Source of the DNA: a virus
Direction: 5' to 3' (one strand)
Length of the DNA: 30,679 bases
Virus record (IMG/VR): IMGVR_UViG_3300002483_000030
Span: 1-30,679 of that record
This document shows positions 1 through 30,679 of the stretch, one piece after another (position 1 is the stretch's first letter; every line of letters begins with the position of its first letter). Both the position numbers and the translations under genes were made by a program. The notes beneath the pieces are model-generated. The model saw nothing but the letters and a program-made list of their open reading frames with translations. It had not been told where the DNA came from and searched no databases.

Positions 1-1466
1 AAAAATCCACCTTCTCTAAACCTTGCTAACGCTAAAGTTGTGGCGTCAACTAAGTCATCGTTTTCGCCACCAGGAAAATCAGAAACTTCTTCCATAAGTT
101 CCTCACCCCACCTAGTTTCAGGCACCCAAATTCTACCGTCTTGGAAAATCGGGCTAACCGCATTCAGTCTTGCAATCTTATCTTGCCCTTTTCCTGGAGA
201 AAATGTATTTACAGGTATGCCTACTCTGCGTAATTCTTGTACTAACGGAATCCCTGACGCTTTTGATTCAATAATTACCGTATCAGGTTCCCAATAATCG
301 TATAAACGTAACGCTTCGTTTTTTAATTCAGGAAAATCAAAACGTTCTTTTACACAATCTAATAAAATTAAATGTGCTTCATCGCCGTTGTAGTGTTCTT
401 CGCCTATTTTTCCTTCGGGATAAAACACACCCCACGTTGTTATCGCTGTAAAGTCAGCTCTTTCCGATTTTAAAAACGCGGTATCGTAACTTTGTATTAA
501 ATAATCGCAAGCTGGCGGCTTATCTTGATCCCAAATCATAAACCAATCTTTCGGTATTATCGAAATACCCTCACCTGTTGGTCTTTGCATGTACTGCGAC
601 GCCCATTTCGACGGACTAACAGAAGCTTTTATTGTTTGTAATTCTTCTAACGACCAAAAATTTTCCCATAATGATCTACCGCTAGGTAAAATCGCAGGAA
701 ATTCAATCAACTTCCATTGGTCTGCGCCTTCGTCTTGTGTCATTTTCTTAATTAAACGCCCCGTTAGATCTTTTTTCGACCAACGTGTCATTACAATTAC
801 GATAGCACCTCCAGGTTGTAACCTTTGTCGTGGTCCCGACATGAACCATTCGTACGCTTCTTCTAATGCTTTATCCGACATAGCGTCTTGTTCGGAATGC
901 GGATCGTCAATAATAAACAAATCAGCACCCCTACCTGCTAACGCACCTCCAATACCTGCCGCGTAATACTCTCCGCCTTGGCTTGTTAACCATTTACCCG
1001 CCGAACGGCTATCTGCTTTTAGTTCTGTTTCAGGAAAAAGTTCTTTATATTCATCGCCGTCGATTAAATCCCTAACTTTTCTACCGAAGTTAATCGCAAG
1101 GTCAGCGGTGTGCGTTGCTTCTATAATTTTTAATTTAGGATTTTTACCTAAAAGATACGCAGGAAACAAATGAGACGCAAATTCTGATTTCGTATGTCTA
1201 GGCGGCATATTTATTATTAGCCTTTTTAGCTTGCCTGATGCTATTTCATCAAAAGCCGCCGCCATTTGTTTATGGTGATTTCCATCTATAAAATCTGACC
1301 ACATAGCGCGGACAAAATCCATAAAGGTACTTGTTGATTTTTCTTGGAAGTCGCGTTTTTCGAGTTCCTCTAATAAAACAGTAAACTCTTTTGCTTCTGC
1401 TTTATTAAGGTGGTCTAAGTTAATTCCCTTTAAGAGTTTTAACTTTTCTCTTTTGTCTTGCGACAT
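1..1466 (-). CDS. terL: Terminase large subunit (3' end outside window)
   Basis: This is the packaging motor ATPase and nuclease that cuts and translocates concatemeric phage DNA into the prohead. Reading the minus strand from the ATG at 1466-1464 gives an uninterrupted frame to the window edge, about 488 codons. Seen directly: an arginine-type Walker A (PPRHTKSE, about residues 88-95), Walker B IIDDPHS (about 185-191), a coupling motif VMTRW near 225, and the first nuclease acidic motif QSYDTAF near 300, followed by the RNase H-like C-terminal part (IIESKASG, then DDLVDATTLALARF at the edge). This order is that of phage TerL. It is probably missing only a short C-terminus. It lies in a minus-strand run after two probable structural genes, and terS is about 2.6 kb upstream rather than adjacent. 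Confidence 0.95.
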   Translation of the reverse strand, partial: MSQDKREKLKLLKGINLDHLNKAEAKEFTVLLEELEKRDFQEKSTSTFMDFVRAMWSDFIDGNHHKQMAAAFDEIASGKLKRLIINMPPRHTKSEFASHLFPAYLLGKNPKLKIIEATHTADLAINFGRKVRDLIDGDEYKELFPETELKADSRSAGKWLTSQGGEYYAAGIGGALAGRGADLFIIDDPHSEQDAMSDKALEEAYEWFMSGPRQRLQPGGAIVIVMTRWSKKDLTGRLIKKMTQDEGADQWKLIEFPAILPSGRSLWENFWSLEELQTIKASVSPSKWASQYMQRPTGEGISIIPKDWFMIWDQDKPPACDYLIQSYDTAFLKSERADFTAITTWGVFYPEGKIGEEHYNGDEAHLILLDCVKERFDFPELKNEALRLYDYWEPDTVIIESKASGIPLVQELRRVGIPVNTFSPGKGQDKIARLNAVSPIFQDGRIWVPETRWGEELMEEVSDFPGGENDDLVDATTLALARFREGGF

Positions 1467-1469
1467 AGG

Positions 1470-2255
1470 TTATTTTAAAGTTTTATTTAAAGCGTCAAGT
1501 TCGTCTTGTAACCTAAATAATCTATCCATATCGACAGGTTCGCCTTGACGTCGCATACTGTCCATTCTAAATATATCTTGGTTTATTTGGTCACGTCTAC
1601 CTAATAAATCTTTTCTCATTTTAGGATTCATTCTATTCCTTAACGAAGTAATCCCTGTATCTTTTAACTTTGTTAAATCAAGATTGCCTTGTGTCGGTCG
1701 TTCAATATTGATTGGTCCACGCGGTCCACGGTTCGTGGTCATCCTTCTGCCTGACTGAGTTAGTGGTGGGGTAGCAACTCTATTAAGTACATCCGTACCG
1801 ACTCGGAGTCCTGACTGAGAGGTTGGTAAGGTAGAAACTCGGGCTCCTAGCTGAGTAAGTGGTGGTCGCATAATATTCGCCATTTGATTAGCGAATCGTG
1901 TCTTAGCTCCTGGAAGCGGTAGTAAAGAAGCGACGCCTAGTCCTGCGATTGTTGAAGCGCGTTTGCCTTCTGGTGTTTGGAGGTATTCTGTTAATGCTTT
2001 ATTTTCGGATAACTTCCTTTCGCTTTCCCTTTGTAAGTTTCCTGAAAAGTTATCTAAAAAAGTTCTAAAGGTACTGCGATTGTCTGGGGCTGGCTTTACC
2101 ACGTATTCTTCAGCTTGGAACACAGGAAGATTGGTGTTTCTCATTTCATTAAACAATTCTAAGTCTTTATCAGAAATATCTCTCCCCTGTTGTTGTGTAG
2201 CTAACATTCGTCTAATGTCTGCGTCTGAGATTGTTCTTCCTTGTTGTCTTTCCAT
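1470..2255 (-). CDS. Unknown protein, probable virion/morphogenesis component
   Basis: This 261-aa protein is not a family I recognise. It is rich in Arg, Asn, Gln and Thr. The N-terminus carries a short internal duplication (GRTISDADIRRML then GRDISDKDLELFN, about residues 6-36), followed by a helical stretch, a hydrophobic glycine/alanine/leucine-rich segment near 100-115 that could touch a membrane, then three imperfect copies of a PLTQxGxRVxT-like unit (about 130-172). The C-terminal 60 residues look alpha-helical. It sits 4 bases upstream of terL in the same direction, so a packaging or virion role is inferred only from position. No clear Shine-Dalgarno is present; the start is preceded by CTGCTTTACTT, a string it shares with the next gene upstream. 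Confidence 0.7.
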   Translation of the reverse strand: MERQQGRTISDADIRRMLATQQQGRDISDKDLELFNEMRNTNLPVFQAEEYVVKPAPDNRSTFRTFLDNFSGNLQRESERKLSENKALTEYLQTPEGKRASTIAGLGVASLLPLPGAKTRFANQMANIMRPPLTQLGARVSTLPTSQSGLRVGTDVLNRVATPPLTQSGRRMTTNRGPRGPINIERPTQGNLDLTKLKDTGITSLRNRMNPKMRKDLLGRRDQINQDIFRMDSMRRQGEPVDMDRLFRLQDELDALNKTLK

Positions 2256-2328
2256 AAGTAAAGCAGTTTAATTTATAAATGGTTCTCTTAGCGCGTATCT
2301 TATTCTGAAAACCATAGTTCTGTAAAGA

Positions 2329-3105
2329 TTAATCCAGTTCCTCAATTATTTTAACAATGCGATTTAAACCAGCTTTCGGATTTTGTTTTTGTCTTGCCGC
2401 CGCTGCGCGGATCGCGGGCAGATTGGCTTTAAGTAATTCCAACGTGTATTCGCTTACTTCACTAAGGTCAGTACCACCTTTGCTTTGTGCAAAAAAGTCA
2501 CTAATTAATTCGTCTAAGTTTTGATTAACGCGGGACGTGCCTGCTCCTCTACGTTTACCGAACCGTTCAAAACCTTCCCCCGAACCGCGAGCCATGAGTG
2601 ACGGTAAACCTGCAAGGGCTTCCGTTACTTGTGGCGGAACCATGGAAGCTAGTTTTGAAGCACCTGTATTTAATGCTTGGGATAGGATTCCTACAGGAGC
2701 CTTGGGTGCGAATAATGAAACCTCTTGTAATCCAGGATCTTGTTCTGCGAGTTTCAATACTCGATTGATTTCGTCTTGTTGTTCGCGCTCAATCTGAGCT
2801 AAACGAGATGGATCACCACCTTCGGCTAGTTCAATTTCGTACGGACTTACACCGAAATTTTTGCCGCCTTCGATTGGGTCATCAAACTCATCTAAATCAA
2901 AAGGGACTGTTCGTTTGCGCATACCTTCAAGATCGGGAGCGAAACGTGGATCTTTTTGTCGTTTTAAAAACGCATATGTTTCAGGATCAACCATCGAGCC
3001 TTCTTTGTATAACTGCTCTATTAGATCAGAAAAAGTTTGATAATCTTTATCAACTTTGTCGTATTCTTTTTCAAGCTCAATTTCTGTTAGACGGTTGATC
3101 TTCAT
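2329..3105 (-). CDS. Unknown acidic/helical protein near terminase
   Basis: I place the start at the ATG at 3105-3103 (protein begins MKINRLTEIELEKEYDKVDK, 258 aa). The frame stays open to 3207, but that upstream part is a lysine/phenylalanine-rich stretch over an AT-rich leader and looks non-coding. The start is preceded by CTTTACTT, as in the downstream gene at 2255. The N-terminal 50 residues are highly charged and predicted helical (coiled-coil-like). The middle is Pro/Gly/Ala-rich with a hydrophobic patch (SLFAPKAPVGILSQAL), and the C-terminus is a helical Ala/Leu/Lys segment. No family recognised. Position before terL suggests a structural or morphogenetic role. Confidence 0.68.
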   Translation of the reverse strand: MKINRLTEIELEKEYDKVDKDYQTFSDLIEQLYKEGSMVDPETYAFLKRQKDPRFAPDLEGMRKRTVPFDLDEFDDPIEGGKNFGVSPYEIELAEGGDPSRLAQIEREQQDEINRVLKLAEQDPGLQEVSLFAPKAPVGILSQALNTGASKLASMVPPQVTEALAGLPSLMARGSGEGFERFGKRRGAGTSRVNQNLDELISDFFAQSKGGTDLSEVSEYTLELLKANLPAIRAAAARQKQNPKAGLNRIVKIIEELD

Positions 3106-3257
3106 AAGTAAAGTAGTTATGTGTATAACAAGTTGGTCATAATATAACTCGAAAAAATTTTTTCGCAAAATTTTTTTGCATAGGGACTTTTTCAAAAATA
3201 CATGCAAAACTGAGGCTGAAACTAGGTGCGGGCGGGTGGGTACCCCGCTACGCGGTA

Positions 3258-3276
3258 AAAGGGGGGTTACCCCTTT
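3258..3276. other. Short GC-rich hairpin in leader
   Basis: AAAGGGG (3258-3264) and CCCCTTT (3270-3276) form a perfect 7-bp stem with a 5-base loop. It lies in the 210-base gap between the genes at 3105 and 3418, downstream on the minus strand of an AT-rich promoter-like stretch. There is no U-run directly after it on either strand, so I do not call it a terminator. Confidence 0.45.
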
Positions 3277-3280
3277 ACTT

Positions 3281-3300
3281 ATAGGCTTATATATTATCGT
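3281..3300 (-). promoter_or_regulatory. Possible promoter for the 3105-to-terL run
   Basis: On the minus strand the sequence reads ACGATAATATATAAGCC, containing -10-like TAATAT/TATAAT-like hexamers, just downstream of the terminator at 3373-3402 and upstream of the first probable late gene at 3105. No convincing -35 at 17 bases was found, and the CTTTACT-type -35 of the early genes is absent. This is consistent with a different (late) promoter class, but weakly supported. Confidence 0.3.
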
Positions 3301-3372
3301 TTAGTAGAGAGCGTTTATGTGCCTTATAAGGTATGTTTAAGGGTAAGGGTTAGGTAGTTAAATAGTAGACAT

Positions 3373-3402
3373 AAAAAAAGGGTAGCCGATAGACTACCCT
3401 TT
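3373..3402 (-). terminator. Rho-independent terminator
   Basis: AAAGGGTAG (3377-3385) pairs perfectly with CTACCCTTT (3394-3402), a 9-bp stem with an 8-base loop. In the minus-strand transcript it is followed by an unbroken run of U (3379 down to 3373). It lies 16 bases past the stop codon of the gene at 3418-3798 and so ends that transcript before the terL group. Confidence 0.88.
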
Positions 3403-3417
3403 AATAGATAGGTTAAG

Positions 3418-3798
3418 TTATTTAACTTTTCTAAATATCTCTAACTTACCTGCTTTCTTAGACCACTCTTTATCACCTAATGTTTTAGCTAGATAAGTAT
3501 TCATTATCTTACTAGGTGTTTGTTCATAAGAACGCCCGTCATCATAACCCCAAAAGGCATCACCAGTACTAGTTTCAGCAAAGGTATTAACTTGTCCTAG
3601 TGTAGCTGTACCGCCTAACTCAAAAAGAATATTACATATCTTTTTAACTTGTGGCGGGCATACTTCATAAGCACTAGCATCAGCACCTAAAGTTAGTTTT
3701 AAATGTACGCTTGCATTATTACCTCTAGCGCCAGTGTTAGTGAATGGGTTAGTAGCTGATTTAGTGTTAGCTTTCACATCTTTATTTATAGTTTTCAT
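3418..3798 (-). CDS. Unknown 126-aa protein before terminator
   Basis: Not recognised. The N-terminal 30 residues are polar and Asn/Thr/Lys-rich (probably disordered). Residues 45-126 form a compact globular-looking domain with two helical stretches and a basic C-terminus (GKLEIFRKVK), which could be a small winged-helix-type nucleic-acid binder, though no motif proves this. There is no Shine-Dalgarno: the ATG follows an AT-only leader (TAATAATAATAATT). It is flanked upstream by a 260-base repeat-rich non-coding stretch and downstream by a strong terminator, so it may be a single-gene transcript. Confidence 0.65.
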   Translation of the reverse strand: MKTINKDVKANTKSATNPFTNTGARGNNASVHLKLTLGADASAYEVCPPQVKKICNILFELGGTATLGQVNTFAETSTGDAFWGYDDGRSYEQTPSKIMNTYLAKTLGDKEWSKKAGKLEIFRKVK

Positions 3799-3839
3799 AA
3801 TTATTATTATTAGTTAATGTGGTCTTATGTCTGTGCCAC

Positions 3840-3915
3840 ATGACGTATTATATATTAATTAGTTATATATACAACTATACGTACTTAAATAATTAAATAT
3901 TTATTTATATATATT
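3840..3915. other. AT-rich segment
   Basis: An almost pure A/T stretch (runs such as TATATATTAATTAGTTATATATA) lies immediately beside the direct repeats at 3928-4061. It could be an easily melted DNA element of an origin or simply a promoter region for the gene at 3798. The sequence alone does not decide. Confidence 0.4.
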
Positions 3916-3927
3916 CCGTCTTTTTTC

Positions 3928-4061
3928 CGTGGCTCGTGGCTCGTGGCTCGTGGCGATTCTACAGAATCTACAGATTCCACAGATTCAAGTGAATGGGTAA
4001 GGGTAAGTGTAGAGTAGAGTCAGGGATAGAGTGATAGAGTGATAGAGTAGAGTGATAGAGT
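3928..4061. repeat. Three consecutive sets of short direct/inverted repeats next to terS
   Basis: Three different repeat sets follow one another without coding content. (1) A 7-base unit CGTGGCT occurs three times plus six bases of a fourth (3928-3954). (2) GATTC/GAATC alternates as GATTCTACAGAATC then TACAGATTC and CACAGATTC (3955-3986). (3) An 8-base unit GATAGAGT occurs at 4025, 4033, 4041 and 4054, with related GTAGAGT strings before it (4008-4020). They end just after the terS stop codon. Clustered repeats beside terS are typical of terminase recognition (pac/cos) or of iteron origins. Confidence 0.8.
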
Positions 4062-4064
4062 AGA

Positions 4065-4610
4065 TTACGATTGAGTAAACTCTCCCTCAATCACGTTCGA
4101 CTCGGTCGCTCGTTTCTTAATCAACTCTTCGAGTCGAGTGAGTATGTCGTCCTTGGACATCATGTCGATCTTCGCGGTCAACACCTCGCGTCTATCGATG
4201 TAGAGTCCGCCAGCCTTGCCTCGATGAACCTCGGCGGTGATGGCTGCGGATATCTGACCTTGGTCCTTTGCCTCTTCTCGTAGATCGTGGAGCGTGGACA
4301 GGTGGCTCTCCAAAGAAACTGCATCTCGCTCCGCGAGTGACATTTCTAACTCAATGAGGTAGTTTCGAACGACTGGGTTATGATTGAGTAGAACACTGCC
4401 TTGAGTCTTAGCCCCCTTGCGATCCTTCGTATAGCCTGCTTTCATCGCAGCATCAGTGGCTGTCATGCCTTTAATGTACTCTCGACAGAACTTCTTTTGC
4501 TTGGCGTTAATGGGTTGCCATTTCTTACCGCTTTCGTCGATGAGTGAGTTTCCGTCTTCGGATGGAACGAGTGGAGTATAGGTCAGTTGTTTCATTCTAT
4601 TTACCAACAT
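4065..4610 (-). CDS. terS: Terminase small subunit
   Basis: The DNA-recognition subunit of the packaging terminase. Residues about 34-80 carry the Terminase_2-type pattern: INAKQKKFCREYIKGMTATDAAMKAGY, then a stretch ending in VLLNHNPVVRNYLIELE, i.e. the helix-turn-helix DNA-binding part, followed by a helical oligomerisation region and an acidic C-terminus. Its length of 181 aa is usual. The start used is 4610; a second ATG at 4595 is equally possible because neither has a good Shine-Dalgarno. The gene is noticeably more GC-rich than its surroundings (67 G+C in bases 4141-4260), suggesting a different history. It is separated from terL by three genes. The CTATTAG/GAGAGGGCACGAG module lies upstream and direct repeats lie just downstream. 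Confidence 0.9.
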   Translation of the reverse strand: MLVNRMKQLTYTPLVPSEDGNSLIDESGKKWQPINAKQKKFCREYIKGMTATDAAMKAGYTKDRKGAKTQGSVLLNHNPVVRNYLIELEMSLAERDAVSLESHLSTLHDLREEAKDQGQISAAITAEVHRGKAGGLYIDRREVLTAKIDMMSKDDILTRLEELIKKRATESNVIEGEFTQS

Positions 4611-4862
4611 TTCTAATAGAGTTATTACAATAATAATAGAAAATTAATAAATAAAATAGTTTTCTCGTGCCCTCTCTCCTTCTTACCTGTTCATTTCTAA
4701 TAGTTTAATAGAATTCTATTACTTTTGCTTTTTCACACAATCCACTGTCCACGAGCCTTTCAGCTCGATTCTATTAGTTTATTACTTCTATTAGTAGTTC
4801 TCGTAAACTTTTTTCAAAAACTTTTTTATTTTCTAAAACTACTAATAGGACTTTTCTAATAA
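4611..4862 (-). promoter_or_regulatory. Control region upstream of terS (CTATTAG boxes + 13-base block)
   Basis: This non-coding stretch holds five CTATTAG heptamers (minus strand at 4613-4619, 4697-4703 and 4842-4848; plus strand at 4771-4777 and 4788-4794) and the block CTCGTGCCCTCTC at 4664-4676 (GAGAGGGCACGAG on the minus strand), followed in the direction of terS by ACTATTTTATTTATTAATTTTC. The same heptamers, the identical 13-base block and an ACTATATTTTATTTA string stand upstream of the plus-strand helicase gene at 27868. I read this as a dedicated promoter or operator module; which protein binds it is unknown. Confidence 0.6.
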
Positions 4863-5285
4863 TCACATTCCGTCTTCGTCGTAATAAATCGCCGACTCGG
4901 TTACTCCGAAAGTTTCACCTTGTCTCGGTGCTGGATCAATCGGTTCGAGTTCATATCCTACAACTTTGTAGTCTTTATCGTACTTATGTACATACCAGAA
5001 CTTTTCGCCTGTTTCGATATCCTCGAGCAACGCATCTGGATCCAACCCTTCTAGTTCCTCTACTATAGTGCTCTCACTAATAGGATCGTTTAAGTTTTGA
5101 GCTTCAGGTGATCTCCAAGCTTCATTATTCCCTGTATAAAGCACCCTCCATAACTCGTTATAGAGGTCGAGTATCTTTTCTATCTTATCAACTGTAGTGA
5201 CACAAAGGAACTCTCGGTATTGGTTTGGGTTCCTTTCTTGCTCATGAAAATGACATAAGCTAACTCTATATAGTTTATTTTCCAT
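4863..5285 (-). CDS. Unknown small early protein (paralogue group A)
   Basis: A 140-aa acidic protein, not recognised. A good ribosome binding site (GAAAGGAGAAAGAA) precedes the ATG. Its N-terminus (KLYRVSLCHF, then a helix with LYNELWRVL) resembles that of the 128-aa protein at 6238-6624 (YYTIRLYPSL, then WYDKLWRET). Its ETGEKFWYVH to VVGYELEPIDP segment resembles ETGRIVVAH to VQGGYGLEPI of the protein at 6621-6908. These look like diverged copies of one phage family. The gene overlaps nothing and is the last of the early minus-strand run. Confidence 0.72.
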   Translation of the reverse strand: MENKLYRVSLCHFHEQERNPNQYREFLCVTTVDKIEKILDLYNELWRVLYTGNNEAWRSPEAQNLNDPISESTIVEELEGLDPDALLEDIETGEKFWYVHKYDKDYKVVGYELEPIDPAPRQGETFGVTESAIYYDEDGM

Positions 5286-5298
5286 TTCTTTCTCCTTT

Positions 5299-5649
5299 CT
5301 ATAAATACTTTTTGTTAAACTGTGGTTCTCGAGTCATAGTATATCCATAACATCCGTCAATCCAAGCCATCTTTATATGGTAAATATATCCTTCGTAAGC
5401 ATACGCAAAACATTTCACCTCGTGTTCTGAATTGTAATCTTCATCTTCCCACTGCATGTCTATATATAGTTTATTTTCTGTTTCAATAAACTCTATATTT
5501 GCAGCGGTCAACTGTTCACACAATTCGTAAATATCTAACTCTGATCTCTCTATGGGCATGTATGCTTCACGGTTCAATACCTGAGTCCCAAACGGGCAAC
5601 TGGTCTCGTCCCATAGTTTATCGTTAGCGTATATTTCGTATAGTTTCAT
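5299..5649 (-). CDS. Unknown acidic early protein
   Basis: A 116-aa acidic, tyrosine-rich protein (MKLYEIYANDKLWDET start), not recognised. Predicted alpha/beta: a strand, a helix around residues 38-52 (SELDIYELCEQLTAAN), then several strands ending in an aromatic tail. Preceded by AAGGAGAAAGAA; it ends 13 bases before the next gene. Likely a host-takeover or accessory early gene by position only. Confidence 0.7.
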   Translation of the reverse strand: MKLYEIYANDKLWDETSCPFGTQVLNREAYMPIERSELDIYELCEQLTAANIEFIETENKLYIDMQWEDEDYNSEHEVKCFAYAYEGYIYHIKMAWIDGCYGYTMTREPQFNKKYL

Positions 5650-5659
5650 TTCTTTCTCC

Positions 5660-5821
5660 TTATCCGTTATTGTTAAGTTCGTACCATGCTTTCACACATG
5701 CTCGTACTACGTTGGGTCGAGAGACTTTCATTCCTGTCTGACTTTCCATAATATCTTTAATATCATTTATGTCGTCCACTAGATCAGGTGTTTTTATTTG
5801 GATCGGTTTAATTTCTTTCAT
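5660..5821 (-). CDS. Candidate ribbon-helix-helix regulator, 53 aa
   Basis: A small gene read from the gap: ATG at 5821, stop TAA at 5660-5662, with a strong GAAAGGAGAAAGAA ribosome binding site. The protein begins MKEIKPIQIKTPDLVDDIND and continues through KVSRPNVVRACVKAW. The pattern of a short beta strand (KPIQIKTP), a helix, a turn (GMKVSRPN) and a second helix (NVVRACVKAWYEL) is what CopG/Arc-type ribbon-helix-helix repressors show, at their usual size. It is the first gene after the promoter at 5873-5901, and a perfect palindrome lies at the likely transcription start, which would suit autoregulation. Function is inferred from pattern only. Confidence 0.6.
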   Translation of the reverse strand: MKEIKPIQIKTPDLVDDINDIKDIMESQTGMKVSRPNVVRACVKAWYELNNNG

Positions 5822-5844
5822 TTCTTTCTCCTTTCTTAGTTAAT

Positions 5845-5865
5845 CGCGGTAAAATCTTTACCGCG
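5845..5865. promoter_or_regulatory. Perfect palindrome at transcription start (operator or 5' hairpin)
   Basis: CGCGGTAAA (5845-5853) and TTTACCGCG (5857-5865) are exact reverse complements with a 3-base spacer. It starts 7 bases downstream of the -10 box (5873-5878), so it covers about +1 to +21 of the minus-strand transcript for the 53-aa candidate regulator. It may be an operator, a 5' mRNA hairpin, or both. Confidence 0.7.
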
Positions 5866-5872
5866 TATATAT

Positions 5873-5901
5873 ATTATATAAGGGGAGCAAAATAGAATAA
5901 A
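5873..5901 (-). promoter_or_regulatory. Early promoter (TTTATT-17-TATAAT)
   Basis: On the minus strand: CTGCTTTATT with hexamer TTTATT (5901-5896), 17 bases, then TATAAT (5878-5873). It is one of nine promoters in the window sharing the (t)GCTTTAYT -35 region. It drives the 53-aa gene and the run down to 4863. Confidence 0.75.
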
Positions 5902-5924
5902 GCAGCGTACGAAAGCGCACCCGA

Positions 5925-6098
5925 CTAGCGCTTATACTTTCGCTGTTTCTTAAGCCTCTCGCGCTCCCAATCGTCCAAAGGATATGAACCCTTGGGTCGC
6001 GCACCGCTGATATATACTGGTCGCTCGAGTGGCAACCGTTCGATAATTTCGTGGGCTTCCGCCTTACTTTCTAATTCGATTGTTACGCAATACTTCAT
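5925..6098 (-). CDS. Unknown 57-aa basic protein
   Basis: ATG at 6098, stop TAG at 5925-5927. GGGAG lies 6-7 bases before the ATG, and the ATG overlaps the upstream stop (ATGA), so translation is coupled. The protein begins with a beta-like strand (MKYCVTIELES), then a helix, and ends in a strongly basic helix (WERERLKKQRKYKR), which suggests nucleic-acid contact. Not recognised. Confidence 0.6.
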   Translation of the reverse strand: MKYCVTIELESKAEAHEIIERLPLERPVYISGARPKGSYPLDDWERERLKKQRKYKR

Positions 6099-6241
6099 CG
6101 GTAGCTCCCGTCTTCCATCTTGGTGAATGGGACGTCGCGAATCGGAACACGTTGGAATATTAATCTAGTCGGGTAGATATGATCTCTTGCAGGCGCTGTC
6201 ATTATCCGCTTATATTCATAATCTTTTCTATGACTTTTCAT
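6095..6241 (-). CDS. Unknown 48-aa protein
   Basis: ATG at 6241, stop TGA at 6095-6097, overlapping both neighbours by 4 bases (ATGA), so it reads as a link of a coupled chain. Composition is basic/aromatic (begins MKSHRKDYEYKRIM). No motif recognised. The Shine-Dalgarno is weak (GGATC), and coupling to the gene at 6238 is the likely means of translation. Confidence 0.55.
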   Translation of the reverse strand: MKSHRKDYEYKRIMTAPARDHIYPTRLIFQRVPIRDVPFTKMEDGSYR

Positions 6242-6624
6242 AATAGATCCTCTACTGGCGTACCTTTAGGTATGAATTTGCCGTCGCCGACCTCAACCCA
6301 GTTTCTTTGTGTGTCGTGGTCTTCCCACTCGTATAAGCCATTACAATAGAGTATTTTAGAACTGAATCGACTAAACGCTAATATTTCGCTACCTTCCCAG
6401 TTTTGTAATATAACATCATCGGTCAACGCATCGACGCCTACGCGCTCAAAATCAGGGTCTAGGTGTTCGAGTTGTTTATCAATAGTCTCGCGCCATAATT
6501 TATCGTACCACTCTACAACTCGCGTTGCTTGGGTCAACGTAGCCGCGTACTGTAATAAATATGACTCATGCCCACCTACTGATAGGCTTGGGTAAAGTCG
6601 AATTGTGTAATATTCGTTTCTCAT
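6238..6624 (-). CDS. Unknown small early protein (paralogue group A)
   Basis: A 128-aa acidic protein, not recognised. N-terminal strand (NEYYTIRLYPSL), a helix with the pattern VVEWYDKLWRET, then mixed strand regions with many Trp/Glu. The N-terminal half resembles the 140-aa protein at 4863-5285 in order and spacing. It overlaps both neighbours by 4 bases. Confidence 0.7.
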   Translation of the reverse strand: MRNEYYTIRLYPSLSVGGHESYLLQYAATLTQATRVVEWYDKLWRETIDKQLEHLDPDFERVGVDALTDDVILQNWEGSEILAFSRFSSKILYCNGLYEWEDHDTQRNWVEVGDGKFIPKGTPVEDLL

Positions 6625-6908
6625 ACTGCCTCCTTAATTGGTTCTAATCCGTAGCCGCCCTGTACTTCAACATAATTGAAACGCTCGCGGGTTTTGCTAT
6701 GGGCTACCACAATCCTGCCAGTCTCCCAATGTCTAACTATCGGATCGTTCGATACTATTTTAATATCGAAGCCTGACGCGGTCAGCGTCATATAGACCTT
6801 TTCGTAACCTCGAACTATTTCATAAATCCTTTCGGGTTTATCGTCAGGTACTAAACCTAATAATTCTCGATCAGTGTCTGTCTCGAGCCATATCTGTAAT
6901 ACGTCCAT
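6621..6908 (-). CDS. Unknown small early protein (paralogue group A, C-terminal type)
   Basis: A 95-aa protein, not recognised. Strong CTATTAGAAAGGAGAAAGAT leader. The second half (WETGRIVVAHSKTRERF then VEVQGGYGLEPI) resembles the ETG...H...VVGYELEPI portion of the protein at 4863-5285, so this gene and the one at 6238-6624 together look like a split counterpart of that protein. Confidence 0.68.
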   Translation of the reverse strand: MDVLQIWLETDTDRELLGLVPDDKPERIYEIVRGYEKVYMTLTASGFDIKIVSNDPIVRHWETGRIVVAHSKTRERFNYVEVQGGYGLEPIKEAV

Positions 6909-6921
6909 ATCTTTCTCCTTT

Positions 6922-7098
6922 CTAATAGTTATTATTGACTAAATACTGGTCTTCTCCAATCTTCGTGACAAACTTGGAAGCTAATGCTTTTTCTAATAGT
7001 TGGTCTCCGTCCAGTTCAAAATTAAAATTAGGTGCTTGGCTCAACCACAGCTCCTCTTTTGTGAAAACTGTTCTGTTTTCTTCTTTGTTATCGGACAT
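6922..7098 (-). CDS. Unknown 58-aa protein
   Basis: ATG at 7098, stop TAG at 6922-6924 (the stop lies inside the CTATTAG that begins the next gene's leader). A strong GAAAGGAGAAAGAT site precedes it. Begins MSDNKEENRTVFTKEELWLS; acidic, with one predicted helix (DQLLEKALASKFV). It is the first gene after the promoter at 7130-7158. Not recognised. Confidence 0.62.
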   Translation of the reverse strand: MSDNKEENRTVFTKEELWLSQAPNFNFELDGDQLLEKALASKFVTKIGEDQYLVNNNY

Positions 7099-7129
7099 AT
7101 CTTTCTCCTTTCTTAGTTAATACTTATAT

Positions 7130-7158
7130 ATTATAAACGCGGAACAAACGCGAATAAA
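7130..7158 (-). promoter_or_regulatory. Early promoter (TTTATT-17-TATAAT)
   Basis: Minus strand CTGCTTTATT with TTTATT (7158-7153), 17 bases, TATAAT (7135-7130), and the AAAGGAG ribosome binding site of the 58-aa gene about 25 bases on. Same class as the one at 5873-5901; the 10 bases of the extended -35 are identical. Confidence 0.78.
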
Positions 7159-7174
7159 GCAGTACCACGAGCCG

Positions 7175-7318
7175 CTAGACATTATCCACTTCTGCCGCTA
7201 CGTCTTTAATTAACAACGCCATCGTTTCGTCAGAAAGGCTCGCGTTACCGAGCTGTCGTATAAACTCGCCGTTTGGCTTATATACTGCTATTTTTATCGA
7301 AATTTCAAAATCTTCCAT
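7175..7318 (-). CDS. Unknown 47-aa protein
   Basis: ATG at 7318, stop TAG at 7175-7177, coupled by an ATGA overlap to the upstream membrane protein. Begins MEDFEISIKIAVYKPNGEFI; predicted strand-strand-helix. It ends just before the promoter at 7130-7158. Not recognised. Confidence 0.55.
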   Translation of the reverse strand: MEDFEISIKIAVYKPNGEFIRQLGNASLSDETMALLIKDVAAEVDNV

Positions 7319-7518
7319 CAGATATAAATAATTTCAAACTTGATTTCTGCTACTGTATCTATCCAGAAAAACACTACATAAATGAACAAAGATGCTATAA
7401 ATAAACCTATCGTGGCTTTAATAATTGTTCTCCATTTGTATAAGATTAAGTCTATAACTCTGCTTATAAAGTTAAAAACTTTTTCTCTTTTTTGTATTTT
7501 CTTTTTTGGTCTACCCAT
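7318..7518 (-). CDS. Small single-pass membrane protein, 66 aa
   Basis: The N-terminus is strongly basic (MGRPKKKIQKREK). One long hydrophobic helix spans about residues 33-54 (IIKATIGLFIASLFIYVVFF), which by the positive-inside rule would leave the basic end in the cytoplasm. Ribosome binding site AGGAGAAAAA. Could be an accessory lysis or superinfection protein, but no lysis genes are nearby and I do not assign one. Confidence 0.65.
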   Translation of the reverse strand: MGRPKKKIQKREKVFNFISRVIDLILYKWRTIIKATIGLFIASLFIYVVFFWIDTVAEIKFEIIYI

Positions 7519-7526
7519 TTTTTCTC

Positions 7527-7655
7527 CTATTGATTAATAAATTTTAATACCTCGATATCAGCTAAAACGGCATTGGCTACAACTAAAATTGCAAAGGACA
7601 ACAAAAGTATGACAAACAATATAAAAACTATGATGACCACACCCAACCATTTCAT
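7527..7655 (-). CDS. Small membrane protein, 42 aa
   Basis: ATG at 7655, stop TAG at 7527-7529, directly before the ribosome binding site of the next membrane protein. Almost the whole chain is one hydrophobic helix (MKWLGVVIIVFILFVILLLS onward). The Shine-Dalgarno is weak. Two small membrane proteins in tandem suggest they act together; the role is unknown. Confidence 0.55.
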   Translation of the reverse strand: MKWLGVVIIVFILFVILLLSFAILVVANAVLADIEVLKFINQ

Positions 7656-7674
7656 TTCTTTTTCTAGTTCTTTT

Positions 7675-7875
7675 TCAAATATTTTCTTCACTACTTTTCT
7701 CCTCGTGGTTTTTAATTATTAAACCGTTTTCTACGACTGTTTGTTCGTCTTGTATTTCTTTTAAATCGGACAAGATAAAATCTTTTATGCTTTTATGGTC
7801 GATCTTTTCAACCTTATTTATTAGATTTTTAGTTAGCTCTCTAATACGTTGTTGTTTCTGCATTATTTCTCGCAT
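7675..7875 (-). CDS. Unknown helical protein, 66 aa
   Basis: I place the start at the ATG at 7875 (MREIMQKQQRIRELTKNLIN), because GGGGAG stands 8 bases before it and it overlaps the dUTPase stop as TAATG. An ATG 15 bases upstream would lie before the ribosome binding site. The chain is charged and helical throughout, with heptad-like spacing (coiled-coil candidate), ending in a glutamate-rich tail. Not recognised. Confidence 0.62.
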   Translation of the reverse strand: MREIMQKQQRIRELTKNLINKVEKIDHKSIKDFILSDLKEIQDEQTVVENGLIIKNHEEKSSEENI

Positions 7876-8333
7876 TACTTTTCTCCCCATCCCTTGCCTG
7901 TGCTACCGAATCCGCCTTCGCCACGTTCCGTGGTATGACTAAAATCGGACACTACTGAAAACATCACGTGCTCGATAGGCATAAATACTAATTGAGCGAT
8001 ACGGTCGCCGTTAGATACGAGATATGGCTCGTTCCCATGGTTTTTAAGGTACACCATTAACTCTCCCTGATAGTCAGAATCGATTAATCCTAATACGTTT
8101 GCGGGCATAATGCCTTTTATTCCTAAACCCGATCTGGGCATAATCATTGCGCAAATCGTATGGTCACCGATATAGATTGAATAACCCATGGGAAATTGTA
8201 CGGTCTCTCCAGGATGGATCATAGCGTTATCGCAAGATCGTAAATCTAATCCCGCAGATCCTACGGTCGCATATTCAGGAATCCCGCGCTCTTCAGCGCG
8301 GGGATCGTTAAAGATAATTTCTATTTTAGTCAT
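7875..8333 (-). CDS. dut: dUTP diphosphatase
   Basis: Hydrolyses dUTP to dUMP and pyrophosphate, keeping uracil out of DNA and supplying dUMP for the thymidylate synthase-family enzyme at 18652. All five trimeric dUTPase motifs are present in order: SAGLDLR (about 26-32), PRSGLGIKG (66-74), GLIDSDYQGEL (82-92), NGDRIAQLVF (108-117) and the C-terminal arm RGEGGFGSTG (137-146). Its length of 152 aa is normal. It lies among unknown small early genes rather than with the other nucleotide genes. Confidence 0.97.
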   Translation of the reverse strand: MTKIEIIFNDPRAEERGIPEYATVGSAGLDLRSCDNAMIHPGETVQFPMGYSIYIGDHTICAMIMPRSGLGIKGIMPANVLGLIDSDYQGELMVYLKNHGNEPYLVSNGDRIAQLVFMPIEHVMFSVVSDFSHTTERGEGGFGSTGKGWGEK

Positions 8334-8345
8334 TATCGGACTCCT

Positions 8346-8636
8346 CTATTCATAAATTACGAAATAATCATTACCTTTACATCTTCCCCCGTCAGGGTCG
8401 ACATAAGCCCACTTAACATCATAGAAATCTGCTATTTCATCTATCCAATCTGCATCGCAATCGCTAAAATCTTCTAAGTATAGATCCCATTTTTCTTTTG
8501 TTTCATATCCAGCATCTACAAAAAATTCTTTAAATGTCTCATAACATACTGTCCATATACTATATGGTTGATCAATAACTTTTATAGATGTAGGTATGTT
8601 GTGATCTTCTAATGTTGTTTCAAATTGTTTTTTCAT
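8346..8636 (-). CDS. Unknown acidic protein, 96 aa
   Basis: Strongly acidic (many Asp/Glu/Trp/Tyr), beginning MKKQFETTLEDHNIPT. Overlaps the gene upstream by 4 bases. Such very acidic small early phage proteins are sometimes DNA mimics or host inhibitors, but nothing specific is visible here. Not recognised. Confidence 0.66.
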   Translation of the reverse strand: MKKQFETTLEDHNIPTSIKVIDQPYSIWTVCYETFKEFFVDAGYETKEKWDLYLEDFSDCDADWIDEIADFYDVKWAYVDPDGGRCKGNDYFVIYE

Positions 8637-9034
8637 AGTTCTTTAGTCCCGACTGTATGAAAACCTTCGTTAGCTTTAACAGTTTCGTTATATGCTTGGT
8701 TAACACCCTCTTCAGAATACTCACTAGCGTAATCCGTATCGTGGTCAACGATTTCCCAGTTTCGAATCCAATAGACGCCGTTGTCGCCTGGATCGCCGAA
8801 GTTGCCGTAACATCCAACACCGAGTGATAACGTACTTCCAATCGCGTTACCGATAACTTGTGTTAATCTAGCGATGCAATACGTCGGATCGTTACCTCGT
8901 ATACCGAAGTCTTTCGCGGCTTTCAAAAAGCCTTCTACGGTACTACGACTACCGTTCCAATGTAAGTATATCGCTGGACATTGATCTTTTTCTCTACGTT
9001 CGTCATCGAACGCTATTACTGCTCTATTTCCCAT
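8633..9034 (-). CDS. Conserved phage protein of MGNRAVIxF type
   Basis: I choose the ATG at 9034 (MGNRAVIAFDDERREKDQCP) because AGGAG stands 6 bases before it; the ATG at 9040 would touch the AGGAG. The opening GNRAVIAF, the AIYLHWNGSRSTVEGFL segment and the glycine-rich GVGCYGNFGDPGDNGVY segment resemble a small uncharacterised protein family found in many phages. The fold looks beta-rich. No catalytic motif can be assigned. Confidence 0.72.
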   Translation of the reverse strand: MGNRAVIAFDDERREKDQCPAIYLHWNGSRSTVEGFLKAAKDFGIRGNDPTYCIARLTQVIGNAIGSTLSLGVGCYGNFGDPGDNGVYWIRNWEIVDHDTDYASEYSEEGVNQAYNETVKANEGFHTVGTKEL

Positions 9035-9128
9035 CTTCATCTCCTAAATAATACATTGTTATAATAAGTATCGCCAATACGAAAAACGGGGCGATTACAC
9101 CGATTAATAGCATAGTCTCTTCTGTCAT
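9024..9128 (-). CDS. Small membrane peptide, 34 aa
   Basis: ATG at 9128, stop TAG at 9024-9026. Preceded by AAGGAGACAGC and coupled by ATGA to the upstream gene at 9125. One hydrophobic helix (LLIGVIAPFFVLAILIITMY) with a short acidic tail. Its last bases contain the ribosome binding site of the gene at 9034, so the two overlap by 11 bases. Function unknown. Confidence 0.5.
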   Translation of the reverse strand: MTEETMLLIGVIAPFFVLAILIITMYYLGDEDGK

Positions 9129-9436
9129 GCTGTCTCCTTATTTTTAGTTGTTATTGCGGCTATTTGACCATTTTGTTTTACGCTGAAAGTATTAGTTTTC
9201 GGATCGTGACGTAATATAAAAGTACTGCCCGAATCTTCTTTATCGTAATAAATAAAGGTCAAACTTTCGATAGCTTCGACAAAACCGTCGTGGAATGTTT
9301 TACCACCTCGTATCGGTGGTGAGATAGGCATCGATACCGTATCGGTTTGTCTGTAGTAAGCATGGTCGACTTTACTCGCTAATTGCTCACCTGTTGCTGA
9401 AACGTAGAATTTATCTATTTTATCAAATCCTTTCAT
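9125..9436 (-). CDS. Unknown 103-aa early protein
   Basis: Mixed alpha/beta (begins MKGFDKIDKFYVSATGEQLA), rich in Thr/Ser/Lys, with strand-like segments FIYYDKED, TFILRHD and TFSVKQNGQIAAIT near the end. It follows the 91-aa gene without a gap. Not recognised. Confidence 0.68.
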   Translation of the reverse strand: MKGFDKIDKFYVSATGEQLASKVDHAYYRQTDTVSMPISPPIRGGKTFHDGFVEAIESLTFIYYDKEDSGSTFILRHDPKTNTFSVKQNGQIAAITTKNKETA

Positions 9437-9712
9437 TTATATTCTCCCTTTTAGTGTTTCTTCCACAGCGAATCTGACCCAGTCAGACTCTCGCCTAGCT
9501 CGATCAATATCATCGCCATAGAGGTTATGTAAAAATTCGTTAACGAGTGCATGTATCTCGTTTAGATGCGGGTTATGCGGTCTGTCGCTTTCCGCGATCA
9601 AATCACATATATGATCTGTACAAGCATTTTGTACTTCGTCAACTTCGTTAAATAATAATTGGCAGACTTTTTCGCCGACTAGGTCTTTGACCGTCTCGAT
9701 AGGTTTGCTCAT
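9437..9712 (-). CDS. Unknown helical early protein, 91 aa
   Basis: First gene after the promoter at 9744-9772, with a GAAAGGAGAAAGAT site. An acidic, mostly helical protein with conserved-looking His/Cys residues (VCQLLF, ACTDHICDLIAE, HNPHLNEIHAL), but no metal-binding pattern I can name. Not recognised. Confidence 0.7.
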   Translation of the reverse strand: MSKPIETVKDLVGEKVCQLLFNEVDEVQNACTDHICDLIAESDRPHNPHLNEIHALVNEFLHNLYGDDIDRARRESDWVRFAVEETLKGRI

Positions 9713-9743
9713 ATCTTTCTCCTTTCTAGTTAATAACTATACT

Positions 9744-9772
9744 ACTTTACTTTACAAAGTAGCCAAAGTAAA
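9744..9772 (-). promoter_or_regulatory. Early promoter with palindromic -35/-10 (TTTACT-17-TAAAGT)
   Basis: Minus strand: TTTACT (9772-9767), 17 bases, TAAAGT (9749-9744). CTTTACTTT and AAAGTAAAG form an inverted repeat with an 11-base spacer, so both RNA polymerase hexamers lie in repeat arms. Same geometry as at 11607-11635 and 12761-12789. Confidence 0.62.
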
Positions 9773-9775
9773 GCA

Positions 9776-9979
9776 CTAACCAGAACGCTTTGATTTTACG
9801 ATCTTCTTCATAGCACGATAAACAGCTCGCCCACCTTTCGGGTCTTGGAAGATACGCTCTAGGCGTTTTTCGTTACCCTCGTGGTCTTTTACTATTTGTT
9901 GTACAGGTCTTGAATCACTCCAATCAACGCTCTGTTCTTTTAGCATTTTACGCATTCGTTTTGCTTTTTTAGAATTCAT
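9776..9979 (-). CDS. Unknown basic protein, 67 aa
   Basis: Very basic (begins MNSKKAKRMRKMLKEQSVDW, ends KKIVKSKRSG), suggesting RNA or DNA binding. Its stop is 4 bases before the -35 of the promoter at 9744-9772. Ribosome binding site AAGGAGAAATA. Not recognised. Confidence 0.65.
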   Translation of the reverse strand: MNSKKAKRMRKMLKEQSVDWSDSRPVQQIVKDHEGNEKRLERIFQDPKGGRAVYRAMKKIVKSKRSG

Positions 9980-9988
9980 TATTTCTCC

Positions 9989-10330
9989 TTAATCAGATGC
10001 CCAAACAAAAATCGCCAATAACCCAATCAGTGAAATTAAAATAAATGAACAAGATGTTATTTCTATAGTTCTACCTAGTTTGTTAAGGTAAATCGTATCT
10101 TGTTCTGCATTATAATTTTCGTCCTCATAAATATACTTGTCTCTAGGAAAAGGTCTTTTCTTTGGCATAGGTTCAAATATTACGTTGTCTATTGAGACTA
10201 ACTGTTCTCTTTCTATTCTTTTTACTTCTGCCTCTTGGTACTCTGTCCATTTCTTACCATACTTTTCATACATAATATTGTTGAAATCTGCATCTAAAAA
10301 TGCTTGGTCTTCTGGTTTATTTTTCTTCAT
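9989..10330 (-). CDS. C-tail-anchored membrane protein, 113 aa
   Basis: A hydrophilic, charged cytoplasmic part (about residues 1-90) is followed by one hydrophobic helix at the very end (CSFILISLIGLLAIFVWASD). Ribosome binding site TAAGGAGAAATA; its ATG overlaps the stop of the 33-aa gene before it (TAATG). No motif recognised. Confidence 0.65.
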   Translation of the reverse strand: MKKNKPEDQAFLDADFNNIMYEKYGKKWTEYQEAEVKRIEREQLVSIDNVIFEPMPKKRPFPRDKYIYEDENYNAEQDTIYLNKLGRTIEITSCSFILISLIGLLAIFVWASD

Positions 10331-10431
10331 TATTTCTCCTTAATGAAAAAGCGGCGAGGGGTTGGCTGCATTTCTTTAGCCCTCATTAAGTGTTCGTTGT
10401 CGACTCTGCCAGAACACACCACTATTCTCAT
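10330..10431 (-). CDS. Very small basic peptide, 33 aa
   Basis: ATG at 10431 overlapping the upstream stop (ATGA) with AGGAAAG 5 bases before it; stop TAA at 10330-10332, overlapping the next ATG. Begins MRIVVCSGRVDNEHLMRAKE and ends in a basic run. It fills the gap between two genes exactly, which supports it; function unknown. Confidence 0.5.
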   Translation of the reverse strand: MRIVVCSGRVDNEHLMRAKEMQPTPRRFFIKEK

Positions 10432-10667
10432 TTCTTTCCTATATATTTGACTTGGTCAGTAGGTATCACCTGATACCCTCCTTTATTATACGCGACTGCG
10501 ATAGTGTAGTTTTTACTAACTTCTCGCTGATATGACGTATCTTCAACCACCATTGGTTTATTGGTTAGTAATGAAGGATATTTCTTACGATGGTCTCTAT
10601 CTTGATCGGCTATGTCTTTATAACGATCACGATTAGCAACGTCCATCTTCCCATGTATTTTTCTCAT
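10428..10667 (-). CDS. Unknown 79-aa early protein
   Basis: First gene after the promoter at 10699-10727, with a GAAAGGAGAAAGAA site. Basic, tyrosine-rich; begins MRKIHGKMDVANRDRYKDIA and ends with a strand pair (YTIAVAYNKGGYQVIPTDQV). Not recognised. Confidence 0.66.
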   Translation of the reverse strand: MRKIHGKMDVANRDRYKDIADQDRDHRKKYPSLLTNKPMVVEDTSYQREVSKNYTIAVAYNKGGYQVIPTDQVKYIGKK

Positions 10668-10698
10668 TTCTTTCTCCTTTCTTAGTTAGTACCTATAT

Positions 10699-10727
10699 AT
10701 TATATAAAGGCAACAACGCGGATAAAA
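10699..10727 (-). promoter_or_regulatory. Early promoter (TTTTAT-17-TATAAT)
   Basis: Minus strand CTGCTTTTATC with TTTTAT (10727-10722), 17 bases, TATAAT (10704-10699). Same class as the promoters at 5873 and 7130. Upstream of it, GCTGAGAG and CTCTCAGC (about 10732-10786) form an 8-bp stem with a loop of nearly 40 bases. Confidence 0.72.
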
Positions 10728-10842
10728 GCAGTGCTGAGAGCGGTAAACTAAACCCAAACTATAGGCGACCTCCCCCACTCTCAGCTTTCTTAACCATTGC
10801 GTCTGCTATACACACAATATTATTCAGGAGGTTCTTAGGATA

Positions 10843-11238
10843 TCAAAGGTAGCCTGCTAACTCCATTCCAGGCTCGTCATAAAATGCAGTAATACTTGCG
10901 TCTGGGTAGAGTTCTCTAAGTTTAAAGATGACTCCTTCTGGTGGACCCCATGCAGTATTAAAAGTATATTCAACTTGGTCATCTTCCATGATCGTAACTT
11001 CACATTCAGAACTATTCCATTTAGTCCCCCAGTTTTGTACACGCCAGTCCCACCACTTAGGCATACTAAAATCGCTATCATCTTTTTCGAAAGTAGGTTC
11101 TACTTCGATTTTCTCGTAATCAGGTTCAGGTACTATTTTTGCAAAATCAAAAGGTGTTTCTTCTGATGCAATTTTTTCGGCAATTTCTTTTGCTTCTTCC
11201 CCGTAAATCTCGACTCTGTTATAACACCAATTAGGCAT
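10843..11238 (-). CDS. Api92/YubB-like protein (DUF1281 type)
   Basis: A 131-aa protein with the hallmarks of the Api92/YubB ferredoxin-like family found on phages and plasmids: opening MPNWCYNRVEIYG, the central WDWRVQNWGTKWN, the FNTAWGPPEGV segment and the closing YDEPGMELAGYL. Members are of unknown function; some are linked to plasmid stability or host interaction, but nothing catalytic is established. A shift of frame over the same bases gives shorter open frames that I regard as shadows. A gene follows upstream with a 8-base overlap (11231). Confidence 0.82.
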   Translation of the reverse strand: MPNWCYNRVEIYGEEAKEIAEKIASEETPFDFAKIVPEPDYEKIEVEPTFEKDDSDFSMPKWWDWRVQNWGTKWNSSECEVTIMEDDQVEYTFNTAWGPPEGVIFKLRELYPDASITAFYDEPGMELAGYL

Positions 11239-11389
11239 TTTGACCTCCTCGTAACTGTAGTATTCTCATAGGAATAACTGTTGTCGCGTTACATTCATTA
11301 CAACATCTACCTGTCGCTGCAGGCTCTGCATTGTTGCCGTGAGGATCTCCTAGTGGCAAGTTACATAAAACACATTTCAAGTTTTTCAT
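11231..11389 (-). CDS. Zinc-ribbon protein, 52 aa
   Basis: I place the start at the ATG at 11389 (MKNLKCVLCNLPLGDPHGNN) because GAAAGGAGAAATAT stands just before it; the longer frame to 11452 runs through the stem of a hairpin and has no ribosome binding site. CVLC (residues 6-9) and CCNEC (about 30-34) give a four-cysteine zinc ribbon typical of small phage regulators and RNA polymerase- or ribosome-binding peptides. Partner unknown. It follows a 200-base structured leader (11400-11603). Confidence 0.68.
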   Translation of the reverse strand: MKNLKCVLCNLPLGDPHGNNAEPAATGRCCNECNATTVIPMRILQLRGGQNA

Positions 11390-11411
11390 ATATTTCTCCT
11401 TTCTTTCGTTG

Positions 11412-11468
11412 AAAAAGTGAGCGTAGTCAGGCTCTATAGTATTATCTCTCACCGACCTAACTACACTC
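11412..11468 (-). terminator. Hairpin with U-run (terminator or attenuator)
   Basis: In the minus-strand transcript, GAGUGUAGUUAGG (11468-11456) pairs with CCUGACUACGCUC (11431-11419) over 13 positions, all Watson-Crick except two G·U pairs, with a 24-base loop, then AC and five U (11416-11412). It lies about 25 bases before the zinc-ribbon start codon, so it could end a short transcript from the promoter at 11607 or act as an attenuator. Confidence 0.6.
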
Positions 11469-11603
11469 GGTTATACTCTTGGCTTCCTATACAGGGTAAC
11501 TGCTAAGAGCGAATGTAGTGTGGTTGTATCTTAAGTAGTGATAAGAAAGATTATCCAATCACACTACACTCTAGGTTATCCATAATAGGTAAAATAACCT
11601 ATT
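11412..11603 (-). ncRNA. Candidate structured small RNA or leader with two related hairpins
   Basis: About 190 bases between the promoter at 11607-11635 and a terminator-like hairpin, without a credible open frame. Beside the 3' hairpin there is a longer one: 11571-11556 against 11526-11511, 15 of 16 positions paired including one G·U. Both stems begin GAGUGUAGU and end ACUACxxUC, so the 5' arm of one could pair with the 3' arm of the other, the arrangement of a switch. A 7-bp palindrome (AATAGGT/ACCTATT, 11584-11603) sits at the likely transcription start. Confidence 0.45.
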
Positions 11604-11727
11604 AGTACTTTACTTTAGATTTACGCCAGAGTAAAGCAGCCTTACGACGACGCGAGGGCTTCACTAAGCCATTGGCTTCGTCTGGACAGTTCTTACGCCA
11701 GTGTTCTTCTAGTTCTTTCATGTTCAT
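11602..11727 (-). CDS. Very small basic protein, 41 aa
   Basis: ATG at 11727 (second ATG at 11721), stop TAA at 11602-11604, coupled by ATGA to the gene upstream. Begins MNMKELEEHWRKNCPDEANG and ends with a basic segment rich in Arg/Lys. The last dozen codons coincide with the promoter palindrome at 11607-11635, so the same bases would serve both. No function recognised. Confidence 0.5.
   Translation of the reverse strand: MNMKELEEHWRKNCPDEANGLVKPSRRRKAALLWRKSKVKY
11607..11635 (-). promoter_or_regulatory. Early promoter with palindromic -35/-10 (TTTACT-17-TAAAGT)
   Basis: Minus strand CTGCTTTACTCT with TTTACT (11635-11630), 17 bases, TAAAGT (11612-11607). CTTTACTCT and AAAGTAAAG are inverted with an 11-base spacer. 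It would transcribe the structured leader and the zinc-ribbon gene. Confidence 0.6.
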
Positions 11728-12005
11728 TGTATTGTCCCCTCAACTTCTTCAAATATTGCACGAATACCTTCATTACCTTCAACAACCATTATATGTTTAA
11801 ATTCTGTTAAAGTTTCTTGTACGTGCTGAAGCATTCTCTCCCCAACTTCTTGAGAGACTTCTTTTCTTTCTATTAGTTCTTCAATAAAATCTATATACAT
11901 CTGCATAGATGTACAAAGTGCTATAAGTGCTACAAAACTTACTTCCAACTTAATGGTTTTATCGGGTATTTCCCCGATATTTGTTACTAAAACGTCGTCA
12001 TCCAT
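11724..12005 (-). CDS. Unknown acidic helical protein, 93 aa
   Basis: Acidic, mostly helical after residue 20 (FVALIALCTSMQMYIDFIEE, then ERKEVSQEVGERMLQHV), suggestive of a small helical bundle. Overlaps the gene upstream by 8 bases, and no separate strong ribosome binding site is seen, so translation is probably coupled. Not recognised. Confidence 0.66.
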   Translation of the reverse strand: MDDDVLVTNIGEIPDKTIKLEVSFVALIALCTSMQMYIDFIEELIERKEVSQEVGERMLQHVQETLTEFKHIMVVEGNEGIRAIFEEVEGTIQ

Positions 12006-12162
12006 TTTTATTCACTAACTCCTCAATCTCATCATATATGATATTAGTTAATACTGGGTCAGGTATTTCAGTTTCATTTAATTGTTTTGCTAAATGGCGG
12101 GCGATTGTCTCGATTCTGAGAGTGACCACAGTGCCGTCAGCTTTTGTTACTTGTATTTCCAT
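11998..12162 (-). CDS. Unknown 54-aa protein
   Basis: I place the start at the ATG at 12162 (MEIQVTKADGTVVTLRIETI) with GGGGAAA 5 bases before it. The same frame is open to 12372, but that would overlap the upstream gene by 90 bases and run through two hairpins. Two strands followed by two helices; acidic end. Not recognised. Confidence 0.6.
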   Translation of the reverse strand: MEIQVTKADGTVVTLRIETIARHLAKQLNETEIPDPVLTNIIYDEIEELVNKNG

Positions 12163-12187
12163 AGTTTCCCCTATAGTTAATAAAATG

Positions 12188-12265
12188 TTGTGCTGGGATT
12201 CTCCTTTTAGTTTTGTTATTAAACCAGCCCCAGCACAATGCCCCTTTGAGTAACAGAGTAGGGGC
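12188..12265 (-). other. Two hairpins in the leader of the 54-aa gene
   Basis: On the minus strand, GCCCCT (12265-12260) pairs with AGGGGC (12245-12240), then TTGTGCTGGG (12238-12229) pairs perfectly over 10 bp with CCCAGCACAA (12197-12188). The 31-base loop of the second contains AAAAGGAGAA, a free Shine-Dalgarno-like sequence with no ATG after it, and a U-rich stretch (CATTTTATT) follows the stem. It may be a processing site, weak terminator or translational control element. Confidence 0.5.
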
Positions 12266-12280
12266 AACACTCCGATAAGC

Positions 12281-12682
12281 CTACACTTCAGCGAAGTAGC
12301 CTTCATCAATAAGACGTTTTCTATAGAACCTAAAGATTCTAAGAGGATCCTGTCTCGTTGACAAACAACCATTCTTCACTGCTAGTGCAACACAATCTTG
12401 CGCTGTAAAGCTAGAAGAGTCAAGCTCTTCTTTCTTCGCGTCAGCGACCGTATCGACCAAAGCCAGTAACTGAGCTGTAGTTTTATCTACATTCTCAGGA
12501 TATTTGCCCGTATATTTGTACAATTTACGGACTGATCCTTTCCCAGTCGTAGTAGGTTGAGGAACTATTGTTCCCACTTTGCCACTACCGTTAGTCTTAG
12601 CTTTCGCTTTGACTGGGGCTTTTTTAGCAGAGACTTTCTTAGCGGGTGTTTTTACACTCGCCGCAGATAATGCTTGTGCCAT
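12281..12682 (-). CDS. Protein with histone H1-like Lys/Ala/Pro tail and C-terminal domain
   Basis: I place the start at the ATG at 12682 (MAQALSAASVKTPAKKVSAK), which has GAAAGGAGAAATAGAT before it. Residues about 10-35 are built of PAKK/KAKAK-type repeats like bacterial and phage histone H1-like proteins. Residues about 60-133 form a folded domain with two helices and a basic stretch (DPLRIFRFYRKRLIDEGYF) that resembles a winged-helix DNA-binding end. I infer a DNA-binding, possibly nucleoid or transcription-modulating role. It is the sole gene directly after the promoter at 12761-12789. Confidence 0.72.
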   Translation of the reverse strand: MAQALSAASVKTPAKKVSAKKAPVKAKAKTNGSGKVGTIVPQPTTTGKGSVRKLYKYTGKYPENVDKTTAQLLALVDTVADAKKEELDSSSFTAQDCVALAVKNGCLSTRQDPLRIFRFYRKRLIDEGYFAEV

Positions 12683-12760
12683 ATCTATTTCTCCTTTCTT
12701 CTTTCTACACACACATCTTTCGATGCAACCTTATCTACCTTGTAGTAGAACATAGTAAGT

Positions 12761-12789
12761 ACTTTACTTGAGAATAACCTAAGAGTAAA
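12761..12789 (-). promoter_or_regulatory. Early promoter with palindromic -35/-10 (TTTACT-17-TAAAGT)
   Basis: Minus strand GTGCTTTACTCT with TTTACT (12789-12784), 17 bases, TAAAGT (12766-12761). CTTTACTCT is opposed by CAAGTAAAG across an 11-base spacer. A leader of about 75 bases separates it from the H1-like gene. Confidence 0.62.
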
Positions 12790-12792
12790 GCA

Positions 12793-13014
12793 CTAAACCG
12801 AACGCTTATCAAACTCAGGATCCTGTGTGATATATTCACTTTTTGGACCATGTAGACGCTCATTACCAATAGCTATCGCTTCTTTTAGTTCTATAGTCAT
12901 ATCTTCTGGTCGAATACATTCAACCGTTTCTATTAACATAGAGTCGAGAGCCTCGCGTAAGTCATTAATCTCTGATAAAAGTTTTATCTTCCACAGTGTT
13001 TCTGCTTCAGACAT
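12793..13014 (-). CDS. Unknown acidic helical protein, 73 aa
   Basis: Acidic and helical (begins MSEAETLWKIKLLSEINDLR). Its ATG overlaps the stop of the gene before it (TAATG). It ends 4 bases before the promoter at 12761-12789. Not recognised. Confidence 0.66.
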   Translation of the reverse strand: MSEAETLWKIKLLSEINDLREALDSMLIETVECIRPEDMTIELKEAIAIGNERLHGPKSEYITQDPEFDKRSV

Positions 13015-13310
13015 TACTCAGTCCTCCACACTCGAACACCTGATATCTCGTTTTCTAATCTCGTACGTAATATAAATTTACGTTCAGGATCTTGACGTTT
13101 ACCAAACGTTCTTGAAGCTTGTGATAAACGATTTTTAAGCCTATCGGCGTTGTCGCCTTCAGGTACAGTTATAAAGAAAGAATCGCCAACCTTCATTTTA
13201 CCGAACGGATATTTGACATTCGCTCTTCTATCTTCGGGCAATGGAACATTGCCTTGTATTAATATACCTGTCTCTTCATCGAGACCAATTTTCATTTCAA
13301 TCTCACCCAT
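13014..13310 (-). CDS. Small conserved phage protein (YPF...VGDSF...RVWR type)
   Basis: The core reads YPFGKMKVGDSFFITVPEG (about residues 34-52), then a helix with RLKNRLSQASRTFGKR, and ends KFILRTRLENEISGVRVWRTE. This is the pattern of a small, widespread phage/plasmid family of unknown function (beta sheet plus helix, sometimes taken as DNA-binding). AGGAG stands 10 bases before the ATG. It follows the DUF932 gene and the 80-aa gene in the same transcript. Confidence 0.74.
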   Translation of the reverse strand: MGEIEMKIGLDEETGILIQGNVPLPEDRRANVKYPFGKMKVGDSFFITVPEGDNADRLKNRLSQASRTFGKRQDPERKFILRTRLENEISGVRVWRTE

Positions 13311-13311
13311 A

Positions 13312-13554
13312 TTAATTTAACTCCTTATCATTTGTAGGAACAACGTGTAGGATATTTCGTTCTTCCATATAGTTTTTCCAAAACATCAGGATAAGGGATG
13401 GATCATCCACCCCCACAAGTTCCTGACAACCTTGAGCAATCATCGTATCGGATACTACACGAGCCAGTTCGTCATGTCCTGACTCGTATAATGCCGACCA
13501 GACTATACCCAATACATCCGCGTCCAGCGTGTACTTTTGAGGGTTATCTGCCAT
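13312..13554 (-). CDS. Unknown 80-aa protein
   Basis: Acidic alpha-helical protein (begins MADNPQKYTLDADVLGIVWS). Coupled to the DUF932 gene by TAATG overlap. Not recognised. Confidence 0.66.
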   Translation of the reverse strand: MADNPQKYTLDADVLGIVWSALYESGHDELARVVSDTMIAQGCQELVGVDDPSLILMFWKNYMEERNILHVVPTNDKELN

Positions 13555-14588
13555 TAAGCCACCTTCGCGTATTTAACAGCAAGGTCTAGGGCTTTCGATT
13601 TACGAAGTGCTCCTGCACCGAACCATGCACTATGTAGCGCGTTGCCTTCGGTATGGGACTCACGTAAGTGGTCTTCTACGTAGGTAACTGCATTTAGTGC
13701 ACCCCACCACGTACCTTTGGAAGACTTCAGGTTTGCACCTGGTTGTTGCTCAAGAGCATCAACTACAAGTCTAGGATAGGCGTTAAACCTATCAACTAAA
13801 GGTTCGAGTTCACCAACAACTTTCCCTTGGTCTTTTAGTTTCAGCTCGTGCTGATACTCATCGTAAGTGGTAGGTTGGTATAGCTCAGTAATAAACTCAA
13901 GCACATTAGAGTGTTTAGCTTTCTGTTTAGAAAGATACTCAGCCGCTTGTTTAAACTCAGCCATTCTGCCTGCAGATAGTCCTAACGCCTCTTCAGCACT
14001 TTGCATAACATCGTCATCAAAGGCTTTTATATGAGGCATACGGAAAGATGCTGTACCGCCCATACCTAGAGCAAATGTAAGCGTATTGTTACATACAACT
14101 CTAATAGGTGTAAGCTTGATAGTCATCGATCTACCTACAACGTGTGGTTGGTTAAAAAGAAGATAACCTTTAATCTCGTCACCACCAACGAGTTCGAAGT
14201 CTTCAGAGATTTTAGCTAAACCCCAAACTTCCTTACCGTCTTTTAAACTGCCCGCAGTTTCCATAGTCATATGACCAGCTTCTGTAAAGCGTTTAAAAAA
14301 CTTAAATACATCTTCATTTTGGATCGGAACGTAGTCGTTACCGCAATGACTTAGTACTTGGTTATCAGAATCACGAACAATGTGGAATGTATTAGGTGCT
14401 TGTATAAGCCCCACATCTTCGCTCCATTCAGGCGCGTCTAGCGTATAACTAGGACGTTTACTAACAGTCCAGTCAAGCTTTGCCGCTTCCTGCATTTGTA
14501 ATGGCGTTAGGTCGTTAGATACCTCGACACCCAATCCGTGCCAAGGCTTATCTCCCGTCCAAGCCATAGTTTCTACTTCATGTGCCAT
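13554..14588 (-). CDS. DUF932 / phage-plasmid-like protein
   Basis: A 344-aa member of the DUF932 (TIGR03299 'phage/plasmid-like') family: typical opening with MAWTGDKPWHGLGVEV (about residues 8-23), LSHCGNDYVPIQNEDVFKFF in the first third, VVGRSMTIKLTPIRVVCNNTLTFAL in the middle and GTWWGALNAVTYVEDHLRES near the end. The family is common on phages and plasmids beside replication genes, and its role is not established. First gene after the promoter at 14645-14673, with AAAGGAGAAATAT. Full length. Confidence 0.86.
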   Translation of the reverse strand: MAHEVETMAWTGDKPWHGLGVEVSNDLTPLQMQEAAKLDWTVSKRPSYTLDAPEWSEDVGLIQAPNTFHIVRDSDNQVLSHCGNDYVPIQNEDVFKFFKRFTEAGHMTMETAGSLKDGKEVWGLAKISEDFELVGGDEIKGYLLFNQPHVVGRSMTIKLTPIRVVCNNTLTFALGMGGTASFRMPHIKAFDDDVMQSAEEALGLSAGRMAEFKQAAEYLSKQKAKHSNVLEFITELYQPTTYDEYQHELKLKDQGKVVGELEPLVDRFNAYPRLVVDALEQQPGANLKSSKGTWWGALNAVTYVEDHLRESHTEGNALHSAWFGAGALRKSKALDLAVKYAKVA

Positions 14589-14644
14589 ATATTTCTCCTT
14601 TCTTATTGCACGTTAATGATCGTAGCTGTTAAGCTACGCCGTAT

Positions 14645-14673
14645 ATTAAATAGTACACGGCTACGAAAGTAAA
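14645..14673 (-). promoter_or_regulatory. Early promoter (TTTACT-17-TTTAAT)
   Basis: Minus strand CTGCTTTACTTT with TTTACT (14673-14668), 17 bases, TTTAAT (14650-14645). The -35 lies inside the last codons of the nuclease gene. A perfect 6-bp hairpin CGTAGC/GCTACG with a 6-base loop follows in the leader of the DUF932 gene. Confidence 0.68.
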
Positions 14674-15050
14674 GCAGTATAAAGAGCATCCCATTCGTAA
14701 GGAATATCCAGAGTTAACAGACTATCAGATTTATAACCATTTTTAACGAGTTCTTGAGCACGTTCGATACCATCGACATGAAAGAGCTTTATTTGATTGT
14801 TTTTCCGAGCGAGTACGAACACCTGACCACCGTGCATTGCACGTTTAGAAAGCCAAGCGACTTGCATTGGACGTAGAGTGAGTGAGTTACCTGAGTGTAT
14901 TTCTTTTAGTTCAATCCAGAACTCTTTGCCTTTAGCACAACCGTTAACGTCAGGTACACCAGAACCTGTCATCCCTGTTTCGATACGTTGCCAATGTACT
15001 TCTTTTATATTGTCTCTAAGTAGAGCCCATAGATTTTTTTCTTTGGACAT
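14661..15050 (-). CDS. VRR-NUC-type nuclease
   Basis: A 129-aa PD-(D/E)XK enzyme: GMTGSGVPDVNGCAKGKEFWIELKE (about residues 26-50) supplies the G-x-PD and E-x-K catalytic pattern, and LRPMQVAWLSKRAMHGG the following Q-x-x-W helix typical of VRR-NUC and phage Holliday-junction-type nucleases. It probably cuts structured DNA during replication or recombination. It overlaps the end of the Zn-finger gene by 35 bases. Confidence 0.84.
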   Translation of the reverse strand: MSKEKNLWALLRDNIKEVHWQRIETGMTGSGVPDVNGCAKGKEFWIELKEIHSGNSLTLRPMQVAWLSKRAMHGGQVFVLARKNNQIKLFHVDGIERAQELVKNGYKSDSLLTLDIPYEWDALYTALLS

Positions 15051-15795
15051 TATCTAATATCTCCGCGATTGATTTACCACTTTTTGTTTTCATGGGGGCT
15101 ATAGTAGCGAATCCTGGATTCTCTATTTCTGCTTCCGTCGGCATTGTTTCTTTAGGTATCTCCCCTCGTCTTACTTGGTGGTGTTGTAGTATTTTTAAAT
15201 CAAAATTGTGATACCTTACGCTACTTAATCTTGTAAGCCCTAATTGTTCTCTGCGGTGATTTTTTAAAATTTTTGCTTCCCAGTAACGTTTACCACTATA
15301 TTTGGCTTTCGCTCTTTTTTCATACCTAGCTTTAGTGAGGGAATATTCACTGCGTAAAATTTGATGTAAGTCATCTACGTCTTCATGGATTGAACAACTA
15401 TATCCATAATTTTCTTCTAAAGCACATTCCGAGTAGAGTTCCGCTTGAGCTAGTATTTCAGGCGGAACATAATATTCTCCATAAGTGCCTGATTGTTCGT
15501 GGTAATTCTTTTCCGTAAGGTCAGTAATAGAAAAAGGATTTTTATTTAAGTCATACTGATATTGTTGTTTACATTCATTGTCACAAAACAGTTGAGCTTT
15601 CTTAATTGCTACGAAAGTTTTATAACAATGTTCGCAAGATCTTTCTTCTGCAAATTTTTCTGTGGTATTGTTTTTATCTTTTCTTTTCTTATATTTACGA
15701 GTATTTACCCAAGGTTCACGAGGTTTGGGAAATGTGATATTCCCTAGAAAAGGTAGCATTTCTAGTAGAGTAAACAAACCTTTTATCTGAGCCAT
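15016..15795 (-). CDS. Unknown protein with four-cysteine zinc finger
   Basis: A 259-aa protein if started at 15795 (MAQIKGLFTLLEMLPFLGNI, TGATG overlap with the gene before); an ATG at 15810 with AGGA upstream is equally possible. After a basic linker (RKYKKRKDKN) there is CEHCYKTF...LFCDNECKQQY (about residues 53-80), a treble-clef/HNH-like zinc knuckle. Residues 120-215 are helical and basic, with RYWEAKILKNHRREQLGL and RYHNFDLKILQHHQVRRGEI. No HNH histidine-asparagine core is obvious. A DNA- or RNA-binding role near the polymerase is inferred. Confidence 0.7.
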   Translation of the reverse strand: MAQIKGLFTLLEMLPFLGNITFPKPREPWVNTRKYKKRKDKNNTTEKFAEERSCEHCYKTFVAIKKAQLFCDNECKQQYQYDLNKNPFSITDLTEKNYHEQSGTYGEYYVPPEILAQAELYSECALEENYGYSCSIHEDVDDLHQILRSEYSLTKARYEKRAKAKYSGKRYWEAKILKNHRREQLGLTRLSSVRYHNFDLKILQHHQVRRGEIPKETMPTEAEIENPGFATIAPMKTKSGKSIAEILDNVQRKKSMGST

Positions 15796-16139
15796 CAGAA
15801 CATATCCCATCCTGTATGCGGCGCTACTTTTTTATTATTACCAATCACTCGTATCTTATTATCTTCTAGCCATTCATTAAAAGCTAATCGAGTTTGTTCT
15901 TTGTCTTTATAAGTAGTGTAGAGTTCAGACCATTTATCTCTAGCGAGCTTTACCCCGTAATAATAATCACCGTTACCGAGTTTGCACCTAGTAATGATCT
16001 GCCACATACGTTGTTTAGTTACGTCATATTCTTCCCCTAGTTGTTCTAAGGTTAGTTCATCTTCCGATAACCACTTATCGTAGATAGACCTATAACGTAC
16101 TGCGTTTTCATCTGCTTTTTGTTTTGAGATTCCTCTCAT
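15795..16139 (-). CDS. Helix-turn-helix protein (sigma region 4-like)
   Basis: A 114-aa protein. Residues about 29-54 (LTLEQLGEEYDVTKQRMWQIIT) match the helix-turn-helix of sigma factor region 4 or small phage transcription regulators: LEQLGEEYDVTKQRMWQI has the positions of 'tleEIGeelgvSrqrVrQI'. The rest is helical and basic/aromatic. It starts within the stop of the polymerase gene (1-base overlap). It could be a regulator acting on the phage's own promoters, but that is inference. Confidence 0.7.
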   Translation of the reverse strand: MRGISKQKADENAVRYRSIYDKWLSEDELTLEQLGEEYDVTKQRMWQIITRCKLGNGDYYYGVKLARDKWSELYTTYKDKEQTRLAFNEWLEDNKIRVIGNNKKVAPHTGWDMF

Positions 16140-17998
16140 TATATTTCCTCCGTTTCACCCCAGTTTGGACCGAGTTCAGTATCTACTACAAGGGGAACAG
16201 CAAGTTCTACACAGTTTTCCATAATTCTTGAAACCTTCGCTGCTTGTTCATCATCTTGTATAGATATGTCCACCTCGTCGTGAACCTGTACGTGAGGAAC
16301 TATTCCTTCCTCCCACAGTCCGAGCATCGCTAACTTTGTCATATCAGCTGCCGAACCTTGAATCAGTCTATTAAGGGCTTTATATGTATAAGACCTCTTT
16401 AGAACGTCTCCGTATTTTTCTCTAGCCTCTTCCAATGGCAACGGTACGCTTTTATCGTACTTATGTTCCCATAGGTCGAAGTGACACCTTCTTCCCGCAA
16501 GTGTTCGTATATATCCCCTATCCATAGCTACTCGAGCACATTGATCCTGCAGTCCTTTTATAAAAGGAACTTTCTCATGGTATTGACCGAGTAAAACCTC
16601 TGCTTCCGCATCATCTAAACCAAGCTCCCGTACGAGCTTAGATTTACCCATTCCATAACTAAGTCCTAGATTAATATTTTTAGCCTGTTTACGCGGTATT
16701 TTAGCCATATCCGCTACTATCTGGTGGAAGTCTGCGTTCTTATCTGTATAGGCGTTTACGGCGTCCCTAGCGCCTATTAAATTCATCAGGTTAGCGTAGT
16801 GTACAGTAAGTCTAGGTTCTTGTTGTGAGTAATCGAACACACCCCACTGACAGCCTTCCTCAGGAACAAAGATAGAGCGAATTAAATTACCTATCTCTGG
16901 ATCACGTGCAGGCACTTGTTGTAGATTAGGATTACTATAACTAAACCGACCACTAACCGTGCCGCCCGCATCGTTACGTAGAGGATGAGCTTCTGCGTGT
17001 ATTCTTCCTTCTACCGCATGTTCTGATATCATCTTTTCAATAAACGTAGTCCTAGCTTTATTTAATTTCCTTGCCTGTACTATCATCTTAGGAAGCTCGT
17101 GTTCGTGGCTTTCTAACCACTGTCTTTGGAAACTAGCCATACCCTTTTCGGTTCTAGGATAGGGTAGATTGTTTTTATCGAATACTTTTTGTAGAGAGGC
17201 ATTAGCCCATAGATTTACATCTTCTCCGTATTTACGTTTTATTTCGACTAATAGTTTTTGTTCTTTTAACGATAGATCCTTACTGATCTGATCTGCTTTT
17301 TCTTCATCCACTCTAACGCCGCGCCACCTCATCTCAATAAGTAAGGGGATTAGACTGCATTCTAGGTCGTAGATTTGTTCTAAATTTTGTTCTTGTATCT
17401 CTAGTTTTAGTTTCTCATATAACTTCAATGTCAAAGCTGCATCTTGTTCACCATATGGTCCAACATACTTAGAATTAAGTTTATACATTTCTGACTTAGG
17501 GTTGATGCCCCAAGCCAAGGCAGCGTCTTGCAATAAAGACTCATCTTTCTTTTCGCCACAATATAGATGCCCTAATGAATCGAGAGAGTAAGAGTATCGG
17601 TTTTCATCTACGATTGGAGCAGCAAACATAGTGTCAAGGATTTTACCCTTTACGTCTACTCCCTCTCTTCTCAACCACCCAACATCATAAAGTGCGTTAT
17701 GAAAGATTACTTCCCTCTTCGTAGAAGATAGAGTATTTTTCACCCACCGCAAAACAACTGCCTCGTCAAGGTTGCCACCGCCTTCATGACGAATCGGAAA
17801 GTAGCCTTTCCAATCTTTAGTGGCAACGCCCACTCCAACTATATGACCTCTGTTCGTAGCCCATCCTGGACCTGACGTTAGGAGATGAGGATCATACGTT
17901 TCTAAGTCTACAGCGATACGCTCGTTATCTGCAAACTTAGGAAAGATCTCTGGTATTGACCAGTCGCTTTCTGGAGCGAACATAGGGGACTGTTGCAT
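16139..17998 (-). CDS. polA: DNA polymerase, family A, with 3'-5' exonuclease
   Basis: The replicative polymerase of the phage, 619 aa. Exonuclease: VDLETYD (D31, E33), HNALYD (N101, D105) and YGEQD (Y182, D186), so the DEDDy set is intact. Polymerase: RFSYSNPNLQQVPAR near 351, motif A FDYSQQEPR (D389, E394), motif B RKQAKNINLGLSYG (R436, K440, Y448), motif C VHDEVD (H573, D574, E575). No 5'-nuclease domain is present. The residue equivalent to Phe762 of E. coli Pol I is Leu444, a variant frequent in virioplankton and affecting nucleotide discrimination. It sits between a basic small protein and the HTH gene with overlapping ends. Confidence 0.96.
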   Translation of the reverse strand: MQQSPMFAPESDWSIPEIFPKFADNERIAVDLETYDPHLLTSGPGWATNRGHIVGVGVATKDWKGYFPIRHEGGGNLDEAVVLRWVKNTLSSTKREVIFHNALYDVGWLRREGVDVKGKILDTMFAAPIVDENRYSYSLDSLGHLYCGEKKDESLLQDAALAWGINPKSEMYKLNSKYVGPYGEQDAALTLKLYEKLKLEIQEQNLEQIYDLECSLIPLLIEMRWRGVRVDEEKADQISKDLSLKEQKLLVEIKRKYGEDVNLWANASLQKVFDKNNLPYPRTEKGMASFQRQWLESHEHELPKMIVQARKLNKARTTFIEKMISEHAVEGRIHAEAHPLRNDAGGTVSGRFSYSNPNLQQVPARDPEIGNLIRSIFVPEEGCQWGVFDYSQQEPRLTVHYANLMNLIGARDAVNAYTDKNADFHQIVADMAKIPRKQAKNINLGLSYGMGKSKLVRELGLDDAEAEVLLGQYHEKVPFIKGLQDQCARVAMDRGYIRTLAGRRCHFDLWEHKYDKSVPLPLEEAREKYGDVLKRSYTYKALNRLIQGSAADMTKLAMLGLWEEGIVPHVQVHDEVDISIQDDEQAAKVSRIMENCVELAVPLVVDTELGPNWGETEEI

Positions 17999-18345
17999 TA
18001 TTTCTTTTTAGTCCTAACTACTTTTACGACTTTTTTCTTAGGTTTTGACTTAGGTGCTTTACCACCAACCCAAGCTTCGTTAACGTCAGGCGTAGACTTA
18101 TCGTCTGCCTTATACGTTCCCTTCTTAGTCCTAGCCCTTTTTGGTTTCGGGGCTTCTTTAACTACTTCGGCTTCCTCAAACTTTTGAAGTTCTACAGTTG
18201 CGTCTTTCATCTTTTCAGAAATAATATCTTCTTTCTTACTTTCTTGTGACAAGATATCTTTAGCTTGCTCGTAAGGGCTTTGACCCTTAGAGTCAGCTAC
18301 TATTGGTCTTGTTCGTTTTCTTCTGAACCAGTCGAACCATCCCAT
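17998..18345 (-). CDS. Unknown Lys-rich basic protein, 115 aa
   Basis: Starts MGWFDWFRRKRTRPIVADSK, then a helical part with acidic patches, and ends in a long lysine/proline-rich tail (GKAPKSKPKKKVVKVVRTKK). The aromatic/basic N-terminus may attach it to membrane or a partner; the tail suggests nucleic-acid binding. It overlaps the DUF1599-like gene by 46 bases and abuts polA. Not recognised. Confidence 0.65.
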   Translation of the reverse strand: MGWFDWFRRKRTRPIVADSKGQSPYEQAKDILSQESKKEDIISEKMKDATVELQKFEEAEVVKEAPKPKRARTKKGTYKADDKSTPDVNEAWVGGKAPKSKPKKKVVKVVRTKKK

Positions 18346-18662
18346 GACTCTTCCTCCATATTATTATTAACATCACCTGAGTTGTTAAGAATATACTCCT
18401 CAACAAGTATCAGATACCTACGTAAGTCACGGATATCGTCGAGTAAGCCAGCCTCACCTTTATAGACTTCTCCAGCTTCAAATACATCCCACCCATGCTT
18501 TTCAGCTTGGTGCTCGATCCTATCGAACTTACGTGCCAACATCATGAAAGCACCCACGCCACCGCGTCGCCTCCACGAATTCCCATATGACTCTTCAGCT
18601 TTTTTAAGAGCTTGCAAGTCTAACTGCGCGATATCGCGCATATTTTCCCACTTATTTTCCAT
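18300..18662 (-). CDS. DUF1599/Nmad1-like protein (nucleotide-modification associated)
   Basis: A 120-aa all-helical protein. Residues about 21-55 (LKKAEESYGNSWRRRGGVGA then FMMLARKFDRIEHQ) show the YGNSW...RGG.GAFMMLARK.DRIE pattern of small phage proteins that I place near DUF1599/Nmad1, a MazG-like all-alpha family proposed to act with nucleotide-modification enzymes. Then LLDDIRDLRRYLILVEEYIL, followed by an acidic Asn/Ser-rich tail. It overlaps the thymidylate synthase-family gene by 11 bases. Probable role: handling a modified nucleotide or its triphosphate; the family assignment is from memory of the motif. Confidence 0.65.
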   Translation of the reverse strand: MENKWENMRDIAQLDLQALKKAEESYGNSWRRRGGVGAFMMLARKFDRIEHQAEKHGWDVFEAGEVYKGEAGLLDDIRDLRRYLILVEEYILNNSGDVNNNMEEESWDGSTGSEENEQDQ

Positions 18663-19701
18663 CGTTTCCTCCTTCTGTTTTAAGTGTCCAAGATAAATCT
18701 CTCTTTTTAATCCAATCGAAACAGGCTGTCATCCAGTCGTTCGGTAGTATTTTCATTACTTCTCTATATGCTTTTATATAGTCTCTTTCCCTATGTGCGT
18801 TAAAAGTCTTAACCATTGGGACTGCTATATTTTTAAAAGCTGGATTCACCCACGTATCATCATCGTATGAAGCCATATCTTCAGGGATAATATGGAAAAA
18901 TCTATCTAGTTCCCAATCGAAAACTTTCGGGTCGGTAATGAAATTTGTATACGCGATACCATCTAACGCATCGTACGGGTTCTTTAAATTAGAATAGTTC
19001 CATGGGTCTATCTCCACGCCTTTTACTCTTTCCCATACTTCGTTATGGTATACGTGGAAACTATCGCTAACTTGCCTATACGTTCCCATATCTACTTTTA
19101 AATGAGCCGCTATATATTCTTGTAACATAGACATATGTACTGCGTTAGCGCCGTACGCTCCCCAAAGCATATCGTTAGAACGGTTACATACGGTCATATG
19201 TAATTGTTTATCTCTTATTTTGAAATAGATACTCGTATTACAAGGCACGTCTTTACTGTTTCTTCCAAGGTCTTTATTCGCATCCCACATCTGTAAAACG
19301 CAACGTCTATCTTCTGGATTAGTTTGTAACATTTCTATAACAGATTTAATCTGGTCTTTATGAAAATAACTGCGCCACCTCCAACCGTACGCCCCCCATA
19401 AAGTCTCTCCGTCATCAGAAAAGTTCTCCATAGACTTAACGTATCGAGTTAAAGGTGCTAAGTCTTTACGACCTGCAAGCATCCATAAGCCTTCTATAAA
19501 ATGGAAAAAAGGATTAGCATCTCGTATCTTAAGAAGTAATACTCTTTCCCATGGTTTTTCATAAACTGTTGTTACAGGTTCAAGTGCCTCGTATGTCGTT
19601 CCGTTTCTGCTTTCTTGCTCGCGGAAGTTACGAGGGTCTTGGAATAAATCCAATCCCAATAATAGAGCATCGTTTACATTTCTTGCTCGAATTACTTTCA
19701 T
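18652..19701 (-). CDS. Thymidylate synthase-family enzyme (TS or dUMP hydroxymethylase)
   Basis: A 349-aa folate-dependent pyrimidine C5-modifying enzyme. Seen: YGWRWRSY (about 105-112), PEDRR (R132, R133 of the phosphate site), catalytic Cys154 in DVPCNTS, NRSND (R174-D177) and FHVYHNE (H216, Y218). The loop carrying the nucleotide-selecting Asn177 of E. coli TS reads WGAYGANAV here, one residue longer, so Asn is shifted or replaced. His147 is Asn and the usual C-terminal APVAI is missing. It could therefore make dTMP or 5-hydroxymethyl-dUMP; its place beside a base-hypermodification gene favours the latter. dUMP comes from the dUTPase. Confidence 0.86.
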   Translation of the reverse strand: MKVIRARNVNDALLLGLDLFQDPRNFREQESRNGTTYEALEPVTTVYEKPWERVLLLKIRDANPFFHFIEGLWMLAGRKDLAPLTRYVKSMENFSDDGETLWGAYGWRWRSYFHKDQIKSVIEMLQTNPEDRRCVLQMWDANKDLGRNSKDVPCNTSIYFKIRDKQLHMTVCNRSNDMLWGAYGANAVHMSMLQEYIAAHLKVDMGTYRQVSDSFHVYHNEVWERVKGVEIDPWNYSNLKNPYDALDGIAYTNFITDPKVFDWELDRFFHIIPEDMASYDDDTWVNPAFKNIAVPMVKTFNAHRERDYIKAYREVMKILPNDWMTACFDWIKKRDLSWTLKTEGGNDGK

Positions 19702-19919
19702 ATCGAATCGTGGTACGCGCCTGTTATTTCATTGATTAAAAAATGTAACTGTTCATCAGTTAGTTGAGGTAGTTTCTTTTTTAAAAACGCTATAGCCATT
19801 TCATAGCTTGCTGGAACTTTCAAAAAGAACGCAACTTCTAAAAACTGTGTGTAGTATATATCTACTATATCGCCGTATTGATCTAATAGATCAATGGCTA
19901 CATCACTCATTCCGCTCAT
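19698..19919 (-). CDS. Unknown 73-aa protein in the modification group
   Basis: Acidic, helical (MSGMSDVAIDLLDQYGDIVD start, then KLPQLTDEQLHFLINEITGA). It ends in a 4-base overlap with the thymidylate synthase-family gene, so it is coupled to it. Ribosome binding site AAAGGAGAAAAC. Not recognised; could be a small partner of either neighbour. Confidence 0.62.
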   Translation of the reverse strand: MSGMSDVAIDLLDQYGDIVDIYYTQFLEVAFFLKVPASYEMAIAFLKKKLPQLTDEQLHFLINEITGAYHDSI

Positions 19920-19931
19920 GTTTTCTCCTTT

Positions 19932-20816
19932 CTATATATCTTCTATTAACGGTAAATTTTCGTCATATTTATAAACACTTCGTGTTCGCCCCTCTTCATT
20001 AAGTATTCGAGAGTATTTATCGAATTCACAAAGCCCCCCTTCTATTTCCCTCATCTCAAACCGACTTAGATCGATTAAGTTAGGGTTAAGTCTTTCGCGA
20101 GATATTTCCCATAGCTCACGCATTTCATCGTTCCACGGATGGCTACGCCTAGAAAAATCTAAATCTCTGCCTGCTAACCTATTGAGTCCTCTCATCGCTC
20201 CTGGACCAGCATTAGCCCATGTCAAAATATCTTTAGCGTCTCGTAATAGATAAGTATGGCGTAGGTCTGTTATAACTTCGTACGCCATGAATGGACCCAT
20301 GTATGGGTAATCACGCAAGATCTCCCAAGATTTCTCTAACGATTTGGTAGCAAGTATTTGGTCTACAAGTTTTTCTCTATCACCCCACATATGGGATATA
20401 CACTCTGCTACACCTGTCACCTTATCCATACGGTTCGGTGTTTTAACGATATACGCACCTGTTACCCATTTATCTTGTTTCGTTATTTCTTCGATAGCTT
20501 TCTTTCTATCCCACTCGATATGTAAGTTATGGCGCACTAAAGTTCTTCCTGTCTCGATAAAATTAAACCAACGGAAAATTACAGTAGCCATTAAAACTTC
20601 AGGATCATCGCGCCACACATTACGTATATGGCGTTTAAACCAACGAGTCGTTCTATCTTCTTCTCGAAACACCTGACAAAACTTAAACTTTTGTAAGATA
20701 GGATCATCTGTCCACGGTGGTTCGTGTCGTAATACTTCTTTATTAATACGAATGGTCTCCCGTTCGTGTATCCAATAGAAGTATAAATCGAGCCTATCTC
20801 GTAGTTCGTGAATCAC
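19932..20816 (-). CDS. DNA base hypermodification protein (HMUDK-helical / aGPT-pyrophosphorylase type)
   Basis: A 294-aa all-helical protein matching the family described as 5-hmdU DNA kinase helical domain or alpha-glutamyl/putrescinyl-thymine pyrophosphorylase, which act on hydroxymethyluracil in phage DNA. Signature segments: KFKFCQVFREEDRTTRW (about 43-59), VIFRWFNFIETGR (79-91), the GPFMAYEVITDLRHTYLL core (174-191), the DNA-glycosylase-like ANAGPGAMRGLNRLAGR hairpin (201-217) and the closing IEGGLCEFDKYSR (258-270) with RTRSVY. No Walker A is present, so it is the stand-alone form without a kinase domain. It overlaps the methyltransferase gene by 4 bases. Confidence 0.85.
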   Translation of the reverse strand: MIHELRDRLDLYFYWIHERETIRINKEVLRHEPPWTDDPILQKFKFCQVFREEDRTTRWFKRHIRNVWRDDPEVLMATVIFRWFNFIETGRTLVRHNLHIEWDRKKAIEEITKQDKWVTGAYIVKTPNRMDKVTGVAECISHMWGDREKLVDQILATKSLEKSWEILRDYPYMGPFMAYEVITDLRHTYLLRDAKDILTWANAGPGAMRGLNRLAGRDLDFSRRSHPWNDEMRELWEISRERLNPNLIDLSRFEMREIEGGLCEFDKYSRILNEEGRTRSVYKYDENLPLIEDI

Positions 20817-21682
20817 TTCTTAACGAGCCTCCATGCACAGTTGTTAGCTATCTCAGGATAGAACACAGCCGCAGCCATTCTTAAAAACTGTTTACCGAAA
20901 CGTTCTTGTAATAATAACATTTGTTCTACGCTCCAGCCATTTTTATTTATTTGGTCATAATCCTTAGTAAAGTTATCCGCATTCATAGCTTTCTTTAATT
21001 TAGGCATCTGTATAAACGTACCTGTTACTGCTTCTATACGGAAGTTCCTTTCTAGTTCTTCTTTTAGTTCTTGAAAGCCCCACTCGTAGACATGATCCTC
21101 GGGCAACTTATCGTTAGAACCGTCATGGTTAGGCGTTGATATATACGCGATGGCATCGGGTCGCATAACCCTTGCCGCCTCATCAAGCCAAGCAGGAACA
21201 AACTCTCTACCCATGTGTTCAATAACTTCTGTCGACCAAAAGAAATCTATACTTTCATCTGGTAGGTCTAGTATCGGATTAGTTGTTAAATCTTGTATAC
21301 GTATCTCGCCGTTGAAGTTCTTAAACCAAGTAGAATCTTTTAGTTCTCCTCCGCCGTTTGACCAAAATGGATTTTCTAGTTCACAAGCTGGATCGATATC
21401 GTAGCCATAATAAGAACGAATAACGTCAGACTTTTTGATAACATAAGCCTTATACAGTACTCTTAATGACCAACACTCACCACAACCTATTTCTAAAGTA
21501 TCTAGTGGTCTACCTAATAATTTAGATTCTTCTATGGCTAGACTAGCTATCTTATCAAATCTACTCATATGAGCTAATTCATCAGGTCGCCAGTTTCCTA
21601 GAACACCCGCAGACGCTAAATCCATACGGGTATTTTTACTATCGTTTTCGTTAACTTTTAATTTTCTTCTTATAGATGACAT
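20813..21682 (-). CDS. Class I SAM-dependent methyltransferase
   Basis: I place the start at the ATG at 21682 (MSSIRRKLKVNENDSKNTRM) because GGAGG stands 5 bases before it. Seen: LDTLEIGCGECWSLRVLY (glycine-rich SAM loop, about 60-77), YYGYDIDPACE (ribose-binding Asp), DLPDESIDFFWSTEVIEHM and EAARVMRPDAIAYISTPNHDG, the full order of a Rossmann methyltransferase of the UbiE/Methyltransf_11 kind. It lacks the DPPY/NPPY loop of DNA amino-methylases, so the target is not ordinary base N-methylation. By context it may decorate a modified base or nucleotide. Confidence 0.85.
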   Translation of the reverse strand: MSSIRRKLKVNENDSKNTRMDLASAGVLGNWRPDELAHMSRFDKIASLAIEESKLLGRPLDTLEIGCGECWSLRVLYKAYVIKKSDVIRSYYGYDIDPACELENPFWSNGGGELKDSTWFKNFNGEIRIQDLTTNPILDLPDESIDFFWSTEVIEHMGREFVPAWLDEAARVMRPDAIAYISTPNHDGSNDKLPEDHVYEWGFQELKEELERNFRIEAVTGTFIQMPKLKKAMNADNFTKDYDQINKNGWSVEQMLLLQERFGKQFLRMAAAVFYPEIANNCAWRLVKK

Positions 21683-22167
21683 GGTTCCTCCCACCAAGTT
21701 GGTTTATTTCTACCCTTTTCCCACTTAGCGTAGTGCTTTTCGTGGATACAGTAATCTCTGTATGCTTTAACAGGGTCTTCGTTTTTATATTGATCAGGCA
21801 TTGCCTGTGCTACTGGTGTTATATCACCTACTTTTATATTTCTAGGTCTTCTACATAAAGGTCTTTCAAGTTTTACAAAACTAGCGTGTTCTTTACCATA
21901 CCTATATTTATATTCCTCACTCAATGCTAAGAAATGGTTCAACAACCACCAGTAATTACCACTAGATTCTCTAGCCCATATTGTGCACGGATGATTCCAG
22001 TATGCTCGTTTGTAAAGTCCATTAGCATCTGCATAACCATCACCGTCAAGCTCTCTATGAGCGGTACATAACATCTGTGCTGTTTCCAATGGCATCTTCA
22101 CTAGCATCTTGTCAGGTTGTGCTCGTGCAGCAACTTCTGGATCTTCGTCAAAATAAAATATATTCAT
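21670..22167 (-). CDS. Conserved phage protein of the MNIFxxDxDP family
   Basis: A 165-aa protein. Opening MNIFYFDEDPEVAARAQPDK then MLVKMPLETAQMLCTAHREL, middle NHPCTIWARESSGNYWWLLNHFLAL, then TPVAQAMPDQYK and YRDYCIHEKHYAKWEKGRNK with a PTWWEEP end. I know this as a widespread phage/virus family of unknown activity; usual members have HCDKH where this one has AQPDK. It is the first gene after the promoter at 22196-22225 and precedes the methyltransferase and hypermodification genes, so a role in DNA modification is plausible but unproven. Confidence 0.75.
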   Translation of the reverse strand: MNIFYFDEDPEVAARAQPDKMLVKMPLETAQMLCTAHRELDGDGYADANGLYKRAYWNHPCTIWARESSGNYWWLLNHFLALSEEYKYRYGKEHASFVKLERPLCRRPRNIKVGDITPVAQAMPDQYKNEDPVKAYRDYCIHEKHYAKWEKGRNKPTWWEEPCHL

Positions 22168-22195
22168 AACTCTCCTTTCTAAAATAACAGATTTA

Positions 22196-22225
22196 ATTAT
22201 CCTTTACTTTTAGTTGCAAAGTAAA
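22196..22225 (-). promoter_or_regulatory. Early promoter (TTTACT-18-GATAAT) with inverted repeat
   Basis: Minus strand CTTCTTTACTTT with TTTACT (22225-22220), 18 bases, GATAAT (22201-22196). CTTTACTTT and AAAGTAAAG form an inverted repeat with a 7-base spacer. It would drive the modification group and the polymerase. Confidence 0.65.
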
Positions 22226-22232
22226 GAAGTTT

Positions 22233-23729
22233 TTATATCTGAAAGCAGCGCGTTGTTGCGGGCTCAATAAGGTACAAATTTTCTTTTGCCCTTGTAAGCC
22301 CAACATAAAAAACTCTATTCTCATCATCTGGGTTTTGTTGGTACGTTTTATAAACTCTGGTCGTTATATCCGTAAGTAAAACTACATTAGTTGCCTCACC
22401 ACCTTTAGCGGCATGTATGGTCGATAACCTAATTCTAGGTTCTTTAGTAATTTTTTCCCCCCTACGGAGCATGGCTCGGATATAACTAATGTCTTTTGGA
22501 CTTAAACCTGTAAGTGCATCGTACCAATCTCCGTCAGGTAACTCAGGAAAGCGTTCTCTGAGATCAGCTACGGTCATCGTTACGTCAATCTCTAAAACAT
22601 CTAGGGAGTTAGCCTTACGAACTTTTACAAATTTTAACAGATTGACGCATTCTGATAGGGGTAAACTCTCTCCTTTTTGTAATCTTTGCCAATTTAGTAC
22701 CGCTCTGACTTTTGATTCAGAAATACTAGGTCTGCCCTTCACTTCAAAAAACCAACCTTCGTTTCTACAGTGGTCGTCTATTTGTTCAAGTAAATAATTA
22801 GTACGAGCAAGTACCAACCAGTCACCTTTTTCCATGTCAATTAATTCGATGGACGGTTCCCACCTAACTAAACCTGTTTCTTTTCTCGGTAGCCATGATT
22901 TATGTATCCTGGATCTAACTTGATTTATACATCGACTCGCTAGTTCGTGAACAGCTGACGGTATGCGATACGACTGTTCTAATATCGTAGCGTGTGTTGC
23001 GTTCTTAATTAAATAATCTACGTCAGCTCCCGCCCATTTATAAATTGCTTGATCATCGTCACCAGCAACATAAACACGGTCAGCGTTTTCAATTATCTTA
23101 CGAACCACTGCCCACTGTAAGGGAGATAAGTCTTGAGCTTCATCTACAAAAACTGCTTCTAATTTAGGCACGTCGCCTTTTTCTAAAAACAGTTTTAACA
23201 TATCTGTGTAATCTACTAACAACCTATCTTCTTTAAATAACTGTAATCCCCTAGCATAACGTTCTAACTCGAACCAACCCACTGCATCGTCAACATCATG
23301 CCATTGATCTTCTAACGCCACCTGTCGCATACGGGCAAGGTTTTCTATAAACGCTAATCGATCATCGTGGCTCATACCGAACAGATGTCCTGAGTCTGTA
23401 TTCGCCCCACCCGTTAGACGTAGATTTAAAATCTCATTTAGTTCTTTTATATCTTTTAGATCCATAACGCTTTCTTTAGAAAGCCCTAGTTGCCTAAACG
23501 CTAACGAATGGAGTGTGCGAAAGAAAGGTAAATCTTTTTGTGATAAATCAAACTTCTCCATAGCACGTTGCTTCCCTTCGTTTACAGCTTTTTTAGTAAA
23601 CGTAAAGAAACCTATCCGTGTAGGATCTGTTCCTCTTTCTAGTTCATCCTCTATCAACCCTAGTAATGTGCTTGTCTTTCCTGTCCCTGGTGGTCCAAGA
23701 ATCACTTGCGTATGGGCTGGAAGTGTCAT
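22233..23729 (-). CDS. Superfamily 1 DNA helicase (UvrD/Rep-like)
   Basis: A 498-aa helicase. Walker A GPPGTGKT (about 12-19), motif Ia FFTFTKKAVNE, Walker B VFVDEAQD (about 193-200), motif III VAGDDDQAIYKWAGA (222-236), motif IV-like LEQSYRIP, motif V STIHAAKGGEATNVVLL and motif VI VFYVGLTRAKENLYLI. All are intact, so it should be active in fork or recombination work. It is somewhat shorter than UvrD and lacks an obvious extra domain. It overlaps the dioxygenase gene by 4 bases. Confidence 0.93.
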   Translation of the reverse strand: MTLPAHTQVILGPPGTGKTSTLLGLIEDELERGTDPTRIGFFTFTKKAVNEGKQRAMEKFDLSQKDLPFFRTLHSLAFRQLGLSKESVMDLKDIKELNEILNLRLTGGANTDSGHLFGMSHDDRLAFIENLARMRQVALEDQWHDVDDAVGWFELERYARGLQLFKEDRLLVDYTDMLKLFLEKGDVPKLEAVFVDEAQDLSPLQWAVVRKIIENADRVYVAGDDDQAIYKWAGADVDYLIKNATHATILEQSYRIPSAVHELASRCINQVRSRIHKSWLPRKETGLVRWEPSIELIDMEKGDWLVLARTNYLLEQIDDHCRNEGWFFEVKGRPSISESKVRAVLNWQRLQKGESLPLSECVNLLKFVKVRKANSLDVLEIDVTMTVADLRERFPELPDGDWYDALTGLSPKDISYIRAMLRRGEKITKEPRIRLSTIHAAKGGEATNVVLLTDITTRVYKTYQQNPDDENRVFYVGLTRAKENLYLIEPATTRCFQI

Positions 23730-24307
23730 AAACCTGTCCTGAACGTTAAGTTAATACGTTCGCCTACACCACGTAATGTAGGAACAGAATGAGTAGCAGA
23801 CATCTGAGATGCTCCGTCAAAAATAATAACATCACCGTGACTTAACAAATAATTATTTAGTTTAATAACTTTAGCGTCTTCAGTATTTATCTCACTGGTA
23901 TTGCTTTTAGTTTTTATGCGGCGATCGAATTGCTTCCATTGAAAGATCCTAGGTTCACCAAACGAGATAGAAACTACAAGATCTTTTTGAGTAGGTACAG
24001 TATCAGAGTGATGTGGAATACCTATACGACCATTTTTATACATACCACATAAACAAAAAGTAAACTCTACATCTTGTCCTGTAATATTTTTAGTGTATTC
24101 CTCCGCCCCTTGTTTTATCCATTCCATGTTTTTTGTCCACGGATCAGGTTCATATAACTTGCCTGCATATTCGAAAGACTTCGTTCCGAACGCTCTAGTT
24201 GGTCTACCCTCTACAACCTTACCGTTAAAAACTCTTTGAGAAGGTGCGTCCCATTTTTCTATATACGGAACGTATTCCTTCATAGCGTCTTTGTTATAGT
24301 GGATCAT
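23726..24307 (-). CDS. AlkB-like 2-oxoglutarate/Fe(II) dioxygenase
   Basis: A 193-aa oxygenase. Iron ligands H100 and D102 (PHHSD) and H173 (ATHSVP), and the 2-oxoglutarate-binding RINLTFR (R184, R190), the RxNxTxR signature of the AlkB family, are all present. FCLCGMYKNGRIGIPHHSD is the usual strand before the active site. AlkB enzymes remove alkyl groups from bases by oxidation. In this phage it may repair DNA, or oxidise a base or modified thymine. It is coupled by ATGA overlaps to the primase and the SF1 helicase, so it is made with the replisome. Confidence 0.9.
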   Translation of the reverse strand: MIHYNKDAMKEYVPYIEKWDAPSQRVFNGKVVEGRPTRAFGTKSFEYAGKLYEPDPWTKNMEWIKQGAEEYTKNITGQDVEFTFCLCGMYKNGRIGIPHHSDTVPTQKDLVVSISFGEPRIFQWKQFDRRIKTKSNTSEINTEDAKVIKLNNYLLSHGDVIIFDGASQMSATHSVPTLRGVGERINLTFRTGL

Positions 24308-25827
24308 ATTGGATTCTCGTTAAACTCAGGTAAGTCGTGAGACTCGGTCTGAGTTTCGAATTCATGAATACACCACACGTTTACACCTCGACCTTTTATA
24401 TTGAAGAAGTGAGGACTGCCTTCCATTTGTTTTAACTTAGCAGTAAGTTTATTTCTAGGATATTCTTTAAAGTTATTCCTATGTAGGTACTCCATTAAGT
24501 CAGCTAATCTGAAATAAGTTTTACCCATATCTGTCCACGGCTTATGAAGTAGTAGTTCATCTTTTTCACGTGCAGGTCTTTCGGTACAAAACGTTTCTAG
24601 TAGCTCTAAGAAATGTCCTTCGGTAGAAGATTCTTTAGGCACCTCAACAACGGTTAGACTATCTAACAACTGCTGTATTATCTGTCTCCAAACGTTATCT
24701 TTTACCTTCGGTGGTATCTTATTTAAGGCGTCCATACATTTACGTTGGAACCTATTTTGATTTAATAAATCATCTGTTTCTAGTTCTAATCGTCCTCCTT
24801 CAACGTCTAAGAACCAGATAGGTGGATCACTATCCTGTTTAGTTAAGTTACTAAATAATGGCGTACCGCCGTTAGCTCCTATACCGTGTTTCCTCGTTCT
24901 ACATAGAGGACTATTACAATGGCTCGCTATCGGCTGATCGTTACACCTGTAGAAATAATCTTTCCTTTTTAGTTGTTTTGTTATAGTTAAGACTTCTTGA
25001 GCACCTAATGGAGGTTGCATATATTCTAGGTTTACTTTCTCTAACCTAGTTTCCCACTCATCAGGATACTTCTTACGTAAGAATACGCCTACGTTAAACA
25101 AACCAGAATTACGAGTTCCTTTCGGAAAACCTTGAACAACTAAATGTTGTATGCATGGAGGTGATTGATCTAACCACTCGATTTTATCAACTAGCGGACT
25201 TGCCTCTAGCTTTTCTAGTTCGTCTACAGTTAAGGTAATTTCCTTAACTCTTTCTATAAATTCTTCAGGACTTAATGCCTGACCTTCTTTTCCATACCCA
25301 TACCTAGTAGAGCTTTCTCCACCGAAATATGGCATATTTAATGTACTACCTCTGTCTCCCCTGTCTAATAACAACTGTGTTTGTTTAGGAAATATCTCAG
25401 CCTGACCATATCCGATGGACGCGGCTAACTGCCTAAGTTTTCTTTGTAATAGTGACGCGGGTACTGGCTCTTCAATGAACAAGTATATGTGCGCTCCACC
25501 GCTCTTACTACGACATAGGACTAGAGGTAAATCGTGTTTAGCTAACTTCTTAGATAGCCCTTTGAGATCCAACTGATATTCATCAACATCAATCGCACCC
25601 CAAACACAAGCATTGTTCTCGTCAATCGGAACGAGCCCAATGCTTTGTTCACCTGACAGGTGGTTATTCCATAACTCAAGAATATCTTTTTCAGATAACT
25701 CTTTAGATATAGTAACGTTTCGACCACCTGCTTTCCCATCTTCCCGTGATTCATTCGTAGCGGTAAAGGTTCCATATGCTTGTCGCAATCCAGCGTAACG
25801 TGTAGCAAATTCCTCTGCTAACGACAT
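24304..25827 (-). CDS. Archaeo-eukaryotic-type primase
   Basis: A 507-aa primase of the AEP superfamily, close to the TOTE-type. Catalytic DVD (D80, D82), the SGGAHIYLF histidine motif (H113) and EIFPKQ (E144) are in the family order, with TLNMPYFGG next. Further on, a Cys/His set (YRCNDQPIASHCNSPLCRTRK, about residues 289-309) looks like the zinc or iron-sulphur knot often found after AEP domains. The C-terminal 170 residues are helical without a Walker motif, so no fused helicase. The SF1 helicase two genes on may partner it. Confidence 0.88.
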   Translation of the reverse strand: MSLAEEFATRYAGLRQAYGTFTATNESREDGKAGGRNVTISKELSEKDILELWNNHLSGEQSIGLVPIDENNACVWGAIDVDEYQLDLKGLSKKLAKHDLPLVLCRSKSGGAHIYLFIEEPVPASLLQRKLRQLAASIGYGQAEIFPKQTQLLLDRGDRGSTLNMPYFGGESSTRYGYGKEGQALSPEEFIERVKEITLTVDELEKLEASPLVDKIEWLDQSPPCIQHLVVQGFPKGTRNSGLFNVGVFLRKKYPDEWETRLEKVNLEYMQPPLGAQEVLTITKQLKRKDYFYRCNDQPIASHCNSPLCRTRKHGIGANGGTPLFSNLTKQDSDPPIWFLDVEGGRLELETDDLLNQNRFQRKCMDALNKIPPKVKDNVWRQIIQQLLDSLTVVEVPKESSTEGHFLELLETFCTERPAREKDELLLHKPWTDMGKTYFRLADLMEYLHRNNFKEYPRNKLTAKLKQMEGSPHFFNIKGRGVNVWCIHEFETQTESHDLPEFNENPI

Positions 25828-25844
25828 ATGTTCTCTCCTTTATT

Positions 25845-26648
25845 TTAGAATGGAGCATCTTCCTCAGAGTCAGTAGGTATATCTACTACTGAAGCTCCGT
25901 CTCGTTGCTGCTCTTCTTTTACTTCTACATCACCCGCTCTCGCAGCATCCATAAACTCTTTAGCGAGTCGTGCTGTTTCTACGTCGGTTGGACCTTCTTG
26001 GTTTACAGTGAAACCGTTCCACGAACCCTTATCGTTAGATTGAGATAAAGTTCCCAAGTTATATTGATAAGCGAACATCGGTGCGGACACTGACTGACCT
26101 TTGCTAGTTTTTACTCTAGCCATTCTTAACATAGTTAGCCACTTCCTAGAAGCTCCTAACTGTGTCGAGGTAAATGCTACAACTGCTTGTTGTGGAGAAG
26201 GCTCTAAAACTAACACAAAAAACTGTGCAGTTTCTACAATCTCATTACCGTTATCGAGAAAAAGTCTACGTGACTCTGGATCTTTTTTACAAGACTTAAG
26301 TATAGAAGCTCCGTGGTCAGCGTTAACTAAACCACCCCCCTTCTCACGTGGAACCCACTCGATATATTTTTTAACATAGGCACACGGCACAACCGTAATA
26401 CCTTTTTCACCGTCATAAACTTCATTAGTTACTGTGTTGACAAGCATACCCGCTTGTGCATCAGGATTGTAACGTCCATCTTGTTTATTAAGTTGTGGGG
26501 ACATTTGTTGAAGTACTCTAATAAATGGGATCGCAAAATCCTCAGTCGTAGTTTCTTCAAGTCCAGTGCCACCTGATAATAGATCATCGTCAAAAGTAGC
26601 GATTGCTGTTTGTTTCGCCTCAGCTAGGCTTGTTTTATCTTCTGCCAT
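25845..26648 (-). CDS. ssb: Single-stranded DNA-binding-like protein
   Basis: A 267-aa protein. A beta-rich core (about residues 35-195) has segments such as EDFAIPFIRVLQQMSPQ, KGITVVPCAYVKKYIEWVP and AFTSTQLGASRKWLTMLRMA. The C-terminal tail is acidic and ends DSEEDAPF, matching the acidic-Pro-Phe tip by which SSB proteins recruit partners. It stands directly before the primase in the transcript. I know similar proteins in phages annotated as ssDNA-binding. Assignment rests on the tail, context and core pattern. Confidence 0.72.
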   Translation of the reverse strand: MAEDKTSLAEAKQTAIATFDDDLLSGGTGLEETTTEDFAIPFIRVLQQMSPQLNKQDGRYNPDAQAGMLVNTVTNEVYDGEKGITVVPCAYVKKYIEWVPREKGGGLVNADHGASILKSCKKDPESRRLFLDNGNEIVETAQFFVLVLEPSPQQAVVAFTSTQLGASRKWLTMLRMARVKTSKGQSVSAPMFAYQYNLGTLSQSNDKGSWNGFTVNQEGPTDVETARLAKEFMDAARAGDVEVKEEQQRDGASVVDIPTDSEEDAPF

Positions 26649-26652
26649 AATA

Positions 26653-27228
26653 TTAATCCTTCTTAATAATAGCTTTGGAACCTATATAGATTCCAAATGG
26701 TTCTGTAGGTATGTCCTTCCCAGATGTTAACTGCTCTTTTACAAAAGCCTTTAACGTACTAGGATGAACGCTTTGACGTACCTCAGGCGCAAGTCCACGA
26801 GATTTTAGAGCGAGTACTGTTTCTTCAGCTACTCTTTCCTCGTCTCTACCGAACTTAAGCGAAACTTCATTTTTAATTAAGCCCGCATGTCCGTTCTGGA
26901 TTAGCCATTGATACGCTGTGTCTTGATTAGCTTTAGATATATGAGCGTTATAAAACTCAGATATAGTGATCTTCTCACCTGTACTAAGTACTATTTCCGT
27001 CAGCCCTGCAGTTTGCATAGCCTCTGGTAACTCTTGTTCTGAAGTTAATCTAAACTCTTCTTTTTTAGCCTTAACAGCTTCTTCTAAACTCGCTAGTTCT
27101 TGAGCTAGTTGAACCTGTTTATTAGCTAAAGCAGAAACTAATGAAAGTTCACCTTCGTTAATCTCATTAAACGATTCTACATTTTCCTCGCCAATGAGTT
27201 CTTCAAAAGTTGGGTTTTCTTTATTCAT
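26653..27228 (-). CDS. Unknown coiled-coil protein of replication operon
   Basis: A 191-aa protein. The first 70 residues are acidic and then form a long helix (ALANKQVQLAQELASLEEAV) typical of a coiled coil. The second part has GEKITISEFYNAHISKANQD, AYQWLIQNGHAGLIKNEVSL and HPSTLKAFVKEQLTSGKDIP, a pattern I have seen in other phage proteins beside SSB and primase genes without known function. Coupled to the gene upstream by ATGA. A replication accessory is inferred. Confidence 0.7.
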   Translation of the reverse strand: MNKENPTFEELIGEENVESFNEINEGELSLVSALANKQVQLAQELASLEEAVKAKKEEFRLTSEQELPEAMQTAGLTEIVLSTGEKITISEFYNAHISKANQDTAYQWLIQNGHAGLIKNEVSLKFGRDEERVAEETVLALKSRGLAPEVRQSVHPSTLKAFVKEQLTSGKDIPTEPFGIYIGSKAIIKKD

Positions 27229-27545
27229 AATTCTCCTTTCTGATGTAGGTCGATATGGACGGGGTAATATACTCCTTCCTGTCTATCCCATTTAAGGATA
27301 CTATAACGACCTCGATTAAAAAATGCAGCGATGGAGCACGCAACCCCAATAGCTGCTGGATCTCCAATTAATAATAAGTAGTCTTCATCTTTAAAGTCCT
27401 GAAGTATTCTTTTCATTCTTCTAACTGATGGACCTGCACTTAGCATTATATTGGTTTTGGGAGGCAACAAAACTTCAAAATCACCATACTGTCTAGCAGA
27501 GGCGATATTGCGTCCTGTTACTTCTTGAACAACATATACTGTCAT
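27225..27545 (-). CDS. Small conserved phage protein, 106 aa
   Basis: First gene of the replication transcript after the promoter at 27575-27603. Alpha/beta: MTVYVVQEVTGRNIASARQY start, then YLLLIGDPAAIGVACSIAAF and YSILKWDRQEGVYYPVHIDL. The pattern 'YLLLIGDPaAIg.A...A....gr...LkWDrqe..Y' recurs in marine and other phages without assigned role. No catalytic residues can be named. Confidence 0.72.
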   Translation of the reverse strand: MTVYVVQEVTGRNIASARQYGDFEVLLPPKTNIMLSAGPSVRRMKRILQDFKDEDYLLLIGDPAAIGVACSIAAFFNRGRYSILKWDRQEGVYYPVHIDLHQKGEL

Positions 27546-27574
27546 TTTTCTCCTTTCTAATTTCTAGAGCTATA

Positions 27575-27603
27575 AAGATACTCCTCTAAAACGGCAAAGT
27601 AAA
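27575..27603 (-). promoter_or_regulatory. Early promoter (TTTACT-17-TATCTT)
   Basis: Minus strand CCCTTTACTTT with TTTACT (27603-27598), 17 bases, TATCTT (27580-27575). It is the last member of the class and would start the long replication transcript. It has no second repeat arm. Confidence 0.6.
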
Positions 27604-27683
27604 GGGATATTAGATATAGTTATCTGGGAAAATAAAAAATTTATAAAAAATAATTTACGAAAAGTACTAATATTTCTAATAAT

Positions 27684-27840
27684 CTAATAGATTTTTAAAG
27701 AAACGTTGGAATCTAGAGGGGTACAGTCTATTAGTTTTCAAAGAAAATCTATTAGAAACAGTGAATTCTATTAGAAATATGAGAGGGCACGAGGAAATAA
27801 TTCTGTTTGGACTATATTTTATTTAATTTATATATAATAT
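27684..27840 (+). promoter_or_regulatory. Control region upstream of helicase (CTATTAG boxes + 13-base block)
   Basis: In the plus direction CTATTAG stands at 27728, 27749 and 27768 (spacing 21 and 19 bases, about two helical turns) with an inverted copy at 27684-27690. Then follow GAGAGGGCACGAG at 27781-27793, ACTATATTTTATTTA at 27811-27825 and a -10-like TATAAT at 27833-27838. The heptamers and the 13-base block are repeated in the region before terS on the other strand. Probably the promoter of the SNF2-type helicase with activator or repressor sites. Confidence 0.6.
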
Positions 27841-27867
27841 ATCGGATTAGAAATTAGAAAGTTTGTT

Positions 27868-29310
27868 ATGAAATATAAGTTTAAAACGGAGCCGTACGAG
27901 CATCAGCTTGAGGCGTTGAAAAGATCATGGGATAAGAAAGAATATGCTTATTTCATGGAAATGGGAACAGGTAAATCTAAAGTACTTGTTGATAATATAG
28001 CTGTACTCTACGACAGAGGAGCTATCAACGCCGCTGTAATAATCGCACCGAAAGGCGTATATAAGAACTGGTCGGAACGTGAGATACCAACCCATATGCC
28101 CGAACATATAATAAGGCGTATAGGCGTATGGAACCCTGCACCAAATAAAAAAGAAAAATTACAGCTTACAAAGTTATTCGAAGTTACAGACGATTTAAAG
28201 ATATTAGTTATTAACGTAGAAGCCTTTAGTACTAAGAAGGGTGTGGCGTTTGTAGAAAAGTTTTTACTAACTCATAACGCCATGATGGCAGTTGATGAAT
28301 CTACCACAATAAAGAACCCGAAAGCACAACGGACAAAGAACCTCGTTAAGTTGGCATTACAAAGCAAATACAGACGTATTTTAACAGGTTTTCCTGTTAC
28401 CCAATCACCACTAGACCTATACAGTCAATCAGAGTTCCTATGCGCTCAGTTGCTCGGCTATTCGTCATTCTATACGTTTCAAAATCATTACGCGAAAGTA
28501 ATTAATAGAAGCATGGGGCAGAGAACTTTTAGACAAGTGGTCGGTTATCAAAACTTAGACGAACTATCTGATAAGGTATCTACGTTTTCGTACCGTGTCC
28601 TTAAGAAAGAATGTTTAGATTTACCTGATAAGGTGTATCAAAAAAGAGAAGTAGAACTTACACCTGAACAAAAGAAAATATATAACCAAATAAAAGACTA
28701 TGCTATCGCGGAACTTGAATCGAATGAAATAGTTAGCGTTAGCTCGGTTCTAACTCAGATATTAAGGTTACACCAAGTTACTTGTGGTTTTGTAAAACAT
28801 GACCAAGGTGAAGAAATAGAAATTAAAAACAATCGATTAGAAGAATTATTAAAAGTATTGGAAGAAATACAGGGTAAAACAATTATATGGGCTAATTACC
28901 AATACGATATAAAACGTATTTTAAATACTCTTAACGATATTGTAGGAACTGATGCGGTAGCTACCTATTATGGAGGTACGCCAGAGGAGGAACGACAGCC
29001 TATTATCGATAGGTTTCAAGATCCCAACTCTAGCTTACAATATCTAATAAGTAATACTCAAACAGGTGGTTACGGAATCACATTACACCAAGCTAGTAAC
29101 GTTGTTTATTACAGCAATAATTACGATTTAGAAAAAAGATTACAATCAGAAGACAGGGCGCACCGTATCGGACAGGTTAATAAAGTAACTTATATTGATT
29201 TGATATCGAAAGATACAGTTGATGAAAAAATTGTGAAAGCTCTGCGGAACAAGCTCAACCTAGCACAAGAGGTGCTAGGTGATGATAAATGGAAAGATTG
29301 GATCGGTTAA
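27868..29310 (+). CDS. SNF2-type DNA helicase (superfamily 2)
   Basis: A 480-aa ATPase, the only plus-strand gene. Q motif YEHQLEALK (about 10-18), Walker A MEMGTGKSK (30-38), motif Ia APKGVYKNW, motif II AVDESTTIKNPKAQR, motif III ILTGFPVTQSPLDLYSQ, and in the second lobe QTGGYGITLHQASNVVYYSN (motif V) and QSEDRAHRIGQ (motif VI), the SNF2 hallmark. Phage members are thought to remodel or unwind DNA during replication or recombination. Its start is ATG at 27868 with a weak ribosome binding site. Its stop TAA overlaps the stop of the convergent gene at 29307. Confidence 0.93.
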   Translation: MKYKFKTEPYEHQLEALKRSWDKKEYAYFMEMGTGKSKVLVDNIAVLYDRGAINAAVIIAPKGVYKNWSEREIPTHMPEHIIRRIGVWNPAPNKKEKLQLTKLFEVTDDLKILVINVEAFSTKKGVAFVEKFLLTHNAMMAVDESTTIKNPKAQRTKNLVKLALQSKYRRILTGFPVTQSPLDLYSQSEFLCAQLLGYSSFYTFQNHYAKVINRSMGQRTFRQVVGYQNLDELSDKVSTFSYRVLKKECLDLPDKVYQKREVELTPEQKKIYNQIKDYAIAELESNEIVSVSSVLTQILRLHQVTCGFVKHDQGEEIEIKNNRLEELLKVLEEIQGKTIIWANYQYDIKRILNTLNDIVGTDAVATYYGGTPEEERQPIIDRFQDPNSSLQYLISNTQTGGYGITLHQASNVVYYSNNYDLEKRLQSEDRAHRIGQVNKVTYIDLISKDTVDEKIVKALRNKLNLAQEVLGDDKWKDWIG

Positions 29311-29786
29311 CTTATTCTGTCTTTATACATACTGTCGTATAAATCATCTATCCCTCCACCATCAGCCATAAAGCCCATTTTCTTTCTTACGTCTTTATCA
29401 AGTTTAGGTAATCCTTTATTACCTTCAGGAATAGGTTTTAACGCTTTTCCTTCTGCGGCTCTTTGAGGCTCACGAGCAGCTGCTTCTAACATAGCTTTAG
29501 CGTCATCTAATAACATCAAAGCTTGTTGTACGTCTCCTCCTGTTCTACCAACTACAGCTTCTGCTAAAGCTCCTGCGTCTTGTTGTAACATCTCACCACT
29601 GTCCGCAGGCATCTGTCTGTCCATCTCTGAACCTAAACTTGCTTCGTTACCCATAAGTGCCGCCATAGCTTCCATAGCTTCTGGTGGAGGTGCTCCAGCT
29701 TCTTTAGCAGGTGCATTAGGATTACCCATAGGTACGTCTGCTCTTTTGCCCATCATCATTATTTCTTCTGTTGGTGTCATCGCCAT
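29307..29786 (-). CDS. Unknown Ala/Met/Glu-rich protein, probable structural region
   Basis: A 159-aa low-complexity protein, rich in Ala, Met, Gly and Glu (begins MAMTPTEEIMMMGKRADVPM), with a helical centre (VQQALMLLDDAKAMLEAAAR) and an end KMGFMADGGGIDDLYDSMYK. Such MADGGG-ending proteins are frequent in the late region of marine phages, without known role. It lies 2 bases after the gene at 29789. AAGGAGATAAAT precedes it. Confidence 0.68.
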   Translation of the reverse strand: MAMTPTEEIMMMGKRADVPMGNPNAPAKEAGAPPPEAMEAMAALMGNEASLGSEMDRQMPADSGEMLQQDAGALAEAVVGRTGGDVQQALMLLDDAKAMLEAAAREPQRAAEGKALKPIPEGNKGLPKLDKDVRKKMGFMADGGGIDDLYDSMYKDRIS

Positions 29787-29788
29787 AT

Positions 29789-30679
29789 TTATCTCCTTGG
29801 TCTAAACGACTGTGCGAATAGTTGTGTTAGTTTATCGTTTTGTTGCATCGGTGGCAACCCGCCTAATCCTGAATTAAGTGCTCCTCCTCTTCTCATCGTT
29901 AGATAACCTAGCTCAGGACGAGGATAACCTAGATCAGTAGAAGGATCTGGTGTACCTATAGTTGGGTTTGGTGTACCTATGGTTGTAACAGGTTCTTGTC
30001 CTGGTCTGCTTCCAAACTCTGCAGCAGACATAGGTCTAACGTATGCTTGTTGTTGTTGAGGTTGTGGGTTATATACTGCATTTTGTAATGCTGAATTATA
30101 CGCGGCTCTTTGTTGTTGTATTAAATTACTGACGGGAGATTGAACTATTCTTGTGAAGTTTGGATCCATTTCTGGCAGTCTTATTGGATCACCTTCAATT
30201 ATAGTTCCAGCTGGCATTGGTGTTCCTTCTCCCATTGGCAAACCTAAGTCTTCTCCTGTTATTGGAAATGGTACTGGGTCGTCTTCTGCTAAAATTACTT
30301 CAGAATCAGGTCTGTATGGTGCTTCGTTTTGTATGGCTATAAACCTTTCATCTTCGCCGCTCATATAATTTGGATTATAAGCGTCTATAGATGGGATAGG
30401 TTCTACGAATGTAGGAAAATCTCTATCAGAGACAGCCTCTATGGTGTTGTCTGTTGGCACAATATAGTCTGCTACGCTTGTGCCTACAAAGGGGTTAACT
30501 GTCGGTGTGCGTGGAGGGTCAATCATGCTGGGAATACCTGATTCAGATTCAGGTACAACCTGGGCTGGTGGAAGTGAGTTTTCTATTATTTGTTCTATAG
30601 TTGTTTGTATGCTAGGAGGTAGAGGTGCTGAAGGCTCTACGAATGTAGGAAAATCTCTATCAGAAATAGCTTCTATGGT
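29789..30679 (-). CDS. Unknown proline-rich protein with a long-period repeat (5' end outside window)
   Basis: The frame is open to the window edge, so the ATG at 30526 is not necessarily the start; I treat the gene as cut at its 5' end. The visible 296 residues are Pro/Gln/Gly-rich and probably extended. The peptide TIEAxSDRDFPTFVEP occurs twice, 78 residues apart, with 41 of 44 bases identical (30402-30445 and 30636-30679). Near the C-terminus are GTPNPTIGTPDPSTDLGYPR and a run LQNAVYNPQPQQQQAYVRPM. A virion or tail-associated role is likely from composition and position; no family recognised. Confidence 0.7.
   Translation of the reverse strand, partial: TIEAISDRDFPTFVEPSAPLPPSIQTTIEQIIENSLPPAQVVPESESGIPSMIDPPRTPTVNPFVGTSVADYIVPTDNTIEAVSDRDFPTFVEPIPSIDAYNPNYMSGEDERFIAIQNEAPYRPDSEVILAEDDPVPFPITGEDLGLPMGEGTPMPAGTIIEGDPIRLPEMDPNFTRIVQSPVSNLIQQQRAAYNSALQNAVYNPQPQQQQAYVRPMSAAEFGSRPGQEPVTTIGTPNPTIGTPDPSTDLGYPRPELGYLTMRRGGALNSGLGGLPPMQQNDKLTQLFAQSFRPRR
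30402..30679. repeat. 44-base direct repeat, 234-base period
   Basis: Bases 30402-30445 and 30636-30679 are identical at 41 of 44 positions. It lies in the proline-rich gene, in frame, and the second copy is cut by the window edge, so the repeated unit may be longer or occur more often beyond it. Confidence 0.85.

Follow-up and report, generated by a model that had tools for sequence, protein, structure and literature searches.

A methyltransferase gene at the position of the DNA kinase gene in a putative thymidine-modification locus of a large, mostly marine phage group

The known route from 5-hydroxymethyluracil to hypermodified thymidine runs via phosphorylation of the base in DNA, and 5-hydroxymethyldeoxyuridine (5-hmdU) alone is viable in the DNA of phage SPO1. 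The M6 and PaMx11 loci of Pseudomonas phages combine a hydroxymethylase of the thymidylate synthase (TS) type with the helical protein HMUDK_hel (also called aG/PT-PPlase1) next to the family A DNA polymerase gene (PolA), and carry genes for a 5-hmdU DNA kinase, an amino acid:DNA transferase (ADDT), PLP, radical SAM, FAD and acetyltransferase proteins. The TS plus aG/PT-PPlase1 pair is also known near PolA in HTVC023P-type pelagiphages, where it was interpreted as M6-like (PMC9599517). The main text of that paper describes neither a methyltransferase nor a missing kinase/ADDT nor an exchange of tailoring enzymes.

The DNA analysed here (the window, 30,679 nucleotides from a virus) is a genome fragment, and the relatives examined are near-complete. 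Six ORFs, in which a sequence-only reading had seen a thymine-modification gene group, are present on the minus strand at the positions given below and are tightly spaced. In transcriptional order they encode an MNIF protein of the pyrimidine-dimer-glycosylase family (21670..22167; PF03013 Pyr_excise, E 1e-6; phrog_624, E 2e-59), a SAM-dependent methyltransferase (MT; 20813..21697; PF13489, E 3.5e-10 in a profile search), HMUDK_hel (19932..20816; PF18723, E 1.2e-46), a presumed accessory protein of 73 aa (19698..19919), a TS-family protein (18652..19701; PF00303, E 6e-24; phrog_5131, E 3e-110) and a small conserved protein (18300..18662). PolA (16139..17998; PF00476, E 9e-63) lies downstream in the same transcript. 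The ORFs of MT and HMUDK_hel overlap by 4 nt, those of the 73-aa protein and the TS homologue by 4 nt, and those of the TS homologue and the small protein by 11 nt; HMUDK_hel and the 73-aa ORF are separated by 12 nt. Relatives of MT begin at an internal ATG (MSSIRKK, ~21682). The profile matches bear out the MNIF, SAM methyltransferase and TS-family labels of the sequence-only reading, as well as the HMUDK-helical/aGPT identity of 19932-20816, which that reading had itself made decisive. The order MT-HMUDK_hel-TS-small protein-PolA is conserved in relatives down to ~50% identity and is more than chance; the TS, small-protein and PolA genes were each found in 93/93 full MT-type loci.

The TS homologue contains PCN, D143 and N177 and lacks W80, which is the active-site signature of SPO1 gp29. 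The two proteins, ~37% identical over the core, share D143, N147, N177 and the loss of W80, unlike E. coli ThyA. The best PDB match was the CMP 5-hydroxymethylase 5b6d (E 3.6e-20). Judged by its residue signature, the TS homologue is of the dUMP hydroxymethylase type, not ThyA. The earlier proposal that the replication transcript includes a group of genes for thymine (5-hmdU) modification is supported.

Compared with the M6 and PaMx11 loci, the window has the same gene order around TS, HMUDK_hel (~36-43% identical) and PolA. Two features of the M6/ViI pathway, a TS-family protein with a hydroxymethylase signature and HMUDK_hel, are present, whereas genes for the 5-hmdU DNA kinase, ADDT, PLP, radical SAM, FAD and acetyltransferase proteins are missing from loci of this type, and MT stands where the kinase stands in M6 and PaMx11, directly upstream of HMUDK_hel. 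The term 'hypermodification' protein, applied earlier to the helical protein, is right about the family but conceals the absence of kinase and ADDT and the replacement of the kinase by MT.

The distribution of these genes was followed in 168 viral loci chosen on HMUDK_hel alone. TS was present in 164 of them. MT was found in 75, none of which carried kinase/ADDT, TAGT or FkbM/GT4 genes. The TAGT and FkbM/GT4 loci have the same HMUDK_hel plus TS core and differ by having glycosyltransferase tailoring instead of a lone MT. In the HMUDK_hel tree the tailoring class switches repeatedly; since the majority of the MT loci fall into one or two adjacent clades, co-occurrence in these loci is partly shared descent. 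The kinase (PF18748/phrog_800 P-loop protein) and ADDT (PF18724) were not detected in 28 marine records with Pfam profiles for which M6 and PaMx11 served as positive controls, and the TAGT glycosyltransferase profile PF20691 gave nothing over the cut-off in 12 MT-type records. Five near-complete relatives, one of them with a 127-bp terminal repeat, each encode one MT, one HMUDK_hel, one TS homologue and one copy of the small protein. In none of them did PF18748, PF18724, the custom profiles or a search for kinase-like P-loops give a match, and custom profiles revealed neither a hidden glycosyltransferase nor any other of the tailoring enzymes sought. Nor was a phage dNMP kinase acting on hmdUMP found.

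HMUDK_hel keeps 32/33 conserved kinase-class residues, and its polar residues R19, D38, R51, D54, D184, D196 and K267 are invariant across all classes. The sequence did not match any solved structure. In a Foldseek search the AF2 model (pLDDT 94.5) had as neighbours DNA glycosylases and the PaMx11 glycinyltransferase (PUGT/gp46); all these structural matches are weak (E > 0.1). Because nearly all kinase-class residues are kept and the modelled fold is glycosylase-like, HMUDK_hel looks like a general partner of hydroxymethyluracil DNA with which different tailoring enzymes can be combined. A large, mostly marine phage group has kept the hydroxymethylase and this 'kinase helical' protein with no kinase detected, which suggests that the role of the helical protein is separate from phosphorylation.

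MT is a class I SAM methyltransferase with intact motif I and acidic loop. A structure search matched generic Rossmann cores only and therefore does not reveal the substrate. Motif I and TEVIEHM are conserved from the window through Stenotrophomonas phage AXL3. In AXL3 and in Pseudoxanthomonas phage PW916 a distantly related MT (26%) stands beside a TS-family hydroxymethylase. This block differs from the window in that the hydroxymethylase is of the dCMP type, genes for PRA-PH and dNMP-kinase-like proteins are added, and HMUDK_hel was not seen within the block. The distant MT relative in ct3Et533 likewise adjoins a dCMP-type hydroxymethylase; used as a query against viral contigs, the ct3Et533 methyltransferase found nothing. 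AXL3 DNA was resistant to 35 of 37 restriction enzymes (PMC7504290). This resistance pattern relates to C or G, and other genes of AXL3 might account for it.

The best explanation, to which we give somewhat less than an even chance, is that these phages use a kinase-free, methyltransferase-type variant of thymidine modification in which 5-hydroxymethyl-dU is O-methylated. It is based on gene content, conservation, mutual exclusion of tailoring enzymes, residue signatures and predicted folds; the hydroxymethylase neighbours of distant MT relatives and the restriction resistance of AXL3 DNA also speak for it. Points against it are the many substrates served by class I methyltransferase folds, the failure to find a phage dNMP kinase for hmdUMP, the grouping of most MT loci in one or two adjacent clades, the C or G pattern and additional genes of AXL3, and the weak structural matches of HMUDK_hel. 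To judge from its residues and relatives, the TS homologue would make 5-hydroxymethyl-dUMP, which would enter DNA via host or other kinases and replace part of the thymidine. HMUDK_hel, helical and with its glycosylase-like fold, would then bind the new DNA and present the 5-hmdU bases, and MT, whose gene overlaps that of HMUDK_hel, would methylate the exposed hydroxymethyl group. The simplest product would be 5-(methoxymethyl)-2'-deoxyuridine, a small new base of 5-hmdU + 14 Da, which would protect phage DNA against host nucleases. The added methyl group guessed from the sequence alone counts among the supported readings, as a prediction. No description of methoxymethyl bases in phage DNA was found in the literature searched, which is a weak negative.

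Other explanations have to be weighed against O-methylation of 5-hmdU in DNA. HMUDK_hel might itself be a transferase that places a small host metabolite on 5-hmdU with no separate kinase, MT then methylating the adduct. The Foldseek match to PUGT/gp46 and the invariant polar residues would fit such an activity, but the fold matches are weak, and M6 and PaMx11 have HMUDK_hel plus a separate ADDT, so that there it would not be needed as a transferase; we regard this as unlikely. It is rather improbable that MT methylates 5-hydroxymethyl-dUMP or dUTP before these nucleotides enter DNA, while HMUDK_hel binds or protects DNA: the overlap of the MT gene with that of HMUDK_hel and its location in the slot of a DNA kinase speak against it, even though the class I family is small-molecule-like and nucleotide enzymes adjoin MT in AXL3-type loci. 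Quite improbable, too, is plain 5-hmdU DNA bound by HMUDK_hel with MT acting on an unrelated protein, RNA or small molecule. SPO1 is viable with 5-hmdU alone and the data do not fix the MT substrate, but MT is found strictly beside HMUDK_hel and is absent from loci that carry a different tailoring enzyme, and its distant relatives also adjoin hydroxymethylases.

Amino-acid hypermodification as in M6, in which the kinase and transferase would come from the host or have diverged beyond recognition, corresponds to the published interpretation of the pelagiphage pair (PMC9599517). The TS/HMUDK_hel pair is indeed common to both, but Pfam profiles, the P-loop motif and custom profiles all failed to reveal a kinase or ADDT, also in the near-complete genomes; M6-like chemistry was rejected and is given a very low probability. 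Lowest of all ranks an ordinary thymidylate synthase that supplies dTMP amid unrelated neighbours. It has family membership in its favour, whereas the residues are those of the SPO1 dUMP hydroxymethylase and not of ThyA, and the gene is linked to HMUDK_hel in 164/168 loci.

O-methylation of 5-hmdU may be part of a wider scheme, which we consider possible but doubtful: HMUDK_hel would be a glycosylase-derived handler of 5-hmdU DNA, not a part of the kinase, that serves exchangeable tailoring enzymes; in the marine clade its combination with MT would produce 5-(methoxymethyl)uracil, a base not described before, and in AXL3-type phages relatives of MT would yield the equivalent cytosine base. The general picture would be a conserved TS + HMUDK_hel core with swappable kinase/ADDT, TAGT, FkbM/GT4 or methyltransferase. 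It offers candidate new DNA-modifying enzymes and would correct the M6-like reading of the HTVC023P-type pelagiphages. The window phage may well belong to the same group as these (clades V, VIII and IX): the gene pair and its context agree, and the primase similarity is 39% to phage 023Pt_psg01 and ~29% to HTVC023P/027P. The gene combination had seemed without match in any described pathway; for the TS/HMUDK_hel pair this does not hold, the pair being already published (PMC9599517), and the novelty lies in the remaining pathway, namely MT with no detectable kinase/ADDT. What the sequence-only reading observed is confirmed in part, and its interpretation is supported in part.

Some neighbouring genes stand apart from the core. 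MNIF and the AlkB-like 2OG-Fe(II) oxygenase (minus strand, 23726..24307; PF13532, E 1e-18) were considered as pathway members and rejected: present in only 45/93 and 51/93 full MT-type loci, respectively, they are facultative neighbours, and the AlkB-like gene is probably outside the core. The 73-aa protein, kept in some relatives only and found in part of the clade, gave a single, sub-threshold profile match, to CRAL_TRIO. The label 'Nmad1/DUF1599' formerly attached to the product of 18300-18662 had to be abandoned, as PF07659 matched neither this protein nor 17 homologues, nor did a direct search at E<=10. The small protein nevertheless represents a real conserved phage family, with the motif GGVGAFMMLARK..DRIE.

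The six open reading frames claimed at 18300-22167 were all found, on the minus strand and with tight junctions. In agreement with the sequence-only reading, Pfam assigned the 19932-20816 product to the HMUDK-helical (aG/PT-PPlase1) family (HMUDK_hel; PF18723, E 1.2e-46), that of 18652-19701 to the thymidylate synthase family (TS), that of 20813-21697 to the class I methyltransferases (MT) and that of 21670-22167, the MNIF protein, to PF03013. The DUF1599 identity proposed for the 18300-18662 protein ('Nmad1') was supported by none of the searches run; the protein represents a genuine conserved family. The window is contained in a 38.5-kb virus record, and a near-identical locus (L010) is present on a 46.5-kb IMG/VR contig. 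The gene order in the 80 loci found through MT was helicase-[MNIF]-MT-HMUDK_hel-[73 aa]-TS-'Nmad1'-PolA (73 aa, the 19698-19919 product). An AlkB-like 2OG-Fe(II) oxygenase is encoded between primase and helicase (23726-24307); its gene is kept in about half of the MT-type loci and has another genome position in some relatives (L020, L022). A cysteine-rich, HNH-like gene, perhaps a mobile (homing) gene, is located near PolA (15016-15810), and in other phages immediately upstream of HMUDK_hel (L236:7172-7981, L239, L240).

The TS homologue contains the family residues C146, N177, H207 and Y209. PCN, D143, the absence of W80 and the W83 to F replacement link it to the dUMP hydroxymethylase SPO1 gp29 and set it apart from E. 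coli ThyA; among solved structures, its best relative is a CMP 5-hydroxymethylase. The MT-class HMUDK_hel proteins retain 32 of the 33 residues that are conserved in their kinase-class counterparts. The HMUDK_hel model was confident (pLDDT 94.5, pTM 0.91); its top PDB neighbour was an archaeal 8-oxoguanine DNA glycosylase (probability 0.98), and it also matched the PaMx11 gp46/PUGT glycinyltransferase (0.85) and endonuclease III (0.54), in each case with a weak E-value.

The pairing of TS with aG/PT-PPlase1 near PolA is already reported: HTVC023P-type pelagiphages carry both close to PolA and were likened to Pseudomonas phage M6 (PMC9599517). Neither a methyltransferase nor a 5-hmdU kinase was found in the main text of that paper. 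Pfam identified M6 gp51 as amino acid:DNA transferase (ADDT, PF18724), gp52 as PLP enzyme, gp53 as radical SAM enzyme, gp54, annotated 'terminase small subunit', as 5-hmdU DNA kinase (PF18748), gp55 as HMUDK_hel and gp56 as Nmad5, followed by gp58 (TS), an HD nucleotidase and PolA. PaMx11 combines ADDT, HMUDK_hel and TS with an FAD enzyme, an acetyltransferase and a P-loop protein that resembles the kinase (PF18748 E 0.002, phrog_800 E 5e-30). Kinase and ADDT profiles were positive in both phages and gave no match in 28 marine records; the marine MT-type records differ in combining MT, HMUDK_hel and TS with no kinase or ADDT profile match.

Five long relative genomes (61-66 kb) were examined over their full length, including one of 61,952 bp (G009) with a direct terminal repeat of 127 bp. 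All five contained exactly one MT, HMUDK_hel, TS and 'Nmad1' each, and none matched the profiles for kinase, ADDT, the tailoring families TAGT, FkbM and GT4, or FAD, PLP, radical SAM, AcT, HD, Nmad5 and dCMP deaminase proteins. Apart from the UvrD-type helicase, P-loop motifs were confined to a few ORFs without the look of small kinases. Among the latter, an ORF of ~508 aa in two genomes may be the terminase; the other motifs, in short ORFs or at a C-terminus, are chance occurrences. Judged by eye only, G009 also seems to have curli/secretion-like genes (L096, 48603-52938), a feature known from clade VIII/IX pelagiphages.

Four scans used HMUDK_hel as query, so that sampling was not biased by the METHYLTRANSFERASE. 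They yielded 168 loci, none identical to another and each flanked on both sides by 4.5 kb or more; because only the best 80 matches per scan were taken, the following counts are not natural frequencies. TS was present in 164/168 loci and MT in 75, none of which carried kinase/ADDT, TAGT or FkbM/GT4. Of the other classes, TAGT (identified, like FkbM, by Pfam) was represented by 44 loci, kinase/ADDT by 35 (3 also with TAGT) and FkbM/GT4 by 9 (2 also with TAGT); 10 had no sought tailoring enzyme. The HMUDK_hel tree showed 13 tailoring-class changes among labelled rows; the MT class required 2, corresponding to one or two adjacent clades. The loci are not independent draws, since co-occurrence inside the MT clade partly reflects descent. 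No description of the MT/HMUDK_hel/TS combination, the lack of a kinase or this pattern of exchangeable tailoring was found in the literature searched.

A separate line of evidence connects MT with hydroxymethylases. When the window MT was used as query against 50,697 phage records, only ct3Et533 and AXL3 matched; their MTs as queries added PW916 and one more record. In ct3Et533 and AXL3 a TS-type hydroxymethylase, of dCMP type by residues T147 and D177, is three genes from MT, and the PW916 paper describes a 'deoxyuridylate hydroxymethyltransferase' near MT. Most of 22 IMG/VR loci with MT also encode a PRA-PH protein, a dNMP-kinase-like protein, a hydroxymethylase and a dCMP deaminase. This block, with a PRA-PH NTPase and the dCMP-type hydroxymethylase, is conserved in AXL3-type phages (L117-L138; L111:6174-10885, AXL_3; L110:7372-10614), often accompanied by the AXL3 gp32 and gp34 genes. 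Of 37 restriction enzymes, 35 failed to cut AXL3 DNA; the only ones that did recognise the A/T-only sites AATT and TTAA (PMC7504290), a pattern that fits a modified C or G. Because identity between the window-type and AXL3-type MT branches is only ~26%, they may differ in substrate.

In the simplest reading TS would convert dUMP to hmdUMP, which would then enter DNA; HMUDK_hel would specifically bind or flip 5-hmdU, and MT would donate a methyl group, most simply to the hydroxymethyl oxygen, at the DNA or nucleotide stage. Both the lone MT, with no other tailoring enzyme in sight, and the occurrence of its family beside a cytosine-type hydroxymethylase suggest that the two branches share the hydroxymethyl group as acceptor. 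Methyl modification is the chemistry predicted for MT-type phages.

Other arrangements were seen around HMUDK_hel. The TET-associated glycosyltransferase (PF20691) occurs together with TS and HMUDK_hel in L231 (9480-10268), L293 (8861-9673) and ~47 further loci, mostly without kinase, which suggests glycosylated 5-hmdU. In a marine sister class (L232, L233, L236, L238-L240), the interval from HMUDK_hel to TS is occupied by genes for an FkbM-type methyltransferase and a glycosyltransferase of GT4 type. In L352 (6428-9472) and L358 (8664-11543) this interval encodes nucleotidyltransferase-like and glycosyltransferase-like proteins, both assigned by eye only, and a radical SAM/SPASM protein, possibly a further tailoring route.
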